Virus record (IMG/VR): IMGVR_UViG_3300006641_000033
Location: 1 to 61,981 of that record
Strand: one strand, 5' to 3'
DNA length: 61,981 nt
From: a virus
Under the pieces are notes generated by a model, which saw nothing but the letters and a program-made list of their open reading frames with translations, ran no database searches and was not told the origin of the DNA. The translations under genes and the position numbers were made by a program. Numbering within the stretch: the stretch's first letter is position 1; every line of letters starts with the position of its first letter. Of this stretch, positions 1 through 61,981 are shown one piece after another.

Positions 1-315
1 GCCGTCGGGACGATGGCGAGCGCGTTGGGCTCGTTGACGGATGCCAAGGATGTGTACCAAGTCGCCGCGCCGTACGGTGCGCGTCTCGCGGATGACAAGA
101 TTGCTGCGGTGACACGGAAGGATCTGCCGAGCCTGTTTGCGGATACCGCGATTATCGTGTCGAACCGCAAGCTGGATATGCAGGATGACACGTTTGAAGA
201 TCTCGATACTTCGACGATGACGAATCGCCGAATCATGAGTGCCTTTACGAAGAGTAACGTAGCGGCCGCTCAAAATCGCGTCTTAATCAATGCGGTGATG
301 CCGTTCATTGCGTAA
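1..315 (+). CDS. Hypothetical protein, possibly 5'-truncated by the window edge
   Basis: The reading frame is open from the first base of the window, so the first visible ATG at 13 may not be the true start. The visible product is about 100 residues, soluble in character, with no membrane segment and no motif I recognise. It ends with a hydrophobic segment (NAVMPFIA). The next gene begins 39 bp downstream on the same strand behind an AAGGAA ribosome-binding site, so the two may share a message. Function unknown. Confidence 0.6.
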   Translation, partial: AVGTMASALGSLTDAKDVYQVAAPYGARLADDKIAAVTRKDLPSLFADTAIIVSNRKLDMQDDTFEDLDTSTMTNRRIMSAFTKSNVAAAQNRVLINAVMPFIA

Positions 316-354
316 GACGCGTGCATTACTCACAACACACACAAGGAACAGACA

Positions 355-639
355 ATGCAGAAGATGTTTGAAAAAGTCGCGGATGTGATCAAGTCGAAGC
401 AGGGCATGATCGCGGTCAATGATCCGGATCTCGATGCGGTGCTGATGGTGAATGGAAAGTCTACGAAGTATCGCTTGGCCACCTATATGTGGGAGATTCG
501 CACGAAGATGAATCTTGCGGTGGTGCCGGTGCGCACCGGTCGCACCGTGACGAGCTATGAGGTGCCGGCATTCAAGGTGGTCGCAGATGCGACAGTGCCA
601 GCGAGTGCCGCGGAGTCTGCAGTCGCTGCGAGTCTCTGA
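355..639 (+). CDS. Hypothetical small protein
   Basis: A 94-residue protein starting MQKMFEKVADVIKSKQG, with an AAGGAA ribosome-binding site about 8 nt before the ATG. It has a charged N-terminal helix, a central segment ending in a basic patch (VNGKSTKYRLATYMWEIRTK), and an alanine/serine-rich C-terminal tail. There are no transmembrane segments or cysteines. It is the last gene before a 370-bp non-coding spacer with a strong hairpin. I do not recognise the family. Confidence 0.6.
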   Translation: MQKMFEKVADVIKSKQGMIAVNDPDLDAVLMVNGKSTKYRLATYMWEIRTKMNLAVVPVRTGRTVTSYEVPAFKVVADATVPASAAESAVAASL

Positions 640-662
640 GACGTCTCTGAGAGGCTGCGGGT

Positions 663-688
663 GTGGGGGAGTCTTCGGATTCTCCCAC
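663..688 (+). terminator. Stable UUCG stem-loop downstream of the 355-639 gene
   Basis: Eleven paired positions (two of them G-T) enclose a TTCG tetraloop, 24 bases after the stop codon. No T-run follows, so it may be a 3'-end stabiliser, a processing signal or a weak terminator rather than a classic intrinsic terminator. Confidence 0.45.
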
Positions 689-706
689 GCGTTAAACCAA
701 CCCAAC

Positions 707-766
707 CTCCACCAGTCTCCACCAGTCTCCACCAATCTCCACAGGCCTCCAATCATCTCCACCATT
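707..766. repeat. Six 10-bp phased repeats, CTCCACCAGT-like
   Basis: CTCC occurs at 707, 717, 727, 737, 747 and 757, giving six head-to-tail 10-bp units. The first two are identical (CTCCACCAGT) and the third differs by one base. The later units keep only the CTCCA core. The exact 10-bp period places every unit on the same face of the helix. Confidence 0.8.
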
Positions 767-942
767 ACGATTCCACAAACACGGGGAATATGCATCACAT
801 CGCATGCGTCATCGATCACACGGATCCGTCAAATGCCAGAAATCTCGAACATTTTTCTGTCAATTCTGCCTGTCATCGTATCTGTTCCATGAGATAATGG
901 TTTCGTTCGCATGAGTGCGAACAACGAACAGTGAACACCCAT

Positions 943-961
943 GGCACTGCGGTGCCTTTTT
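943..961 (+). terminator. Intrinsic terminator upstream of the DUF262-HNH gene
   Basis: A GGCAC/GTGCC stem with a TGCG loop is followed directly by TTTTT. It lies before the ATG at 1014 and inside the GTG-initiated extension of that frame, which argues for the ATG start. Confidence 0.65.
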
Positions 962-1013
962 GACTGATCTGTTCGATGTACACCAAACACCCGAAAGAAA
1001 AAAGCACCGTATC

Positions 1014-2675
1014 ATGAAGACGTTATACGACACGACAAGTAGTAAAAACGAATTCGGCTTTACGAAGAATCTGTACACGGTTGATACCCTGTATCAGATG
1101 TGGAAAGAGAAAACGCTGATCCCTCGACCTATTGAGTTTCAACGAAAACTCGTCGCGACAGATGAATGGAAAGGCGGCATCGTCTATACCGCGTTGAACC
1201 GTACCGCATCACTGACGCTGACCGCGAGTTGGACGCGCCTCCCGGATAATCGTCTCGTGCTTGAAGTGCTTGACGGTCAGCAGCGCATCACCAGCTTGTT
1301 TCAGTACTTGGAAAACAGAAAGACGATTGTCTTGCGCAAGCTGTCAGATGCATCAGCAGACGGGAAGAACCGTTCCGTGACGAAGTTGAATGCGCTGCCT
1401 GTGCCTTTGAGAGATGCCGGCATCACCGTCACCGTCGATCCGCGCAAAACTGGAGGCATCGAGCAGTTGGCGTCATACGAGCATTACGGCACGGAATTGG
1501 CACGCCAGTTGCGTGAGACGCCGATCGAAGTCGAAGAATATGGTGAAGACACGACGAACGAAGAAAAAGCGGAAATCTTCTTCATGAAGAATAACACCAA
1601 CGACCTCGTCGCACAGGAAAAGCGCAATGGCGTTCGAGGCTGGGTGGCGCGAATCGTGCGTGGCATGGTGCGCACGGGTACGGGAAGCGTGACGCCTGAT
1701 ACGGAGATCGAACCCTATAAGATTCCTGTGTCACGGTTCATCAATGAAGGTGCGAACGACACCGGCATCATGTCACATCTCACGAACGACAGACTGGAAC
1801 TGGAAGAGTGTCTCGCTCGACTGTTTGTGTTCGAAAAGCTGAAGACACCGTTTGCGACGAACACGGGGTATGCGTCAGATGACGAGATTACCAAGATGTA
1901 TCGCGACATCGCGTATAAGGGCGACGAAGACATGGAATCCGACACGTCGCAAGATGCGCGCCGATCGTGCGAAACGATGCGAAAAGCGATCGAAAGGCGG
2001 TTCAAACATATGGAGACGATTATTCCGCCGTCGAAGCAGCACGATGCACAACGATTCGGAAAGTTCTCCAATACGCGAAGGAATAGCAAAGTGTTTTCCT
2101 ATTGGACGACATTGTATGTATTCCTGATGTGGCTCGATCAGGAACACAAAGGCTGGAAGTTCGGCAACGAATGCAGTGCAGACGACATCACGGATGCGTT
2201 CATGAACGCGTTCAAGAAGCTCACGGTGTCTCCGAAAGACACGAATCCCTATCCCGATTGGAACGAGACGGATGCGGGCACCGGCAAAGCGACGATGTTT
2301 TCCCGCTTGCTCGGCAAGTATGCGCCGCACGAACTCGCGACGAAGTGTGAAATGCTGTTGACGGCGATTCAGTTGGAAAATGCGAATGTGATTCGATTGT
2401 TAGACCCGAAACGCAACTTCTCGTTTGCGGACAAGGTTCGGAAATGGAAGGAGCAAGGCGAGCGGTGTGCATACACCAACAAGTTCTTGGTCTTGGATCA
2501 CGCTGTAGCGGGTCATAAGATTGCTCACAGCAAGGGTGGGCGAACGACGTACGACAATCTTGTCGTCATCAGTCGATCCGTCAATCAGAGGATGGGTGAT
2601 ATGTCATGGGATGACTTTAGAGACGCGCAGGCGACGAAGCGCACAGCGACACGTGCGGCGACACGTGCAGCGTAA
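1014..2675 (+). CDS. DUF262 and HNH nuclease protein, GmrSD-like
   Basis: The product is about 553 residues. The N-terminal half has the DUF262 (ParB/GmrS-like) signature, with a FQRKL segment and the motif LDGQQRITSLFQYL. The C-terminal end has an HNH nuclease core: CAYTNK, then LDHAVAGHKIAHSKGG, then YDNLVVISRSVNQRMG. This is the domain order of single-chain GmrSD-type IV modification-dependent nucleases, which cut modified DNA using NTP. I chose ATG 1014 because an intrinsic terminator lies between it and the upstream GTG at 915. In a phage genome the gene could act against competing phages with modified DNA or be a passenger. Domain call is firm; the target is not known. Confidence 0.8.
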   Translation: MKTLYDTTSSKNEFGFTKNLYTVDTLYQMWKEKTLIPRPIEFQRKLVATDEWKGGIVYTALNRTASLTLTASWTRLPDNRLVLEVLDGQQRITSLFQYLENRKTIVLRKLSDASADGKNRSVTKLNALPVPLRDAGITVTVDPRKTGGIEQLASYEHYGTELARQLRETPIEVEEYGEDTTNEEKAEIFFMKNNTNDLVAQEKRNGVRGWVARIVRGMVRTGTGSVTPDTEIEPYKIPVSRFINEGANDTGIMSHLTNDRLELEECLARLFVFEKLKTPFATNTGYASDDEITKMYRDIAYKGDEDMESDTSQDARRSCETMRKAIERRFKHMETIIPPSKQHDAQRFGKFSNTRRNSKVFSYWTTLYVFLMWLDQEHKGWKFGNECSADDITDAFMNAFKKLTVSPKDTNPYPDWNETDAGTGKATMFSRLLGKYAPHELATKCEMLLTAIQLENANVIRLLDPKRNFSFADKVRKWKEQGERCAYTNKFLVLDHAVAGHKIAHSKGGRTTYDNLVVISRSVNQRMGDMSWDDFRDAQATKRTATRAATRAA

Positions 2676-2709
2676 AGCGGGTTCAGGCGATCAACGAATC
2701 GAGGAACGC

Positions 2710-3321
2710 ATGAGCGACCACCCCACGCCTCAGCCCGCCGCGTCGTCTGCGGTGGAGCAGGCCATCACCGCTTTCATTGAAAAATGGGAGTCATGGGAGC
2801 CCGAGACTGGGGCCGAGCTTCAGACTGACCTCACGGCCCTGATCGCCGCCGTGCGTGCCGAATCATGTCCCGCCGTCCCTGATCCCGTTCCTGCTGGATG
2901 GACGTGTCCCACCTGCGGCTTGGCCCATCGCCGGTATTACGAGAGCATCATTGAGCGTCTCAAAGCCTTGGAAGCGCAAGCCGTTCGGGGGTGCCCCGCC
3001 TGCGCCGAGAAGATCCGTCGTGCGTATCGGGATCGAAACAGACACATGAGTGAGATCGAACAGGCCATTCACCTGCTGCAGACGAAGGTGGCAGAGATTC
3101 GTCGAGACGCGGCGAAGCCACATCCAGTAGAAGATGCGCATTTCATCGCAACCAGCGTGGCGGAAGCCGACGCGATTGACACCGTGATTGCTGCGCTGCC
3201 CCCGCACGAATGGCGCTATGACGAACGTGCGCAAGTGTATCGGTGCTGGAAGTGTCTTGTGCGCAGCGACCGCCCGCATGAACGCACCTGTGCTGTCACG
3301 CTGACCGTCACATGCGACTGA
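2710..3321 (+). CDS. Hypothetical zinc-binding protein with cysteine pairs
   Basis: A 203-residue protein starting MSDHPTPQPAASSAVEQ behind a GAGGAAC ribosome-binding site. It has three cysteine clusters: CPTCG near residue 65, CPAC near residue 98, and YRCWKC followed by HERTC near the C-terminus. These suggest one or two structural zinc sites. A charged helical stretch lies between them. The start at 2710 is preferred over an ATG at 2521 that would overlap the nuclease gene. The local sequence is richer in G+C than the neighbouring genes. The next gene overlaps by 10 bp. Function unknown. Confidence 0.6.
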   Translation: MSDHPTPQPAASSAVEQAITAFIEKWESWEPETGAELQTDLTALIAAVRAESCPAVPDPVPAGWTCPTCGLAHRRYYESIIERLKALEAQAVRGCPACAEKIRRAYRDRNRHMSEIEQAIHLLQTKVAEIRRDAAKPHPVEDAHFIATSVAEADAIDTVIAALPPHEWRYDERAQVYRCWKCLVRSDRPHERTCAVTLTVTCD

Positions 3322-3665
3322 CCCGCATCAGTCTCCTCATCGGGTGGTGTGTGCTCAGTCTGCATTGTGCGTCATCGCTGCACATACAGATACGGAATAT
3401 GACGCCCTTCGTTCGATGGGCAGACACACGCGTCACACAGATGGAGATCACGCTCCCCGCACAGGATCCCGGCAGGTATGCGCTCGTCACCGTCGAAGAT
3501 GCCATGACGGTGCGCGATTCCGTGGTCACATTGACCCCGAGCGTACAACATCTGCCGTGGACGATTCCGGTGCGCACGTCAGGCACGATATGGGTGCGCA
3601 TCGAAATCTATGACCAGCACCATCGGTGTCTGCAGACGCGCATCGAACGCATGGAAGTGCCATAA
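3312..3665 (+). CDS. Secreted or membrane-anchored small protein
   Basis: A 117-residue product overlapping the previous gene by 10 bp. The N-terminus (MRLTRISLLIGWCVLSLHC) looks like a Sec signal peptide or signal anchor. The residue before the cysteine is histidine, so it does not fit a normal lipobox. The rest is rich in short beta-type segments and has no catalytic motif I recognise. It ends just before the sigma70-like promoter of the next operon. Function unknown; the envelope location is an inference from the N-terminus. Confidence 0.55.
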   Translation: MRLTRISLLIGWCVLSLHCASSLHIQIRNMTPFVRWADTRVTQMEITLPAQDPGRYALVTVEDAMTVRDSVVTLTPSVQHLPWTIPVRTSGTIWVRIEIYDQHHRCLQTRIERMEVP

Positions 3666-3672
3666 TGCGCGT

Positions 3673-3701
3673 TTGACTTTTCCATCGGGATCGGATATCA
3701 T
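3673..3701 (+). promoter_or_regulatory. Sigma70-type promoter for the accessory operon
   Basis: TTGACT and TATCAT are separated by 17 bp. An AGGAG ribosome-binding site at about 3708 and the ATG at 3724 follow, so the accessory genes can be transcribed independently by host polymerase. Confidence 0.75.
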
Positions 3702-3723
3702 ACGAACAGGAGTTGAACATCTC

Positions 3724-4785
3724 ATGACACATCCGCAAGAGAAGCCGATTATCGTCTTCGGTCTTGGCCACATTGGCCAATACATCCACGCAGAACTGAT
3801 CAAGCGCACCTATCGTGTGATCGGGTATGATCTCCGTGACGGTCATGATCTCACCAATCGTGAGACGATCCGTTTGGCACTCGTCAAGGGGTGTGCCGTC
3901 ATTGACACGCTCCCCTATCAATGCAATCTCGCGGTGGCGGAGGAAGCCGCGTCATTGGGTGTCGCGTACTTCAATCTCTCAGAGGATGTACGGAACACCA
4001 ACCTCATTCGAAATCTGCAGACCACCAGCGTCTTGATTCCACAGTGCGGATTAGCGCCGGGCATGGTCAGCATTCTCGCCGCGCATCTGGCGCATCCGTT
4101 CGACCGTCTTGATGAGATCCTCATTCGCGTCGGCGCACTCCCCCGCGTGCCGTTCAATCATTTGCAATACGCACTCACATGGAGTTGTGCGGGACTCGTC
4201 AATGAATACTGCGCACCGTGCGATGTGATTGAGAATGGCGTGCGCACACAGGTACGAGCCTTGGATGACGTGGAGCCGCTGGAGTTTTTGGGGCACACCT
4301 TTGAAGCCGCACATACGAGTGGCGGCATTGGCACGTTGTGCAACAGTTATCTTGGCAAAGCCCAACGCGTCAACTACAAAACGCTGCGGTATCCCGGTCA
4401 CTATCAGTACATGCACATGTTTCGCGATGATTTGAAACTTGCGGAGCATAAAGATCGTGCAGAACAATGGTTCTCCGCGGCGTTGCCTCGCACCACGCAC
4501 GATCTCGTCGCGATCTGGATCTACGTCGAAGGCACCTATCTGGGCGTCAACGGCCATCGTGCCCATCTGTTTGATGGGTATCAGCATATCGTACACGCAA
4601 CCCCTGACGTGACGGCGATTCAGCGGACCACCGCGCATGGCTGTCTTGCGGTGGTCGATGCGTATCTGCGTGGTCAGATTCCACAGCGCGGATTTGTGCG
4701 ACAGGAAGATCTTCCGTTTGACGCGATTGCCGCATCACCGTTCTTTGATGTCTATCGCGCAGGATTGCGACAGGTGACGCGATGA
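3724..4785 (+). CDS. Saccharopine dehydrogenase-like NAD(P)-binding protein
   Basis: A 353-residue protein starting MTHPQEKPIIVFGLGHIGQ. The N-terminus is a Rossmann fold with the dinucleotide loop GLGHIG at about residues 12-17. The central part resembles the saccharopine dehydrogenase / lysine 6-dehydrogenase catalytic domain: CGLAPGMVSILAAHLA, YALTWSCAGLVNEYCAPCD, TSGGIGTLCNSYLGK and NYKTLRYPGHY. Family members oxidise or reduce amino-acid imine bonds such as saccharopine or lysine. The next gene (an oxygenase) overlaps by 4 bp, so the two are translationally coupled and probably act in one pathway. The substrate cannot be read from sequence. Confidence 0.75.
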   Translation: MTHPQEKPIIVFGLGHIGQYIHAELIKRTYRVIGYDLRDGHDLTNRETIRLALVKGCAVIDTLPYQCNLAVAEEAASLGVAYFNLSEDVRNTNLIRNLQTTSVLIPQCGLAPGMVSILAAHLAHPFDRLDEILIRVGALPRVPFNHLQYALTWSCAGLVNEYCAPCDVIENGVRTQVRALDDVEPLEFLGHTFEAAHTSGGIGTLCNSYLGKAQRVNYKTLRYPGHYQYMHMFRDDLKLAEHKDRAEQWFSAALPRTTHDLVAIWIYVEGTYLGVNGHRAHLFDGYQHIVHATPDVTAIQRTTAHGCLAVVDAYLRGQIPQRGFVRQEDLPFDAIAASPFFDVYRAGLRQVTR

Positions 4786-5927
4786 CAGAACCATTGAAAC
4801 CGTGGCAGCACGGGTACACACTCGATACATTGCTTGACTATGAAGCGCGGTACACCACATACAACAGTTACATGGCGTCTCCGTTTGCAGCATTCAAGAA
4901 GCATCGAATTGCAGAACGCCTCCACGCAAACGAATTTGTCGTAGGAGAGGGATATGCGTATGTGATCACGACGGCGAAAGTGCGCACGGCACTGTCACAG
5001 TTTCCGGATGTCGCGTTTGGTGAGCGGTTTGCGGGCGACCGTACGTTGTCATATCTCGCAGTGGATTGGAATGATGGCCGATGGCAGCAAGAGTTTGCGC
5101 GTCTGTGTACGGCACCATCTCCGCTGTGGATACAGGTGCCGGTGCGCGACACGGAAGCCATCACGCACATTAGTCGCGTCGCGACCCGTGCAGGCACCAA
5201 GATTACCACGTTCGGTGATATCTTCGCATGGTTCGTACGCGAATCCGAAGAAGACGCAGGATTGTTTGGTTCGTCACGATTGCGCACCGTGGAACCCGTG
5301 CATCAATATGGCATTTGCCCGTGTGAGGTCGACGTCGAAGCACATGCACGGGCATTGTATTCCGAAGTCACGGCGCTGTCGGTACCGTATCAAGATCATT
5401 ACAGCAACTACAATGCGGGTCATGCATGGGGGGCGTTATCGGTGCGCGGATATAGTGCTGACGTGCACATGATCGCGAAACCATCGGAAATGAATGCGAA
5501 GTGGAAAGCCGCGCATGCGCATGAAGATTTCACATTGCAGGATACCACGCTTCGTGCGCAACTGCCGTCATTGGAACCGCTGCTCCATGCGTTTGGCGAT
5601 GTTACATGGCATCGTATTCGATTGATGCGTTTGCAGCCCGGCGGGGGTGAACTTCAGCGTCACACCGATCAAGTCGATGCAGATTCTGGATTCGGTGTCG
5701 GGCAATTGATGCGCATACACGTGCCGTTGAAGACGAATCCGCAAGTGATCTTTACGGTATGGGATGCGAATGATGTCGCGCAGGAGGTGCACATGCCCGC
5801 GTTCTCTGCGTATGCATTGGATACGCGCTGGCCGCATCGAGCGATCAACGGCGGCCGCGACGAACGAATTCATCTGGTCATGGATGCGGTGACGACGCCC
5901 GCATTGCAAGCGAGGTTGCGACCATGA
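4782..5927 (+). CDS. 2-oxoglutarate/Fe(II) oxygenase-like protein (Asp/Arg hydroxylase type)
   Basis: A 381-residue protein overlapping the upstream dehydrogenase-like gene by ATGA. The C-terminal third carries a double-stranded beta-helix iron site: LQRHTDQVDADSG gives HxD, and RWPHRAINGGRDERIHLVMD gives the distal histidine and the arginine that would hold 2-oxoglutarate. This resembles the aspartyl/asparaginyl beta-hydroxylase group. The N-terminal 180 residues are of unknown type. A role hydroxylating a free amino acid, a peptide or a small molecule made by the upstream enzyme is inference. Confidence 0.7.
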   Translation: MTEPLKPWQHGYTLDTLLDYEARYTTYNSYMASPFAAFKKHRIAERLHANEFVVGEGYAYVITTAKVRTALSQFPDVAFGERFAGDRTLSYLAVDWNDGRWQQEFARLCTAPSPLWIQVPVRDTEAITHISRVATRAGTKITTFGDIFAWFVRESEEDAGLFGSSRLRTVEPVHQYGICPCEVDVEAHARALYSEVTALSVPYQDHYSNYNAGHAWGALSVRGYSADVHMIAKPSEMNAKWKAAHAHEDFTLQDTTLRAQLPSLEPLLHAFGDVTWHRIRLMRLQPGGGELQRHTDQVDADSGFGVGQLMRIHVPLKTNPQVIFTVWDANDVAQEVHMPAFSAYALDTRWPHRAINGGRDERIHLVMDAVTTPALQARLRP

Positions 5928-6259
5928 GTCTCACGGGATGGAAGAAGCGGATGCTATTGGAGCTTCCACATACGATGGCATCTCCCATGCGCTCTGAACG
6001 TGCGGAGGCATTGTGGATCGTGCCCGTGAAGGATGCATACGCAGTGGTGGCGATTCGCAAGGGCGCGCCTCGTGCTGTTGTCGCGTATTGTCATGAGCTG
6101 GATCTCCGTAATATTCATTATCAACCTGTCAAGGTGCGCACGGAAGCAAAACGCTTGACGCCACGTACGTCATATCTGGAATTGACCCCGAACGACGCGT
6201 CACACGCATTCTACGTCATGAACTCACAAGCGGTCACAGAAGTAGTTGTCACTCAATAG
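5924..6259 (+). CDS. Hypothetical protein at the end of the oxygenase operon
   Basis: A 111-residue protein coupled to the oxygenase gene by a 4-bp ATGA overlap. It has alternating hydrophobic segments (ALWIVPVKDAYAVVAIRKG) that look like a small beta-rich domain. There is no membrane segment, zinc site or catalytic motif. The coupling suggests it serves the same pathway as the two upstream enzymes. Function unknown. Confidence 0.6.
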   Translation: MSLTGWKKRMLLELPHTMASPMRSERAEALWIVPVKDAYAVVAIRKGAPRAVVAYCHELDLRNIHYQPVKVRTEAKRLTPRTSYLELTPNDASHAFYVMNSQAVTEVVVTQ

Positions 6260-6267
6260 CGATATTC

Positions 6268-6274
6268 CTAAATA
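6268..6274 (+). promoter_or_regulatory. Late-type promoter element CTAAATA
   Basis: CTAAATA with flanks CC and TCC lies 5 bp before the ATG at 6280. It resembles the T4 late box TATAAATA read by gp55. A transcript from it would be practically leaderless. Confidence 0.5.
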
Positions 6275-6279
6275 TCCAC

Positions 6280-6450
6280 ATGTCGCTATACGTCAAACTC
6301 ATGCTTATTGCGCTCAGTAGTGCCTACGTGTGTTTATTCGTATGGTTTGTGCGCCGCATTCGAATCATTGCTCGACACGTGCCACCAAGATCGCATGCGG
6401 AAAACGAGACGCATCATGCGGATACGCCTCATCACAGTGTGTGGCACTGA
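6280..6450 (+). CDS. Small single-pass membrane protein
   Basis: A 56-residue protein. It starts MSLYVKLMLIALSSAYVCLF and continues VWFVRRIRII, which is one transmembrane helix of about 20-22 residues followed by a basic stop-transfer patch. The short C-terminal tail is rich in histidine (HAENETHHADTPHHS). The ATG is 5 bp downstream of a CTAAATA late-type element and no ribosome-binding site is seen, so the message is probably leaderless. The stop overlaps nothing, and the next gene has its own GAGGAGA site. Function unknown; size and topology would fit a lysis accessory or envelope protein. Confidence 0.55.
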   Translation: MSLYVKLMLIALSSAYVCLFVWFVRRIRIIARHVPPRSHAENETHHADTPHHSVWH

Positions 6451-6464
6451 TAGAGGAGACGCAT

Positions 6465-6722
6465 ATGCTCTCACGACGTTCATTTCTGACGGGGGCCGCG
6501 TTTAGTGTTGCGGCGACAATGGCATACGCTGCGCAACAGTCACAGACCCCCGAATCCCCCAAGTCACCTCCACCTGAGAAGCCAAATGAGAAGCCAAATG
6601 AAAAACCGTTGATTGATGCAGACGGTCGGGAATATCGCGTGTGCCCACAGTGCGGCAACAATATGTACAAGCAGGGTCGCATGTGGGTGTGCGAAGTCTG
6701 CGGTTATAGTTACGTCGAATAG
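6465..6722 (+). CDS. Small TAT-exported zinc-ribbon protein
   Basis: An 85-residue protein with a GAGGAGA ribosome-binding site. It starts MLSRRSFLTGAAFSVAATMA, a twin-arginine signal (SRRSFL) with an AYA-type cleavage site near residue 22. A proline-rich linker with repeats of EKPN follows. The C-terminus is a zinc ribbon: CPQCGNN, then WVCEVCGYSYVE. TAT substrates are exported folded, which fits a metal-loaded ribbon. It lies 9 bp upstream of a second TAT protein (DUF1552), so the two are probably co-expressed partners. Function unknown. Confidence 0.7.
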   Translation: MLSRRSFLTGAAFSVAATMAYAAQQSQTPESPKSPPPEKPNEKPNEKPLIDADGREYRVCPQCGNNMYKQGRMWVCEVCGYSYVE

Positions 6723-6731
6723 GAGAGCATC

Positions 6732-8102
6732 ATGTTCCTGACACAAAAAACGCTGCCTCGTCGCACCGTGCTCAAAGGATTGGGGGCCACACTCTCGCTC
6801 CCGCTCTTGGATGCGATGATTCCGTTGAATGCATCCGCGGCTCCGACCACCCCCAAAAATCTGATTGCCATCGAAGTCGTTCACGGCTCCGCCGGCAGCA
6901 CCACCTACGGGCAGAGCAAAAACCTTTGGTCGCCTGCGACCACCGGCACCGAGTTCGACATCTCTAAGAACATTCTGTCGTCGTTGCATCCGTATAAAGA
7001 CCATCTTACCATCATCAGTCAGACGGATGTGCGCATGGCGGAAGCGTTCACTGCACCGGAGATTGGCGGTGATCACTTCCGTGCGAGTGCGGTGTTCCTG
7101 ACGCAATCGCATCCGAAACAAACGCAAGGCTCCGATGTATTCGTAGGCACGTCACTTGATCAGATCTACGCAAAGGCATACGGGCAACAGACGCCGCTGC
7201 CGTCGATGCAGTTGTGCATTGAGAATGTCGATCAAGCGGGCGGCTGCTCCTACGGCTATACCTGCACCTATACCGATACGATTTCATGGGCGTCCCCGAC
7301 GGAACCGCTCCCGATGATCCGTGATCCCCGTATGGCGTTCGAAGCGTTGTTTGGGGATGGCGTCGATGCGGCGGATCGTCGCGAACGATTGCAGTCACGT
7401 CGCAGCCTGCTGGATTTCATGCAGTCGAGTATTCGTCGCATTCAACGCGAGTTGCCCAAATCCGATGCGATCCGCTTGGATCAAATGACGACCTATGTGC
7501 GAGAACTCGAACGCCGCATTCAGTTGACGGAAGCGCACAATACCAGTGGTGAAGAACGCAGTCTGCCCAATGCGCCCGTCGGCGTGCCGGATGACTATGA
7601 AGAACACATGCGTCTGATGTTCGATCTGCAAGTGGCCGCGTTTATGATGGGCACCACCCATGTGTTCTCGCTCAAGACGGGACGGGATGCCTCGAACCGC
7701 GTCTATCCCAAGAGCGGCGTCTCGGGTGGGTTCCATCCCACGTCACATCATGGCGAAGTGGCGACACGCATTGAGGAGTTTGCGAAGATCAACCAGTATC
7801 ATGTGAGTATGCTGCCGTATCTGCTCGACCGTCTCAAGTCGGTGCCGTCAGCGGGTGGCACGTTACTGGATGATACGCTCGTCATCTACGGGTCACCAAT
7901 GGGGAATCCGAACCTGCACAACCACAAACGCTGCCCGCTCCTGCTGCTCGGTCATGCAGGCGGCACCATCAAGGGGCATCGTCACATTCATGCCGCAGAC
8001 GGCACCCCGATGGCGAATGCAATGTTAGCCGTGCTGCAGAAGTTGGGTGTTGACGTAACGTCTTTCGGCGACAGTAACGGCGTCATGGATCTCAACGCAT
8101 AA
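6732..8102 (+). CDS. DUF1552 family protein with TAT signal
   Basis: A 456-residue protein. The N-terminus has a twin-arginine signal (PRRTVLKGLGATLSLPLLDA). The body matches the DUF1552 layout: an early GSAG segment, GGDHFRASAVFLTQSHP, a coiled region near residues 210-260, and a C-terminal segment with LVIYGSPMGNPNLHNHK and LLLLGHAGG. DUF1552 proteins are common in Gemmatimonadota, Acidobacteriota, Planctomycetota and Myxococcota and are often next to DUF1592/DUF1588 genes, which are absent here. Family role is unknown; some resemble the sulfatase/phosphatase fold. Its presence in a T4-like phage is unusual and suggests recent capture from a host. Confidence 0.75.
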   Translation: MFLTQKTLPRRTVLKGLGATLSLPLLDAMIPLNASAAPTTPKNLIAIEVVHGSAGSTTYGQSKNLWSPATTGTEFDISKNILSSLHPYKDHLTIISQTDVRMAEAFTAPEIGGDHFRASAVFLTQSHPKQTQGSDVFVGTSLDQIYAKAYGQQTPLPSMQLCIENVDQAGGCSYGYTCTYTDTISWASPTEPLPMIRDPRMAFEALFGDGVDAADRRERLQSRRSLLDFMQSSIRRIQRELPKSDAIRLDQMTTYVRELERRIQLTEAHNTSGEERSLPNAPVGVPDDYEEHMRLMFDLQVAAFMMGTTHVFSLKTGRDASNRVYPKSGVSGGFHPTSHHGEVATRIEEFAKINQYHVSMLPYLLDRLKSVPSAGGTLLDDTLVIYGSPMGNPNLHNHKRCPLLLLGHAGGTIKGHRHIHAADGTPMANAMLAVLQKLGVDVTSFGDSNGVMDLNA

Positions 8103-8107
8103 AACAC

Positions 8108-8136
8108 TTGACTCGGTACGTGTGATCGTGTATACT
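8108..8136 (+). promoter_or_regulatory. Sigma70-type promoter giving a leaderless message
   Basis: TTGACT and TATACT are 17 bp apart. The -10 ends 7 bp before the ATG at 8144, so the expected transcription start falls on or next to the start codon. Confidence 0.75.
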
Positions 8137-8143
8137 ATGGGAT

Positions 8144-8338
8144 ATGATGAAATATGTGATTCGTATGCTCCATCGATGGTGGTATCATGCAGAAGTATTG
8201 CCGTCATCGTCGTCTCCGTCAACTTCTTCTATTCGCATGGTCGTCAATGGTCATGTATTTGACCATGATCCGGATGCGCTAATCCGTACATGGCAGTTTC
8301 CGCGTCGGCAGAATATCTCTCGTGGCGGGTTTCGCTAA
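8144..8338 (+). CDS. Small hypothetical protein, first gene of a short operon
   Basis: A 64-residue basic protein starting MMKYVIRMLHRWWYHAEVLP with a serine/proline-rich middle. The start codon lies 7 bp after a consensus -10, so translation is probably leaderless from 8144 or 8147. The stop codon overlaps the next start by one base (TAATG). Function unknown; it is supported mainly by the promoter and the tight coupling. Confidence 0.5.
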   Translation: MMKYVIRMLHRWWYHAEVLPSSSSPSTSSIRMVVNGHVFDHDPDALIRTWQFPRRQNISRGGFR

Positions 8339-8766
8339 TGCCACGTAAATGCCGATGCGGAACCGCGATTAGTGCCGCGCGTCTCGCAGCACTTCCACAT
8401 ACGCGCACGTGCACCGCGTGTTCTGCGGAAGAACCCGTCAAGGGCTTCATGACGTGGGAGCACAAAACAGCACCAGTCTTTCAAGTCGTAACACCGAAAC
8501 AGCATGCATGGTTTCAGCAGCACGATCGGCGCTCCGTGCATTCAAACCTACCAATGGGAACGCGCACGATCTCCGGTACGCAATCTGCCGTGAGTCGAAC
8601 GCTGCCGGTATCCGTGCGGTTGTCTCCACGCACACCGTCACTTCCTGTGATTGATATGCGACCACGCGCACGAAAATGCGCACATACCGATGCGCCTCAA
8701 GCATCATCATATGGGTTGTGTGTCACCTGTGCGCTCGAATGGTATGCAGTACGCGCACGTAAATAG
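8338..8766 (+). CDS. DksA/TraR-like zinc-finger protein
   Basis: A 142-residue protein coupled to the upstream gene by TAATG. The N-terminus (CRCGTAISAARLAALPHTRT followed by CTAC) closely follows the DksA/TraR C4 zinc-finger pattern. That family binds the RNA polymerase secondary channel. A second cysteine set (CAHTD...LCVTC) is near the C-terminus. The usual N-terminal coiled coil of DksA is missing, so the finger is used in another setting. Role in transcription is possible but unproven. Confidence 0.55.
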   Translation: MPRKCRCGTAISAARLAALPHTRTCTACSAEEPVKGFMTWEHKTAPVFQVVTPKQHAWFQQHDRRSVHSNLPMGTRTISGTQSAVSRTLPVSVRLSPRTPSLPVIDMRPRARKCAHTDAPQASSYGLCVTCALEWYAVRARK

Positions 8767-8780
8767 ATGTGGAGGTGTAT

Positions 8781-9605
8781 ATGTACACATGGATGGCCAA
8801 ACCACAAACAAACGGTGCTGATACCGATGTACTTCAGCAACTAGATCTTACGCGGTTTGGATGGAAAAAGCATCCCGCGACAACACCCGTCACATTGTGT
8901 GACGGTGCGATTGATGTCTATTCGGGCAAGTCACCACACTACAAATCATCATTGGGTATGGGTGATACTTTGCGACCTGCTTTGTCGGAAGAACTATCCG
9001 ACGCGTGGGCAGCCGCGATTCGCCCCTACATACAGACGTGGCCAGCAGGTCATGATGCGCTTGCGCGATACCTTGATGAAGTTTGGCTATGGCAAAGCAT
9101 CGAGGCCAAGCACGGCATAGGAGGATGCACATCGGGGCACATCAATACCTATCAGCAACCGACATATCCATATCATGCCGTGTATGTCAGTATGTATGAC
9201 TTACAAGGTACCGCGCAGGGTATCTATCATGAATATGCGCATTTACGACTGGAAACGTTGGGTGTTCAAATAGAAACGCACGACTATGCGTTACTTCTCA
9301 ACGACCCGACTGAGTTATATCACTCATCCGTACGGTTTGATGTGAAGCGACCGATGTCAGCCGTCGTGCACGGTGTGTATGCGTGGTTAATGTTCACGGA
9401 GAACGATTGGCAACTGTACGAGCATCACGTCATTGATCAACCGACGTTCAGCATGTACACCAAACACAATATTCCAAAGATTCGTAACGGGATTCGTGAA
9501 ATTCAGGAATACGGTCGGTTTACCAATGCCGGCACAGAATTCATCACCGGCGTCTATCTATGGGCCGATGATCTCTGTCGTCGATGTGAGGAGGCATACA
9601 CCTAA
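8781..9605 (+). CDS. HEXXH-motif protein, peptide-modification enzyme-like
   Basis: About 274 residues. I placed the start at ATG 8781, which sits 4 nt after GGAGGT; an ATG at 8769 overlaps that site. The motif YHEYAHLRLETLG is an HEXXH metal site. It is followed about 45 residues later by RPMSAVVHGVYAWLMFTEND, a pattern I associate with the HEXXH-motif putative peptide-modification family (alpha-ketoglutarate-dependent HExxH type). Those enzymes hydroxylate peptides in RiPP-like systems. A plain zinc metallopeptidase is the alternative. No obvious precursor peptide is seen beside it. Confidence 0.55.
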   Translation: MYTWMAKPQTNGADTDVLQQLDLTRFGWKKHPATTPVTLCDGAIDVYSGKSPHYKSSLGMGDTLRPALSEELSDAWAAAIRPYIQTWPAGHDALARYLDEVWLWQSIEAKHGIGGCTSGHINTYQQPTYPYHAVYVSMYDLQGTAQGIYHEYAHLRLETLGVQIETHDYALLLNDPTELYHSSVRFDVKRPMSAVVHGVYAWLMFTENDWQLYEHHVIDQPTFSMYTKHNIPKIRNGIREIQEYGRFTNAGTEFITGVYLWADDLCRRCEEAYT

Positions 9606-9608
9606 ATA
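9602..9608 (+). promoter_or_regulatory. Late-type promoter element CTAAATA
   Basis: CTAAATA with flanks C and TCC follows the stop of the HEXXH gene and lies 21 bp before the kinase ATG. An AGGAG ribosome-binding site lies between. Confidence 0.5.
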
Positions 9609-9629
9609 TCCATATTCATAGGAGTCTGC

Positions 9630-10349
9630 ATGCGGTCGTTCAAATCATTCCTAACGCTCGACGAAGGCGTCTTCGATCCGGGGATTCTGAAAGCCATTTT
9701 TATGGCGGGTGGGCCCGGCAGTGGAAAATCCACGAAAGCCGAAGAACTCTTCGGATTGGATGCGGGGTTCAAGTCGTCATTCAGTCACTACGGCTTGAAG
9801 GTGGTCAACAGCGATCACATGTTCGAATATTTGCTGAAGCAAATGCATGTCTCTCCGAAAGATCTCGCGAACATTGAACGCGAAGACCCCGCTCGATTCC
9901 TGCATCTCACTGCCGACCCGCATGGCCCACGTGCACGGGCGAAAGCTTTGGTGGATCGTCAACGAGAACTCTATATTCAAGGGCGCTTGGGGATGATCAT
10001 TGATGGCACGGGTGATGACTATGCAAAACTTGCCACCAAGAAACATCATCTGGAAGACTATGGATATGATACGGGAATGGTGTTCGTGCACACGTCACTT
10101 GAAGTTGCGCTGGAACGGAATCGTCAACGGCCGCGTCAGTTGCCAGACGGATTAGTTACCGATATTTGGCACAACTGTCAAAAAAACCGTGAGCATTATC
10201 AAAAACTGTTTGGAAAGCACTACGTAGAAGTCTACAACACGACCGGTGGCGTTGTGCATCAAGTCGTACAACGAGCAGTGCAAACCTTTATTCATACGCC
10301 CGTGCAGAACCCCAAAGGTCAGGCGTGGGTTCGCAGTCAGACTCTCTAG
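9630..10349 (+). CDS. P-loop kinase (zeta-toxin/polynucleotide-kinase-like)
   Basis: A 239-residue protein with an AGGAG ribosome-binding site and a late-type promoter box. A Walker A motif (GGPGSGKST) sits at about residues 27-35. Further features are VNSDHMFE (acceptor-side Asp) and IIDGTGDDYAKL, then an LID-type arginine region (ERNRQRPRQLPDG). This fits the zeta-toxin / kinase families found in T4-like phages. The N-terminus MRSFKSFLTLDEG resembles the T4 capsid-targeting peptide MKTYQEFIAE, so it may be packaged in the head. Substrate unknown. Confidence 0.7.
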   Translation: MRSFKSFLTLDEGVFDPGILKAIFMAGGPGSGKSTKAEELFGLDAGFKSSFSHYGLKVVNSDHMFEYLLKQMHVSPKDLANIEREDPARFLHLTADPHGPRARAKALVDRQRELYIQGRLGMIIDGTGDDYAKLATKKHHLEDYGYDTGMVFVHTSLEVALERNRQRPRQLPDGLVTDIWHNCQKNREHYQKLFGKHYVEVYNTTGGVVHQVVQRAVQTFIHTPVQNPKGQAWVRSQTL

Positions 10350-10442
10350 GATCACCTTCGATGTCGTCACAGGCGCAGTCTTCCGTCGTATAAGACGCAC
10401 AAGATTACAACGAACGATATTCACTCACTGAAGGAAAACGCT

Positions 10443-11342
10443 ATGTCGGCATCAAAGCTATTATCGATTCTTCGAACCATTCGCGAAACTGAAGAAGATT
10501 TCAAAGGTGGTCAAACGACCAATGCCGCCTATGAAGACTGGAAAGAACTCAGCGAAGATGCCGAGTATGACGGGCGTAGTGTTAGTCTCAACAAGCCTTT
10601 CCGCAGCAACGACGGCAAGCATAAGTTCTATGTCTACGTCAAGAACGACAAAGGCAATGTGATCAAGCTCGGGTTCGGCGATCCCAACATGGAGATCAAA
10701 CGCGATGACCCCGACCGTCGCAAAGCGTATCGTGACCGACACAACTGCGACAACCCCGGGCCGAAATGGAAAGCCGAATACTGGTCGTGCCGCATGTGGT
10801 CGGCGAAACCCGTGAGTAGTATTGCGGAAGCGATGTCGTCAATTCACCGTATCCATAATGGAGATGTGGTGCGCGGCACCTACATGAATGTGCCGTATAC
10901 GGGCTTTGTGGCCACGCAGCGTGTGCACCCCACGAACCACGACATCCGCATCTTTACGGTGAAGCTGGATGCGCCGATTGTCGTGCATGGTGCTCACATG
11001 AATTACCTCACCATCAATGCGTCAGACAATCCCGCGTTGGCGAGTGATCATATTGCGCTTCGCGAAGCGCGGGAGACGTTTCAACAAAATCTTCCCCACC
11101 TCCCCATTTCAAAGCTGCAAGCGAAAGCGGTATTGATTGCCGTGCCCAAAAATCCCCATGCGGGTGATGGAAGAGGGTTCTGGAAACTTGGCGATGCCGT
11201 ATATCGCGCATCCGTTGACGGTGCGACAGATATTCACGGTGCCCCCATCGATAAGCGATGGGAGAGTTCGTATAGCCATTTTACGCGCTATTTTGATGCT
11301 GTGTACAGTCAACATTACGTGAAGACCCCGGAGTGGAAGTAG
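10443..11342 (+). CDS. DUF5872-domain phage protein
   Basis: A 299-residue protein starting MSASKLLSILRTIRETEEDF with an AAGGAAAA ribosome-binding site. Residues of about 35-120 match the DUF5872 pattern: SLNKPFRSNDGKHKFYVYVK, KLGFGDPNMEIKRDD and a cysteine/tryptophan end (HNCDNPGPKWKAEYW, SCRMWS). This domain recurs in cyanophage and other T4-like virion-associated proteins. The C-terminal half has a second domain beginning GDVVRGTYMNVPYTGFVATQ that I do not recognise. Probably structural or packaged; not proven. Confidence 0.65.
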   Translation: MSASKLLSILRTIRETEEDFKGGQTTNAAYEDWKELSEDAEYDGRSVSLNKPFRSNDGKHKFYVYVKNDKGNVIKLGFGDPNMEIKRDDPDRRKAYRDRHNCDNPGPKWKAEYWSCRMWSAKPVSSIAEAMSSIHRIHNGDVVRGTYMNVPYTGFVATQRVHPTNHDIRIFTVKLDAPIVVHGAHMNYLTINASDNPALASDHIALREARETFQQNLPHLPISKLQAKAVLIAVPKNPHAGDGRGFWKLGDAVYRASVDGATDIHGAPIDKRWESSYSHFTRYFDAVYSQHYVKTPEWK

Positions 11343-11569
11343 TGCAGTCATTTCGAGCACACGTCGCAGAAGTCTCGCGACTGAAGCGGTTCTCGGTTGA
11401 TTACATCTATCAGACCGCGACGGGCGGCCCGCATCGTACGCAATTGATTTCGACGAACACGCAACTCCCGAACCTTGCCACCAGCGAGACAGCAGTTTTG
11501 GCATGGCTGCGAAAGCGGCATGTTGGGTGTGAGATTACGATCATTTCCCTTGATTGGCAGAGTCTCTAA
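11342..11569 (+). CDS. Small hypothetical protein with GTG start
   Basis: About 75 residues if started at GTG 11342, which overlaps the last base of the upstream stop codon; a GTG at 11333 is possible. The product (QSFRAHVAEVSRLKRFSVDY and later WLRKRHVGCEITII) is basic and soluble, with a beta-alpha-beta feel. No motif identified. It ends 6 bp before the tandem promoters of the regulator gene. Confidence 0.5.
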   Translation: MQSFRAHVAEVSRLKRFSVDYIYQTATGGPHRTQLISTNTQLPNLATSETAVLAWLRKRHVGCEITIISLDWQSL

Positions 11570-11575
11570 CTCCGC

Positions 11576-11604
11576 TTGACATCCGCATGTATGTGCGGTA
11601 TACT
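11576..11604 (+). promoter_or_regulatory. Sigma70-type promoter, distal of a tandem pair
   Basis: TTGACA and TATACT with a 17-bp spacer. This is close to full consensus and lies about 190 bp before the regulator start at 11794. Confidence 0.8.
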
Positions 11605-11645
11605 TGCTTTCGTTGTTGGTGATGCGTTTTGAAATTTCCATTGCA

Positions 11646-11659
11646 TGCCAACGTTGGCA
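11646..11659. promoter_or_regulatory. 14-bp perfect palindrome, candidate operator
   Basis: TGCCAACGTTGGCA is a perfect 14-bp palindrome placed between the two tandem promoters of a small DNA-binding protein gene. The position suits an operator, possibly autoregulatory. Confidence 0.55.
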
Positions 11660-11685
11660 GACGTGGTACAGAAGCAAAAGAATGC

Positions 11686-11714
11686 TTGACACCGACTCTG
11701 CAATGTGAGATAAT
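11686..11714 (+). promoter_or_regulatory. Sigma70-type promoter, proximal of a tandem pair
   Basis: TTGACA and GATAAT with a 17-bp spacer. The -10 ends 7 bp before an in-frame ATG at 11722, though the regulator probably starts at 11794. Confidence 0.75.
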
Positions 11715-11793
11715 AGTTCTCATGGTGATGAACGAAAACACTGGCGACGGTTATCACCCTTCAAACTTCAGAGCCAGTCACAAAGGTAAAATG

Positions 11794-12117
11794 AATATGT
11801 CGAACACGTCAATGACCGCTACGCAGAAGCTGCTTTCCTACCTCAAGACCGGTCGCGATATTACCGCTGCACAGGCGCAGAGCCGCTTCGGTATCTCGAA
11901 CGTTTCTGCTCGGGTGTCGGAGCTTCGCAAGGCGGGTTATTCGGTGTACCTGAACGAGAAGGTCACGTCGAACGGCAAGACGATCAAGGCGTACCGCCTC
12001 GGTACTCCGACGCGTCGTCAGGTGGCGATCGCGAACTTCGTCGAGAGCAACCCGAACTTCTTCGGCAAGGCGTCGTGGATCGGTGACCGCGCCGCGCGTC
12101 TGATGAAGACCGTGTAG
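11794..12117 (+). CDS. Small winged-helix-type DNA-binding protein
   Basis: A 107-residue protein starting MNMSNTSMTATQKLLSYLKT. Residues of about 20-75 form a helix-turn-helix followed by a beta wing: DITAAQAQSRFGISNVSARV then SELRKAGYSVYLNEKVTSNG. This pattern is common in small phage HTH proteins. An in-frame ATG at 11722 would add 24 residues and be leaderless; I prefer 11794 because AAAGGTAAA precedes it. Two strong promoters and a palindrome lie upstream and a strong terminator follows, so this is a monocistronic, probably early and autoregulated gene. The high G+C at wobble positions differs from neighbours. Confidence 0.7.
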   Translation, partial: NMSNTSMTATQKLLSYLKTGRDITAAQAQSRFGISNVSARVSELRKAGYSVYLNEKVTSNGKTIKAYRLGTPTRRQVAIANFVESNPNFFGKASWIGDRAARLMKTV

Positions 12118-12122
12118 TCATG

Positions 12123-12147
12123 ACGAGGGGCTTCGGCCCCTCGTTTT
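12123..12147 (+). terminator. Strong intrinsic terminator after the HTH gene
   Basis: A 9-bp stem (ACGAGGGGC with GCCCCTCGT) closed by a TTCG loop and followed by TTTT, six bases after the stop codon. Confidence 0.9.
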
Positions 12148-12164
12148 GTCTTTGCATCTCTGAC

Positions 12165-12387
12165 GAGCCCGCAAGGGCGAAACATGCTGTGCACACACCA
12201 GCATGTCAGATGCTGTTCAAGGGGTGTCGTATCCTCTTGAAGTGATATCGCGTGTTGCATACGAACCAACCGTGATACCATAAGCCTCAATGACAGGAAC
12301 GTTGGTGGTGACAGGCGTCATTGAGTATATAGAAACCATCGACGCCGTGGATGCGAGTGCACTTGCGCCACGGCGTTATTATTTTTT
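12165..12387 (+). ncRNA. Structured leader/non-coding RNA candidate with terminal attenuator
   Basis: This gene-free segment holds consecutive hairpins: GCCC-GCAA-GGGC (12167-12178, a GNRA loop); ACATGCTG/CAGCATGT (12182-12206, 8 bp); a 9-bp stem at 12216-12241; CTCAATGAC/GTCATTGAG (12286-12325, 9 bp); and an ACGCCGTGG/CCACGGCGT terminator (12342-12376) with a T-rich run to 12387. The PLP-enzyme ATG is at 12394, only 6 bp past the T-run, with no ribosome-binding site. This resembles an attenuation or riboswitch leader, or a separate small RNA ending at the terminator. No clear promoter of its own is seen. Confidence 0.6.
12342..12387 (+). terminator. Intrinsic terminator abutting the PLP-gene start
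   Basis: A 9-bp outer stem ACGCCGTGG/CCACGGCGT encloses a second self-complementary segment (GCGAGTGCACTTGCG). TTATTATTTTTT follows. It ends 6 bp before the next start codon. Confidence 0.85.
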
Positions 12388-12393
12388 CTCCCT

Positions 12394-13239
12394 ATGACGA
12401 CCGCACACGACTATCTCTCACTCATTGGTGATTGGCAGGATCCACTTCCCACACCACATCTCGAAGAACACGATGGTGTCTTGGTGGTGCGCGACGATCT
12501 GCTCGGCGCAGGCTCTAAAGTGCGCTTTCTCGATTATCTCATCGGGCACGATCCATCGAACACTGATGTGCGTGAATGGGTTTTCGGCTCATGCCCTGCG
12601 ACGGGCTACGCGCAGATCAGTCTCCCCGTTGTCTGCGAACGATACCAGAAAAAGGCCGTGCTCTTCATGGCGCAACGGGATCCTTCGAAGTTTCATCCAT
12701 ACCAGCATCGCGGTCTTGCGCTCGGCGCCGATTATCGATGGGTGCCAAACGGTATGCTCAGTGTGACGCAGAAACGTGCCCGTGATTATGCGAACGACGA
12801 CCCGATGCATCGTCGTGTGCTCCCTCTTGGGTTGGAGCATCCCACGGTGATCGCCAGCATCATTCGTGTTGCTCGGAGTCTTCCTATTGTACCTGACGTG
12901 GTGTGGACGGTGGGCTCCAGCGGAACACTCTCGCGTGGTCTACAACTTGCATGGCCAGACGCAGAGGTGCATGTCGTGTCAGTCGGTCACACCATGACGG
13001 ATCACGAACGCGGTCGAGCGATTCTCCACCGCTCTCCCTACAAGTTTGATAAACCGGTACGCCCGGAAGATGCACCTCCGTTTCCGAGTGCGCCGACATA
13101 TGATGCGAAAGCATGGCGGATACTGCTCGATTGGCGACATACTCGCACACAGACACTGACGGTGCCATCATCCGGACGTGAAGGCGCATTAAATATTCTC
13201 GCACATCAGAAAATTCTTCTCTGGAATGTAGGAGCGTAA
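12394..13239 (+). CDS. PLP-dependent (tryptophan-synthase-beta fold) enzyme-like protein
   Basis: A 281-residue protein. The segment VVRDDLLGAGSKVRFLDYLI matches the start of ACC-deaminase / D-cysteine-desulfhydrase-type enzymes, with the lysine in GSKVR as the expected Schiff-base residue. A glycine/serine loop (TVGSSGTLSRGLQLAW) matches the phosphate-binding site of fold-type II PLP enzymes. It is shorter than the family norm of about 330. The start lies just after an intrinsic terminator with no ribosome-binding site, suggesting controlled read-through. It is coupled by TAATG to the next gene. Reaction unknown. Confidence 0.55.
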   Translation: MTTAHDYLSLIGDWQDPLPTPHLEEHDGVLVVRDDLLGAGSKVRFLDYLIGHDPSNTDVREWVFGSCPATGYAQISLPVVCERYQKKAVLFMAQRDPSKFHPYQHRGLALGADYRWVPNGMLSVTQKRARDYANDDPMHRRVLPLGLEHPTVIASIIRVARSLPIVPDVVWTVGSSGTLSRGLQLAWPDAEVHVVSVGHTMTDHERGRAILHRSPYKFDKPVRPEDAPPFPSAPTYDAKAWRILLDWRHTRTQTLTVPSSGREGALNILAHQKILLWNVGA

Positions 13240-13505
13240 TGCGAAAATACTTCACCCGACCGTGTTTAGAATTAGCAGGTATTGAATTCGCCAGTTACTT
13301 CATCATCACGCTGAATACACGAGCAATTGCCTCGGTGAACTATGTGGGTACATTGGTGACAGATATTTGCATTGCGGGATTGACGTTCACCGCCGTCAAG
13401 CGAATCGCGGAGGCCTCGACACGCGAAGAACAAGTGATGTACGTCGTAGGTGCGGCGCTTGGTGCGCTGGCAGCGTTGTGGTGTTCGACATTTATTTTTT
13501 TGTGA
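13239..13505 (+). CDS. Small integral membrane protein
   Basis: An 88-residue protein overlapping the PLP-like gene by one base. Three hydrophobic stretches are visible (LAGIEFASYFIITL, VGTLVTDICIAGLTF, VMYVVGAALGALAALWCSTF), with a charged link (KRIAEASTREEQ). This small three-helix type recurs in T4-like phages with unknown role. Its last codons overlap the promoter of the downstream small-RNA candidate. Confidence 0.6.
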   Translation: MRKYFTRPCLELAGIEFASYFIITLNTRAIASVNYVGTLVTDICIAGLTFTAVKRIAEASTREEQVMYVVGAALGALAALWCSTFIFL

Positions 13506-13511
13506 TATAAT
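13484..13511 (+). promoter_or_regulatory. Promoter for a small-RNA candidate
   Basis: TTCGAC, a 16-bp T-rich spacer and a consensus TATAAT. It overlaps the end of the membrane-protein gene; the predicted start is near 13518. Confidence 0.6.
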
Positions 13512-13517
13512 TATTCT

Positions 13518-13638
13518 TGTAGCATCATGCTACAGCCGCGCGTCCGACAAGCACGAAAAGTGCCATGATGTTCATTCATGCATTATTCGTGTGATGCGTT
13601 CCCACCGAGGCGAACCGTTCTGGTTCGCTTCATTCTTT
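13518..13638 (+). ncRNA. Small non-coding RNA candidate, about 120 nt
   Basis: The segment runs from a consensus TATAAT to an intrinsic terminator and has no credible ORF. It begins with an 8-bp inverted repeat around position 13526 (TGTAGCAT/ATGCTACA). A GCAC-GAAAA-GTGC hairpin follows at 13551-13563, and it ends with a GCGAACC/GGTTCGC terminator at 13608-13638. Promoter, structure and terminator spacing are those of an independent small RNA. No known family recognised. It might be an antisense regulator or an RNA decoy; function unknown. Confidence 0.6.
13608..13638 (+). terminator. Intrinsic terminator of the small-RNA candidate
   Basis: A 7-bp GCGAACC/GGTTCGC stem (extendable to 9 with one G-T) with a GTTCT loop, followed by the T-rich TTCATTCTTT. 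Confidence 0.75.
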
Positions 13639-13662
13639 ATGTCTGCTATATAGCAGTGTATG

Positions 13663-13671
13663 TGGTAGAAT
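13663..13671 (+). promoter_or_regulatory. Extended -10 promoter for the glycosyltransferase
   Basis: TGGTAGAAT within TGTGGTAGAAT, an extended -10 of the same shape as those before uvsX, the primase and the tmRNA. A 12-bp palindrome TGCTATATAGCA lies just upstream. Confidence 0.5.
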
Positions 13672-13707
13672 GCGTTATGAATTGTTATTAACTTTTTGGA
13701 GTCTTAC

Positions 13708-14568
13708 ATGGCAAAGATTGAAGTACCGATTGAAGAAATCCGCAAGCGCAAATTATTCGTTGCGACCCCAATGTACGGCGGCCAGTGCGCGGGCCCATAC
13801 GCAAAGTCTTGTCTCGATCTGAATGCCGTGTGTATCAAATACGGTGTGCAAGTGCAGTTCTTCTTCCTTTTCAATGAAAGTCTCATCACTCGCGCTCGAA
13901 ACTATCTGGTCGATGAGTTTCTCCGTAGTGATGCCACGCATCTGATGTTCATCGATAGTGATATCGACTACAACCCGATGGATGTGATTGCCCTCCTTGC
14001 GCTGGATAAACCTGTCGCGGGTGGCCCGTATCCGAAGAAGACTATCGCATGGGAAAAGGTCTACGACGCCGCGAAGCTCGGTCTTGCTGACGAGAATCCA
14101 CTGCACCTTGAACAGTATTCCGGCGATTATGTGTTCAATGTCGCGCCCGGCACGAAGGAGATTCGCCTCGACGAGCCTGTTCCGGTGCTGGAAATCGGTA
14201 CTGGTTTCATGCTGGTGCGCCGTGATGCATTCGAAAAGTATCGTGAGGCGTATCCAGACTACTCATACAAGCCGGATCACAACCGCACGAAGCACTTCGA
14301 TGGAAGCCGTGAGATTCATGCGTTCTTCGATACCGTCATCGATCCCGAAACGCGGCGCTACTTGTCGGAAGACTACATGTTCTGCCAGTGGGCACGAAAG
14401 ATCGGCATCGAGATCTATCTCTGCCCGTGGATGAAGCTGAAGCACGTGGGCACCTACGTCTTCGGTGGTTCTTTGGATGCCTTGGCAGGATTGTCGCACA
14501 AGCAGCAACAGCAGAACTTCTCCACGCCCGTCGCGAGAGACGCACAGGAAGTCATCAAGCGCGATTAG
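13708..14568 (+). CDS. Glycosyltransferase, GT-A fold
   Basis: A 286-residue protein starting MAKIEVPIEEIRKRKLFVAT with a TGGAG ribosome-binding site; an ATG at 13696 is too close to that site. A GT-A core is visible: TPMYGGQC at the N-terminus, ITRARNYLVDEFLRSDATHL followed by MFIDSDIDY (DxD-type metal motif), and EDYMFCQWARKIGIEIYLCP near the C-terminus. Related proteins are frequent in marine T4-like phages. It could glycosylate phage DNA, a virion protein or a surface polymer; the acceptor is unknown. Confidence 0.7.
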   Translation: MAKIEVPIEEIRKRKLFVATPMYGGQCAGPYAKSCLDLNAVCIKYGVQVQFFFLFNESLITRARNYLVDEFLRSDATHLMFIDSDIDYNPMDVIALLALDKPVAGGPYPKKTIAWEKVYDAAKLGLADENPLHLEQYSGDYVFNVAPGTKEIRLDEPVPVLEIGTGFMLVRRDAFEKYREAYPDYSYKPDHNRTKHFDGSREIHAFFDTVIDPETRRYLSEDYMFCQWARKIGIEIYLCPWMKLKHVGTYVFGGSLDALAGLSHKQQQQNFSTPVARDAQEVIKRD

Positions 14569-14590
14569 CGTCATTGGTGCGCATACGGTT

Positions 14591-15436
14591 ATGATGGAGA
14601 CTCTGACGCATCCTGTGCAGGTTTTTGGGTTCTGTGGGTTCATTGGCAGCGGTAAGAATGCCGCTGCTAACGAATTGCTCACGCTCACCAACGGTAAGGA
14701 ATTGAGCTTCGCTGGCCCACTCAAAGATGCGGTTGCGAAAATCTTTGGGTGGGAGCGGCACATGATAGAAGGTGCCACGCCCGCATCTCGCGAATGGCGT
14801 GAGACAAAAGACGCGTACTGGTCTGACGTGCTGCGTCGCGATGTGACACCGCGTATGATCCTGCAAGAAGTTGGCACGAATGTGTTCCGCGAATATCATT
14901 CGTCAATCTGGCTCGCGGCCGCGGCGCGTCAACACACACCCCCCATCCCAAGCATCTTTACCGATTGTCGATTCGGAAACGAACTGCATTGGGTCACCAC
15001 TCAACAGGGCATGAATATTTGGGTCTATCGACCCGATAGTTTTCCGTTCGATGAGACGACTAATGCCAGCATTCAAGCGCGGGTACAACGCCGAGATGGG
15101 TTGACGAACATGAACATCGACGTGCCCGATTTGCATCTCAGTGAATACGCATTTCTCTCGGAAGGTGCGCAATTCATTCATGTGGTGGTCGAGAACACAG
15201 GTTCCCTTGAAGATCTTCGCGCCGTGCTGTCATCCGTCTATCAGATGTCGCAAGCACCAGATTATCACGGCATTCCGTGGCGTGAACGTACTGTGTATGT
15301 GCGTACCGAACCAACAGTTACCACAGAGAAAACTGTGTTATGGCAATGGAGGAATCCTGATGGTCGTATTGCGGGTGTGTTAGAAGCACCCCGATGGTTA
15401 GTAAATGATGAAGAAGTTTATGGTCATGGTGTATAA
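14591..15436 (+). CDS. 1: Deoxynucleoside monophosphate kinase, T4 gp1-like
   Basis: A 281-residue protein. The Walker A motif GFIGSGKNAAANELL is near residues 14-28 and is followed by LSFAGPLKDAVAKIFGWERH, which matches T4 gp1 and related dNMP kinases. A conserved DVTPRMILQEVGTNVFREY segment and FTDCRFGNEL follow. The enzyme phosphorylates dNMPs to dNDPs for replication. The C-terminal 60 residues (WRERTVYVRTEPTVTTE) look like an added small beta domain. I start at ATG 14591; upstream frame is a shadow of the glycosyltransferase gene. Confidence 0.75.
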   Translation: MMETLTHPVQVFGFCGFIGSGKNAAANELLTLTNGKELSFAGPLKDAVAKIFGWERHMIEGATPASREWRETKDAYWSDVLRRDVTPRMILQEVGTNVFREYHSSIWLAAAARQHTPPIPSIFTDCRFGNELHWVTTQQGMNIWVYRPDSFPFDETTNASIQARVQRRDGLTNMNIDVPDLHLSEYAFLSEGAQFIHVVVENTGSLEDLRAVLSSVYQMSQAPDYHGIPWRERTVYVRTEPTVTTEKTVLWQWRNPDGRIAGVLEAPRWLVNDEEVYGHGV

Positions 15437-15478
15437 TGTCGTGTTAGTATTTCATGTAATTCATGTGAAGGAGAACCT

Positions 15479-16183
15479 ATGAGCAATGCCGTTGCAAGTG
15501 AAACCTATACGTTGACGGATACGACGCTGAAGATCCTGAAGAACTTTTCCGATATCGCGGAGTCTGCCTCTTTGGTGGAAGGTGACGTGCAGCGTACCAC
15601 GCATCCCGCAAAGAGTTTGTTGGCGATTGCGACACTGGATACGCCATGGCCGAAGCAGACACCAATCTATCAGTTGCGCGAATTCCTGTCGAACGTGTCT
15701 GCGTATGAGAAGCCGACGTTGACGTTCGAAGAGACGCAGTTTGTGATTCGTGGCGCGAATAGCCCGTCGCACGTGGAGTATCCGTATTCGGATCCGTCTG
15801 TCGTCATGGCACCACCGTCGAAGGAATTCGTCACATCGAATCCAAAGGCGAAGTTTACGCTGCCTGAGCATGCGGTGAAGGAAATCAAGAAGTTCTCCGG
15901 CATCAACAATCTGCCGACGATTGCGTTTGAGATCGGGAAGTCTTCAGTGATTGTGAAGCCGCATGATGAAAAGAATTCTGCGTCTCGCGTGTATTCGTAT
16001 CCCGTCAACACGAAGGATATCGAGACGTTGAGCGGCGACGAATTCTCCGCGACGATTCGTCGTGAACTGTTTGATCTGATTCTGGATGGCACCTATCATG
16101 TGAGCGTGAGTTCGTGGCCGTACATCTACATGGAGCATACGACGCTGCCGATTGCGTATCTGATTGTGCGTAAAGCGCAGTAA
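15479..16183 (+). CDS. 45: DNA polymerase sliding clamp gp45
   Basis: A 234-residue protein (T4 gp45 is 228) with an AAGGAG ribosome-binding site. It begins with TYTLTDTTLKILKNFSDIAE and ends in IYMEHTTLPIAYLIVRKAQ, which follow the clamp pattern. It opens the 45-44-62-regA block. The trimeric ring tethers gp43 and also activates late transcription through gp33 and gp55, both encoded in this window. A TATAAT is present at 15432 but no good -35 is seen. Confidence 0.9.
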   Translation: MSNAVASETYTLTDTTLKILKNFSDIAESASLVEGDVQRTTHPAKSLLAIATLDTPWPKQTPIYQLREFLSNVSAYEKPTLTFEETQFVIRGANSPSHVEYPYSDPSVVMAPPSKEFVTSNPKAKFTLPEHAVKEIKKFSGINNLPTIAFEIGKSSVIVKPHDEKNSASRVYSYPVNTKDIETLSGDEFSATIRRELFDLILDGTYHVSVSSWPYIYMEHTTLPIAYLIVRKAQ

Positions 16184-16189
16184 CGTCGC

Positions 16190-16282
16190 GCCCCTGTAGT
16201 GTAACGGTGAGCACCCGAGGCTTATACCCTCGCAGCCCTAGATGTGGGCGGAGTCTTGGTTCGAATCCAAGCGGGGGTACCA
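16190..16282 (+). tRNA. tRNA with long variable arm and predicted UAU anticodon
   Basis: Acceptor GCCCCTG pairs with CGGGGGT (two G-T), the discriminator is A and CCA is encoded. The D-stem is GTG/CAC. The anticodon stem CGAGG/CCTCG holds loop CTTATAC, so the anticodon reads UAU. The T-arm is CTTGG-TTCGAAT-CCAAG. The variable region is 22 nt with a GCCC/GGGC stem, a class II body normally found in Leu, Ser or Tyr tRNAs. UAU would decode Ile AUA, which is normally served by a class I tRNA. Isotype is therefore uncertain. It lies between genes 45 and 44. Confidence 0.75.
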
Positions 16283-16305
16283 TTTGATGATGAGAGGTGA
16301 GTATA

Positions 16306-17250
16306 ATGACGCGTGAGTTCTTTGTGTGGGTCGAGCGGTATCGACCCAAAACACTCTCGGAGTGTATTCTTCCGCAATCGATCCTTCAAACGCTCGAAGG
16401 CATAAAAGCCATGAGCGATACTCCAAACTTGCTGTTGACGGGGAAACCGGGCACGGGTAAAACCACCGTCGCCCGGGCCCTCGCCGCAGATCTTGGCATG
16501 GATACGTTAGTCATCAACGCGTCAGACGAAAACGGTATTGACGTGTTGCGCACGAAACTCAAAGAGTATGCGTCGTCGATGTCGCTGGATGGCAAGCGCA
16601 AGATGATTATTCTCGACGAAGCAGATTATTTGAATCCGCAATCGACGCAACCCGCACTGCGCTCGTTCATGGAAGAGTTCTCTTCCACGACCGTATTTGT
16701 GTTGACCTGCAATCACAGCAACCGCATCATTGCTCCGCTGCATTCTCGGTGCTCCGTTGTGAACTTCACCATTCCGAAGGCAGAACGTGCGAATCTGATG
16801 GCGCAGTTCGCAAAACGGGCGCTGGAGATTCTTGATACGGAGCACGTCACATACGACAAAGCTCTCGTACTGGAAGTGTTGCGTCTGTATTTTCCAGACT
16901 TTCGTCGTACCCTGAATGAACTTCAGCGATTCAGCGCGACAGGCGCATTGCAATCTGAGATTCTTGCACAGATTTCGGATAAAGATGTGATGACGCTGAT
17001 GAAAGCCTTGAGCAGCGCGAACTTCGTCGCTGTGCGCAAGTGGATTAGCGATCACGAAGATGCGGATGAAGCCGCGTTCTATCGCATGCTCTCAGAGACG
17101 GTGCCAAAGCATGTGAAGCCTGACGAACTTCCCAATATCATTCTGACGATGGCGGATTATAGCTATCGTTCCGCGTTCGCTGCAGACAAGTCGCTCAACA
17201 TGTTGGCATGTCTCGTTGAGATCATGTCGCATATCCATGTGACTGAGTAG
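16306..17250 (+). CDS. 44: Clamp loader ATPase subunit gp44
   Basis: A 314-residue AAA+ protein (T4 gp44 is 319). It has FFVWVERYRPKTLSE at the N-terminus, Walker A GKPGTGKT at about residues 46-53, Walker B LDEADYL at 103-109, and the SRC arginine-finger motif at 147-149. With gp62 it opens the gp45 ring and loads it on primer ends. I start at ATG 16306 behind AGAGGTGAG; the GTG at 16297 overlaps that site. Confidence 0.95.
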   Translation: MTREFFVWVERYRPKTLSECILPQSILQTLEGIKAMSDTPNLLLTGKPGTGKTTVARALAADLGMDTLVINASDENGIDVLRTKLKEYASSMSLDGKRKMIILDEADYLNPQSTQPALRSFMEEFSSTTVFVLTCNHSNRIIAPLHSRCSVVNFTIPKAERANLMAQFAKRALEILDTEHVTYDKALVLEVLRLYFPDFRRTLNELQRFSATGALQSEILAQISDKDVMTLMKALSSANFVAVRKWISDHEDADEAAFYRMLSETVPKHVKPDELPNIILTMADYSYRSAFAADKSLNMLACLVEIMSHIHVTE

Positions 17251-17253
17251 TCT

Positions 17254-17667
17254 ATGGCACAGGGCCCATTTGAATATGTGGAAGCGGTGTCCCATTCCAA
17301 GAATGCGGCACTGCTTGACGCGCCAGATTTCGAGAAGCATTACATTCCCTTTCTGGTGAACCGCGCATTCTCCTACCATCACGACACCGTGTTGGCGGCG
17401 AACACCATGAACGAGCGTTCATGGCTCGACAAACGTTTACAGTTTTTGTTTTTTCTAAATATTCTCCGACCGAGAAAACGCTACAGTAAGTGGCTCAAAC
17501 ATCAGGTGTCTGATGATGCGCGATTGGTTGGAGAATACTATGGTTGCAGTTTGCGCCATGCGATCACTCTTCTACCCCTCCATACATCAGACCAGTTAAC
17601 GATTATACGCCAGCGTCTTGATAAAGGCGGCATGGTTTCGACAAAGGGTCGAATGTATGGCACATGA
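17254..17667 (+). CDS. 62: Clamp loader small subunit gp62
   Basis: A 137-residue protein directly after gene 44. It has the gp62 features GPFEYVEAVSHSK, YIPFLVNRAFSY, DTVLAANTMNER and LDKRLQFLFFLNILRPRKRY. It is shorter than T4 gp62 (187). The protein completes the 4:1 gp44/gp62 clamp loader. The end overlaps regA by 11 bp, as coupled translation in T4 would predict. A CTAAATA heptamer inside the gene (about 17455) is judged a chance match. Confidence 0.85.
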   Translation: MAQGPFEYVEAVSHSKNAALLDAPDFEKHYIPFLVNRAFSYHHDTVLAANTMNERSWLDKRLQFLFFLNILRPRKRYSKWLKHQVSDDARLVGEYYGCSLRHAITLLPLHTSDQLTIIRQRLDKGGMVSTKGRMYGT

Positions 17668-18097
17668 AAAATCATTACCTCCGCACATCGCCGCGATCAT
17701 AGATCAATGCGTCGAAGTGCGCCTCACATCACCAGACAACTTCTTAAAAGTGAAAGAGACACTGACGCGTATTGGCATTGCATCGCGCAAAGATAAGAAA
17801 CTGTATCAGTCATGCCATATTCTACATAAGCAGGGGCATTACTATATCGTGCATTTCAAGGAACTGTTCTTGCTGGATGGAAAGATGCAGCAGACGGTAT
17901 TCGACGATACAGATCGTGCTCGGCGCAATACGATTGCGAACATGCTACAGGAATGGGGCCTGATTACCTTGGTGCAGCCCGCACGGGCGCAAGAGCCATT
18001 GCTACCAATGAATCAAATTGTGGTACTTCCCTTTCGTGAAAAAAACGAATGGGAGTTGGTCGCGAAGTATGAGATCGGAAAGCGTCGAACACCTTAA
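17657..18097 (+). CDS. regA: RegA translational repressor
   Basis: A 146-residue protein closely following T4 RegA: LTSPDNFLKVKETLTRIGIA, KDKKLYQSCHILHKQGHYYI and VHFKELF, then EWGLITLV and a C-terminal EWELVAKYEIGKRR. RegA binds start-codon regions of early phage mRNAs and blocks their translation. The order 62-regA is that of T4. It carries an N-terminal extension of about 15 residues (MAHEKSLPPHIAAII). The start at 17657 is chosen because it overlaps the gene 62 end in the usual coupled way. Confidence 0.95.
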   Translation: MAHEKSLPPHIAAIIDQCVEVRLTSPDNFLKVKETLTRIGIASRKDKKLYQSCHILHKQGHYYIVHFKELFLLDGKMQQTVFDDTDRARRNTIANMLQEWGLITLVQPARAQEPLLPMNQIVVLPFREKNEWELVAKYEIGKRRTP

Positions 18098-18104
18098 AGG
18101 AGCG

Positions 18105-18608
18105 ATGAATAGTATGGAGCGTTTACGAGTGATACCTATTCCAATCTTTACGCAAACTGTCATGAATACGACAGCCGCGATTCCCTCTCGACAGACTACT
18201 GAAGCCTACGGATATGACGTGTGTGCATTTCTGCCAGAAGGAGATGTTTCACTTTCTCCTTTGCAAATTGTGCGCGTTCGAACGGGGTTGCACGTGGCAC
18301 TGCCAGAACATTCAAGTTTGCTAGTGTGTAGTCGTAGCGGTTTGGCGGCCAAAGGCGTGCAAGTCATCAATGCACCCGGCATTATCGACAGTGATTACCG
18401 TAACGAAATTCAGGTGCTTCTAACGCTTATTGCACCTCCTGATGCTCCTGCATTTACTATTACGCATGGTCAACGGATCGCACAGTTAGTATATCTTCCG
18501 GCATTTGGCATTCCAGACTTTGATGCTGTTACTGCGGCCGCATGGCAAGAACAGCTTCGCGCTCGGGAACTGTCGCGAGTCGGAGGGTTTGGCTCTACAG
18601 GTTCCTGA
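18105..18608 (+). CDS. dut: dUTPase
   Basis: About 167 residues with all five trimeric-dUTPase motifs in order: EAYGYDVCAF, CSRSGLAAKGV, NAPGIIDSDYRNEIQV, QRIAQLVYLP, and a glycine-rich C-terminus SRVGGFGSTGS. The enzyme hydrolyses dUTP to dUMP, protecting DNA from uracil and supplying the ThyX substrate. An AGGAG lies 2 bp before ATG 18105 and 11 bp before ATG 18114, so the start is uncertain by three residues. It is placed between regA and 43, where T4 has no such gene. Confidence 0.9.
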   Translation: MNSMERLRVIPIPIFTQTVMNTTAAIPSRQTTEAYGYDVCAFLPEGDVSLSPLQIVRVRTGLHVALPEHSSLLVCSRSGLAAKGVQVINAPGIIDSDYRNEIQVLLTLIAPPDAPAFTITHGQRIAQLVYLPAFGIPDFDAVTAAAWQEQLRARELSRVGGFGSTGS

Positions 18609-18610
18609 TC

Positions 18611-19072
18611 ATGGCGTTTACGTTAAGCGCGACAGGTTTCGATCTCCTCAAACAATTCGAGGGATGCCGATTGAAAGCCTATCAAGATTCCGCAGGCATT
18701 TGGACAATCGGCTACGGTACCGTACGACTCAACGGAAAGCCCGTAGTCGAGGGGCAACGATGTACGCAGCGCGAAGCCGAGGATGCATTACGAGAGTTTG
18801 TTGAGAAGACGGCACGACAACTCGAAGAACAAGTATCCGTGCCGCTTGCGCAAAACCAGATTGACGCGCTCATTTGCTTTTGCTATAATGTCGGAATATA
18901 CGCATTTGCAAAATCGTCACTGCGAAGAGCGGTCAATAAGAACGCTCCAGTTTCCGAAGATCTTTTTGTGCGATGGAATAAAGCACGGGATCCGAAAACA
19001 CAAACGTTGGTCGAAGTGCCGGGGTTGACAAATCGACGTAAAGCAGAATACACACTTTTTACAAAGGGTTAG
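18611..19072 (+). CDS. Lysozyme, GH24 (T4/P21 type) endolysin
   Basis: A 153-residue muramidase. The catalytic region FEGCRLKAYQDSAGIWTIGY followed by GT holds the E-8-D/C-5-T triad of GH24, near residues 15-36. IDALICFCYNVGIYAF and a C-terminal LTNRRKAEYTLF are further GH24 marks. It cuts the beta-1,4 MurNAc-GlcNAc bond. No signal peptide is present, so a holin is needed for export. It starts 3 bp after the dUTPase stop. A second lysozyme domain is in the 40.3-kb fusion gene. Confidence 0.9.
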   Translation: MAFTLSATGFDLLKQFEGCRLKAYQDSAGIWTIGYGTVRLNGKPVVEGQRCTQREAEDALREFVEKTARQLEEQVSVPLAQNQIDALICFCYNVGIYAFAKSSLRRAVNKNAPVSEDLFVRWNKARDPKTQTLVEVPGLTNRRKAEYTLFTKG

Positions 19073-19075
19073 CAT

Positions 19076-19315
19076 ATGTACATCATTGTTACTGTCGTTC
19101 TTGTAGGCCTCGCATATTGGTTAGGTGTCAGTGTGACTCGATGGATACTTGAACGCGAACACCAGCACATTGAAACATGGCGTGGCATTGAGCAAGTAGA
19201 AGAGCGAATCATACGTCGTATGGATGACGAGGTGCGCAATATGCATCGCCGTCTCGACGCCCTCGTTGAAAACGGGGAGCGAAAGCGATGCGGCTCACAG
19301 TGTAATTGTCAGTAA
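19076..19315 (+). CDS. Small membrane-anchored coiled-coil protein
   Basis: A 79-residue protein 4 bp after the lysozyme. It has one N-terminal transmembrane helix (IIVTVVLVGLAYWLGVSVTR), then a heptad-like helix (EQVEERIIRRMDDEVRNMHR) and a cysteine-rich tail (RCGSQCNCQ). Position next to an endolysin and the topology would fit an inner-membrane spanin or another lysis accessory, but no partner outer-membrane lipoprotein is seen. Confidence 0.6.
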   Translation: MYIIVTVVLVGLAYWLGVSVTRWILEREHQHIETWRGIEQVEERIIRRMDDEVRNMHRRLDALVENGERKRCGSQCNCQ

Positions 19316-19340
19316 GTTTACCGAATAGGGAGAGAAAACG

Positions 19341-19688
19341 ATGCTCATTGTGTATTGTTTAGGAATTATTGCATGCGTAAGTATCGGATATGTTTTTGGC
19401 ATGCGGATCTGGAATCGAGTTCGTGCGAATCAACGCCTTGACGATGATGATGTTGACTATCGGTTAGTCGATGAAGAGTTCTATAAGGATTGGCCTGAAG
19501 CGTTTGAGTCATGGACGACGCCCGTGACAGATGACACGGATGACACTACGGAACCACCTGCTGCAATTCAAACATACGAAAAAGCGCGGAAAACGCAAAA
19601 GCGTCTGCAGGAAAAGACGAAAGCAAAGCCTCGAAAGAAAACGGGCAGTAAGAAACCAAAGACGGTGACAAAGAGGAAGAAGGCATAA
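19341..19688 (+). CDS. Small membrane protein with lysine-rich tail
   Basis: A 115-residue protein with one N-terminal membrane helix (IVYCLGIIACVSIGYVFGMR), an acidic middle (LDDDDVDYRLVDEEFYKDW) and a very basic C-terminal 35 residues made of Lys, Arg, Pro and Thr. The tail is likely cytoplasmic and could bind nucleic acid. It has a GGGAGAG ribosome-binding site. Function unknown. Confidence 0.6.
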   Translation: MLIVYCLGIIACVSIGYVFGMRIWNRVRANQRLDDDDVDYRLVDEEFYKDWPEAFESWTTPVTDDTDDTTEPPAAIQTYEKARKTQKRLQEKTKAKPRKKTGSKKPKTVTKRKKA

Positions 19689-19689
19689 C

Positions 19690-20010
19690 ATGGAGAATAC
19701 TGTGATTCGTATGTTGCACCTCACCACGGGCGAGGATGTGATCGGTCGTATGCGCCTTGATGATCAAGGCGTGACATGGTTGGTTGACGATGCAGTGATG
19801 CCAAATATGGCTATCGATCCGTCAACAGGAAGTGTGCGTGTGGGATTATTGCCGGTGCGCCCCTATGCGGAGACAGATCAGTTGCGGATTTCGACGCTGC
19901 ATGTAATCTACGACGCGGCGCTGACCGAACAGATGGAAACCGCGTATCGTTCGTATTGCTCGGGTATCGTAACATCCGCACCGCCGCTGTCGTCGCTCTT
20001 GACGAACTAA
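19690..20010 (+). CDS. Conserved phage protein, possible Sm-like fold
   Basis: A 106-residue protein starting one base after the previous stop. The opening VIRMLHLTTGEDVIGRMRLD and the later PVRPYAETDQLRISTLHVIY resemble a small family of T4-like phage proteins with an LSm-type beta barrel (T-G-E-D-V-I-G motif). The C-terminus is a short helix and a flexible tail. RNA binding is a guess from the fold similarity. Confidence 0.55.
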   Translation: MENTVIRMLHLTTGEDVIGRMRLDDQGVTWLVDDAVMPNMAIDPSTGSVRVGLLPVRPYAETDQLRISTLHVIYDAALTEQMETAYRSYCSGIVTSAPPLSSLLTN

Positions 20011-20033
20011 CGTGATTGCAGTATCATTAGTAG

Positions 20034-22580
20034 ATGCTGCATCCGTCGCAAAAGCCTAAGTTTTCCGGCACGTTCGATTCATCGCTACTATACACCTATA
20101 CCGCTACCATCAGCAATCGTTGCTACATCCGTGGCCGCGATGCTGATGGAGCACCCCACTTTCTCGAACTCAAGTATCAACCCACATATTATTTGCCGAC
20201 GACGGAACACACCGGCGTATCGGCGCTCGACGGCACACCATTGTTGCCGCACACATGCGACTCCATTGCTGACGGTCGTGAATTTCTTGAATCGCATTCT
20301 GACGCGTATGGAAACATTCAACCCGAGTATATGGCGCTATCTGATATGTACGGGGCCACTGAAATCCTTCCTGACATGTCGCGTCTCTATATCTGGAACA
20401 TTGATATCGAAGTCGAATCGGATACGGCATTTGCTCCGCCCGATGATCCTTTCAATGCAATCACCACGATTACCGTCAAGTGGCGCCACAGCAATCAATC
20501 GGGTGTCGTCGTCTATGGCACCAAACCCTACAATCCACCCGACACGATAACCTACAAACAGTGCGCGGATGAGCGGGCGCTGCTGACAGAGTTTCTACGT
20601 GACTGGAGAGGTCAGCGTGACTATCCTGATATCATTACGGGCTGGAACATTCAATTTTACGATATTCCCTACATCGTCAATCGCATGCGACGGGTGCTCT
20701 CGGATGAGCAGACGCTGAAACTGTCACCGTTCGAACGACTGGCAGAACGCCGCGTAACGTTGAATGGGCGTGATCAAACCGTCGTCGATATTCGCGGCAT
20801 CAATATTCTCGATTACTACGAACTCTACCGAAAGTTCACATACTCGCAACAGGAAAGTTATCGACTCGATCACATTGCGCACGTGGAACTCGGAAAACGG
20901 AAATTGTCGTATTCAGAATACCAATCACTGGCGCAGTTGTATCGTGAAAACTTCTCCAAGTTTATCGAGTATAACGTGCGCGACGTGGAACTTGTCGATG
21001 AACTCGATCAAAAACTCAAGCTCATCGAACTAGTGTGCGCGTTGGCCTACAGCGCAAAAGCAAACTATGTCGATACGTTTCGGCAAGTGCGGCTGTGGGA
21101 TATCATGATCTACCACTACTTGCGAGAGCGACAGATTCAGATTCCGCCGCGCCGCGAGGTTGAGAAAACTGAGCAGTATGCAGGCGCGTATGTGAAAGAT
21201 CCGCTTGTCGGGCAGCATCAATGGGTCGTCTCTTACGATCTTGCGTCGATGTATCCACATATTATTCGTCAGTGGAATTTGTCGCCGGAAACGATTATTG
21301 AGAAGTGTGATACCGCATCCGACATTGACGCGTTGTTGACGCACGCCCCGATTGCAGAACTCTATGCCGCAGGCGAACACATGGTAGATGGTTACGCGTA
21401 TGCGGCGAATGGTGTATTGACGCGGCGAGATGCTGAAGGATTTCTCCCGGCGATGCTAAAAACTCTGTACGACGAACGTGTGAAGTTCAAGCGTTTAGCG
21501 ACAGAAGCGAAACAGAAACGGGAGACGGTTGCGAAAACGTCGCCCGAATACGCAGAATTGAGCAAGCTGATCGCAGCGTATAACAATCAGCAACTTGTTC
21601 GTAAGGTGAACCTCAACTCTGCGTACGGCGCACTCGGCAGTAACTACTTCCGCTTCTACGATCTCAATCTAGCAGAAGCGGTGACAATCACTGGCCAACT
21701 CGTCATTCGATGGATTGCGCGTGACGTGAATGCGTATTTGAATACCGTGCTGCGGAGTTCAGCGGATTACATCATTGCATCGGATACCGATTCGATCTAC
21801 ATCAATCTCGGGGCGCTTGTCTCCGCACAAGAGGCGTTTCGTGAAAAGAATACGCATCAGATCGTGACGATGTTGGATCGCTTCTGCGAACAACGGCTTC
21901 AATCTGTTATCGACGCGTCATTGGCATCCCTCGCTAAATATATGAATGTCGCGGTACCGTGCTTATCAATGAAGCGAGAGATTATCGCCGATAAGGGTGT
22001 TTGGACAGCCAAGAAGCGATACATGTTGAACGTCTACGACACGGAAGGTGTGCGTCATACAGAACCGAAACTCAAGATGATGGGTATCGAAGCGGTGAAG
22101 TCATCGACGCCCACGATTGCGCGTGACATTCTCACGCATGCGATTGAGTTGCTGTTGCGTGGGTCACAAGAAGATATCTGGGCATATATCAAGTCATCCC
22201 GTGCGCGGTTTGAATCCGCATCGTTCGCAGACATTGCGATGCCTCGTTCTGTGAATGGATTGACACGGTATCAGAATGCAGAAAAGGGTATCCCGATTCA
22301 CGTGAAAGGCGCTATCGTCTACAATAAGAAGATCGCCTCGCAGGGGTTATCACATCTGGAAGCCATTCGTGATGGCGCAAAGATTCGATTTGCATATCTG
22401 CGAAACATGAACCCGTTTGGTACACACGTGCTCTCTGCACCGCATGAATGCCCACCAGAATGGCAGATCGAACGGTACATAGACTATGAGAAGCAATTTC
22501 AGATTGCCGTGCTCGATCCGCTCAACGCCATTCTGCAACATGTGCAGTGGAGTGCGGAATACGAGCCGTCATTATTCTAA
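20034..22580 (+). CDS. 43: DNA polymerase gp43, family B
   Basis: An 848-residue replicative polymerase (T4 is 898). Exonuclease motif I, NIDIEVESD, is at about residue 122. Polymerase motif A, YDLASMYPHI, is at about 401; motif B, KVNLNSAYGALGSNY, at about 523; and motif C, ASDTDSIY, at about 582. The thumb-region KMMGIEAVKSSTP is also present. The C-terminus ends in EYEPSLF, a likely clamp-binding tail. It makes up the replisome with gp45, gp44/62, gp41, gp61, gp59 and gp32, all in this window. No intein or homing insertion is seen. Confidence 0.97.
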   Translation: MLHPSQKPKFSGTFDSSLLYTYTATISNRCYIRGRDADGAPHFLELKYQPTYYLPTTEHTGVSALDGTPLLPHTCDSIADGREFLESHSDAYGNIQPEYMALSDMYGATEILPDMSRLYIWNIDIEVESDTAFAPPDDPFNAITTITVKWRHSNQSGVVVYGTKPYNPPDTITYKQCADERALLTEFLRDWRGQRDYPDIITGWNIQFYDIPYIVNRMRRVLSDEQTLKLSPFERLAERRVTLNGRDQTVVDIRGINILDYYELYRKFTYSQQESYRLDHIAHVELGKRKLSYSEYQSLAQLYRENFSKFIEYNVRDVELVDELDQKLKLIELVCALAYSAKANYVDTFRQVRLWDIMIYHYLRERQIQIPPRREVEKTEQYAGAYVKDPLVGQHQWVVSYDLASMYPHIIRQWNLSPETIIEKCDTASDIDALLTHAPIAELYAAGEHMVDGYAYAANGVLTRRDAEGFLPAMLKTLYDERVKFKRLATEAKQKRETVAKTSPEYAELSKLIAAYNNQQLVRKVNLNSAYGALGSNYFRFYDLNLAEAVTITGQLVIRWIARDVNAYLNTVLRSSADYIIASDTDSIYINLGALVSAQEAFREKNTHQIVTMLDRFCEQRLQSVIDASLASLAKYMNVAVPCLSMKREIIADKGVWTAKKRYMLNVYDTEGVRHTEPKLKMMGIEAVKSSTPTIARDILTHAIELLLRGSQEDIWAYIKSSRARFESASFADIAMPRSVNGLTRYQNAEKGIPIHVKGAIVYNKKIASQGLSHLEAIRDGAKIRFAYLRNMNPFGTHVLSAPHECPPEWQIERYIDYEKQFQIAVLDPLNAILQHVQWSAEYEPSLF

Positions 22581-22591
22581 GGAACTATTGT

Positions 22592-23662
22592 ATGCATCGT
22601 CACATTCTTCGTGCGCTGTTATTTCTCACAGGGTTATTGCTGTCAAGCATTGCGGCATTCTATTCCGTGACAGGTCTTGCGCACATCTTTAGTGGTGCGT
22701 TAGTGCCTGTCATGGTTATGGGAAGCGCGTTAGAGTTAGCAAAACTCGTTGGCGCGTCATGGGTATTTCGGCATTGGCGCGACGCCCCCAAAATGCTGAC
22801 CGCATACGTCAGCGTGGGTATTCTTGTGCTCATGATGCTCACGGGTGTTGGCATCTTCGGGTATCTCTCCAGAGCGTATTTGGTGCAGCAAGCTCCGTTG
22901 GCGGCAGCGGCCGCCGAACGCACGACACTGGAACGTGCCGTCACATTAGCGAAAGATGCATACACACGTGATGAAAATGCGCTCGAAACGTTCTCATCGA
23001 AGAATGCCGGCGATCAGATCATTGCTCGGCTCACAGAAAGGGATCGGTTATCGGGAAACTCGGGTGCGGTCAATGTGCTACGGTCGCAGCAAACACTCCA
23101 ACGCGAACTACAGACACGTGCTCGCGAGAGTGCCAAAGAATTACAGGTAGCAGAACAAGCACTTGCCGTCTTCAATCAGCGCACACAAGAGCAAACCGTT
23201 GATATTGGCCCATTGCTGTTCATTGCAAAAGCGTGGTATCGTGATACGTCTGTAGATGTGCTGGATCGAACCGTCACCATTTTTATTCTCATCATTATCT
23301 CGGTGTTCGACCCGATGGCAATTGCGTTACTCCTCGCAGCACAGTCATTGGCACGGGAACCTGTAGGGTCGACAAACGAACCTGATAAGGTTGACAATAC
23401 TTCGCCTAACATTGACAATACTCCGGAACTCACGCTAACGCCTGCGGTTCCCGATCCCTCTGCGTTGTACGTTGTCGCCAGCATACCCCCAAATACGGCA
23501 AACACCGTCGTTCCCGAAAGCAATTCAGTCATATCTTCCGCGACAGATACGAGCACGTTGGCCGATCCGGTCTTGAGTGCTCCGTTGCCCATCGAACGCC
23601 CTAAGCACGCCCGAGCACGTCGAGTACGTTCTGCAGAAGCACATCGACTTTCACATTCATAA
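22592..23662 (+). CDS. Phage membrane protein with coiled coil
   Basis: A 356-residue protein with an AAGGAAC site. Three hydrophobic helices lie in the first 100 residues (ALLFLTGLLLSSIAAFYSVT; LVPVMVMGSALELAKLVGAS; VSVGILVLMMLTGVGIFGYL). A long alanine/glutamate coiled coil of about 120 residues follows, then a fourth helix (TIFILIIISVFDPMAIALLL) and a threonine/proline-rich tail ending in basic residues. Similar multi-helix proteins occur in T4-like and other large phages; function unknown. Confidence 0.65.
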   Translation: MHRHILRALLFLTGLLLSSIAAFYSVTGLAHIFSGALVPVMVMGSALELAKLVGASWVFRHWRDAPKMLTAYVSVGILVLMMLTGVGIFGYLSRAYLVQQAPLAAAAAERTTLERAVTLAKDAYTRDENALETFSSKNAGDQIIARLTERDRLSGNSGAVNVLRSQQTLQRELQTRARESAKELQVAEQALAVFNQRTQEQTVDIGPLLFIAKAWYRDTSVDVLDRTVTIFILIIISVFDPMAIALLLAAQSLAREPVGSTNEPDKVDNTSPNIDNTPELTLTPAVPDPSALYVVASIPPNTANTVVPESNSVISSATDTSTLADPVLSAPLPIERPKHARARRVRSAEAHRLSHS

Positions 23663-23672
23663 TGTTGTATCG

Positions 23673-23681
23673 TGGTATAAT
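23673..23681 (+). promoter_or_regulatory. Extended -10 promoter for uvsX
   Basis: TGGTATAAT (CGTGGTATAATG in context), 62 bp before the uvsX ATG, with no consensus -35. Confidence 0.55.
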
Positions 23682-23743
23682 GTGATGAACATGTTTCATA
23701 AGAATAATACCTTTCACTGTGTGTTTATGGTTTAGGAGTTTTC

Positions 23744-24808
23744 ATGGCCAAAGATTTCTTTCGTCAGTTTGTAGCAGACATTGACGACCCCGATACAGCA
23801 TTGGCGTCCGAGGGTAAAAGCGCAGCCGAATATTCTGGCTTTATTGATAGTGGAAGTTATATCCTCAATGCCGCATTGTCTGGCAGTTTATTTGGTGGAC
23901 TACCCAACAATAAAGCGTTAGTACTGGCAGGTGATCCCGCTGTGGGCAAGTCATTTTTTGCACTGTCAATCGCTGCAAATTTTCTTTTGACCAGCGAAAA
24001 GGCGCGTGTGGTGTATTTCGATACAGAATCTGCCATCACGAATGATATGCTGACATCGCGAGGCATCCAACTCGACAGAATCGTCAAATCAGAACCGGAG
24101 TCTATTGAACGCTTTCGAACTGTTGCAGTCAAAATGCTCGATGCATACGCAAAGATTCCCGTTGAAGACCGGTTCCCGCTACTGTTTATTCTCGACTCTC
24201 TTTCAGCACTTCCGAGCGGAAAAGAAGTCGGTGATATTACAGAAGGTAAAGACACCCGCGATATGACGAAAAGTCAATTGATTCGTGGCGCGTTTCGTGT
24301 CTTGCGTCTTAAGATGGCGAAGTTACAAGTACCGATGATTATTACTTCACACACATATGCGATTATCGGGGCGTATGTGCCTACAAAGGAAATCGCCGGC
24401 GGGAATGGAGCAAAATACGCGGCCGATACGATTGTGTTGCTAAGTAAGCGAAAAGACCGCGATAGTGAAAAGGAAGTGGTGGGGAACATTATCACAGCGC
24501 GTATGGCAAAGTCGCGACTCACCAAAGAAGAAACAAAGATTGATACGCGCATTCTATTTGACGGCGGCCTTGATCGCTACTATGGGTTGCTTGAATACGG
24601 CGAGAGCGCAGGCATCGTCAAGCGCGTTGGGAACAAGTACGAGTTCCCCGACGGCACCAAGGCATTCGAGAAGGCGATCTTCGCCACTCCGGAAAAGTTC
24701 TTTACTGAAGACGTGCTCAAGCAGATCGACGCGCACATGCAGTCAGTGTTTCTTTACAGTGCTGCCACAACGAATACGTCGAACGTGGAAGTTGAGGACG
24801 AGGAGTAA
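23744..24808 (+). CDS. uvsX: RecA-like recombinase UvsX
   Basis: A 354-residue RecA-family strand-exchange ATPase (T4 UvsX is 391). It has Walker A GDPAVGKS at about residues 63-70, VVYFDTESAI (catalytic Glu region), LLFILDSLSALPSGKEV (Walker B), TKSQLIRGAFRVLRLKMAKL, and a UvsX-type MIITSHTYAIIGAYVPTKEI. It forms filaments on single-stranded DNA, loaded by UvsY and competing with gp32. The acidic tail (NVEVEDEE) may modulate loading. The stop overlaps the next start (TAATG). Confidence 0.95.
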   Translation: MAKDFFRQFVADIDDPDTALASEGKSAAEYSGFIDSGSYILNAALSGSLFGGLPNNKALVLAGDPAVGKSFFALSIAANFLLTSEKARVVYFDTESAITNDMLTSRGIQLDRIVKSEPESIERFRTVAVKMLDAYAKIPVEDRFPLLFILDSLSALPSGKEVGDITEGKDTRDMTKSQLIRGAFRVLRLKMAKLQVPMIITSHTYAIIGAYVPTKEIAGGNGAKYAADTIVLLSKRKDRDSEKEVVGNIITARMAKSRLTKEETKIDTRILFDGGLDRYYGLLEYGESAGIVKRVGNKYEFPDGTKAFEKAIFATPEKFFTEDVLKQIDAHMQSVFLYSAATTNTSNVEVEDEE

Positions 24809-25140
24809 TGGAACCCATCGACACCAATATCCTGACGACGATCATTCCAAGACTCATTCCCGTTACGCATGGTGATCCCATCCTTGGGTTGGAGATCATC
24901 AAAGGGCCATATATCGGAGTGACGTTCTCATTTAAGCGGTTTGTCGTTTCCAATGGACTGACCCCGGACGGCATGGTGCCAACAAAGTTTGAGACGGAGG
25001 TGCATTCCGCGCCCGAAGGGTTTTATGTGACAGAAGACTTCGATCTGTTCTGCGGTGAAGTGTTGTTGGCATGGCTGCATCACATTTCGTTGTCAAATTT
25101 TGATATACTGCTAAACGCAGAAACTAAAGGTTTGCACTAA
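24808..25140 (+). CDS. Conserved hypothetical protein between uvsX and 41
   Basis: A 110-residue protein coupled on both sides by one-base stop/start overlaps. It is hydrophobic in patches (ILTTIIPRLIPV, LLAWLHHISLSNFDILL) without a clear transmembrane helix, and is probably a small alpha/beta domain. A gene of similar size occupies this place in related marine T4-like phages. The coupling suggests a role in recombination or helicase function. Not further identified. Confidence 0.65.
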   Translation: MEPIDTNILTTIIPRLIPVTHGDPILGLEIIKGPYIGVTFSFKRFVVSNGLTPDGMVPTKFETEVHSAPEGFYVTEDFDLFCGEVLLAWLHHISLSNFDILLNAETKGLH

Positions 25141-26570
25141 TGACTTTGTTAGAACAAACGATCCTTCGCCAGTTGATGGCGTCGCAGGCGTTTGCGGAAC
25201 AAGTGACTCCGTACTTGAAGCAGGAGTATTTTCCGACAAATAGTTGTGCCACGCTGTACACCGTGTTCTTAGAGTTTTTTGAGAAGTATCGGCAACTGCC
25301 TTCGTTCACCGCTGTGCGGTTGGGCGTTGACAACCAACACGATCTATCGGAAGGCGCCCTGAAAGAGGCGCTTTCTGCACTCACACAGGTGGAAGCATCG
25401 GATGCTCTTAATGAAGAGACACAAAGCGACTACCTTCTCAAAGAGACGGAGAAGTTTTGTCAAGACCGCGCATTGTATTGTGCGTTACGCAAAAGCGTCT
25501 CGATGCTTGATGACCCGAAAGCCTCTCCACATGCGATTCCCGATCTGCTGAAAGAAGCTCTCGGTGTGAGCTTCGACACGCACGTTGGTCATGACTTCTT
25601 TGCCCAAGCCGAACAACGGTATGACTTTTATCATCAAGCGGAGTCGCGTATTCCGTTTGACTTGAACATCTTCAATGACATGACAAAAGGTGGCGTTCCC
25701 TCGAAGACATTGAACATTGTTCTCGCAGGTACCAATGTTGGCAAGTCGCTATTTCTTGTGCATCTCGCAGCCGCGTGTCTGCGTATGAGTAAGAAGGTGC
25801 TCTACGTGACGCTGGAAATGGCCGAGGAGCGTATTGCTGAACGCATCGATGCCAACATGCTCGACATTCCGATGGATGACTTGATTGCATTACCGCGAGA
25901 ACGCTACTTGAAGAAGTTGAACACCCTTCAGCAAACCTCAACTGGCCGCGTCATCATCAAAGAATACCCTACGGCAACTGCACATACCGGTCACTTTCGA
26001 GCGTTGCTGCACGAACTGAAAATGAAGCAGAACTTCAAACCCGATATTCTGTTTGTAGACTATATCTCGATTTGTGCCTCAGCGCGAATCAAGATGGGTA
26101 ATGCGATCAACTCCTACACGTACAACAAGTTCATCGCAGAAGAACTGCGAGGCCTCGCTGTCGAACAGAACATTCCCGTCTGGACGGCGGCACAGTTCAA
26201 TCGTCAGGGGTTTGCGTCAAGCGATCCTGACTTGTCAAATGTTGGCGAGAGCTTTGGTATTCCACAGACAGCAGACTTCATGCTGGCATTGACGACTTCT
26301 GAGGAGCTTGAACGCAATAACCAGATTCAAGCGTATGTGCTTAAGAACCGCTATGCAAAACGAAACAGCTTTCAAAAGTTTGTTCTCGGTGTCGATACGA
26401 GCCGTATGAAACTGTATGAAACAAACCTCAATGGTGCGACGGGAGAGAATGCCGCGCAGCAAAGTGCCGGATTTCCCAAAGATTTCAATATGCTGCCAGC
26501 TTCCGAGGGTATCCGCCGTATGGCATCACGTCGAAAGCCCCTTACACACTTGAAAACCACAGAAGACTGA
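25140..26570 (+). CDS. 41: Replicative helicase gp41, DnaB-like
   Basis: A 476-residue hexameric helicase. The N-terminal domain begins MTLLEQTILRQLMASQAF. The RecA core has Walker A AGTNVGKSLFLVHLAA at about residues 197-212, LEMAEERIAERIDANML, Walker B DILFVDYISICAS, and VWTAAQFNRQG (arginine/glutamine sensor). It unwinds DNA ahead of gp43 together with primase gp61 and is loaded by gp59. The coding end overlaps the promoter region of the next gene. Confidence 0.95.
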   Translation: MTLLEQTILRQLMASQAFAEQVTPYLKQEYFPTNSCATLYTVFLEFFEKYRQLPSFTAVRLGVDNQHDLSEGALKEALSALTQVEASDALNEETQSDYLLKETEKFCQDRALYCALRKSVSMLDDPKASPHAIPDLLKEALGVSFDTHVGHDFFAQAEQRYDFYHQAESRIPFDLNIFNDMTKGGVPSKTLNIVLAGTNVGKSLFLVHLAAACLRMSKKVLYVTLEMAEERIAERIDANMLDIPMDDLIALPRERYLKKLNTLQQTSTGRVIIKEYPTATAHTGHFRALLHELKMKQNFKPDILFVDYISICASARIKMGNAINSYTYNKFIAEELRGLAVEQNIPVWTAAQFNRQGFASSDPDLSNVGESFGIPQTADFMLALTTSEELERNNQIQAYVLKNRYAKRNSFQKFVLGVDTSRMKLYETNLNGATGENAAQQSAGFPKDFNMLPASEGIRRMASRRKPLTHLKTTED

Positions 26571-26578
26571 GGTATAAT
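26550..26578 (+). promoter_or_regulatory. Sigma70-type promoter before the metallopeptidase-like gene
   Basis: TTGAAA and TATAAT are 17 bp apart. A CTAAATA late-type element follows 25 bp downstream, so the gene may be expressed both before and during the late phase. Confidence 0.65.
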
Positions 26579-26603
26579 AGACGCATGATATTGGGTGCCG
26601 CAC

Positions 26604-26610
26604 CTAAATA
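26604..26610 (+). promoter_or_regulatory. Late-type promoter element CTAAATA
   Basis: CTAAATA with flanks AC and TCG, followed by AAGGAGG and an ATG 17 bp downstream. Confidence 0.5.
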
Positions 26611-26627
26611 TCGATAAGGAGGTCTTC

Positions 26628-27389
26628 ATGCGTCTTGATGCGCTCCATCGTCGGGTCGTTATGGATGCGCGGGTGATACAACAGAAAGTCAATGACGTCT
26701 TTCCCCGAAAACTTCCTGCCGAATATCGCGGGCGGGCGACAAATATTCAAGCATTTTTGAATCGTTTGAATACCGTTACAGAACCTTTTGGTGTGAGAAA
26801 CGTTATTGTTGATGACCCGCGTTTGCTCAAAAATGTCAACAAAATGACTGCGTACTGGATAGCCGAACGAGAACTTCCATACGAACAGTCAATGGCAGAC
26901 ATCCGCCTCGAATGGCATGTACACCCACAAGCACATCGTATAGTGTGGAATGTCCGCACATGGGCGCAGCGTCGATTCTTTTTCTGGACATTCTTGATGC
27001 ACGAACTATGTCATCGACATCAGAATATCTATCGGGAAAATCGCGACCAGCACGAATCCCGCACCTATCGCTCGGATGCCACGCATGAGGATATACGAAG
27101 CGATCAGGAGTATCTTGGCGACTATGATGAAATAGAAGCCTATGCGCACGACGTTGCGTTTGAAATGCTTATTCAATTCCCCGAATTGTCATTCACGGAA
27201 GCGTTGAGTGCGGTTGCGGGGCAAGCTGATGCAGACGACCCGTCATCGTATAGCTTTTTCATGAAAGCCTTTGAGACGTCACCCAAACATCCCGCACTGA
27301 AGATTTTCCAAAAAAAGATTCGACAATGGTATCGAATCTTGAGTGGAAACATGGAATTTTACCATTCACTTCATTTGGATATCATATAA
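26628..27389 (+). CDS. HEXXH zinc metallopeptidase-like phage protein
   Basis: A 253-residue protein with a full AAGGAGG ribosome-binding site, which decides the start at 26628. The motif TFLMHELCHRHQ is an HEXXH zinc site at about residue 127. Downstream, YLGDYDEIEAYAHDVAFEML supplies a possible third zinc ligand and matches a conserved family in T4-like phages. It has no signal peptide. Under a late-type promoter it could be a virion or assembly protease; activity is inferred only from the motif. Confidence 0.7.
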   Translation: MRLDALHRRVVMDARVIQQKVNDVFPRKLPAEYRGRATNIQAFLNRLNTVTEPFGVRNVIVDDPRLLKNVNKMTAYWIAERELPYEQSMADIRLEWHVHPQAHRIVWNVRTWAQRRFFFWTFLMHELCHRHQNIYRENRDQHESRTYRSDATHEDIRSDQEYLGDYDEIEAYAHDVAFEMLIQFPELSFTEALSAVAGQADADDPSSYSFFMKAFETSPKHPALKIFQKKIRQWYRILSGNMEFYHSLHLDII

Positions 27390-27399
27390 GTACTGACCT

Positions 27400-28641
27400 A
27401 TGACGCTACCATCATTTCGTGGATTTCTCGAAGAATCTGCTCCGACAGGAAAACTCACCCACCTGCAACATTTAGAAGATTTGGTGCTCGATGAAGGTAT
27501 TGCCGGGCTGGCGTTGGCGGAAGAAGTTCTCCGAGAATTTCATGTCATGCTGCGCGACGGCGGCGTGTCCCGTTCCATGAATGTACGCACGAAATGGGAT
27601 GGTGCACCGTCAGTTGTTTTCGGCCACGATCCCGCTGACGGTCAATTCTTTGTCGCAACAAAAGCTGCCTTCAGTAAAACTCCCAAGCTGATGAAGACGC
27701 ACGATCAGATTGTCGCAGCCTATGGCGATTCCGGTGTCGCCAACAAGCTGCATACGTGCTTGAGTGAACTTGCGCTGTTGCGGCCGAAACACATCTTTCA
27801 GGGTGACTTAATTTTCACGGATGACGTGCGGGAACAACATATCGACGGCGCCGACTATCTGACGTTTCGACCGAATACGATTCTGTATGCGGTGGACAAG
27901 CACAGCGAGTTCGGTCAACGCATCGCCCGCGCACAACTTGGAATCGTCTTACACAGCATGTATGAGGGGCATGGAAACTCCTTTGCGAACTATCATGTCG
28001 TCTCAACGTCGCCAATGGCGTTTGCGTCATTAGCGCATTCGAGCCGTGTTGTCGCGATTGATAATACCTTCGATGATCTCTCCGGTACTGTCACATTCAC
28101 CGATACCGAAGAAACGGATTTTGTGTTGGCGATGCATCGGATCCGAGAGATTGCCGGTAAAGTACCTGCCAGCACCATTTCGCTGTTTTCCACGAAACCC
28201 CTGCATCCGCTGATTCAGCAATTTTTGAACGCCCGTGTGCGTAGTGGTGCGCATGCAGGCTCCGGTAGTCGTGCGTTACAGGAATTGGTCAGCTTTCTGA
28301 CGGATCGCCGCGATAAGGAAATATCGGAACGAAAAACACCTGAAGGCCAAGACCGCATTCGCGCACAGTTTGACGGATGGTTGCGAGATCTGATGCAGCA
28401 TAAAGACCATGCGGAGATGTGGTTCAATCTGCATGCTGCGCTGAATACCGCCAAAATACTGGTACTCCGCAAACTGGCACAAGCAAAGAACGTCGCGACG
28501 TTTGTACCAACACCCGAAGGCCTCCGCGCTACCAGTCATGAGGGATTCGTGGCAACGTCGCATAGCGGTCGGATGGTGAAATTGGTGGATCGGTTGGAGT
28601 TCTCCCGCAACAATTTTTTGGTGCCTAAGCAGTGGGCATAG
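27400..28641 (+). CDS. DUF6267 family protein, ligase-like motif I
   Basis: A 413-residue protein found widely in T4-like cyanophages. It has THLQHLEDLVLDEGIAGLAL, then VRTKWDGAPSVVFGHDPADG, where KWDG resembles the nucleotidyltransferase/ligase motif KxDG. FFVATKAAFSKTPKLMKTHD and HIFQGDLIFTDD follow. This suggests a nucleotide-dependent RNA/DNA ligase or end-modifying enzyme. The N-terminus MTLPSFRGFLEES resembles the T4 capsid-targeting peptide. Biochemical role unproven. Confidence 0.7.
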   Translation: MTLPSFRGFLEESAPTGKLTHLQHLEDLVLDEGIAGLALAEEVLREFHVMLRDGGVSRSMNVRTKWDGAPSVVFGHDPADGQFFVATKAAFSKTPKLMKTHDQIVAAYGDSGVANKLHTCLSELALLRPKHIFQGDLIFTDDVREQHIDGADYLTFRPNTILYAVDKHSEFGQRIARAQLGIVLHSMYEGHGNSFANYHVVSTSPMAFASLAHSSRVVAIDNTFDDLSGTVTFTDTEETDFVLAMHRIREIAGKVPASTISLFSTKPLHPLIQQFLNARVRSGAHAGSGSRALQELVSFLTDRRDKEISERKTPEGQDRIRAQFDGWLRDLMQHKDHAEMWFNLHAALNTAKILVLRKLAQAKNVATFVPTPEGLRATSHEGFVATSHSGRMVKLVDRLEFSRNNFLVPKQWA

Positions 28642-28653
28642 GGTTGAAAAACT

Positions 28654-28660
28654 CTAAATA
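28654..28660 (+). promoter_or_regulatory. Late-type promoter element CTAAATA
   Basis: CTAAATA with flanks CT and CTC lies 5 bp before the ATG at 28666. No ribosome-binding site is present. Confidence 0.5.
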
Positions 28661-28665
28661 CTCAT

Positions 28666-30489
28666 ATGCCGTCATTGTATAGACCCATCGTCATTGGATT
28701 CGGTCGGTTCAATCCGCCGACGACGGGTCATGCGCAACATATTGAGTTTATTCGCAAACAAGCCGAGCGGTTGCATGCGGATCATCGCATCTATGCGTCT
28801 GTATCGCAGGATCCGAGAAAGAACCCGTTGCCGTTTAGTGAGAAAGTGCGCTTTTTGGAACAACTGTTCCCACATGCGAAGTTCAGCACGAATGCAGGTG
28901 TGCGCACACCATTTGCTGCATTTTCCGAATGTGCAGCGGCAGGCTATACGGATTTGTTCGTTGTGGTAAGCGGAGAGCGCGTACCGGAGTTTCAACGTTT
29001 CGCTAAATACTTTGCGAAGCCTGGCACGCCGGGATACCGTGAAGGATCGTCGATTCCCATGTCGTATACGGTAGTCGATTCTGGTCGAAGCATGAACACC
29101 GAGCATCGTGTTTCAGGCACACAACAACGTCGATTTGCATCAGACGGAAACTATGCTGCATTTCGACAGCACGTGCCAACAACGAGTGATCAAATTGCGA
29201 AAAACTTATACCGTAGCGTAAGAGTTCATATGGGATTACACGAAATGTTCAACGTCATATCTGGTCAGTTTGCCATCAATCTGTTCGAAGCGCACGACAC
29301 GTATGCCGTCATGGCCATCGAGCACGATAGGGTGGTATGGCAAATGTGGGATGTCGAGAAGAGTGTAATCACTCTCGCCGCAAAAACAGCACGTGAAAAG
29401 CATCCGCATGCGACCGTTTCCGTGGAGAACAAAAGCGGAAAGATCGTCAAGGTGTTCAAGCCGGGCGAGGCGATTCATGAGGCCAATTCCCCGAACGTGC
29501 GCTGTGCTGAATGTGGCGACATTCTAACGCCCAAGGAACGTCAAAAAGCATCCGGCACGTGTGATATGTGTGACTTAGAGCATCGCGACAAGATGGATCG
29601 CAAGCGGATGTATGAAGACCATATTAAGGTAGGTGACTACGTGCACGCCGGGTTTGCGGTCAAGGGTGGTGCAGGGTTCTCCGGCCGCGTGGATAAGATC
29701 GAGGGCAACCGCGTCTACGTGAACGTCAGCAAAGACAAGTCTGTGCGGATGAAAGATGACCCCAAGTGGGGCGACCGTATCATTATCGCACCGATGAAAA
29801 ACGTCACGGTGCAGGAAGCGATTCACGCGACGTTTGGTCAGAAGATGACCGCAGCATCGATTGTCTACAAAGCGATCACGGGTGAGCATCGTATTCCGTC
29901 GCACCTCGAATCACCGGAAGCATTGGTGAATGCGGCGATACTGGTGTTTGCGGATCCGAATAAGCGACTGACACCGGAAGGATGGAAGATTGCCGGGCAA
30001 ATGCTTCAAAAGATGGATGAACTGGGTGTGAAGTGGAATAAAGCGTCTCTCCGTCCTCTGACCCTTCGCGCTCTCGGTTTGACGTCGATACACGAAGAAC
30101 GAATGCCGTTGAAAGGTCATCCGTGGCATCGTAAGAGTGACGAGGAACTTCGGTACATCATTCGCGATGCTGGCAAAGCTGCGGAAGCGATGCGTGGCCA
30201 TAATCGCACGGCGGAAGACAAGTATCGTGACCAAGTGAACGACGCGAGCAGCATTCTCTACTACCGTCGTAATGGTGGAAAGCGTATCGAAGAGGCCGAA
30301 GTCTCCACACCGAAAGAACCGACAGAAGCGGATCGTCTTCGCACAAAACAGCAACAAGAGTTGATCACATTGAAACAGCGCCAAGCGAACGATATGATGG
30401 CGGCCAAGCTTCGCGATGTACAACAGAAGACACGAGAACAGCAACAGAAACTCAACGCACCGAAGCCTGCCGCAAAACCGGCATCTTAA
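28666..30489 (+). CDS. Nucleotidyltransferase with large C-terminal extension
   Basis: A 607-residue multi-domain protein. The N-terminus has the cytidylyltransferase/NMNAT fold mark GFGRFNPPTTGHAQH and, later, GRSMNTEHRVSGTQQRRF (ISST-like site). A zinc pair follows (CAECGD, CDMCDLEH), then a beta domain (KVGDYVHAGFAVKGGAGFSG). Next comes a phage-typical helical segment (PLKGHPWHRKSDEELRYIIR), and the protein ends in a glutamine-rich coiled coil. The start is 5 bp after a CTAAATA element. The extension suggests attachment to virion assembly or targeting; the N-domain may act on NMN or a related substrate. Confidence 0.7.
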   Translation: MPSLYRPIVIGFGRFNPPTTGHAQHIEFIRKQAERLHADHRIYASVSQDPRKNPLPFSEKVRFLEQLFPHAKFSTNAGVRTPFAAFSECAAAGYTDLFVVVSGERVPEFQRFAKYFAKPGTPGYREGSSIPMSYTVVDSGRSMNTEHRVSGTQQRRFASDGNYAAFRQHVPTTSDQIAKNLYRSVRVHMGLHEMFNVISGQFAINLFEAHDTYAVMAIEHDRVVWQMWDVEKSVITLAAKTAREKHPHATVSVENKSGKIVKVFKPGEAIHEANSPNVRCAECGDILTPKERQKASGTCDMCDLEHRDKMDRKRMYEDHIKVGDYVHAGFAVKGGAGFSGRVDKIEGNRVYVNVSKDKSVRMKDDPKWGDRIIIAPMKNVTVQEAIHATFGQKMTAASIVYKAITGEHRIPSHLESPEALVNAAILVFADPNKRLTPEGWKIAGQMLQKMDELGVKWNKASLRPLTLRALGLTSIHEERMPLKGHPWHRKSDEELRYIIRDAGKAAEAMRGHNRTAEDKYRDQVNDASSILYYRRNGGKRIEEAEVSTPKEPTEADRLRTKQQQELITLKQRQANDMMAAKLRDVQQKTREQQQKLNAPKPAAKPAS

Positions 30490-30503
30490 CGAAGGAGTAA
30501 CAC

Positions 30504-31466
30504 ATGTCTGCATGGGGTGGTAACAGTAACAACGAAAGCAAGCCAAAGTTTCCGTGGATCGTCAACGGCGACGGAAAGATGTTTGGCAATAGCTCAACAA
30601 ACAACAGCGCCAACACGTACGCAACGGAACAGGGATGGGTGTTTCGGTGGCCGTGGGGTGAGGAAGTGCTTGTCGGCATTGGGCAGTTGGCGACAAACCT
30701 TGGCGCGCCGACGATAACTGGTGTGGAACTGGTTTCAGCGGTGTCGAATATCGCATCCGCAAATATTCGTTTCCGTCTCGAATGGAACGAACCCGTCACC
30801 GTGTCGGGCGGTACACCGTCTATCGTCGCGATTGGTTCGAACGGTGCCGCAAACATCGTATTGACCTACTCTGCAACGGATTCGGATGCGAACAGCGGTA
30901 AGCTGGTGTTCGCAAACACGACACAGAATCTCAACACCGCAGCAAAGGCGGATTGGGCATTCACCGTCAACTCAACATCAGGTGGCGCCAACTTCACCAA
31001 CTACGGCGCAATCAAGGATCGCAACAATAGTTCGATTAACATTTCGAGCACATTGGTGGGTTCTGCGTTGTTGGCCATTGACGCCTACAAGCCTGGTATT
31101 GCACCGGGCGGTATCGTCTCCGGCGCAGCACCGTCACCCGCAGCGAACCAGACACTCTCGATCACAGTCAACTTCAATGAAGCCGTGACAGTGACGGGTT
31201 CGCCCAGTGTGGTAGCGGTTTCGAGCAACACAAGCACCATCGCGAACAAGACGCTGGTCTATCATGCGGCAAGTTCGAACACCACTGCTGGCAACCTTGT
31301 GTTCCGTCTGACGGGTATCGATATGACGGGTGCGAACAGTATCGTGTTCACCATCAACGGTTCGTCAACGCTCGCCAACTGGCCGAACATCGTCGGTATC
31401 TCGGGCAACAGCGCACAGAACACACTCGGTGCGTCAGCGAACACCGTCACTGTGGCGGCATCGTAA
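30504..31466 (+). CDS. Ig-like repeat structural protein
   Basis: A 320-residue protein rich in Ser, Thr, Asn, Ala and Val with AAGGAG before the ATG. Two tandem beta-sandwich repeats are visible: FRLEWNEPVTVSGGTPSIVA with SGKLVFA, and ITVNFNEAVTVTGSPSVVAV with AGNLVFR. A glycine/asparagine-rich N-terminus (SAWGGNSNNESKPKFPW) precedes them. This looks like an Ig-like virion decoration or tail-fibre-associated protein of the Hoc type. No cysteines. Location on the virion is inferred. Confidence 0.65.
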   Translation: MSAWGGNSNNESKPKFPWIVNGDGKMFGNSSTNNSANTYATEQGWVFRWPWGEEVLVGIGQLATNLGAPTITGVELVSAVSNIASANIRFRLEWNEPVTVSGGTPSIVAIGSNGAANIVLTYSATDSDANSGKLVFANTTQNLNTAAKADWAFTVNSTSGGANFTNYGAIKDRNNSSINISSTLVGSALLAIDAYKPGIAPGGIVSGAAPSPAANQTLSITVNFNEAVTVTGSPSVVAVSSNTSTIANKTLVYHAASSNTTAGNLVFRLTGIDMTGANSIVFTINGSSTLANWPNIVGISGNSAQNTLGASANTVTVAAS

Positions 31467-31482
31467 TAGCGAGTCTCACGTC

Positions 31483-31818
31483 ATGACACTCTCAATGAAG
31501 CAACGTGAACTGTGTCAGGAACTCGGGATTTCGGAGCGGCTGATCGAGGATATCGTATCAGTCGCTTCGGAACCCGGTCTTCCTTGCCCAGACTGTGAAC
31601 AATCGCCGTGCAAATGTCAGATTGATGAATTTCCATTTGGATTAGAATCAACGGCCAATCCCGCAATTGCGGCACAAGATGCCAAACAGAAGGAAGCCGA
31701 ACGTGAGAAGAAGTTGAAAGATAAAATGCAGGATACTGTACAAGATGACATGCATCGAAAGTACAATGCAAAGCCGGATAAAGTGACACTCTTTCCCTCA
31801 ACCGATGCGCAAATCTAA
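31483..31818 (+). CDS. Hypothetical protein with cysteine cluster
   Basis: A 111-residue protein starting MTLSMKQRELCQELGISERL. A helical N-terminus is followed by CPDCEQSPCKC, a small cysteine cluster that could bind zinc. The C-terminal half is a charged helix (AKQKEAEREKKLKDKMQDTV). One-base overlap (TAATG) with the next gene. No family recognised. Confidence 0.6.
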   Translation: MTLSMKQRELCQELGISERLIEDIVSVASEPGLPCPDCEQSPCKCQIDEFPFGLESTANPAIAAQDAKQKEAEREKKLKDKMQDTVQDDMHRKYNAKPDKVTLFPSTDAQI

Positions 31819-32348
31819 TGCTGATCTCTCACATCTATTGCGATATGGATGGCGTGCTCGCGAATTTCAAAAGTGCCGCCGAAGATTTTTTTGATATCGA
31901 TATCGACCGAGACAGTGCTGCATTTGACCGCATTTGGAGTGGTGCGCAAGGTAGTGAACGACTAAAGAAAGAATGGCCGACATTCTGGATGGATCTCGAT
32001 CCGATGCCCCATGCGGTCGCCCTCTGGAAAGTCATTAGCCCCTATCATCCGTCTATCCTCACGGCTATTCCACAAAATTGGCCGTCGAGCGCAACAGGGA
32101 AACTCGTCTGGTGCAAGCGTCACTTACCCAAATTCGGGTATCACCCGCAGCAGACATTTCATGCAGTGTCGCGCAGTCAAAAGCAGCACTACGCACGTCA
32201 AGCTGACGGCACGCCAAATATTCTCATCGACGATTTCACCAAAAATATTCATGAATGGGAACGTGCCGGTGGGATTGGCATTTTATACACAGATGGAATG
32301 ACGAGCGTCAATCGCGTCGAAGGTGTACTTCATCGTTTAGATAAATAG
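31818..32348 (+). CDS. HAD-superfamily 5'(3')-deoxyribonucleotidase-like
   Basis: A 176-residue HAD phosphatase. IYCDMDGVLANF holds the nucleophile DxDG at about residues 9-12. ILTAIPQNW fits motif II (S/T) and NILIDDFTKNIHEWERAGGI fits motif IV. These follow phage and mitochondrial deoxyribonucleotidases, which dephosphorylate dNMPs. It may balance pools with dUTPase, ThyX and gp1 kinase. It overlaps the previous stop by one base. Confidence 0.75.
   Translation: MLISHIYCDMDGVLANFKSAAEDFFDIDIDRDSAAFDRIWSGAQGSERLKKEWPTFWMDLDPMPHAVALWKVISPYHPSILTAIPQNWPSSATGKLVWCKRHLPKFGYHPQQTFHAVSRSQKQHYARQADGTPNILIDDFTKNIHEWERAGGIGILYTDGMTSVNRVEGVLHRLDK
32341..32347 (+). promoter_or_regulatory. Possible late-type promoter element ATAAATA
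   Basis: GATAAATAG, closer to the T4 late box than the other elements, spans the upstream stop codon and lies 24 bp before the ATG at 32372, with GGAGGC in between. Confidence 0.4.
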
Positions 32349-32371
32349 TCATTGATCACAATGGAGGCAGT

Positions 32372-32569
32372 ATGTCATCGCATATTTCAGTCAGTGAAGT
32401 GGAAGAACGTATCAAGCAGTTGAAGGCGACCGCAGAGCAGCTTGGACAAGAATTACAGAATCTCGACGCAGCGCGACAGCAGACATTTTTGCGGGCGCAA
32501 ATCGTACAGGGTGTGGTCGCGGTGTTAGAAGATCTGGTTCGCACGACTCGCCCCGACGATGGAGTTTGA
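32372..32569 (+). CDS. Small coiled-coil phage protein
   Basis: A 65-residue protein with a GGAGGC ribosome-binding site. It is almost entirely helical: SVSEVEERIKQLKATAEQLG followed by QELQNLDAARQQTFLRAQIV. Small coiled-coil proteins of this kind are frequent in T4-like phages. The end overlaps the next gene by 11 bp. Function unknown. Confidence 0.6.
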   Translation: MSSHISVSEVEERIKQLKATAEQLGQELQNLDAARQQTFLRAQIVQGVVAVLEDLVRTTRPDDGV

Positions 32570-32954
32570 ACAACTAACACCCAAGAATGCGATTCTCTAC
32601 GCGACGCGTATGTATGATAATCCGCAATGTATCTCTTTTGATGAGTTTGCGGAAGATTATAAGCGGTTCAAGTATATCAAACGACTGTGCCGCCGGTATG
32701 TGTTGTCAAAGCAATTGAGCGAACGGCTGATTCTGAATCATATCATTGGGTTAGTGAATGTGTTTGGCCCTGAAGCCACCGTGCGATTGTTGTTTGTGAA
32801 ATGCGACAACGAGCGCACCTATCGTGTGTTAAAACCGTTTCTGTCATATCTCGCAATACTGCCTGATGTGATTGTCGGTATCAACGGATATGATATCATC
32901 ACACGTGATATACCAAATGATGAGCGGATTTGGAAAAAACTACGAGAACTCTAA
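32559..32954 (+). CDS. Conserved T4-like phage protein (DUF7207-like)
   Basis: A 131-residue protein starting MEFEQLTPKNAILYATRMYD. The run FDEFAEDYKRFKYIKRLCRR and SERLILNHIIGLVNVFGPEA is strongly conserved in marine T4-like phages, where it is a standard hypothetical. It is helical and soluble. It overlaps both neighbours. Role unknown. Confidence 0.75.
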   Translation: MEFEQLTPKNAILYATRMYDNPQCISFDEFAEDYKRFKYIKRLCRRYVLSKQLSERLILNHIIGLVNVFGPEATVRLLFVKCDNERTYRVLKPFLSYLAILPDVIVGINGYDIITRDIPNDERIWKKLREL

Positions 32955-33862
32955 TGTCTTTACTTCCACGTCTTCAACGTATCCTTCGTGAATCGCCGGC
33001 GATTCTCGATAAGCCCACACGAACGCCTCAAGAAATTGCCGACAAGCACGGCGTGCCTCTTGCGGATATCGAAGCACAATTGAAAAAGGGTATTGCTGTC
33101 GAGAAGGAACATACATCAGACGAAGCGATTGCTCGGGAGATTGCGCTCGATCATCTTTCAGAAATGCCCGACTATTACGATAAACTGGCGAAGGTCGAAG
33201 AAACAGTTGCGAGGGTTCCCGGTCGATTACCAGAACGAGGAATGATGCCTTCACCCTTTCCAGTTACTAACTACCATATTCCGCTACACCAGAATTTTGT
33301 CAATGCCCCCGTCCGCCGCGTTTCTCTCCACGATCTTCACGCAACACAACGCACCGTCGATGCGGATAACGTCAGACGGTTTATCGACGACCCTACGCTT
33401 GGCGGAAAACCCATCGTCGCGAATCTTGACGGCACCCTGACCATTGTAGACGGGCATCATCGTCTTACCGCGGCCAAATTGCGTGGTGAAACGTATGCAC
33501 TCGCGCATGTTGTTGAGGATGCACCAGCGATGGCCGCGGGTCACGGAGCTATTGCAGGGATTGGCGTGGGCCCAAAGGGTGAACCTGGCGTCATGCTTCC
33601 GCGTAAGAAGCGCGTCGATGAAGCCGTCGCGGATACCTTCGGAAACGCGGATGTATTTGATGTCGATATGGATTTGGTCATGAACGTACGCGACCCCAAA
33701 AAAAATTGGGAACGGTATTCCAAATACGTAGGCATCGATGAAGTCGGTGAAGATATTCGTGCGCATGCTCGCAAGCACTGGAAGCGCGACATTATTCTTC
33801 GCGACAGTAAGACGGGTGTTATGCGGTTTTTGCGTCGTCGGCAACCTCGCGTGGTGAAGTAA
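32954..33862 (+). CDS. ParB/sulfiredoxin-like nuclease-domain protein
   Basis: A 302-residue protein whose ATG overlaps the previous stop. An N-terminal helical domain (DEAIAREIALDHLSEMPDYY) resembles DUF5661. The middle has a ParB/Srx-type core: VSLHDLHATQRTVDADNVRR, GKPIVANLDGTLTIVDGHHR and LTAAKLRG. The DGHHR motif is the usual nucleotide-binding/catalytic patch. A basic C-terminus (MRFLRRRQPRVVK) follows. Possibly a packaged nuclease or CTPase-like switch; not proven. Confidence 0.65.
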   Translation: MSLLPRLQRILRESPAILDKPTRTPQEIADKHGVPLADIEAQLKKGIAVEKEHTSDEAIAREIALDHLSEMPDYYDKLAKVEETVARVPGRLPERGMMPSPFPVTNYHIPLHQNFVNAPVRRVSLHDLHATQRTVDADNVRRFIDDPTLGGKPIVANLDGTLTIVDGHHRLTAAKLRGETYALAHVVEDAPAMAAGHGAIAGIGVGPKGEPGVMLPRKKRVDEAVADTFGNADVFDVDMDLVMNVRDPKKNWERYSKYVGIDEVGEDIRAHARKHWKRDIILRDSKTGVMRFLRRRQPRVVK

Positions 33863-34347
33863 TGGATAACGGATTTGCCGCGCTGCTCGGTTCATTGACA
33901 GGATTCTCGGCGAGTTTGGTGCCGCATCTTATCGATCTGTATCGTTCGTATCAAAGTCATACGTATAAGATGGAAGAACGTCAGCAAGAGTTGCAAGCTG
34001 CGGAAGCGAACTACAAGTTTCAAATAGAGAAAAGCAATACCACGGCCAGTACCGCAGAACTGAAAGCACTGTTGGCACACGACGAAAATCTGACTAGCAG
34101 TAAATGGCTACAAGATCTTCGTGCTAGTGTACGCCCGGTCGTAACGTATATATTCATGCTGTTGTTCGTATTTGTCAAAGTAGCATCGTTTATTCATTTT
34201 GCTAACGATCCTCGGATTGACGTGACGACCGCCGTCACATTATTATGGGATACGGAAACTATTGCGCTGTTTTCCGCAGTGCTTTCATTTTGGTTCGGGT
34301 CGCGTGCGATGGATAGTTATCGCTTATCGACCCGCATTAAGAAGTAA
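33862..34347 (+). CDS. Holin-like membrane protein (3TM type)
   Basis: A 161-residue protein coupled to the upstream gene by one base. A first hydrophobic stretch (GFAALLGSLTGFSASLVPHL) is followed by a charged helix and then two strong membrane helices (PVVTYIFMLLFVFVKVASFI; TIALFSAVLSFWFGSRAMDS). The pattern RPVVTY...ALFSAVLSFWFG is that of the 3TM holin family. A holin would release the lysozymes encoded at 18.6 and 40.3 kb. Confidence 0.6.
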   Translation: MDNGFAALLGSLTGFSASLVPHLIDLYRSYQSHTYKMEERQQELQAAEANYKFQIEKSNTTASTAELKALLAHDENLTSSKWLQDLRASVRPVVTYIFMLLFVFVKVASFIHFANDPRIDVTTAVTLLWDTETIALFSAVLSFWFGSRAMDSYRLSTRIKK

Positions 34348-34352
34348 ACTAT

Positions 34353-34811
34353 ATGACGACTCGACGCTCGGCACGTGCTCGATACCCTCGCGACATTGAT
34401 TTGGCCACAGAATTGGAAATCGCGAAGCAAGTAGAAACGACGGAAGAAAAAGTCATGAAGAGACTTGACGAATCGGTGGTGCGATTCGAAACCGTCACAC
34501 ACGAGATGCGAGAAAAGCAAACGTCAGACAGAGCCTATCTTACGGAAAGCGTACAAACCGTGGAACGCAACCTCACCGAAAAAATCGAAACCGAAACAAA
34601 GCGCCTCACCGCACATTTTGATTCCGCTATCGCCAAGCTCGATGCAAAATGGAGTCAGCAAGTACAGGAACTGGAAACCCGCGATAGAAATATCGAAAAG
34701 CGCGTGGGCCTGCTAGAAAATTGGCGTTGGCTATTGGTTGGTGGTGGAGTGGTCGTATTGTGGATCGTATCGCAGATCATTCTCGATAAAATTGTGCACA
34801 CTCCACAGTAA
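34353..34811 (+). CDS. Tail-anchored coiled-coil protein
   Basis: A 152-residue protein starting MTTRRSARARYPRDIDLATE. Residues of about 20-120 form a long coiled coil rich in Glu, Lys and Thr. The C-terminus is one membrane helix (WRWLLVGGGVVVLWIVSQII) with a short tail. It follows the holin-like gene by 5 bp, so a lysis-control role is possible. Its stop codon lies in the loop of a CCACAG/CTGTGG hairpin that overlaps the primase promoter. Confidence 0.6.
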   Translation: MTTRRSARARYPRDIDLATELEIAKQVETTEEKVMKRLDESVVRFETVTHEMREKQTSDRAYLTESVQTVERNLTEKIETETKRLTAHFDSAIAKLDAKWSQQVQELETRDRNIEKRVGLLENWRWLLVGGGVVVLWIVSQIILDKIVHTPQ

Positions 34812-34815
34812 ACTG

Positions 34816-34824
34816 TGGTATACT
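34816..34824 (+). promoter_or_regulatory. Extended -10 promoter for the primase
   Basis: TGGTATACT (TGTGGTATACT in context), 10 bp before the primase ATG. It overlaps the inverted repeat CCACAGTAAACTGTGG at 34803-34818. Confidence 0.55.
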
Positions 34825-34834
34825 GCATTTTACT

Positions 34835-35854
34835 ATGTCGTTGTGGCGTGATAAAAAATATGTGAACCTTCTCGCTGCTCAGTTGCCACGGTTTCGTTGG
34901 AAATCGTCTACGATTGCCAATTGCCGATGTGTCTTGTGCGGCGACTCCGCAAAAAGTCAACTCAAAGCACGCGGCTATTTCTTCCCACACAAGCAATCCT
35001 ATCTGTATAAATGCCACGATTGTGGTGTGTCGATTCCGTTGGCGGCGTTTCTCTATCGCGTGTCGCGACAGTTGCATCACGAATATGTTATGGAGAAATG
35101 GAAAGACGATGCACCAGAGGTAGTTCCGGCCTCCACACCATCACAGACCGTCTTTACGCCATCTCGGGTGTTTACACAGCCGAAAGAGATGGAGCAACTA
35201 TCGGCATCCGTGCTCTCTCCAGAATTGATTGCGGTTCGAGAATTCGTCGAACATCGACAGATACCCGCATCCGCATTGAAGTATTTGTATGGCACCACAC
35301 ACGCGCACACGTTTCTGCAACCCCTCGTCGGCGATGCGAAAGCCGCCGCAGTCAAGGATGGCCTTTCCTATCTGGTGATTCCCCTGTGCCTTCCAAACGG
35401 CACATGGTATGGTGCACAGTTTCGACTGTTGACACGAAAAGAATATTTGACGTTTCGTTGGGGGCACGATCGACTGCGCGTCTTTGGATTGCAGTATTGC
35501 AATCTCACACAACCCGTGTATTGCGTCGAAGGCCCGCTCGATGCACTCTGCCTACCCAATGCGTTAGCAATGTGCGGATCGGATTTGCAGGGAGGCGTCG
35601 ATGCGCTTCGTGCAGAAGGTCTTGAACCGAAACGCTATGTATTGGTGTGGGATAATGAACCTCGAAATACTTCCGTGCGCGCATTGATTACGAAGGCCGT
35701 ACACAAGGGTGAGCCCGTTGTCATTTGGCCACCGGCACTTCCCAAAGATGTGAATGAAATGGTGCAGCATGGAATCGACGCGATTGCTCTTATTCGCGCA
35801 CATACATATCAAGGTATTCGAGCAGAATTGGAGTTACAGCAATGGCAGAAGTGA
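34835..35854 (+). CDS. 61: DNA primase gp61
   Basis: A 339-residue primase (T4 gp61 is 342). The zinc module is CVLCG at about residue 32 with YKCHDCG at about 60. The Toprim core has YCVEGPLDALCLPNALAMCG (catalytic Glu) and KRYVLVWDNEPRN (metal Asp). It synthesises RNA primers in complex with gp41. The start is 10 bp after the -10, so the leader is very short. The end overlaps thyX by 13 bp. Confidence 0.93.
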   Translation: MSLWRDKKYVNLLAAQLPRFRWKSSTIANCRCVLCGDSAKSQLKARGYFFPHKQSYLYKCHDCGVSIPLAAFLYRVSRQLHHEYVMEKWKDDAPEVVPASTPSQTVFTPSRVFTQPKEMEQLSASVLSPELIAVREFVEHRQIPASALKYLYGTTHAHTFLQPLVGDAKAAAVKDGLSYLVIPLCLPNGTWYGAQFRLLTRKEYLTFRWGHDRLRVFGLQYCNLTQPVYCVEGPLDALCLPNALAMCGSDLQGGVDALRAEGLEPKRYVLVWDNEPRNTSVRALITKAVHKGEPVVIWPPALPKDVNEMVQHGIDAIALIRAHTYQGIRAELELQQWQK

Positions 35855-36756
35855 AAAATGATAACGGTATTCTTCGGTTCGCACACACCGCAGATAAGTT
35901 TGGTGCCCGACCGGAGAACCCGGACACCGCATTGGCATCAATGCCTGTGCATGACAACGGTCATGTCGCGCTGCTCTCTGTATATGGCAGTGATGAGTTG
36001 ATTGTTGATGCCGCACGTATCAGTTATGGAAAAGGCACAAAATCTACACGCAGCACTGCGGCACTCATTCGATATCTGTTGCGACACAAGCACACCAGCC
36101 CATTCGAACAAGCAGAAGTGACGTTTGTGCTTCGTGCACCCATCTTCGTTGTGCGTCAACTGATTCGACATCGCACCGCGAATGTCAATGAGTACAGTGC
36201 GCGGTACAGCGAATTATCGAATGAGTTTTATCTACCCGGTCGCACCCATTTAGCCGAGCAATCAAAGACGAACAAGCAAGGTCGTCAAAAGAAGAGTCTG
36301 GAAGACCGTCATGATGCGGTGCAGATGGAGTTCGTGCAAGCGCAACAGAACGGCATCGATACGTATCAGCGTCTCCTCACAAAGCACAATGTCGCTAGAG
36401 AACTCGCACGTGTCGTCACCAGTGTCGGCACCTACACGGAACTCTATTGGAAGTGCGATCTACATAACTTCATGCACTTCTTGAACCTTCGCATGGATGA
36501 ACATGCTCAGCAAGAAATTCGCGACTATGCAAATATTATGTATCAGTGCGCTCTTCCGTTTTTTCCGATCTCGTTTCAAGCGTGGAATGACTACGTGCGA
36601 AACAGCTACACCCTGAGTGCTGCGGAGCGGCGAATGTTGGGGGACATTCTTCGCGCCCACGTGACCACGAATACTGCGTGGCCTACCAACACATATGGGA
36701 TGTCAGATCGGGAATATGCAGAGTTCAAATCGTTTTTAGATCTCACATTAGTATAA
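35842..36756 (+). CDS. thyX: Flavin-dependent thymidylate synthase ThyX
   Basis: A 304-residue protein. The ThyX signature RHRTANVNEYSARYS lies at about residues 109-123, preceded by HKHTSPFEQAEVTFVLRAPI and followed by ELYWKCDLHNFMHFLNLRMD. It makes dTMP from dUMP with methylene-tetrahydrofolate, FAD and NADPH. T4 has the unrelated ThyA (td), so this is a family replacement. It overlaps the primase gene by 13 bp. A homing-endonuclease remnant follows directly. Confidence 0.95.
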   Translation: MAEVKNDNGILRFAHTADKFGARPENPDTALASMPVHDNGHVALLSVYGSDELIVDAARISYGKGTKSTRSTAALIRYLLRHKHTSPFEQAEVTFVLRAPIFVVRQLIRHRTANVNEYSARYSELSNEFYLPGRTHLAEQSKTNKQGRQKKSLEDRHDAVQMEFVQAQQNGIDTYQRLLTKHNVARELARVVTSVGTYTELYWKCDLHNFMHFLNLRMDEHAQQEIRDYANIMYQCALPFFPISFQAWNDYVRNSYTLSAAERRMLGDILRAHVTTNTAWPTNTYGMSDREYAEFKSFLDLTLV

Positions 36757-36859
36757 ATGTGTGCATAAGGATGTCAATGTAATCAAATGGGATCTTGATC
36801 ATCAACAGTTTTTAGATTTATGTAAAATCATCACGGAGAGAAACAATGCAAGAGAATAA
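36752..36859 (+). pseudogene. C-terminal remnant of an HNH homing endonuclease
   Basis: The gap between thyX and the RNR gene translates in one frame to YKCVHKDVNVIKWDLDHQQF and continues LDLCKIITERNNARE before a stop. VHKDVN...K...F...LC is the usual end of phage HNH homing endonucleases, and the intact HNH gene at 38865 ends in VHKDVNMMKNHFPESRFIEV followed by CQAVN. The nuclease domain is missing, so this is a decayed copy. Its end overlaps the RNR start by 14 bp. Confidence 0.65.
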
Positions 36860-38795
36860 AGACGAGTTTGGCATGACACCCTATATGCAGTTTATCCATC
36901 TTTCTCGTTATGCGCGGTGGAATCCACAAGAAAACCGTCGTGAAACATGGCAAGAAACCATTACACGATATTTTGACTTCTTTGCGAAACATCTCAAGGA
37001 ACATTACAAATATACGTTATCCGATGCGTTGCGAAAAGAACTTGAAACCGCAGTCTTGAAACTGGATGTGATGCCTTCAATGCGGTGTCTCATGACCGCG
37101 GGTGAAGCATTAGAACGCGAGAACGTCGCAGGCTATAACTGCTCCTACGTCGCAATCGATTCACCACGTGCATTTGACGAGATCTTGTACATTCTCATGA
37201 ACGGTACCGGCGTCGGGTTCAGCGTCGAGTCACAATGTGTTGACCAGTTACCAAAGATCGCGGATGAGTTTCATGATACGGAAACATGTCTTATCGTGCG
37301 TGATAGTAAGCTCGGGTGGGCGAAAGCGTTCAAAGAACTGATCGCAATGCTGTATGCAGGGCAGATTCCCACGTGGGATGTAAGTCGTGTGCGCCCAGCA
37401 GGAACGCCGTTGAAGACATTTGGTGGTCGTGCGAGTGGCCCGGAACCGTTGGTGGAACTCTTTAAGTTCTGTGTGCGCGTATTTCGTGCGGCGGCCGGGC
37501 GTCGATTGACGACGCTCGAATGCCACGATATTGTCTGCAAGATCGCGGAAATCGTCGTCGTCGGTGGCGTGCGACGCAGTGCGCTGATCTCCCTGTCAGA
37601 TTTGTATGATGACAGAATGCGCCACGCGAAGAACGGCGAATGGTGGAACATGAACTCCCATCGTGCGCTGTCGAATAACAGCTACGTAGCGCATCGCGAA
37701 CGCCCCACGCTGACGACATTCATCGATGAGTGGAAGGCGCTCTATGAGAGCAAGAGCGGGGAACGTGGTGTGTTCTCTCGGTACGGGGCGAAGCAGCAAG
37801 CAGAAAAAACCGGTCGGCGCAATGCGGAACATGATTTTGGCACCAATCCGTGCTCGGAGATCATTCTGCGCAGCCGTGAGTTCTGCAATCTGTCGGAAGT
37901 CGTCGTTCGCGCAGACGATACCCTCGACACACTGAAGAACAAAGTGCGGTTGGCCACGATTCTTGGCACCTTTCAGTCAACATTGACAAACTTCAACTAC
38001 ATCAATAAAGACTGGAAGCGCAACTGCGACGAAGAGCGATTGCTTGGCGTTTCGCTGACCGGTATCATGGATAGCAAACTAACCAACGGCACTGAGAAGA
38101 ACCTCGAAACGCGATTGCAGGAACTGAAGCGCGTGGCCATCGAGACGAACGAACAGTTTGCCGCAACGCTCAAGATTCCGCAGAGTGCTGCGATTACGTG
38201 CGTCAAGCCGTCAGGAACGGTGTCAAACCTTGTCGATAGCGCCTCTGGCATTCATGCTCGACACTCCGAATACTACATTCGTACCGTGCGGGCGGATAAG
38301 AAAGATCCGTTGGCGCAGATGATGATCGATGCAGGATTCTCTGCAGAGCCCGATGTAATGCGCCCTGAGCACACATGGGTGTTCTCCTTCCCACAGAAGT
38401 CGCCCAAAGGTGCGATCACGCGTCATCAGCGTTCCGCGATTCAGCAGTTAGAGTTTTGGAAAGTGTATCAGGACAACTGGTGTGAACATAAGCCGAGTGC
38501 GACTATCTACGTCAAGGAAGACGAATGGCTCGACGTCGGCGCGTGGATCTATCGCAATTTCGATAGCGTGTCAGGGCTGTCGTTTCTTCCGAACTCGGAG
38601 CACATTTATCAGCAGGCCCCCTATCAAGACATCACTAAAGTGGAATATGACGAATGGGTGAAAAAGATGCCCAAGAACGTAGATTGGTCGCGGTTGTCAG
38701 ACTATGAAAAGGCGGATAACACGACGGGTGCACAAGAACTCGCGTGTAGCGCGGGAGTATGCGATATAGTTGACATCACCTCGCAACGCTCATAA
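36846..38795 (+). CDS. nrdJ: Class II (B12-dependent) ribonucleotide reductase
   Basis: A 649-residue monomeric class II enzyme. It has GYNCSYVAIDSPRAFDEILY (first redox Cys), ILMNGTGVGFSVE, GTNPCSEIILRSREFCNLSE (radical-site region), ITCVKPSGTVSNLVDSASGI, and a C-terminal redox pair in LACSAGVCDI. It reduces ribonucleotides using adenosylcobalamin, so the host must supply B12. No small subunit is needed and none is seen, unlike T4 NrdA/NrdB. A GGAGAG site precedes the ATG. Confidence 0.9.
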   Translation: MQENKDEFGMTPYMQFIHLSRYARWNPQENRRETWQETITRYFDFFAKHLKEHYKYTLSDALRKELETAVLKLDVMPSMRCLMTAGEALERENVAGYNCSYVAIDSPRAFDEILYILMNGTGVGFSVESQCVDQLPKIADEFHDTETCLIVRDSKLGWAKAFKELIAMLYAGQIPTWDVSRVRPAGTPLKTFGGRASGPEPLVELFKFCVRVFRAAAGRRLTTLECHDIVCKIAEIVVVGGVRRSALISLSDLYDDRMRHAKNGEWWNMNSHRALSNNSYVAHRERPTLTTFIDEWKALYESKSGERGVFSRYGAKQQAEKTGRRNAEHDFGTNPCSEIILRSREFCNLSEVVVRADDTLDTLKNKVRLATILGTFQSTLTNFNYINKDWKRNCDEERLLGVSLTGIMDSKLTNGTEKNLETRLQELKRVAIETNEQFAATLKIPQSAAITCVKPSGTVSNLVDSASGIHARHSEYYIRTVRADKKDPLAQMMIDAGFSAEPDVMRPEHTWVFSFPQKSPKGAITRHQRSAIQQLEFWKVYQDNWCEHKPSATIYVKEDEWLDVGAWIYRNFDSVSGLSFLPNSEHIYQQAPYQDITKVEYDEWVKKMPKNVDWSRLSDYEKADNTTGAQELACSAGVCDIVDITSQRS

Positions 38796-38849
38796 TGCCT
38801 GAGAACATGTGTGACGTGTGTATCCGGAGTATGTGAAATATAAGTTTCC

Positions 38850-38856
38850 CTAAATA
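38850..38856 (+). promoter_or_regulatory. Late-type promoter element CTAAATA
   Basis: CTAAATA with flanks CC and GAT lies 8 bp before the HNH-gene ATG at 38865. Confidence 0.5.
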
Positions 38857-38864
38857 GATTGCAT

Positions 38865-39440
38865 ATGTCACAAGCCGTAAAGGGAAACAAACTACCCATT
38901 TTCCGTGGTCACGACTATACCGGAGAAAAAATCGGACGTTGGTTGGTTCTGGGCCAATCGCGCTGTGAACGATATCCTACCGGAAGGAATTATCGTACAA
39001 AATGGTTGTGTCGCTGTGATTGTGGTACTGAAAAATGGATAACTAAGGAAAGCCTTACAAAAGGAAAAAGTAAGGGATGCTATTCCTGTTCGGTCGAAAA
39101 TAGTTTCGGAGAAAACAATCCCAATTGGAAGGGAGACGGGGTTGTATCTGGTTCATATTGGTATCGTATGATACATAGTGCGGAATATCGAAACATCGAA
39201 GTTTCCGTAAGCATTGAAAATTTGAACGAGATATGGACGGGTTATTGTGTTTTAACCGGATGGCCTATTTCAACCGAAGATGGAACCGCATCCCTCGACA
39301 GGATCGACAGCGATGCGGGATATGTGCCCGGTAACATTCAATGGGTTCATAAAGACGTCAACATGATGAAAAATCACTTTCCCGAATCACGGTTCATCGA
39401 AGTATGCCAAGCGGTAAATGTGCACCTCACCAAACCCTAA
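38865..39440 (+). CDS. HNH homing endonuclease-like protein
   Basis: A 191-residue protein. The N-terminal part has a zinc-ribbon DNA-binding module: WLCRCDCGTEKWI and KSKGCYSCS. The C-terminal HNH core is YCVLTGWPISTEDGTASLDR, IDSDAGYVPGNIQWVHKDVN and MMKNHF. The A+T-rich codon use and free-standing position after nrdJ fit a mobile homing endonuclease. I start at ATG 38865 rather than TTG 38859. A relative is decayed on the other side of nrdJ. Confidence 0.8.
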   Translation: MSQAVKGNKLPIFRGHDYTGEKIGRWLVLGQSRCERYPTGRNYRTKWLCRCDCGTEKWITKESLTKGKSKGCYSCSVENSFGENNPNWKGDGVVSGSYWYRMIHSAEYRNIEVSVSIENLNEIWTGYCVLTGWPISTEDGTASLDRIDSDAGYVPGNIQWVHKDVNMMKNHFPESRFIEVCQAVNVHLTKP

Positions 39441-39443
39441 ATA
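39437..39443 (+). promoter_or_regulatory. Late-type promoter element CTAAATA
   Basis: CTAAATA with flanks CC and TCT overlaps the end of the HNH gene and lies 24 bp before the ATG at 39468, with AAGGAGAG in between. Confidence 0.5.
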
Positions 39444-39467
39444 TCTCTATGTTCCAAGGAGAGATAC

Positions 39468-39674
39468 ATGGCTAAGAAAAGTATCACCATCGATTGCCCA
39501 CAGTGCATGAACACATGCACTGTGCATGGCCAGAATGCAGAACTCTCACAGTTTTGCCCGTTCTGTGGTGAAGTGTTTGTTGCGGCATATGATGACGATG
39601 ATGACGATGAATCATACGGTGCAGATTTTGATGATGATGATTACCGCTCACTTGCGGATGATGACGAAGAATAA
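39468..39674 (+). CDS. Small zinc-ribbon protein with acidic tail
   Basis: A 68-residue protein with AAGGAGAG before the start. CPQCMNTC and CPFCGEVF form a four-cysteine zinc ribbon. The C-terminal half is almost all Asp and Glu with Tyr and Ser (YDDDDDDESYGADFDDDDYR). Such acidic-tail ribbons are common in T4-like phages. Function unknown; a DNA-mimic or protein-binding role is possible. Confidence 0.65.
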   Translation: MAKKSITIDCPQCMNTCTVHGQNAELSQFCPFCGEVFVAAYDDDDDDESYGADFDDDDYRSLADDDEE

Positions 39675-39677
39675 CGC

Positions 39678-40232
39678 ATGACTGTTGGAATTGATTATAG
39701 TATGCAGGCACCTGCGGCGTGTGTCTTCTCGGAGACGCCGCAATTCTGGTGCGCGAGTCAACGCTCGTTTCCAACCTTGCCATCCCTCACCACGACAACG
39801 ATTTCTGTTACCGAAGTCGTTCCACGTGCGGAACAGATGGCACAAGCGTTGATTCAATGGTTACAGCATTATCCAGATGTTCGTACCGTGTATATTGAAG
39901 ACTATGCCTACAATGCAACTGGGCGCGTCTTTCATATCGGTGAACATGCAGGCATCCTCAAATATCTTTTGTGGTTGTCTCGCTACGATATCGTCGCGGT
40001 TCCGCCTACCGTCATTAAGAAGTTTGCGACCGGTAAGGGGAATGCCGATAAGAATCGTATGACGAGTGCATTCATGAAAGAATACCCCGAGGCGCATCGC
40101 TGGCAAGCCACATTCTTCCCTCGCACGGCTGCCACTGCGTCTGTTGCCAAATCCCCTCTTTCTGATTTGGCGGATGCTTACTGGATTGCCAAGTATGCGA
40201 AAGCATACATTGACAAGACAACAGTAAAATAG
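39678..40232 (+). CDS. RuvC-like Holliday junction resolvase
   Basis: A 184-residue RNase H-fold nuclease. TVGIDYSMQAPA carries the first catalytic Asp; VYIEDYAYNATGRVFHIGEH carries the Glu; PLSDLADAYWIAKYA carries the last Asp. VPPTVIKKFATGKGNADKNR is a further conserved block. It would cut branched replication and recombination intermediates before packaging, the job of T4 gp49, which is not seen here. Three bases separate it from the ribbon gene. Confidence 0.8.
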   Translation: MTVGIDYSMQAPAACVFSETPQFWCASQRSFPTLPSLTTTTISVTEVVPRAEQMAQALIQWLQHYPDVRTVYIEDYAYNATGRVFHIGEHAGILKYLLWLSRYDIVAVPPTVIKKFATGKGNADKNRMTSAFMKEYPEAHRWQATFFPRTAATASVAKSPLSDLADAYWIAKYAKAYIDKTTVK

Positions 40233-40238
40233 TATAAT
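40210..40238 (+). promoter_or_regulatory. Full-consensus sigma70-type promoter
   Basis: TTGACA, a 17-bp spacer and TATAAT: both boxes are perfect consensus. It drives the carboxypeptidase-lysozyme gene and overlaps the end of the resolvase gene. Confidence 0.85.
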
Positions 40239-40260
40239 CTTAACCAAATTAGGAGGTTAT

Positions 40261-41652
40261 ATGAAGAGTCTGCTACGACTCGTCGCGCTGACATTGGCGC
40301 TATGGATAGTGTATTCGCTACTCACGTTTGCAGCATCGACTGAACAGGTATTGCGCGAAACCATAAATGGCATCGATGCGCGTTCAGCTATTGTCTTGAA
40401 CGTGCAGACGGGTGATATTGTGTGGGAGCAGAATGCACACGCGGTATTTCCGATTGCGAGTCTGACGAAATTGATGACCGCAGCAGTGGTGATCGACGAA
40501 CAACTCCCGCTGGATCGGATGACGACGGTGACGGTCGCAGACGTCAAATCCGCTTCGGTTACGTATTTGCGGCCGCGTGATACCGTCTCTGTAGAAACAC
40601 TGATGTATCTCATGATGGTTGGCTCCGACAATGCGGCCGCACGTATTCTCGGTCGACTTGTCGCGCAAAACACGTGGCGGTTTAGTCAAAAAATGAATAC
40701 CTTAGCGAATGCGTTGGGTATGGAACGTGCAACGTACGTAGAACCTTCCGGTCTTTTAAGCGGAAATCAAGCGTCGGCCGCGGATCTGGTGCAACTGTTG
40801 GTTCACGTGCAGCGACAGAGCGAATCGTTTCTACACCACTTATTGAACACACGCATCTATCAAACGCGCATTGGAAAACGCACAGTTGTCGTCAGTAATA
40901 CCAATCGGTATCTCAACGATCATTTTCTGGCAACAAAAACTGGATACACCGCCGCAGCCAAATATTGCCTTGCGTTCATGTTCACCGCAGAGAACGGGCA
41001 GCAATATGCTGTGGTGATTCTCGGCGCGCCGTCGAGTTTGACACGATTTGAGATTAGTCAGCAAGTGTACGATATCTTGAACGAGACAGAAACAGAATCC
41101 ACCAACATCGATGCGTGTGGGTTTCAGCCGAAAGCGATCAGTGAATCCGGTAAGACATTTATTCGCAGATTTGAATCGTTGCGACTGACGCCCTACTACG
41201 ATCATATTGGTTATGCAGTCGGATATGGTATGCACACGTGGCAAGGCCAATCCGTAACGCGACGATTCCCGTTCGCAATTACGCCAATGGATGTCGAACA
41301 AGAGTTTGACGCACAATTGACGAAATACACACAGGTGGTGAAAAGCAGCGTGTGCGCACCATTGTCGCAACCGATGATGGATTCGCTCGTCAGTATTGCG
41401 TGGAACCTTGGTCGCGTCAATACATCGATTGTCAACAAGTTCGAACGAAATCGCCCGTTGACCGCGATTGATTTCTTGACAACCGCCACAGTAAAACGCC
41501 GACAGACAGATGCACTCGTCAATCGTCGTTTGCGCGAATATCTGATGTTTACGGGCGATTACGATACTGCATTGGAGCGCAATACGAATCACAGTCTTCG
41601 TGCCGCAGTCAAGGGATTGCGCGTGGAAGTATATGATAACTCAATGATGTGA
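40261..41652 (+). CDS. D,D-carboxypeptidase (S11) fused to GH24 lysozyme
   Basis: A 463-residue two-domain cell-wall enzyme with an AGGAGG site. An N-terminal signal or signal-anchor (SLLRLVALTLALWIVYSLLT) is followed by a penicillin-binding D,D-carboxypeptidase domain. Its three motifs are complete: SxxK as S67-L-T-K70, SxN as S122-D-N124 and KTG at 226-228. From about residue 290 a GH24 lysozyme domain begins, with RRFESLRLTPYYDHIGYAVG (E305, D314) then YGMHTW, and DSLVSIAWNLGRVN. It would trim peptide stems and cut glycan strands in the periplasm. I know of no T4 counterpart. Confidence 0.85.
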   Translation: MKSLLRLVALTLALWIVYSLLTFAASTEQVLRETINGIDARSAIVLNVQTGDIVWEQNAHAVFPIASLTKLMTAAVVIDEQLPLDRMTTVTVADVKSASVTYLRPRDTVSVETLMYLMMVGSDNAAARILGRLVAQNTWRFSQKMNTLANALGMERATYVEPSGLLSGNQASAADLVQLLVHVQRQSESFLHHLLNTRIYQTRIGKRTVVVSNTNRYLNDHFLATKTGYTAAAKYCLAFMFTAENGQQYAVVILGAPSSLTRFEISQQVYDILNETETESTNIDACGFQPKAISESGKTFIRRFESLRLTPYYDHIGYAVGYGMHTWQGQSVTRRFPFAITPMDVEQEFDAQLTKYTQVVKSSVCAPLSQPMMDSLVSIAWNLGRVNTSIVNKFERNRPLTAIDFLTTATVKRRQTDALVNRRLREYLMFTGDYDTALERNTNHSLRAAVKGLRVEVYDNSMM

Positions 41653-41664
41653 GATAATGCGCAT

Positions 41665-42234
41665 ATGAATATTTTTGTTCTTGACGAAAATCCAAAAGTT
41701 GCCGCACAGATGCATTGTGATAAGCATGTGTGCAAGATGTCTATCGAATACGCACAGTTGCTTTCGACAGCGCATCATATTCATAATACAGATATTGCGC
41801 AAACAGGCCATATCTACAAACCGACACATGCAAAGCATCCTGCGACATTGTGGGTATCCGCGCATCCATTGCACTATGCATGGGTCTTTGAACTCATGCG
41901 TGAAACGTGGAACGAATACACATATCGGTATCAGCGTGTGCATGCGTCAAGTCGTTTGCTGTCGGCACTTCAGATTGTACCCAATATGGGAACGATTGAA
42001 ATGCCAACAGCACCCCCTCAGTGTATGCCAAATGCGTGTAAGATATCCGGCAATTCTTGGCAAGCAACGGCTACCGCATACCGGCAATATTATATGATCG
42101 AAAAACGTGCATTTGCCACGTGGAAGACACGCGAGATTCCCACGTGGTTTATGCCACAAAATTGTGTTGACTCATTACCCATGTCGCAGTATAATATTTC
42201 TCATGAAACGAAATTCTCGTCATTGGGCAGATAA
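41665..42234 (+). CDS. Pyrimidine-dimer glycosylase family-like protein
   Basis: A 189-residue protein starting MNIFVLDENPKVAAQMHCDK then HVCKMSIEYAQLLSTAHHIH. YKPTHAKHPATLWVSAHPLH and EYTYRYQRVHASSRLL follow. This matches a family common in T4-like and cyanophages annotated as Pyr_excise/pyrimidine-dimer DNA glycosylase. If active it would begin repair of UV damage. A GATAAT lies 6 bp before the ATG, so the message is near leaderless. The 3' end overlaps the next gene by 32 bp. Confidence 0.7.
   Translation: MNIFVLDENPKVAAQMHCDKHVCKMSIEYAQLLSTAHHIHNTDIAQTGHIYKPTHAKHPATLWVSAHPLHYAWVFELMRETWNEYTYRYQRVHASSRLLSALQIVPNMGTIEMPTAPPQCMPNACKISGNSWQATATAYRQYYMIEKRAFATWKTREIPTWFMPQNCVDSLPMSQYNISHETKFSSLGR
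42167..42195 (+). promoter_or_regulatory. Sigma70-type promoter giving a leaderless message
   Basis: TTGACT, 17 bp, TATAAT. The -10 ends 7 bp before the ATG at 42203. It lies inside the upstream coding region. Confidence 0.8.
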
Positions 42235-42472
42235 ACTCACCGCTAAAGACATTCATCGCATCATCAAACACTTCGAAGAGTGTGAAGCGTATGCAAAACC
42301 GTTAGCAGATAAGAAACGGGAACTGTGGATAATTGCACAGAAACGTGCGGCGTACATGCAAGAATTTTGGCGCAATATGCTTGTTGTGCAGCAAAACAAT
42401 GAATCTATCGTACCGCATCTTCGCACTCTGCGAAATATCACGTGGTGCGCTGACGAACGTACGGAATCGTGA
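42203..42472 (+). CDS. Small basic hypothetical protein
   Basis: An 89-residue, helix-rich protein: MKRNSRHWADKLTAKDIHRI, then HFEECEAYAKPLADKKRELW and IIAQKRAAYMQEFWRN. It starts inside the upstream gene in another frame, and the consensus -10 is placed so that the transcript begins at or next to the ATG. No motif recognised. A tRNA follows 29 bp downstream. Confidence 0.6.
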   Translation: MKRNSRHWADKLTAKDIHRIIKHFEECEAYAKPLADKKRELWIIAQKRAAYMQEFWRNMLVVQQNNESIVPHLRTLRNITWCADERTES

Positions 42473-42501
42473 GCAGCAACGTGGAATTAATGACGAATAA
42501 C

Positions 42502-42586
42502 GGAGAGGAGCCCAACGGTCGGGAAGCAGTCTTGAAAACTGTCGCCGGTAATACGGTAGCAGGTTCGAATCCTGTCCTCTCCGCCA
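42502..42586 (+). tRNA. tRNA-Ser(UGA)
   Basis: Acceptor GGAGAGG/CCTCTCC, discriminator G and encoded CCA. Anticodon loop CTTGAAA gives UGA. A long variable arm and T-loop TTCGAAT complete a standard class II serine tRNA of 85 nt. Confidence 0.92.
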
Positions 42587-42602
42587 TTTTCATGAGGAAT
42601 AT

Positions 42603-43112
42603 ATGAGTCTACGCAAACCCATTGCATTTAGTTCATTCGGTGGGTATCGTCGATTTACGCGATATTGGTGGAATGATATTTTTTGGTATCTGACGGGAAT
42701 AACATTCTATTCATTTGAATGGACATTTGATTATGGTCTGCCAGGATGGTGCCGAGATATTCATGCATATTGGCATCGTGCACGATATGGCTGGGCACCA
42801 CGAGATACGTGGAGCCTCGATGGGTATCTTAATCAAACATTGGCAGGGTCATTAGAATATTTGTCGGAACATACGCATGGATGCCCCGCCGCATATATCT
42901 CCGCAGAAGAGTCTGTTGACGCGGATTGTGATCGATGGGAGGCGGATCTTCGTCGGTGGGCGTTAGCATTCAGTGAAGACCCGCAGGATGTGGATATTTT
43001 TGATGCCGAACACGGATATGCTCGGCACAATGCGGAAGAAAAGCGCCGGCGGCATAACCTGCATCAGGCGCTAAAAGAAATTGAACCAATGTGGGAGGCA
43101 TTATGGGATTAG
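42603..43112 (+). CDS. Conserved phage hypothetical protein
   Basis: A 169-residue protein rich in aromatic residues. RARYGWAPRDTWSLDGYLNQ and TLAGSLEYLSEHTHGCPAAY match a family seen in many large phages without known function. An N-terminal hydrophobic patch (WWNDIFWYLTGITFYSF) may be membrane-associated or buried. A GAGGAATAT site precedes the ATG. The end overlaps the next gene by 10 bp. Confidence 0.65.
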   Translation: MSLRKPIAFSSFGGYRRFTRYWWNDIFWYLTGITFYSFEWTFDYGLPGWCRDIHAYWHRARYGWAPRDTWSLDGYLNQTLAGSLEYLSEHTHGCPAAYISAEESVDADCDRWEADLRRWALAFSEDPQDVDIFDAEHGYARHNAEEKRRRHNLHQALKEIEPMWEALWD

Positions 43113-43375
43113 CAAAAAAGAAACTGTATCTCATTGAAACTACGTCGTCATTTCGACTTCGCTATCTCGTCGAAGCCGACTCTATGCAAGCCGCTGAAGA
43201 TGAGGTAACGTCTGAACGTGCTGTAGAATGGCAGCAGAAACATCTTGGTGAATCGATTGATGGTGTCGAGGTTGTCACCCTGCGTCAACTGAAGACGGGC
43301 CGATATCACAAGGATAATAAGACGGATGGGTCGCATTGGGTGCCGGTTGAACGATTCATTCACAAAGGAAAGTAG
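43103..43375 (+). CDS. Small hypothetical protein
   Basis: A 90-residue protein with GGGAGG before ATG 43103. KKKLYLIETTSSFRLRYLVE and ADSMQAAEDEVTSERAVEWQ look like a small beta-alpha domain of the type found in T4-like phages. It ends with WVPVERFIHKGK. No catalytic motif. It is one of a run of five small overlapping or adjacent genes. Confidence 0.6.
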   Translation: MGLAKKKLYLIETTSSFRLRYLVEADSMQAAEDEVTSERAVEWQQKHLGESIDGVEVVTLRQLKTGRYHKDNKTDGSHWVPVERFIHKGK

Positions 43376-43376
43376 T

Positions 43377-43694
43377 ATGAGTCGGCCAAACCTTGAACTT
43401 GATCTTCTTCGCAATATCGCACTCTGCGAACGAGTGCAGACTGACCGCGAATTTGCCAAATCGCTCTATGCGGCGTTGTGTAATATTGAGTTTCACCATC
43501 CTGAGTTGGATGAGCCGTGGGGTTGTACGTGGCGCTATGCGGGTGGGATTGTAGCCGATATGGAAAATAACGGCGGCGACTATATAGATTATTACTGCTC
43601 AGGCAACGAAGGTCATGTCACCGAGGAACTCCGCAGCATTTTTATGGAGATGGGGTGGGATCCTCAGCCATATCCCAAGATGAGCAACCAGTAA
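43377..43694 (+). CDS. Conserved phage hypothetical protein
   Basis: A 105-residue acidic protein starting MSRPNLELDLLRNIALCERV, one base after the previous stop. The block WGCTWRYAGGIVADMENNGG followed by DYIDYYCSGNEGHV is conserved in many phages and plasmid-borne genes. It is probably a small alpha/beta domain. Function unknown. Confidence 0.65.
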   Translation: MSRPNLELDLLRNIALCERVQTDREFAKSLYAALCNIEFHHPELDEPWGCTWRYAGGIVADMENNGGDYIDYYCSGNEGHVTEELRSIFMEMGWDPQPYPKMSNQ

Positions 43695-43698
43695 GCCT

Positions 43699-43941
43699 AT
43701 GCGTACATACGCACAAGAACTGGCCAGCGTCGTGCAGCAAGAACTACTTCCCCGACTAAAACGTTTGGGTGTAACGATTGATGGCTCTCCAATTACGCAC
43801 GAAGATATGGCATTTTTAGTACATGCCAAGTTGCGCGGAGAGTTATCCCATCGGCAGCTTCGTACGATCATGGACGCAATGTGCGATCCAGAATTTCCCA
43901 CGTTCGTGTCCAAAATGGAGACATCTGATCATGAGCAATAA
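43699..43941 (+). CDS. Small hypothetical protein
   Basis: An 80-residue helical protein starting MRTYAQELASVVQQELLPRL. A basic middle (LKRLGVTIDG) and HAKLRGELSHRQLRTIMDAM could form a helical bundle. It overlaps the next gene by 11 bp. No family recognised. Confidence 0.55.
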   Translation: MRTYAQELASVVQQELLPRLKRLGVTIDGSPITHEDMAFLVHAKLRGELSHRQLRTIMDAMCDPEFPTFVSKMETSDHEQ

Positions 43942-44233
43942 TAATCTTTATATCGTGCCCGAACAAAAAAAATCTTCTGAAACACAAACGCCATCCTCAG
44001 AAACACTGGTGATCGATACGTCGCCAAGCCGTGCGGCAGATCAGCCTGCGATTGAGACGCAGGAAGAGCGATTGCGCCGAGCAGAAGTGGCGGCTGCCAA
44101 CATGCAGTATCTGCGACGAATGGTCGAACTTGCAGAACGGCAAGAACGTCGTGTCGTCATGAAGCAGAAGCGTAAAGCGAAGAACCGAGCCAAGAATAAA
44201 GTCGCTCGTCAGTCGCGCAAGCGTAATCGCTAA
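43931..44233 (+). CDS. Small lysine/arginine-rich hypothetical protein
   Basis: A 100-residue protein. The first half is Ser/Thr/Gln-rich and probably disordered. The second half is a long helix (EERLRRAEVAAANMQYLRRM) with a very basic end made of repeated KRKAKNRAKNK-type sequence. It may bind nucleic acid. It is followed 16 bp later by tRNA-Leu. Confidence 0.55.
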   Translation: MSNNNLYIVPEQKKSSETQTPSSETLVIDTSPSRAADQPAIETQEERLRRAEVAAANMQYLRRMVELAERQERRVVMKQKRKAKNRAKNKVARQSRKRNR

Positions 44234-44249
44234 TACCTTACTAATCAAC

Positions 44250-44335
44250 GGGGGCGTGGCGTAATGGCAGCCGCGGAAGCCTTAAGAGCTTTTGTTCGCA
44301 AGAACGTGGGGGTTCGAGTCCCTCCGCCCCTACCA
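44250..44335 (+). tRNA. tRNA-Leu(UAA)
   Basis: Acceptor GGGGGCG/CGCCCCT (one G-T), discriminator A and encoded CCA. Anticodon stem AAGC/GCTT with loop CTTAAGA gives UAA. A long variable arm (GTTC-GCAA-GAAC) and T-loop TTCGAGT complete a class II leucine tRNA of 86 nt. Confidence 0.92.
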
Positions 44336-44347
44336 CCATTTTTCATC

Positions 44348-44420
44348 GGGGTTGTAGTTCAGTTGGTTAGAACGCAGCACTGTCACTGCTGAGGCCGCGA
44401 GTCCAGTCGCGGGCACCACC
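44348..44420 (+). tRNA. tRNA-Asp(GUC)-like, degenerate
   Basis: D-arm GTTC-AGTTGGTTA-GAAC and anticodon arm CAGCA-CTGTCAC-TGCTG (anticodon GUC) are well formed, and a G would sit at the discriminator. The acceptor GGGGTTG/CACCACC has two mismatches. The T-arm lacks the TTCGA-type loop (CCGCG-AGTCCAGT-CGCGG), and no CCA is encoded. It may be a decayed or edited tRNA. Confidence 0.55.
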
Positions 44421-44427
44421 GTCGTAG

Positions 44428-44476
44428 CGTCTCAGATATGAAACCGTAACATACATAGTGTCTCATATCTGAGACG
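44428..44476. repeat. 14-bp perfect inverted repeat with 21-nt loop
   Basis: CGTCTCAGATATGA at 44428-44441 is exactly complementary to TCATATCTGAGACG at 44463-44476. It follows the tRNA-Asp-like gene and precedes the 44554 gene. No T-run follows, so it is not a typical terminator; an operator, a recombination site or an RNA-processing stem are possible. Confidence 0.8.
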
Positions 44477-44553
44477 TTAGTATTCAATGTCATACATTTA
44501 CGTCATTTTCAAACTCCTATATAGTATCAGTAACCTTTTTCATGGAGTTTGAC

Positions 44554-45468
44554 ATGGCGTTATCTGTTCGTGAACAATCGTTCTTGCTCGTTGCGGCCGT
44601 TGCTCTCGGTATTACACTCGGTGTTCTTGTGCGCCCTGCACCGTCAGGTTCAGATCTGAATGTCACATTAGCGCATCCAGCCCCAAACGTTGCCACACTA
44701 CAAGTGCCTGTGCCTGTCGTCACCGAAAAAGTGGTGAAAGAGTACGTGCGTGTGGAAGACCGCGCGGCGCTGACGGCATTGATCGAAGAAAACCGAAAAC
44801 TCAAAGTGCAGGTGCAAGAACTAAGCGTCACCGTGGCCGAATATCGCAGCGCAGGCACCGGCACTGCGACGGTGACACCGGCGACACCTGCGTCAGTAGA
44901 ACCGGAACCCGTGCATGCGGAGTTTAAGGATTGGCGACTGGCATTTACATTGAATGGCACCGATGCTAACTACACGTTGACACAGAAGTTTGTCATTCTC
45001 AACACCGTAGGAAAGAACAAGAAGAATGTGCCAACGCAACTCATTCGATTGTATGAGGTGGGCCCCGATGAGCAGCGAACCCCCATTCCAACGGTCGAAA
45101 CCACCACTATTGCCGCAACCGAAAATCTTCCCCATACGTTTTCACATATTACGGTACAAGCGGGGTTAGGTGCAACATTTTCGACGACAGGAACCACATC
45201 TTCGACACGTGCAGGAGTCGTGGCCGTCACGTGGTTACAACGAGGTCGTTCTATTGCTACGGCAGACACTCGTTGGTCGTACCTTGCGCCAGCCGTGGCG
45301 CTGACGAACACCGAGAAGATTATTGGTATTGTTCCCATTGCGTTCAATCTTGGTAGCCTACCCAAACAGCCATTTACCAATGTCTGGATCTCTCCGTTTG
45401 TTGGAACCACAGATATTGCTATTCCGCGAGTGACGCGATTCGGAATATTTGGAACAGCAACATTTTAG
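44554..45468 (+). CDS. Membrane-anchored protein with coiled coil and beta domain
   Basis: A 304-residue protein with GGAG before ATG 44554. One N-terminal membrane helix (SFLLVAAVALGITLGVLVRP) is followed by a short coiled coil (ALTALIEENRKLKVQVQELS), a Thr/Pro/Ala linker and a C-terminal beta-rich domain of about 180 residues ending FGIFGTATF. Most of it is likely outside the inner membrane. No enzymatic motif seen. Function unknown. Confidence 0.6.
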   Translation: MALSVREQSFLLVAAVALGITLGVLVRPAPSGSDLNVTLAHPAPNVATLQVPVPVVTEKVVKEYVRVEDRAALTALIEENRKLKVQVQELSVTVAEYRSAGTGTATVTPATPASVEPEPVHAEFKDWRLAFTLNGTDANYTLTQKFVILNTVGKNKKNVPTQLIRLYEVGPDEQRTPIPTVETTTIAATENLPHTFSHITVQAGLGATFSTTGTTSSTRAGVVAVTWLQRGRSIATADTRWSYLAPAVALTNTEKIIGIVPIAFNLGSLPKQPFTNVWISPFVGTTDIAIPRVTRFGIFGTATF

Positions 45469-45469
45469 G

Positions 45470-45498
45470 TTGACGTGCGCATCAACAGATCGTATAAT
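45470..45498 (+). promoter_or_regulatory. Sigma70-type promoter
   Basis: TTGACG, 17 bp, TATAAT, starting at the stop codon of the upstream gene. The ATG at 45507 is 8 bp after the -10, so the message is nearly leaderless. Confidence 0.8.
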
Positions 45499-45506
45499 AT
45501 ACAACT

Positions 45507-45902
45507 ATGAAGTCAAACACATCATCTCAACCGGCATGGTGTTGCCTTACGTGCGGCACTAAGTTTGGACGCTGGTACGTATCGGGCACATATACCGGCC
45601 CTGTTGGGCACCTCGCAACATGGCATCCCGGTACCTGCGGCGTCTGTGGCTATGGACGTGAGGTTACGGAACCTCGCGACTTCGGATACCTCATTCCTGC
45701 ATGGAACAAAAACCTTCACTTCCGCCTTCGGCCAAGAGCAAACAAACTCTCCAAGTTTGGCAAGCTACCTCGCAAAGCTGCTAAAGCCCACGAAACACGC
45801 AGAAAAAACAAAGCTCGAAAGCGTATGCTCAAAAAGATTGATGATGCGGTTCGTGCACGGCATAATGCGTTTGACCCGACGCCGCGCCTACGAAAAGCGT
45901 AA
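45507..45902 (+). CDS. Conserved zinc-finger phage protein
   Basis: A 131-residue protein. CCLTCGTKFGRWYVSGTYTG and WHPGTCGVCGYGREVTEPRD form a two-pair zinc module that is conserved in many unrelated phages, followed by FGYLIPAW. The C-terminal 50 residues are strongly basic (KAHETRRKNKARKRMLKKID). Nucleic-acid binding is likely. Role unknown. Confidence 0.7.
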   Translation: MKSNTSSQPAWCCLTCGTKFGRWYVSGTYTGPVGHLATWHPGTCGVCGYGREVTEPRDFGYLIPAWNKNLHFRLRPRANKLSKFGKLPRKAAKAHETRRKNKARKRMLKKIDDAVRARHNAFDPTPRLRKA

Positions 45903-45958
45903 GTGCGCTACAATATACGTTGTCACGTCTGTTTGATACATAGTTGAGGTAATACACA

Positions 45959-46150
45959 ATGCCACGATGGGATTTTCAATGTGAACAGTGCCGGTGCGTT
46001 ATGGAGATCAGTTTTTCGTCATACGCTGCATCGGAAACGGCCACATGCCCGACGTGTCACTCTCCCCTTCGACGTCTTCCGAGCACCGCAGTTTTTACCA
46101 TTCATGGATACAACGCAAAAAACCTCTATTCGATCAAAGGAAAATCATGA
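45959..46150 (+). CDS. FmdB-type zinc-ribbon protein
   Basis: A 63-residue protein starting MPRWDFQCEQCRCVMEISFS with CPTCHSPLRRLP, the FmdB/CxxC-CxxC ribbon layout. GAGGTAATAC lies before the start. The stop overlaps the glycosyltransferase start (ATGA). A second ribbon of the same type is encoded at 48332. Confidence 0.7.
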   Translation: MPRWDFQCEQCRCVMEISFSSYAASETATCPTCHSPLRRLPSTAVFTIHGYNAKNLYSIKGKS

Positions 46151-47097
46151 GCACAAACGCTAAAGGCGGCACAGAACTGATCTGCGCCAATCTTCACGCA
46201 GCACTTCCGGAATTAACCAGTCAGGTGCAGATCATCATGTCGCGCCCAGAACAGGTGACGCTAGAAGACAAACCGCGTATTCTGTGGTTGCAAGATCTAC
46301 CACAAGACCCTGCTAGTGCATGCCTTCGCGATAAATCGTATCGCACACAGTTCAATCGTATTGTGTTCTGCTCACATTGGCAGCAACAGCAGTATCAACA
46401 GTATTTGGGCATTCCGTATGCAGAAGGCGTTGTCATCAAGAATGCGGTGCCGTTTCGTGAAGCGCAGTTTCCAAAGCCGCGCACGGAGAACAAGCTCAAG
46501 TTTATCTACACTTCGACGCCACATCGTGGATTAGCGGTTCTTGCGGCGGCCGCAGAAGCCCTCTCCAAGATTCGTCAGGATTGGGAACTGCATGTCTACT
46601 CCTCATTCAAGATCTACGGATGGGAAGGAGCGGATGCCCAGTTTGAACCACTCTACACGTTGCTGAAGAATAATCCCTGCGTCGTCTATCACGGCACACA
46701 GCCGAATGATGTCGTGCGTGACGCGTTGCAGTCATCTCATGTGTTTGTCTATCCGTCAATCTATGCGGAAACCTCATGCATGGCGATTCAGGAAGCCCTC
46801 ATGTCTGGCTGTCTCGCGATCACCTCAAACTTTGGTGCGCTGCCAGAAACGTGCGCAGAGTGGGCATGGATGTTCCCGTTCGACGAACGGCCGGAACTCA
46901 TGATTCATCGCACGTTAGCTGGCATGCAGCGCGCCTTGGAATCTTACGATGAACCGCTGATGCAGGAACAACTGCGTGTGCAGAGTCTCTACTATCAGCA
47001 GTTCTATGCGTTTGAAGGCCGAGTGCCGACATGGAAGCGATTGCTGGAAATGGTCATTGAAGAAGGCACGCCGGTGCAGAAGCTGGTTATTGAATAA
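46147..47097 (+). CDS. Glycosyltransferase, GT-B fold (GT4/GT1-like)
   Basis: A 316-residue protein coupled by ATGA to the ribbon gene. It starts MSTNAKGGTELICANLHAAL. The C-terminal nucleotide-sugar region has FIYTSTPHRGLAVLAAAAEA, VVYHGTQPNDVVRDALQSSH, and FVYPSIYAETSCMAIQEALM followed by SGCLAITSNFGALPET, the E-x7-E motif of GT4 enzymes. It is one of two glycosyltransferases in the window. Acceptor unknown; DNA, capsid and host polysaccharide are all possible. Confidence 0.8.
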   Translation: MSTNAKGGTELICANLHAALPELTSQVQIIMSRPEQVTLEDKPRILWLQDLPQDPASACLRDKSYRTQFNRIVFCSHWQQQQYQQYLGIPYAEGVVIKNAVPFREAQFPKPRTENKLKFIYTSTPHRGLAVLAAAAEALSKIRQDWELHVYSSFKIYGWEGADAQFEPLYTLLKNNPCVVYHGTQPNDVVRDALQSSHVFVYPSIYAETSCMAIQEALMSGCLAITSNFGALPETCAEWAWMFPFDERPELMIHRTLAGMQRALESYDEPLMQEQLRVQSLYYQQFYAFEGRVPTWKRLLEMVIEEGTPVQKLVIE

Positions 47098-47342
47098 TGG
47101 CGCGAGTGATTCCCTTTCCGACGCCGGAGTCAACACCAAACACCACAAATGTGGTGTTGACACGCGATGATCACAAAGAACGTCTTATTTCGGAAACGTC
47201 ATTCTATTGTAAGCGATTGCTAGGATTTTATCGGTCAACCGGATTGTGGCACGACAAATGTAATCGCCCGATGGGCATGGCGATTCATTCGCTACAAGAT
47301 GTCTGTAATCTCATGTTGGAGCAAGCACATGTTAAAGAATAA
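47097..47342 (+). CDS. Small conserved phage protein
   Basis: An 81-residue protein whose ATG overlaps the glycosyltransferase stop. A proline/threonine-rich start (RVIPFPTPESTPNTTN) precedes a helical part: ISETSFYCKRLLGFYRSTGL then WHDKCNRPMGMAIHSLQDVC. It overlaps the next gene by 14 bp. Similar short genes occur in T4-like cyanophages. Function unknown. Confidence 0.6.
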   Translation: MARVIPFPTPESTPNTTNVVLTRDDHKERLISETSFYCKRLLGFYRSTGLWHDKCNRPMGMAIHSLQDVCNLMLEQAHVKE

Positions 47343-47781
47343 AAACTTGGGTGAAGTCTTCGAACGTCAGCAGAAGTTGGTCAAAATTCCCGACAAAGTG
47401 GACAACTTACGGCAAAACGATACTCCCGGCATGCGCTACATTTTGCAATTAGCGCATGCTGATGTAAAATGGTTGTTACCAGAAGGTGCACCACCGTACA
47501 AAGCGGATCCGGGCACACATGGATTGACGCCATCGAACTTGTTTCGCGAACTACGAACGCTCTATTTGTTTCTCGACGGAGGCAATCCAACACTGACACG
47601 CTTGCGTCGTGAACAACTGTTTGTGCAACTACTTGAACGTGTACATGTGTCTGAAGCAGAAATGTTGATTGCCTTGAAAGATAAGAAGTTTGTCAACAAG
47701 TATCGATGCCCTAAAAACGTGGTGGAAGAGGCGTTTCCGCAGTTGCTAGAACAACCATTTCAAATTCGGTTTATTCGGTAG
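47329..47781 (+). CDS. DUF6433-like conserved phage protein
   Basis: A 150-residue protein starting MLKNKNLGEVFERQQKLVKI. ILQLAHADVKWLLPEGAPPY and RREQLFVQLLERVHVSEAEM match a family present in nearly all marine T4-like phages. It is helical, with no catalytic motif seen. In those phages it lies near small late genes. Function unknown. Confidence 0.75.
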   Translation: MLKNKNLGEVFERQQKLVKIPDKVDNLRQNDTPGMRYILQLAHADVKWLLPEGAPPYKADPGTHGLTPSNLFRELRTLYLFLDGGNPTLTRLRREQLFVQLLERVHVSEAEMLIALKDKKFVNKYRCPKNVVEEAFPQLLEQPFQIRFIR

Positions 47782-47796
47782 GAGAGGAACATCGTC

Positions 47797-47997
47797 ATGT
47801 CGAGAAGTTGGCAAGGAAAATACCGTGCTCGGGATTCCAAGAAAGTACAGAAGTCAAAGCGCAAACGAGAACCCAATGCCTACGACAGCAAGATTGTCAA
47901 ACCGCCAACAAAAACTGAACTACGTAATACTTTGCAGCATGCTATCTTGACGCAAGACCATGAAGCATTTGAAGATTACGATGAATGGGAGTTCTAA
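47797..47997 (+). CDS. Small basic hypothetical protein
   Basis: A 66-residue protein with AGGAGAGGA before the start. The N-terminal half is very basic (GKYRARDSKKVQKSKRKREP); the C-terminus is acidic (ILTQDHEAFEDYDEWEF). Likely largely disordered and able to bind nucleic acid. No family recognised. Confidence 0.55.
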   Translation: MSRSWQGKYRARDSKKVQKSKRKREPNAYDSKIVKPPTKTELRNTLQHAILTQDHEAFEDYDEWEF

Positions 47998-48000
47998 TCG

Positions 48001-48339
48001 ATGAATACCAATGATGACATGCCAACGCCAGATATTTCGAGTGTGGTGCAGTCTGTTATTGCGAAAAACTTGAACCTTGAGTATGAACGCGTGATTTCCC
48101 CATCGCGTCTTATTAACACCGTGATAGGAAGTCTGTGCTTTTTCAGTAGTGTGCGCGCCCTGTCACAGGGTACAACCCCAACAGATTTTGTCATTGGTGC
48201 GATCGCCGCTGCCGGTTTTTTGCGAGTAGTGGTCGGCCCGATTACTATAGTACAGTTGACTCATGCATCGTCTGTTCGCTTCGAGCAATGGTTGATGGAA
48301 GAAGACGCGAAAGACGATACGGAGAATAATGATGCCTAA
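48001..48339 (+). CDS. Small membrane protein
   Basis: A 112-residue protein. Two hydrophobic stretches (LINTVIGSLCFFSSVRAL; DFVIGAIAAAGFLRVVVGPI) are flanked by an amphipathic start and an acidic C-terminus (WLMEEDAKDDTENNDA). A two-pass membrane protein is likely. It overlaps the next gene by 8 bp. Function unknown. Confidence 0.6.
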   Translation: MNTNDDMPTPDISSVVQSVIAKNLNLEYERVISPSRLINTVIGSLCFFSSVRALSQGTTPTDFVIGAIAAAGFLRVVVGPITIVQLTHASSVRFEQWLMEEDAKDDTENNDA

Positions 48340-48589
48340 TTATGATTTTCAATGCACCTCATGCGGCTTTACCGTCACCGATATGCAGTTGACAATTGCG
48401 AACCGCGACTATCCCACCACGCAGCCGTGCCCGCAGTGCAACGAACTCGGTTCAATTGAGCGGTGTGCATCCGCGCCCGGTGTGGGGTACACCATCAATC
48501 GCGGCGGATTGAAGACGCCTGAAGCGTTCAAAGACATTTTGCGCGACATTAAGAAACGGCACCGTCGCTCGACCATCAACATCGACTAA
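48332..48589 (+). CDS. FmdB-type zinc-ribbon protein
   Basis: An 85-residue protein. MPNYDFQCTSCGFTVTDMQL and CPQCNE form the FmdB ribbon; GGLKTPEAFKDILRDIKKRH gives a basic helical tail of the type seen in T4-like phages. Two ATGs are adjacent (48329 and 48332). GGAG is 7 bp before the second, so I chose 48332. Role unknown. Confidence 0.7.
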   Translation: MPNYDFQCTSCGFTVTDMQLTIANRDYPTTQPCPQCNELGSIERCASAPGVGYTINRGGLKTPEAFKDILRDIKKRHRRSTINID

Positions 48590-48593
48590 CATC

Positions 48594-49271
48594 ATGTTTC
48601 ATCACTATCCTCCACTGTCGCTTCCGACATTGGAGCAGATGAATCTGAAAACCGGTCGCGTTTATCACGTGCTCAACGGTGCAGACTCCGGCGTGCATTA
48701 TCCGTCTATCACACGGGTACTCGGTGCAAAACCCAAACCGCAATTGGAAGCGTGGAAACGGCGCGTGGGCCATCAAGAAGCACAACGCGTCTCACAAGCT
48801 GCGTCTGGGCGTGGTAAGAAACTGCATGCGCTGGTTGAGGAATACGTCGGTAATCATCCCATTGGCACAATTGAACCCCACGTCAATGAACTGTGGCAGC
48901 ATCTATCGCCATGGCTCGATGCGCATATCACGGGTGTCTACGGTCAGGAATGCGATCTCTATTCACGCAAACTCGCAGTTGCGGGTCGTACCGACATGAT
49001 TGCCACCGTTGATGGTGCATTGGCGATTGTCGATTTTAAGCAAGCGAATCGGCCGAAACGCCCCGAATATGTTGGCGACTATTACCTTCAAGGTACGTTC
49101 TACAGTCTTGCTTTGTATGAACTAACAGGAATGCAAGCAAAACATATTGTTATTCCAGTAGCTTCGCCAGAAGGATTGCAAGTTTTTGTCACACAACCGA
49201 AGCTTCATTACCAAGAACTTTTCAAGCGAATCAAGGATTTTTACATTGATCTGGAGATGCGAAGCGATTAG
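48594..49271 (+). CDS. PD-(D/E)XK exonuclease, MGME1/RecB-like
   Basis: A 225-residue protein. YPSITRVLGAKPKPQLEAWK and RGKKLHALVEEYVG form the N-terminal part. The nuclease core is VAGRTDMIATVDGALAIVDF with KQA, giving D-x(n)-D-F-K-x-A, then VGDYYLQGTFYSLAL. This is the phage exonuclease family related to MGME1 and Cas4/RecB. It may process recombination ends or degrade DNA. The tmRNA gene follows. Confidence 0.8.
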   Translation: MFHHYPPLSLPTLEQMNLKTGRVYHVLNGADSGVHYPSITRVLGAKPKPQLEAWKRRVGHQEAQRVSQAASGRGKKLHALVEEYVGNHPIGTIEPHVNELWQHLSPWLDAHITGVYGQECDLYSRKLAVAGRTDMIATVDGALAIVDFKQANRPKRPEYVGDYYLQGTFYSLALYELTGMQAKHIVIPVASPEGLQVFVTQPKLHYQELFKRIKDFYIDLEMRSD

Positions 49272-49273
49272 TG

Positions 49274-49282
49274 TGGTATAAT
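49274..49282 (+). promoter_or_regulatory. Extended -10 promoter for the tmRNA
   Basis: TGGTATAAT within TGTGGTATAATAG. It overlaps the region just after the exonuclease stop codon. Predicted start near 49289. Confidence 0.6.
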
Positions 49283-49288
49283 AGATAC

Positions 49289-49610
49289 TAAATGTAGTCA
49301 ATGAAGTAATCGAGACATGTTTTGGACGCGGCTTCGATGCCGCCACCTCCACCAATAAACCTATGGGGGGTGAAAGGTTTCGACAGAGCAGAGTTGAGGT
49401 TATGGAGACTACCGACACGTCGCTGTCGTTAAACAGAGACACACAGAACTGACAACCAGTTCTCATTCGCAGCCTGAACGCTGCTTCTGCTTATGATAAA
49501 CATAAGCGCGGTCTTGGCGTCGTACCGGGCAACAGAAAGCACGCCATAGTCGTAAGTAGGGGAAACGCTATTTACCAGCACGCCGGCTCTGCTGACAACA
49601 ACCCGGCACC
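49289..49610 (+). ncRNA. ssrA: Circularly permuted (two-piece) tmRNA
   Basis: The tRNA-like 3' part comes first. A T-arm (GCGGC-TTCGAT-GCCGC) is followed by CACCTCC-A-CCA ending at 49354. After 11 bases the 5' part begins at 49366 with GGGGGTG, which pairs with CACCTCC over all seven positions (one G-T), and AAAGGTTTCGACAG, the conserved tmRNA D-loop region. GTAGTC (49294-49299) pairs with GACTAC (49407-49412), as helix P2 would. A tag frame ending FSFAA-stop and a CTTATG/CATAAG hairpin follow. Permuted tmRNAs are known in alpha- and some betaproteobacteria and cyanobacteria. The 3' end near 49610 is approximate. It would rescue stalled ribosomes with the host SmpB. Confidence 0.85.
49433..49477 (+). 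other. tmRNA tag reading frame
   Basis: Within the coding piece one frame reads TETHRTDNQFSFAA before a TGA at 49475. Tags typically hold a D-N-x segment and end in a hydrophobic residue plus Ala-Ala, as here. The exact resume codon cannot be fixed from sequence; the tag is at most 14 codons in this frame. Confidence 0.65.
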
Positions 49611-49618
49611 TTTATTAT

Positions 49619-49843
49619 ATGCCTGTGATGAACGTCTCGTCTGAACAACTCACCAAAGAGTTGCAATCCATCGTCGCAAGTCATCGTCTCTCGTTTCTCG
49701 ATGCGGTGTTATACTATTGCGAACAACGCAACATTGAACCCGAAGATATTGCTCTCAAGTTGGGCGACCGAATCAAATCGGAGTTAGCGCGAGAAGCGCG
49801 GCATCTTCATCTCTTACAGGCGAATACCGAAGAGTTATTCTAA
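49619..49843 (+). CDS. 33: Late transcription co-activator gp33
   Basis: A 74-residue protein. RLSFLDAVLYYCEQRNIEPE and DIALKLGDRIKSELAREARH match the gp33 co-activator family of T4-like cyanophages, and the C-terminus NTEELF fits a clamp-binding tail. It bridges host RNA polymerase and gp45 and with gp55 activates late promoters. The order 33-59-32 is that of T4. No ribosome-binding site is visible; ATG 49628 is an alternative start. Confidence 0.85.
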   Translation: MPVMNVSSEQLTKELQSIVASHRLSFLDAVLYYCEQRNIEPEDIALKLGDRIKSELAREARHLHLLQANTEELF

Positions 49844-50542
49844 ATGACTGCGGAACAGGTGTATCAATTCAGCACCGCGTATCGTTTGTATTTTTCAACA
49901 GATTCATACGACTTCATTAAGTATCGCGGAGTCGTCAAACGCGGTGTCTTCATGCAACAGCGTGACCGACAGTTTTACTATCGGCTCGCCACCAAGTTTT
50001 CTGACTCACAAATCCATGCGGCGCTGATGCTGGCGTATTTCTTCAAACCCAAAGCGTACATTGCGGATGTTGTTGCGGCAGAAAATATGAACGCGGGATT
50101 AGATTTTTCCACTCGCGCAGAAAACGGTATGCCGCTCTACCTCGCAAACTTGTATGAGTTACGCAAACGACTCACACCCGATGCACTCGATGCATGGCTC
50201 TATGCGCCGAGACTATCTGACGGAAGCCGAGCGGTACTGCCCGACTGTCTTGCAGACATCATGAACCGCAGTCTTCCTCTTGATCTCGCATGTGCGCTCT
50301 TGCTGATTCCCCATGACGAATACGGGTATCATTGGCCACAGTATTGGGAAACGCGGGAACCCGCAGGATTTACGTTTGGGGTACGGTCGTGGTTAACGCG
50401 ACTTCGAAAGTTCGATCAACTGCTGGCATGGCATCACACCACGTGGCGGCGTGACAGTCGAATTTTAGCATCACGATTCTGGTCATCCTATACGCAACTC
50501 TCATTGATGCCTATTGAAGGAGAGCAGACACTCTTTTCTTGA
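49844..50542 (+). CDS. 59: Helicase loader gp59
   Basis: A 232-residue protein (T4 gp59 is 217) starting directly after the gene 33 stop. FSTAYRLYFSTDSYDFIKYR followed by GVVKRG, and QQRDRQFYYRLATKFSDSQI, resemble the conserved N-terminal region of gp59, and HAALMLAYFFKPKAYIADVV continues it. The C-terminal region is all-helical. It loads gp41 on gp32-coated forks. Position between 33 and 32 supports the call. Confidence 0.85.
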   Translation: MTAEQVYQFSTAYRLYFSTDSYDFIKYRGVVKRGVFMQQRDRQFYYRLATKFSDSQIHAALMLAYFFKPKAYIADVVAAENMNAGLDFSTRAENGMPLYLANLYELRKRLTPDALDAWLYAPRLSDGSRAVLPDCLADIMNRSLPLDLACALLLIPHDEYGYHWPQYWETREPAGFTFGVRSWLTRLRKFDQLLAWHHTTWRRDSRILASRFWSSYTQLSLMPIEGEQTLFS

Positions 50543-50568
50543 CACACCTAAGTATTTCATCGTATAAT
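50539..50568 (+). promoter_or_regulatory. Sigma70-type promoter for gene 32
   Basis: TTGACA, an 18-bp spacer and TATAAT, both boxes full consensus, 41 bp before the gene 32 ATG. TAAGGAG precedes the start. A CCTAAGTA sequence inside the spacer resembles a late element with one change. Confidence 0.8.
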
Positions 50569-50609
50569 ACGTTTCATACACCGTCACATTACGTTTATAA
50601 GGAGCATAC

Positions 50610-51533
50610 ATGGCAACAAATTTCACGTCTCTCCGTAAGAACCGCGCCTCTCTCTTGACGAAGCTCACCGAGGAAGTCAAGAAAACCTCTTCAACTAAAG
50701 GCAGTGCCGACGAGCGTTTTTGGAAGCTGTCTGTCGATCCCAAGACGGGCATCGGATACGCACGGATTCGGTTTCTGCCGGCGCCGAAGAACGAAGACAT
50801 TCCGTGGGCACGTGTCTTCTCACATGGGTTTCAGGGCCCCACGGGATTGTGGTTCATTGAGAACTGCCCGACGACGCTGAGCGATCGGCCATGCCCCGTC
50901 TGCAAGAACAACAACAAGCTGTGGAATTCCGGCATCGAATCCGATAAGGCAACGGTGCGTGAGCGTAAGCGTAAGCAGAGCTACATCAGCAACATTCTGG
51001 TGCTTGATGATCCTGCGCATCCGGAAAATAACGGTAAGGCGTTCTTGTATAAGTATGGGCCGAAGATCCACCAGAAGATCATGGAACTGCTGGAACCGCA
51101 GTTTCCCGATCAGAAGCCCGCAAATCCGTTTGACTTGTGGGAAGGCTGCGATTTCAAACTGAAGTCTCAGAAGGTTGCAGGGTACCAGAACTATGACAAG
51201 TCAGAGTTCGCTGAACCGTCAGAACTGTTTGAAGACGACGACGCGAAGAAAGAAAAGACGTGGGAAAGCGAATTCTCGCTCACGGAACTCGTGTCGGAAG
51301 CCCAGTTCAAGAACTACGAAGAACTCGAAAGCCGCTTCACGCGCACGTTGAGCGGTGAAGTGGAAGGGCCGTCAACCGCTGCGCAGGCGATTGAGGAGGA
51401 AGTGATTCCGAAGAGCGCACCCGTGTCGAAGGCGGCCGCCAAGCCCGCACCGAAGCTGGCGACCAAGCCCGCGGCTGCTGATGAAGATGACATCAAGAAG
51501 TTTTTCTCGGATGTCTTGGATGATGATGAGTAA
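50610..51533 (+). CDS. 32: Single-stranded DNA-binding protein gp32
   Basis: A 307-residue protein (T4 gp32 is 301). The basic N-terminus FTSLRKNRASLLTKLTEEVK contains the LAST-like cooperativity region. The core holds FWKLSVDPKTGIGYARIRFL, an HGFQGPTGLWFIENCPTTLS and RPCPVC zinc site, and PANPFDLWEGCDFKLK. The C-terminus is alanine/proline-rich and ends in an acidic tail (ADEDDIKKFFSDVLDDDE) that binds partner proteins. It has its own strong promoter and a strong terminator, as in T4. Confidence 0.96.
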   Translation: MATNFTSLRKNRASLLTKLTEEVKKTSSTKGSADERFWKLSVDPKTGIGYARIRFLPAPKNEDIPWARVFSHGFQGPTGLWFIENCPTTLSDRPCPVCKNNNKLWNSGIESDKATVRERKRKQSYISNILVLDDPAHPENNGKAFLYKYGPKIHQKIMELLEPQFPDQKPANPFDLWEGCDFKLKSQKVAGYQNYDKSEFAEPSELFEDDDAKKEKTWESEFSLTELVSEAQFKNYEELESRFTRTLSGEVEGPSTAAQAIEEEVIPKSAPVSKAAAKPAPKLATKPAAADEDDIKKFFSDVLDDDE

Positions 51534-51558
51534 GTTTGTGAGATAGTATGTAAGCTAT

Positions 51559-51595
51559 ATATGCCGTGGTGACTTCTCATCACGGCATATTTTTT
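51559..51595 (+). terminator. Strong intrinsic terminator after gene 32
   Basis: A stem of 13 pairs (ATATGCCGTG..TGA with TCA..CACGGCATAT, one G-T) and a CTTC loop, followed by TTTTT. Confidence 0.92.
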
Positions 51596-51606
51596 AGAGG
51601 ATAGCT

Positions 51607-51969
51607 ATGGGGTGGATGATCTTCGGAAACAATATCGTTTGGTTGGCTGCTGTGGTCACAATCAGTGCCTATAGCTACACCATCTATCGTCGTAATCTCA
51701 CGTTAGAGCGCACCTGTCGAGACTTGCAAGTGTCAAACATCCGCTTGACGCAGCATCTTGACTTTCTAATTCGCCGATTTCATTTGACGACGCCGCCGTA
51801 TGTGACTGATTCCTCGATGTCTAAACTTTCTGAAATCGGTCAACCTATGATAGTGCGGTGTTGGCACTGTCAGAAATCACAACAGGAACCACACGACGCG
51901 TCATGCCCGTGGTTCTATGTGCAGTCGAATATTGAATACGTCAATCATCGACCGTCGTTGCGTAACTGA
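51607..51969 (+). CDS. Membrane-anchored small zinc protein
   Basis: A 120-residue protein with GAGGATAG before the start. One N-terminal membrane helix (NIVWLAAVVTISAYSYTIYR), a helical linker (LERTCRDLQVSNIRLTQHLD), and a C-terminal CWHCQ...HDASCPW cluster that could hold zinc. It is the last plus-strand gene before the minus-strand block, 8 bp from the Dps-like gene end. Function unknown. Confidence 0.6.
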   Translation: MGWMIFGNNIVWLAAVVTISAYSYTIYRRNLTLERTCRDLQVSNIRLTQHLDFLIRRFHLTTPPYVTDSSMSKLSEIGQPMIVRCWHCQKSQQEPHDASCPWFYVQSNIEYVNHRPSLRN

Positions 51970-51977
51970 CGTAACGA

Positions 51978-52439
51978 CTAGTCGAAGTTCTTCAGGTGTG
52001 CGCGTAACTGCCACGCATGCTTGAGATGCGCTGCCATCCGATCTTGCAGGATATTGGCCAACCCCAAATCTCCTGCGGATTCGGCCGCGCGAAACGCTTT
52101 CGCCAACGACGTTTGCACCTGCGAGTTCACTCCCACCAAATCCTGCAACAGCGGAGTCGGCTGACCGTTCACCAACTGCGCGTCAGCAATCGTCGCTAAT
52201 TTTGCGACGTGCGACAGCGTATACGGTGCGTAGACATCATGCTGGCGTAACGCTTCCGCAATCGGATCAATCGACTCAAAGACGTCTTCGTAGAGTTGAC
52301 CGAAATACTTGTGCAGTGGAGCGAACAGCATTCCTTCTACATTCCAATGCGCGCCATGCGCACGAAGGTACATGACATACAGGTTGGCCATCAATTCTTT
52401 CAATGCGGCACTTAAGACAATTTCAGACGGGCTGGGCAT
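51978..52439 (-). CDS. dps: Dps/ferritin-like protein
   Basis: About 153 residues. YVMYLRAHGAHWNVEGMLFA, PLHKYFGQLYEDVFESIDPI and AEALRQHDVYAPYT match the Dps ferroxidase region (H-W-N...D...E). Dps forms 12-mers that bind iron and DNA. A CTAAATA element lies 19 bp upstream; GAGGAA before the ATG at 52439 favours that start over ATG 52454. Under a late promoter it may be packaged or protect host DNA late in infection; that is inference. Confidence 0.8.
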   Translation of the reverse strand: MPSPSEIVLSAALKELMANLYVMYLRAHGAHWNVEGMLFAPLHKYFGQLYEDVFESIDPIAEALRQHDVYAPYTLSHVAKLATIADAQLVNGQPTPLLQDLVGVNSQVQTSLAKAFRAAESAGDLGLANILQDRMAAHLKHAWQLRAHLKNFD

Positions 52440-52457
52440 ATATGGGTTCCTCATGGT

Positions 52458-52464
52458 TATTTAG
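52458..52464 (-). promoter_or_regulatory. Late-type promoter element CTAAATA
   Basis: CTAAATA on the minus strand, 3 bp before ATG 52454 and 18 bp before the preferred ATG 52439. Confidence 0.5.
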
Positions 52465-52470
52465 CAAAAC

Positions 52471-52501
52471 AAAAAGGGAAGAAGCCGAAGCCTCTTCCCT
52501 T
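52471..52501 (-). terminator. Intrinsic terminator after the Hsp20 gene
   Basis: On the minus strand a 12-bp stem (AAGGGAAGAGGC with GCTTCTTCCCTT, one G-T) closed by TTCG is followed by TTT. Confidence 0.9.
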
Positions 52502-52534
52502 ATCCATGCTCACGATCAGTGTTCGTCTATGGTG

Positions 52535-53017
52535 TTACGGTGCTGACGGTGTGACGGTAATCTGCCGTCGTTTATCCTTTTCTGGCAGTACCCGTTCTAA
52601 TTGAATGCGTAGAATACCATGCTCAAACGACGCATCTTTTGCGTAGATATCGTCTGCCAACGGGATCTCCTTGACGAAGCTTCGGAGTGCAAGACCCCGG
52701 TGCAGATATTTGGGTGCTGTTTCCGCATTAGACGGCTCAGGACGCGTTCCTTTGATGGAAAGCACTCCACGCTCCACCGAGACATCCAAATCGCTTATAT
52801 CGAATCCTGCAAGCGCAAGTTCAATAGCAAATTCGTGTTCTCCAAACTGGAGAATGTTGTGCGGTGGATAGTTCTGGGCAGATGCAACGTGCCGAGTGGC
52901 ATACGCTAATTCATCAAACAATCGGTCGAACCCGACCGAGTATTGGTGAAATTCTTGGGGAAATGAGGTACTTTCGACAGCCGTCAGAAATTGACGAAGA
53001 GGGGTAAGTGCAGTCAT
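52535..53017 (-). CDS. Hsp20 / alpha-crystallin small heat-shock protein
   Basis: A 160-residue protein. SVGFDRLFDELAYA is the start typical of IbpA/Hsp20. NILQFGEHEFAIELALAGFD, ISDLDVSVERGVLSIKGTRP, KYLHRGLALRSFVKEIPLAD and FEHGILRIQLERVLPE form the alpha-crystallin domain. Hsp20 is common in T4-like cyanophages and may assist capsid or tail assembly. AGGAGA lies before the ATG. Confidence 0.92.
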   Translation of the reverse strand: MTALTPLRQFLTAVESTSFPQEFHQYSVGFDRLFDELAYATRHVASAQNYPPHNILQFGEHEFAIELALAGFDISDLDVSVERGVLSIKGTRPEPSNAETAPKYLHRGLALRSFVKEIPLADDIYAKDASFEHGILRIQLERVLPEKDKRRQITVTPSAP

Positions 53018-53179
53018 GTGTGTTCTCCTATGAGCAACAAAAGCTGTCAGACGCCTCGAAAGCGCGTCTCACAGCGGGTTATATCTCTATATAGGTGACG
53101 TGCGAACCGTCAGGTACTGTGTGCCACCATCCCACGGCATAACTGCCACCAGACCACAACGGTACGTCATGCATATCGA
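53018..53179 (-). other. Intergenic spacer with hairpin
   Basis: This 162-bp gap between the methyltransferase and Hsp20 genes has no convincing ORF; the best minus-strand frame is 28 codons without a ribosome-binding site. An AGACGC/GCGTCT stem at about 53050-53071 followed by CTTTT on the minus strand may be a weak terminator for the methyltransferase message. Confidence 0.5.
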
Positions 53180-54802
53180 TTAGGGCTTCCAGAAGACATG
53201 CACAGGCTCATATTTCATGATCTTTCCATTTTCAAGTTTGAGGAAATTCTTCGCTGTCGCTTCTCCGTCTTCAGTGACGCGATTCGCGCCAGGCATGTTC
53301 ATGAGCGCCATCAGCACGGTTTCTTTGTATTCGAAACCAAGTTCTTGCGCGATACGAATGCTATCCTGCTCCAGCGGAAGATACTTCTTTCCCACTTTTA
53401 AGTCAGCAATGTTCCACAACAAATACCGTTTGTGATTCAGGAAGTCGTATGCATTCTGCAACGTTGGTCGCAAGAACCCATCACGCCACAAATCATATGA
53501 CGTGTATTTCTTATAGCTCTGGTTCTCGTCTTCACTGTACGCTTCTCGATTGAAATATGGAGGGCTAGAAAAAACCAGATCACCTGTGCCTTTGAACTTC
53601 TGAAAATCCGCAGTCGTGTGAAACAACTCACTCCCCAACTGATGCACGGTATGTGCATGCGGTTCATCGAATAACGAGTTTTCAAACCGAATGTGATTGT
53701 AGCGTTCTGCAATCGTGCTGTAGATACTCGTGGTCTTCGTATAGAATGCAGGATTCGGATCAGTGCCAATGTAGCGTAGTTGCTGCATGGCACCTGACGG
53801 TAGTTGTCGATTATACGACATCGCACCAATGAGACGCCCGGCCCAACCGGATGACGGATCCCATATCGTCACAGAAGGCGCAGTAACGTGCTGCAAAAAC
53901 GTTTCGTATAACAACTTCGCTGTCAGCGGAGGAAAATTGACCGCATACTGACACATAGAAATACGGAAGCTGCGAAACAGATTGGGAAACAGCCGCTGCC
54001 CCTTCTCGTAGATGCGCAGATGAAACTCATACTCGTCGTTGCGATGCTTTGCTAACACATTGCGATACGCGGTTGATGGTAACAACTGCTCAGCTTCAAC
54101 ACGTTGCAATTCCGCATACGTCAGCGTCATGAGTTCACTGGTGCGCATCTTATCGTTGTAGCCTGTGTATTGCTGTTCACGGCGCGCTAACGGTTTCGCC
54201 TCCAGTAACAATTCTTGCTCACCATACGCCCGCTCATGTGCAGCAAATTGATCAATGAACGTATATGCATTGCGCGGTTGAATTTCTGGGCGATGTCGAA
54301 GCGTATCTCCACTCACGACTGTTACTGCAAACATGTAGAAGCTATCACGCAGAAAGTGTCGGCGTGCGTAGGGCAGGTATCGCTGAAACAGTTCTGGCTT
54401 CGCGAAGAAGTCATAGATGCTGCGGCCATCATCCTTCTCTGTATAGTTGATGCGCACTCGATACATGTTTCCGGCATGCCACGCATTCACGGCACTGCCA
54501 AGACTGACATGCGTATTGTGGATCACACGTCGATTCGACAGCGTATCCTGCTTCCACATCTTCTGCACATCGAACCCTGCTAACTGCACAAACTCATCAT
54601 CGATTTCTTGCTCTGACCATCCACGTCGCGGCGGCAAGTTTTCGTCATTCCAATATGATAAGAATGACTGACGCATGTGCACGACATACGCCTCAAACTC
54701 CGCATCCGTCATCGCAAGAATTTCGTCAAACGTGCGATTGACGGTCAAGTCATCTAATAATGGATGGATCCGCGCAATCGGAAATGGTTCACGCTTTGTC
54801 AT
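53180..54802 (-). CDS. DNA methyltransferase, SPPY type
   Basis: A 540-residue protein. The AdoMet-binding region is SVTIWDPSSGWAGRLIGAMS with IGTDPNP; the catalytic motif IV is DLVFSSPPYFNREAYSEDEN. The N-terminal 300 residues are helical and probably hold the recognition domain. It belongs to the amino-methyltransferases (N6-adenine or N4-cytosine). The ATG overlaps the gene 46 stop (TAATG), so it is co-translated with the 55-47-46 group. It may protect phage DNA from restriction; specificity unknown. Confidence 0.8.
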   Translation of the reverse strand: MTKREPFPIARIHPLLDDLTVNRTFDEILAMTDAEFEAYVVHMRQSFLSYWNDENLPPRRGWSEQEIDDEFVQLAGFDVQKMWKQDTLSNRRVIHNTHVSLGSAVNAWHAGNMYRVRINYTEKDDGRSIYDFFAKPELFQRYLPYARRHFLRDSFYMFAVTVVSGDTLRHRPEIQPRNAYTFIDQFAAHERAYGEQELLLEAKPLARREQQYTGYNDKMRTSELMTLTYAELQRVEAEQLLPSTAYRNVLAKHRNDEYEFHLRIYEKGQRLFPNLFRSFRISMCQYAVNFPPLTAKLLYETFLQHVTAPSVTIWDPSSGWAGRLIGAMSYNRQLPSGAMQQLRYIGTDPNPAFYTKTTSIYSTIAERYNHIRFENSLFDEPHAHTVHQLGSELFHTTADFQKFKGTGDLVFSSPPYFNREAYSEDENQSYKKYTSYDLWRDGFLRPTLQNAYDFLNHKRYLLWNIADLKVGKKYLPLEQDSIRIAQELGFEYKETVLMALMNMPGANRVTEDGEATAKNFLKLENGKIMKYEPVHVFWKP

Positions 54803-56502
54803 TACGCCCGCAGACATGAGAATCCTCGTTCCTTCACAAAGTGCAATACATGGTGAAATTTATCGATCATTTGATCTTTATGTGAAATCACAAAAACGTT
54901 GGCCTTTTCAAGCGTCTGAATAATCTTCAAAAACTCATCGGTGCCATTTCCATCCAACGAGCTATCGAACACCTCATCAAGCACTAGCAAGTTACATGAG
55001 GCATTGTTCTTAAGTTGTGCAATTGCTCGCCACGTCAGCAATAACGCCAAATCGATACGCTTCTTCTCACCTTCACTAAACGAATCGTAGGTAAAGTCGT
55101 CACGATGCCGTGATTGCATGTGCTCTTCAAATTCCGCATCCAATGTAAAGTAAATCGGAAAATCCATGGCCGTCAAATACGTGTTGATCTGCTTATTGAT
55201 GATCGGCAAATAGTGGTTGATGATGCGCGATTTGATACCGCTATCCTTGAGCAGCGCATTCGCGACATCCAAGACACTCTTGCGTCGTGCAGCATCCGTA
55301 TGCGTTGTAATCACATCCTGCAATCGTCGTTGAATATCTTCGGCATCAACACCAATCGCGGGTTTGGGTTCTAATGCTTTCACGCGTTCTTTTGTCAATT
55401 GTCGTACACGCTGCTCATATAACGGTTGCTGCGCATGAAGCGTATGCTGTTCCTGCGAGAGCGCGTGTGCGTCGGCCAACGCGGTTTGATACTCATCAAT
55501 CTTTTTGGTGTATCGCGTATGCAGTGTTTGACATTGCGCCATCGCTACCGTCAAACTGGCATGTTTTTCTTCCAACGTCGTAAATTTCTGTTGCTTGAAT
55601 ATTTCGGTAATCATTTGCGCACATGTCGGGCATGTATCATGCGCCTCATAGAACTCATGTTCTTTCTGAAGCTTCTTTTCTTTCGTCACCATCGCTTTCA
55701 ATGTTTGTGCATACTCTGTGACTTTTCGTTCCGCTTCCTCACATGCGGTGCGAATTTCATCATAGGTGCGAATCGCCGTTTCTAATTCTGCAATGCGATC
55801 TCGCGTACGCTGCATCGTCGTCTGCGTCTCTGCTAACTGCTGGTCGATGAGCGCGACAGTATGCTCTTGCTCATCCGTCACGTGCGCGGTGAACGTTTCT
55901 GCCATCCGTTTTTGTTCTTCAAGCAATGTACGCTGCTGCGTTAATTGCTCGATCTGCGACTTCACATTCGCGAGTTCATCTTTCGTCAGCACACTCATGG
56001 TGCTGAAGATCTCAATATCCAATAATGATTCTACAATCTCACGCCGAGCGGCAGATGTCAAGCGCATGAACGGCACATACGATGCGCTTCCAAGTACGAC
56101 GATCTGCATGAAGCTCTTGTAATGCATGCCAAGAATATGCTCTTCCAGCATCGTCTGATAATCCGATAGTGATGCTGGCGGGGGGATCAATTCTTGATCG
56201 CGATAGATTTCAAACACATTCGGTTTGATACCACGTTTGATGTAATACGCATGCTCATTATGTCGAAACCAGAGTTCGACGAGTGCATCGCGGCCATTGA
56301 TTGCATTGATCAGTGTCGGTTTGTTGATGTTGCGTAGGGCACGACCAAACAACGCAAAGCACACCGCTTCCGTCATCGTCGATTTCCCTGCACCATTTCG
56401 ACCGATAATCAACGTTGTGGCATGTTGATTCAGCGCAATGTCAATAGGCACATTGCCTGTCGCAAGGAAATTTTGATAGCGTACGCGCTCAAAAATAATC
56501 AT
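54802..56502 (-). CDS. 46: Recombination endonuclease subunit gp46 (SbcC/Rad50-like)
   Basis: A 566-residue SMC-type ATPase (T4 gp46 is 560). Walker A GRNGAGKSTMTEAVCFALFG is at about residues 34-53. A long coiled coil with a CPTCAQMI zinc hook is in the middle. The signature SFSEGEKKRIDLALLLTWRA and Walker B LLVLDEVFDSSLDG are near the C-terminus. With gp47 it resects DNA ends for recombination-dependent replication. It starts 3 bp after the gene 47 stop. Confidence 0.94.
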   Translation of the reverse strand: MIIFERVRYQNFLATGNVPIDIALNQHATTLIIGRNGAGKSTMTEAVCFALFGRALRNINKPTLINAINGRDALVELWFRHNEHAYYIKRGIKPNVFEIYRDQELIPPPASLSDYQTMLEEHILGMHYKSFMQIVVLGSASYVPFMRLTSAARREIVESLLDIEIFSTMSVLTKDELANVKSQIEQLTQQRTLLEEQKRMAETFTAHVTDEQEHTVALIDQQLAETQTTMQRTRDRIAELETAIRTYDEIRTACEEAERKVTEYAQTLKAMVTKEKKLQKEHEFYEAHDTCPTCAQMITEIFKQQKFTTLEEKHASLTVAMAQCQTLHTRYTKKIDEYQTALADAHALSQEQHTLHAQQPLYEQRVRQLTKERVKALEPKPAIGVDAEDIQRRLQDVITTHTDAARRKSVLDVANALLKDSGIKSRIINHYLPIINKQINTYLTAMDFPIYFTLDAEFEEHMQSRHRDDFTYDSFSEGEKKRIDLALLLTWRAIAQLKNNASCNLLVLDEVFDSSLDGNGTDEFLKIIQTLEKANVFVISHKDQMIDKFHHVLHFVKERGFSCLRA

Positions 56503-56505
56503 AGA

Positions 56506-57609
56506 TTAGATTCGCACCGATTGACTCTGTGTCAACGCCTCACGATACGTATTTTGTAGATACGTCTGAAGCTCCATTTTATCACAAGTGACGGATAAGT
56601 CTGACACATATTCTGTCATCAAGGAGAGCGTATCGATGTCTGCGGATGCTGTATGTTCTGCCTCCGGGTCATCAATGTGCGCTTGCTGCACGTCATCGAC
56701 CACAATCACATCCTGCGCATTGACTTTTGCCAATGCATCCATCAGCAAATCAAACCAGTATGGTTGCGTTTTGGTTTTGACGATCACTTTGACATACGCA
56801 TTCGCATACGGTGACTGTGCGGTCGTGACGTCTGCCAATATCTGCTCAATATACGAAGGTGGCTGATCGGCATCGTCATACACCAATCGCGCAAACATAC
56901 TATACGGATTCTCAATAAACGTCAATTCGTGTGTGTCGGTATCCAACAAATGAAACCCGCGAGGATCGCGATAGTCGCTCCAGACCATCGCATAGGGTGC
57001 ACCGAGATAGTGAATCGGGCCATTCGACGAACGATGATGAAAGTGCCCTGACATGACGAGTTTGAAACGATCAAACAAGTTTGGCGACAGACCCTCATGA
57101 TTTGGCATACCACGATACATTTGAAACCCGCTGATTTCCAAATGCCCTAACACGATGGCACAGCGAGAGTGTTCAATATATTTCATCGATGCCGCACGAT
57201 TGCTATCGCAGACCCACGGTAATAACAAAATATCCGTATTCGCAATACTAATCTCTGTCGGTTCACTATGAATGACGAGAGAGGGATCATGACGATACAA
57301 CTCTTCTACAGAATTGATGTGTGTGCTATCGCGAAGAAAGCAATCGTGATTGCCAATGATGACGTGCTCAATGATGTTTCGCTGTCGTAGCGGTGCGCGA
57401 TAGGCCTGCTCAATGAACCGAGCAGTGGAGAAGTTTACAAACTTGCGACGATCACCATAGTCGCCGCCATGCAATACATGCGTCACATGATGAGTATCCA
57501 GTGCCGGAAAAAAGACATCATTCAAAAATTTGTGTTGCCATTCAAGAACAACAGCACTGTCGTTCCGCACACCGAAGTGACTATCAGATATTACCGCTAT
57601 CTTTGCCAT
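56506..57609 (-). CDS. 47: Recombination endonuclease subunit gp47 (SbcD/Mre11-like)
   Basis: A 367-residue metallophosphoesterase. AVISDSHFG, LHGGDYGDRRKF, IIGNHDCFLRD, IVLGHLEISGF and VMSGHFHHRS are the Mre11 motifs I-V in order. It is the nuclease partner of gp46. I start at ATG 57609, one base after the gene 55 stop; an ATG at 57618 would overlap it. C-terminal region is variable and probably contacts gp46. Confidence 0.93.
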   Translation of the reverse strand: MAKIAVISDSHFGVRNDSAVVLEWQHKFLNDVFFPALDTHHVTHVLHGGDYGDRRKFVNFSTARFIEQAYRAPLRQRNIIEHVIIGNHDCFLRDSTHINSVEELYRHDPSLVIHSEPTEISIANTDILLLPWVCDSNRAASMKYIEHSRCAIVLGHLEISGFQMYRGMPNHEGLSPNLFDRFKLVMSGHFHHRSSNGPIHYLGAPYAMVWSDYRDPRGFHLLDTDTHELTFIENPYSMFARLVYDDADQPPSYIEQILADVTTAQSPYANAYVKVIVKTKTQPYWFDLLMDALAKVNAQDVIVVDDVQQAHIDDPEAEHTASADIDTLSLMTEYVSDLSVTCDKMELQTYLQNTYREALTQSQSVRI

Positions 57610-57610
57610 A

Positions 57611-58183
57611 TTATTCAATCGCCATTTTTGATTTGCGTGTCTTCTTTCGGCTGGTTTTTTGTTTCATCTCACGACGACGTTCGCGACGTTTGTCGTGATA
57701 CTCATCAAATCGTTGAATAAACTCTTGCACATTCTCATACGACAGCATCTCCGTATCGACGTGAAAGTGGCCACTACCATCCGGAGACGTTTGCGTATCC
57801 CCCGAAATGATCGCGTCTTCCATCAAACGATACTTGAGATAGGTGTGCTTGCGTTCTCGCTGAATGCGCCGCACAAACGCATAGTAGATCACAGAGGTGA
57901 AATATCCAAAAGGATTTTTGGATTTGCGTGGATTGAAATTGTGCATATACATCAGACAATTTTCCACGCCATCCGAGATCATATCTTCACGAAACGTGTA
58001 GTTGATAAAGTTGGGTCGATACGACAGATGTGTCGCAATGCGTAAGAAACATTCACCAACAAATTCTGGAATGGGCGGCACACGTCGATTCAACTGTTTT
58101 GCTTTTCGACACGCACGGCGATAATCACGTAACGCCGCTAAAAATGCTTTATTATCGACGTAATGTTCGGCACTAGACGACAT
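57611..58183 (-). CDS. 55: Late sigma factor gp55
   Basis: A 190-residue protein (T4 gp55 is 185). YVDNKAFLAALRDYRRACRK, FVGECFLRIATHLSYRPNFI, NYTFREDMISDGVENCLMYM and NPRKSKNPFGYFTSVIYYAF match gp55. These regions recognise the late -10 box and bind polymerase. The basic C-terminus ends in KSKMAIE. GGAGGTGAC precedes the ATG. It heads the 55-47-46-methyltransferase operon. Confidence 0.94.
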   Translation of the reverse strand: MSSSAEHYVDNKAFLAALRDYRRACRKAKQLNRRVPPIPEFVGECFLRIATHLSYRPNFINYTFREDMISDGVENCLMYMHNFNPRKSKNPFGYFTSVIYYAFVRRIQRERKHTYLKYRLMEDAIISGDTQTSPDGSGHFHVDTEMLSYENVQEFIQRFDEYHDKRRERRREMKQKTSRKKTRKSKMAIE

Positions 58184-58203
58184 GTCACCTCCATAGTTTT
58201 TAC

Positions 58204-58232
58204 ATTATACTACATGCATGACAACCGCACAA
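58204..58232 (-). promoter_or_regulatory. Sigma70-type promoter for the 55-47-46 operon
   Basis: On the minus strand TTGTGC, 17 bp, TATAAT, 20 bp before the gene 55 ATG. Confidence 0.6.
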
Positions 58233-58290
58233 ATAAGGGGAGTTGACAGCATTACATATTCATGATAAACTAAACGTGAGCAAAGAGAGA

Positions 58291-58318
58291 GAAAAAAAAT
58301 ACTATATTCTTATAGTAT
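58291..58318 (-). terminator. Intrinsic terminator after uvsW
   Basis: On the minus strand an 8-bp A+T stem ATACTATA/TATAGTAT with AGAA loop is followed by eight T. Low G+C in the stem makes it weaker than the others. Between it and the gene lies a doubled ACTTAAGTA (58348-58365). Confidence 0.6.
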
Positions 58319-58358
58319 CTAGTACTTAGAATCTTATCAAATCTATAACTTAAGTAAC

Positions 58359-59828
58359 TTAAGTATCCGTAGGCATTTTCAGGCATCGATACCAATCTTC
58401 CAACGACATTTCATGCATGGAAAATGGAAAGTGCTCACTGGTGTAATATTGTACACGTTGTTCGGCATGTCGGAATGTATGATTGACAGAGGCACCCACA
58501 CGAAGATCATCCACAAAGTCAATCAATTTGGCATGCGTCTTTCCTTCCGCCAATCGTAATCCACGGCCAATTGACTGCAACACACGAATCTTAGACTTCG
58601 ATGGGGATGCGAACACTAAGGCATCCAAATTGGGAATATTCACACCAGTAGACATAGTACCGTATGATGCCACAATAATATGATCGCGACCCTCCGTCAC
58701 CAATTGCCGAATGCGTTCTCGCTCATCAGCCGCAATGTCTCCGGAGATGAAATGCACATTCCGATGAGATGCTAAGTTGCAAATTGCGGCATGCAACGGT
58801 TTTCCGTGTTTTTCCACATAGTTAAAAAGCACCAGCACATTTCCACGCGTGGATGCCGCCAATTGAGCTACAATCTGAAGACGCACGGGATGCTGTACCA
58901 AAAACTCCACTTCATCTTGATAGATTGCTCGACGTAGATTCCGACACTCATCTTTCGGGTATTTGAGCACACACATTTTCACCTGAAGCGGCGTCAGATG
59001 CTGTTGTTCCATGAGTTGTTTGGTAGTCGTGACGCGCACCACATCACCAAACAAACCTTCAAGAATCAGTCGATGCGCTTGTGTGTCGTCAAGCGTGCCC
59101 GTAAATCCAAAGCGGTTTGCAATTGAGACGCACTTTTCTAGCAAGCCCGTCAGTGACTTGGCCTTCGCAAGATGCACTTCATCGACAATGATCGTTCCAA
59201 ACTGTTCAAAGTATTCTGGAGGCATCTCATAGATTGACTGCCATGTTGAAACCACGACAGGTGCATTAATGTCTTTCTCACGACCAGCTTGAATGGTTTG
59301 AATAAAATCTGCATTGAACCCGTACGACACAAAGTCTGATGCCATCTGCGACACCAGACTTGTGGTTGGCACCACGATCAAGGTACGCTGTTGCAACAAA
59401 CACGTGAGCAAGTAAATGATCAATGATTTACCACTGCCAGTAGGAGAAAGAACGATTCCACGTTGTTGTGTGAGCATCGCGACAATCGCGTCATGTTGAT
59501 ATGAGCGCAGTTCGTGAGGCAGTTTTCGTGCTGCGCGTTCCAGACGCGGTATCAGCGATGACGTATCCACTACAGCAGGCGGTATCAGATTGGTAACAGG
59601 ATATTGACGTTGTGCGGCAAACTCTAAGACACGGGCCAGCAATCCTCGATAGATAAGGTGCCCGCGAAGTTTGAAGAGGTGAATTTTTCCCGACCAATGC
59701 CGTTTACGAAACTGCGGCATGAACTTTGCTGACTGCACATCGAATGCGAAGTAATCATGCAGTTCTCGTGCTACATGATCGTCGCATTCGATTCGCATCC
59801 AGACATGGTCAATAGGCACAAGAGTCAT
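58359..59828 (-). CDS. uvsW: UvsW helicase
   Basis: A 489-residue superfamily 2 helicase (T4 UvsW is 503). An N-terminal DNA-binding domain (FRKRHWSGKIHLFKLRGHLI) precedes motif I SPTGSGKS (128-135), VVPTTSLVSQM, DEVH at 216-219, FGFTGTL and the C-terminal IGRGLRLAEGK. It unwinds R-loops and branched DNA and ends origin-type initiation. T4 uvsW is a late gene, and here a CTAAATA element lies 5 bp before the ATG. Confidence 0.94.
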   Translation of the reverse strand: MTLVPIDHVWMRIECDDHVARELHDYFAFDVQSAKFMPQFRKRHWSGKIHLFKLRGHLIYRGLLARVLEFAAQRQYPVTNLIPPAVVDTSSLIPRLERAARKLPHELRSYQHDAIVAMLTQQRGIVLSPTGSGKSLIIYLLTCLLQQRTLIVVPTTSLVSQMASDFVSYGFNADFIQTIQAGREKDINAPVVVSTWQSIYEMPPEYFEQFGTIIVDEVHLAKAKSLTGLLEKCVSIANRFGFTGTLDDTQAHRLILEGLFGDVVRVTTTKQLMEQQHLTPLQVKMCVLKYPKDECRNLRRAIYQDEVEFLVQHPVRLQIVAQLAASTRGNVLVLFNYVEKHGKPLHAAICNLASHRNVHFISGDIAADERERIRQLVTEGRDHIIVASYGTMSTGVNIPNLDALVFASPSKSKIRVLQSIGRGLRLAEGKTHAKLIDFVDDLRVGASVNHTFRHAEQRVQYYTSEHFPFSMHEMSLEDWYRCLKMPTDT

Positions 59829-59833
59829 GTGCC

Positions 59834-59840
59834 TATTTAG
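59834..59840 (-). promoter_or_regulatory. Late-type promoter element CTAAATA for uvsW
   Basis: CTAAATA on the minus strand (CTCTAAATAGG in context), 5 bp before the uvsW ATG. No ribosome-binding site is visible. Confidence 0.6.
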
Positions 59841-59844
59841 AGGA

Positions 59845-60282
59845 TTAGAGCACGCCGTTACGGAAACGTAAGAAGTCGATGCAGTTTTTCACATGGTAGT
59901 TGCGTTGGTTGATTTGCTTCAACACATCTTCAAGAAACTTGAGGATTTCTTCAAGCAGTGCTTTCTTTTTTAACGCGGTTTGAATATCCGGATCGCCTTC
60001 GATATAGACATCCACGTTTTGTGAGAGGATTTTCAGAGGCAGAGGATCCCATCCCAGTCTGACACGTTCCACATCATCCATCTTGCCTAAAAAGTATTCC
60101 CACTTCTGTCGATAGAGTAGTTTGTATTCACTATCGACCATGCGATAGCGCAGACGTTCGTGTGAGTAATACTTCCACCATTTTGCATGCAGCAACGGCA
60201 CATTACGCGCCGCTTCATCAAGGGCAGATAAGTCGAGATCCGCATCATTCCGCCATTCATTCAAATAGTCATCAAGCGTCAT
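59845..60282 (-). CDS. uvsY: Recombination mediator UvsY
   Basis: A 145-residue helical protein (T4 UvsY is 137). LDDYLNEWRNDADLDLSALD, NVPLLHAKWWKYYSHERLRY and the C-terminal NYHVKNCIDFLRFRNGVL follow UvsY. It helps UvsX displace gp32 from single-stranded DNA. It lies beside uvsW as in T4. It ends 16 bp before uvsW, with the late element in the gap. Confidence 0.85.
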   Translation of the reverse strand: MTLDDYLNEWRNDADLDLSALDEAARNVPLLHAKWWKYYSHERLRYRMVDSEYKLLYRQKWEYFLGKMDDVERVRLGWDPLPLKILSQNVDVYIEGDPDIQTALKKKALLEEILKFLEDVLKQINQRNYHVKNCIDFLRFRNGVL

Positions 60283-60302
60283 GCGGATATGATACTACAT
60301 GT

Positions 60303-60872
60303 TTACTCTGTATGCAAGCGAATATCGAAATTGGAACATGCAAAAGAGCATGTTGTCGTGAGCAACGGCGGTTCACTGTCGGTGGTTTCAAATGAGACGG
60401 CCGATAACTCAAAGGGGAAAATGTCATCATAATGAATTTCGGCAATGATCGCACTCGTATCTGGCGTCAGCACCTGTAGTGTGGCATGTGTTTTTTCCAG
60501 CATGATCGCTTTCGGTCGTACTGCTCCTACTAATGATTCTTGCTTGGCGCGAAACTGTACAACTTCTTCAAACGAATGCGGAAATCCGTATCCCTTCATC
60601 CAATAGTACAGACTGAAGTAGTTCTTGAAATGTGCATCGATGATATACTTGACTTCAAATGTGCTGTAGGAGAGATGATCGCCCGTATGGTGTACGGTGG
60701 AGAAGGGGTTGTGTTGCAACACCATACCTGACGTCACACTAGGCAATTGCACTGACTGGATGAAAAACGACAAGTCTGGCAGTCTATCAATCGTGAACCG
60801 AAAGTGATTGCCGTAGAGGCCGTTTGTGGCCTGCTGAAAGAGTGACGGCGTGTAGTCTTGTGGAAGTTCCAT
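60303..60872 (-). CDS. T4-like tail/baseplate-associated protein
   Basis: A 189-residue protein. NHFRFTIDRLPDLSFFIQSV, QLPSVTSGMVLQHNPFSTVH, GDHLSYSTFEVKYIIDAHFK and NYFSLYYWMKGYGFPHSFEE match a structural family in marine T4-like phages, a beta-rich tail-tube or baseplate-type domain. The exact T4 equivalent is unclear. A CTAAATA element lies 6 bp before the ATG. It ends 20 bp before uvsY on the same strand. Confidence 0.65.
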   Translation of the reverse strand: MELPQDYTPSLFQQATNGLYGNHFRFTIDRLPDLSFFIQSVQLPSVTSGMVLQHNPFSTVHHTGDHLSYSTFEVKYIIDAHFKNYFSLYYWMKGYGFPHSFEEVVQFRAKQESLVGAVRPKAIMLEKTHATLQVLTPDTSAIIAEIHYDDIFPFELSAVSFETTDSEPPLLTTTCSFACSNFDIRLHTE

Positions 60873-60878
60873 ATCAAG

Positions 60879-60885
60879 TATTTAG
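60879..60885 (-). promoter_or_regulatory. Late-type promoter element CTAAATA
   Basis: CTAAATA on the minus strand (CTCCTAAATACTT in context), 6 bp before the tail-protein ATG at 60872. Confidence 0.55.
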
Positions 60886-60938
60886 GAGTGCGTTGGCGAA
60901 CAAAATAAACGGATTGTGTTACTGAAAGGTAAAGGTAT

Positions 60939-60945
60939 CTAAATA
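60939..60945 (+). promoter_or_regulatory. Late-type promoter element CTAAATA
   Basis: CTAAATA with flanks AT and CAT, 5 bp before the HNH-gene ATG at 60951. It is divergent to the element at 60879. Confidence 0.5.
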
Positions 60946-60950
60946 CATGC

Positions 60951-61691
60951 ATGGATTACACACGCATTTACCATCAAATTGTAGAACGAGCAAAGACACG
61001 CGTGCTTCAAGGATACCACGAGAAGCATCATATTGTGCCAAAAGCTTTGGGAGGCACCGACGATGCGAATAATCTTGTCTGTCTCACACCCAAAGAACAT
61101 TTTGTGTGTCATTTGTGTTTGGTGCGCATGTCTACTGGAGTAGCAAAAGCGCGTATGTCACTTGCCGCCAAACGACTGATTGACAGCCGCAATCCTGCAT
61201 ACGCACATGTGCGAATAACAGGTCGTCTCTATGCGTCTTTACGCGAAACTATTGCGGCAGAGACGAGAGTGCGCATGTCTGCGGTCAATAAGGGAGTACC
61301 TAAAAGTGCGGAATGGAAACGGCAGATGTCGGAGCGAATGAAGGGAAATTCACACGCAAAAGGAACAAAACACACTCCTCGTTCAGAAAAAACGCGAGAA
61401 CTTCTTAGTCAGCGTGCAAAAGAACGGGCCGCAAATGGGCGACATCCGATGGCTGGGCGTTCACATTCGAAAGAAACTCGGGAAAAAATATCTCAGGCGA
61501 AACGTGGAAAGAAGATGAAGCCTGAACATGTAGAGGCGATGAGGCAACGAATGACTGGAAAAAAACGAGGTGTGTATCGGGATGTTCACGTAACCTGCCA
61601 TCCAGAACGACCGCATTTAGCTAAAGGATTATGTAGTGCATGTTATTGGAAAACATGGAGGAAAAAGAAAACCGCCGTGGAGTCTGAATAA
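60951..61691 (+). CDS. HNH homing endonuclease with NUMOD3 repeats
   Basis: A 246-residue protein. YHEKHHIVPKALGGTDDANN followed by LVCLTPKEHFVCHLCL is an HNH core (H-H-I-V-P...N-L-V-x-L-x-x-x-E-H). The middle has repeated DNA-binding NUMOD3-type segments: KGVPKSAEWKRQMSERMKG, KETREKISQAKRGKK and KPEHVEAMRQRMTGKK. A C-terminal CHPERPHLAKGLCSACY resembles a small zinc module. It is inserted on the plus strand against gp23 and tail genes, a typical free-standing homing gene. Its stop codon is in the loop of the gp23 terminator. Confidence 0.88.
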   Translation: MDYTRIYHQIVERAKTRVLQGYHEKHHIVPKALGGTDDANNLVCLTPKEHFVCHLCLVRMSTGVAKARMSLAAKRLIDSRNPAYAHVRITGRLYASLRETIAAETRVRMSAVNKGVPKSAEWKRQMSERMKGNSHAKGTKHTPRSEKTRELLSQRAKERAANGRHPMAGRSHSKETREKISQAKRGKKMKPEHVEAMRQRMTGKKRGVYRDVHVTCHPERPHLAKGLCSACYWKTWRKKKTAVESE

Positions 61692-61703
61692 ACTCCACGG
61701 CGG
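61661..61703 (-). terminator. 23: Intrinsic terminator of the major capsid gene
   Basis: CCGCCGTGGAGT at 61672-61683 and ACTCCACGGCGG at 61692-61703 form a perfect 12-bp stem with an 8-nt loop. On the minus strand TTTTCTTTTTC follows. The loop contains the stop codon of the plus-strand HNH gene. Confidence 0.88.
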
Positions 61704-61714
61704 CCATGTTACGC

Positions 61715-61740
61715 GTACACTATCAAAGTGTACACTTTTT
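61715..61740 (+). terminator. Intrinsic terminator after the HNH gene
   Basis: A 7-bp GTACACT/AGTGTAC stem with a 5-nt loop, followed by AC and TTTTT, on the plus strand. Confidence 0.7.
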
Positions 61741-61741
61741 A

Positions 61742-61981
61742 CTACATTAGATTTCTTACGTTGACCAGCCGATAGTACTGATTCGAACGTGACACAATCG
61801 AACCATCCGAAGTGCCGTCAGCGTTGCTGAACGGATTCGCAACCACGCCGTAGCGGGTCTGGAAGCCGATCTTCGGCTGGAAACTGTTCGGATCTTGTGC
61901 GCGGAGCATCTGCAGCGGCACGTACGGGCAGTAGAACAAACCTGCATCATACGGGCTGTTACCGCGATAGCCCACCACGAA
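61742..61981 (-). CDS. 23: Major capsid protein gp23, C-terminal part
   Basis: The frame is open to the right edge, so only the last 80 residues are seen. YRGNSPYDAGLFYCPYVPLQ, DPNSFQPKIGFQTRYGVVAN and the terminal YYRLVNVRNLM are the highly conserved end of T4-like gp23. The protein forms the hexamers of the head after cleavage by the prohead protease. A strong terminator follows. Confidence 0.95.
   Translation of the reverse strand, partial: FVVGYRGNSPYDAGLFYCPYVPLQMLRAQDPNSFQPKIGFQTRYGVVANPFSNADGTSDGSIVSRSNQYYRLVNVRNLM

Follow-up and report, generated by a model that had tools for sequence, protein, structure and literature searches.

A predicted circularly permuted tmRNA gene beside gp33 in a clade of T4-like phages

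Two-piece tmRNAs arise from a precursor that is cut by tRNA-processing enzymes; the pieces stay paired, are charged with alanine, and work with SmpB. Phages carry such genes too. The 2022 description of phage Melnitz put the number of two-piece tmRNA structures in phage genomes at 53, and placed the Melnitz gene upstream of a gp33-like coactivator (PMC9004378). The tmRNA database paper gives 79 unique bacteriophage tmRNAs, all forms together, and RF04321 is a unified model for the permuted type (PMC11915505). Permuted tmRNAs in marine T4-like phages are already known.

The locus described here lies in the window, a stretch of 61,981 nucleotides from a virus (IMG/VR record IMGVR_UViG_3300006641_000033). 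An initial annotation, made from the sequence alone, considered a permuted tmRNA in a T4-like phage to be rare or undescribed. The 53 published structures and the shared gp33 position contradict that view, and permuted tmRNAs proved common in IMG/VR. Permuted tmRNA patterns matched at least 120 times in one scan of viral contigs and at least 101 times in another. Together with the other loci of this analysis, these matches yielded 160 distinct permuted tmRNAs whose coding pieces could be recognised, most from IMG/VR; the sample is pattern-based, and some of its contigs may represent host or prophage DNA.

The same annotation had read the locus as a phage-encoded, circularly permuted tmRNA in two pieces, naming Infernal searches with Rfam models and an ARAGORN search as checks. 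The Rfam models bear it out. RF04321 (tmRNA_permuted; curated cut-off 47 bits) matches positions 49293-49477 over its full model length, at 91.7 bits and far beyond chance (E 2.2e-16). In a scan of the window, RF01849 (alpha_tmRNA) matches 49242-49546 with 51.8 bits, marginally over its cut-off of 50. The beta model, scanned over the local region, reaches 59.1 bits, under its cut-off of 84, yet above the alpha score. Alpha-model scores of the related contigs L008, L020, and L026 and of Pelagibacter phage HTVC008M are 76.9-83.8 bits. ARAGORN, in contrast, missed the window tmRNA and reported zero tmRNAs on the related contigs scanned, although the same program, as a control, detects the permuted tmRNA of Melnitz. 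Because divergent members escape this standard gene finder, phage tmRNAs are under-counted.

Taken with helices kept across relatives and synteny with cultured phages, the covariance match upholds that reading of a presumably two-piece RNA. Positions 49290-49607 very probably encode a functional tmRNA, with the alphaproteobacterial type as the likely one, as judged from several features together: gene order; the acceptor stem with its G3-U70 pair; CCA; helix P2; the tag frame; the pseudoknot; and a conserved, fixed genomic location (Table 1). Counted on the other side are a T loop of 6 nt (usually 7), weak best scores with the subtype models, an unusual AGA resume codon, a dispensable gene, and phage records without SmpB.

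Table 1. Features of the permuted tmRNA locus and its neighbours (window coordinates)
Feature	Position	Strand	Basis or remark
Exonuclease gene, upstream neighbour	48594..49271	+	phrog_298, E 4e-53
Extended -10 promoter element TGG-TATAAT (promoter-like)	49274..49282	+	Read directly
Acceptor (3') piece	49290..49354	+	P2 strand, T arm, acceptor 3' strand; RF04321 alignment and pairing check
Helix P2, acceptor-piece strand GTAGTC	49294..49299	+	Pairs with 49407-49412
Acceptor 3' strand CACCTCC	49344-49350	+	Pairs with GGGGGTG
Discriminator A	49351	+	Acceptor piece
CCA, gene-encoded	49352-49354	+	End of acceptor piece
Intervening segment, 11 nt	49355..49365	+	Between CCA and 5' acceptor strand
Coding (5') piece	49366..~49607 (mature 3' end approximate)	+	RF04321 and RF01849 alignments; structure from sequence and relatives
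Acceptor 5' strand GGGGGTG	49366-49372	+	Pairs with CACCTCC
Helix P2, coding-piece strand GACTAC	49407..49412	+	Pairs with 49294-49299
Hairpin before tag, CGACA/TGTCG	49413..49428	+	CGTCA/TGACG in relatives; all cells pair, 12 sequences
Tag frame RTDNQFSFAA*	49445..49477	+	Proposed resume codon AGA 49445-49447; stop TGA 49475-49477
Hairpin over tag-frame start, GAACTG/CAGTTC	49446..49462	+	Stem types and RNAalifold
Hairpin with stop codon, GCAGC/GCTGC	49469..49484	+	Folds
H-type pseudoknot 1, CGGT/ACCG and GGCGT/ACGCC, loop GGCAACAGAAAGC	49509..49545	+	Stems by eye; loop aligned to RF01849
Hairpin between pseudoknots, GTAAGTAG/CTATTTAC	49552..49575	+	Read from sequence
H-type pseudoknot 2, CAGC/GCTG and GCCGG/CCGGC	49576..49607	+	Sequence reading, comparison with relatives
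gp33-like late transcription coactivator gene, directly downstream	49619..49843	+	phrog_254, E 2e-9

The tRNA-like part is as first described: a CCA end precedes the 5' half, GGGGGTG and CACCTCC pair over seven positions across the permutation, and GTAGTC and GACTAC form helix P2. The third acceptor pair is G-U (G3-U70), the alanine identity element for alanyl-tRNA synthetase. G3-U70 and A73 are present in the window and in all relatives compared, and G3-U70 in 160/160 of the permuted tmRNAs sampled. Acceptor 5' strands in the clade read GGGGGTG, GGGGGCG, GGGCCGG, and GGGCCCG, and the stem covaries: the compensated stems of relatives (GGGGGCG/CGCCTCC, GGGCCGG/CCGGTCC, and GGGCCCG/CGGGTCC) leave G3-U70 unchanged. 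Helix P2 also covaries, with 66 of 72 cells paired across 12 sequences. The T stem of the window, GCGGC/GCCGC, encloses the 6-nt loop UUCGAU; it covaries over 12 distinct sequences, and the 3' arm CTCCC of contig L024 pairs. A T loop of the UUCGA type occurs in the window (49328-49343) and L024, and one of the GGCAGUA type in most clade members; the D-like region differs in step. The pattern may reflect exchange of the tRNA-like domain.

Between the pieces lie 11 nt, as the initial annotation counted. The annotation expected longer segments from bacterial permuted genes, but the length is not unusual: the segment spans 6-159 nt in the clade, and 4 to more than 200 nt among the 160 tmRNAs sampled, which come mostly from viral contigs. 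It measures 159 nt in contigs L007, L008, L010-L013, and L027, and 146 nt in L037. Small open frames, among them MKNPLAQEVSKWLLRAYMVWSICADIFLLSGVVYLIFF, MWTYKCDAGIYTEDSLIKLLHLIFQHRFSHLLNGEGFKD, and MFKWLSKTRLVVITRDYFRERNRKADAKIPKYLSGTRSVYD, occur in these long segments and in that of Melnitz; their starts are ribosome-binding-site-like, and they appear unrelated to one another. Neither of the two non-Melnitz frames matched anything in phage records, where the Melnitz frame matched Melnitz strains only. By analogy with bacterial two-piece tmRNAs, host tRNA-processing enzymes would be expected to excise the segment.

The coding piece begins with GGGGGTG, followed by a D-like region, the P2 strand, a hairpin, the tag frame, the hairpin that holds the stop codon, and two pseudoknots. 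The loop of pseudoknot 1, GGCAACAGAAAGC, resembles that of alphaproteobacterial tmRNA, and the layout is the same in relatives. Pseudoknot 2 of the window is the sequence counterpart of the single pseudoknot found in most relatives.

Tags of relatives read RTDNQFALAA, RTDYQFALAA, RTVNQFAYAA, RTDNQFEIAA, RVDNQLAMAA, VVAELPMAA, VTDENQFAIAA, and GMETLPLAA. Ala-Ala-stop is constant in all of them, with synonymous codon changes and with TAA, TAG, and TGA interchanged; a hydrophobic residue precedes it across divergent relatives. Several clade members have an in-frame stop codon 4 or 5 codons before the proposed tag start, and indels fall just upstream of it, so the tag should start at or near AGA. 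We infer that AGA is the resume codon, a choice also reached by aligning the frame with HTVC008M's tag of 10 codons. A resume codon just past the hairpin is a less likely alternative, and would give the tag SFAA. Among 142 other permuted tmRNAs with a recognisable Ala-start tag the resume codon is GCA in 115, a count that is partly circular because the 142 were chosen by that start; 6 further permuted tmRNAs could not be parsed for a tag. Tags of the ANDN type dominate the sample, and none occurs in the window's clade.

The tag frame also bears on whether the RNA completes trans-translation at all. It could act as a decoy or inhibitor, binding SmpB or stalled ribosomes and blocking host tmRNA. 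Mycobacteriophage DS6A offers a precedent in its tmRNA of a tRNA domain only, and a molecule of such type inhibits tmRNA (PMC4131195, PMC11915505); the odd T loop and non-canonical tag start of the window would suit that role. A decoy needs no tag, however, and here a complete frame (hydrophobic residue, Ala-Ala, stop) is maintained through synonymous changes and in divergent relatives, which makes inhibition an unlikely function.

The hairpin that covers the tag-frame start takes several forms in the clade. Its 5' arm reads GAACTG, GAGTTG, GTAGTT, AACTGA, or CGGAA, and the 3' arm matches in every case; the stem has at least 6 bp in 11 of the 12 clade sequences, and 5 bp in the remaining one. 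Since shifting loop lengths made pair counts by column on the MAFFT alignment unreliable, stems were listed by hand for each sequence. A hand-made list of this kind is fitted to the structure. RNAalifold, run on the alignment without such fitting, serves as an independent check: of the 10 pairs that it predicts in the tag region, 5 show changes on both sides. As a feature unique to the clade the hairpin was ruled out: stems of at least 6 bp occur at the tag start in 43 of the 142 other permuted tmRNAs. On these alignments the hairpin is constant and covarying within the clade, not unique, and its novelty is weaker than first apparent. We put forward only tentatively that the clade is a distinct phage branch, with pseudoknots duplicated in some members and with tags that begin at a non-alanine codon (AGA, GTA, or GGA) enclosed by a conserved, covarying hairpin. 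The hairpin could then modulate resumption or the length of the tag, or fit the RNA for work during host translation shut-off.

A gp32 search returned 80 IMG/VR loci, and 50 records were scanned for tmRNA. Half of them (25/50) hold a permuted tmRNA over the cut-off: 24 contigs of the window's clade, with 77.8-104.6 bits for RF04321, and the more distant L037, outside it. The tmRNA lies immediately upstream of gp33 in every clade record that has one, and the exonuclease gene is usually upstream of the tmRNA where the contig extends that far. The surroundings are a T4-like core region: gp33, gp59, gp32, DNA polymerase, an SbcC-like recombination subunit, and the tail tube. The window, L002, and L003 have an identical tmRNA gene. 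A larger record, L003/G002 (94,654 bp), comes from the same phage as the window and overlaps it, with 99.99% identity over the 16.6 kb compared. A DNA similarity search against phage records gave no match.

Two related contigs, L006 and L139, keep the exonuclease gene and gp33, and gave no tmRNA match; since the neighbours stay, the tmRNA is dispensable. In L006 a promoter-like sequence and the first few tmRNA bases are left at 3330-3420, and an unrelated gene follows; the tmRNA was likely lost there through replacement. Such losses, and the ability of phages to acquire pieces of host ssrA (PMC9004378), would also fit a chance recent host copy, a decaying remnant, or a misassembly, functionless in the phage. 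This is very unlikely, given a fixed position in the phage core gene cluster of many contigs, compensatory changes in several helices, and the identical gene of three records. Moreover, none of the genomes searched, from 84,980 bacterial and archaeal species, matches the exact pattern of the clade's tag end, and thus no recent host source was seen; genome contigs searched with T-arm patterns for a host or donor gave none. Compared across these sequences, the gene is dispensable, yet under selection wherever it occurs.

In the window and its relatives, the extended -10 element TGNTATAAT stops a few bases short of the acceptor piece, and most relatives have a TTGAC- or TTGAT-like -35 at 17-18 nt. 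The corresponding element of Melnitz reads TGGTATAAA. A promoter consensus scan of the window that required a -35 found no complete promoter, since no -35 is recognisable there. These elements suggest transcription by a host sigma70-type polymerase, not from a T4 late promoter, and a role in late infection, as the initial annotation proposed, is unsupported. The promoter-like sequence, the constant place directly upstream of gp33 in the clade, and the shared strand could also describe a permuted tRNA-like element that regulates the gp33-gp59-gp32 cluster and is not a tmRNA. Conserved acceptor identity elements, CCA, and a tag frame are needless for leader structure, however, and the annotated tmRNA of Melnitz ends more than 250 nt away from gp33; a purely regulatory element is therefore extremely improbable.

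The functional tmRNA would work as follows. A precursor would start near 49290, from the sigma70-type promoter. RNase P would cut before 49366, and 3' tRNA-processing enzymes would trim to the CCA at 49354, leaving acceptor and coding pieces that hold together through P2 and the acceptor stem. The alanyl-tRNA synthetase of the host would charge the RNA with alanine. A search for SmpB in 12 related phage records, which are mostly or entirely fragments, turned up none, so host SmpB would be used to bring the charged tmRNA to ribosomes that have stalled on broken mRNAs. Translation would resume on the tag, for which RTDNQFSFAA is the probable sequence, and a ClpXP-like protease would receive the tagged fragment. 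The phage would presumably benefit by keeping ribosomes free during mRNA cutting and degradation.

The window contains further phage tRNA genes at 16190-16279, 42502-42583, 44250-44332, and 44348-44405, two of them found by covariance model only; in the match that begins at 44348, most of the T arm is missing. Accessory genes encode a DUF1552 protein (6732-8102) and saccharopine-dehydrogenase-like (3610-4785), Asp/Asn hydroxylase-like (4782-5927), ferritin/Dps-like (51978-52454), and Hsp20 (52535-53017) products. They are possible hints to the phage host.

Several T4-like phage lineages thus carry a ribosome-rescue RNA at a fixed place in a core gene cluster. The window's clade stands out through its Arg, Val, or Gly tag starts, its covarying tag-start hairpin, the tandem pseudoknots of the window, and its escape from ARAGORN. 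It also offers a natural series of tags and structures for testing the role of phage trans-translation.

Methylophilales phage Melnitz (MZ577097), a T4-like (Kyanoviridae) phage, has a permuted tmRNA of alphaproteobacterial type with the acceptor piece first and G3-U70, located between an exonuclease gene and gp33-gp59. It differs in its tag, ANDNYVPVDYALAA, in being detected by ARAGORN, and in an intervening segment of 142 nt with a small open frame (L125, about 46078-46219). Marine virus AG-345-P14 (MH319764, L121) has a weaker permuted tmRNA match (32514-32703, 64 bits), far from gp33. In Pelagibacter phage HTVC008M (KC465899), a tmRNA unannotated in that record lies at 145161-145370 (L120/L144), in the order exonuclease-tmRNA-gp33. 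It shares with the window the acceptor stem GGGGGTG/CACCTCC and a 10-codon tag, and scores 90.6 bits with RF04321 and 83.8 with RF01849; its tag, ANFNEYALAA, starts with Ala, and its intervening segment has 49 nt. With alphaproteobacterial two-piece tmRNAs (RF01849) the window has in common the gene order, P2, the G-U third acceptor pair, and a pseudoknot with a GGCAACAGAA loop, whereas its T loop is UUCGAU in place of the GGCxGUA type, its tag lacks ANDN, it has a second pseudoknot, and its subtype score is low. Set beside the published phage two-piece tmRNAs and the 160 sampled here, the window tmRNA is a divergent addition to a known kind.
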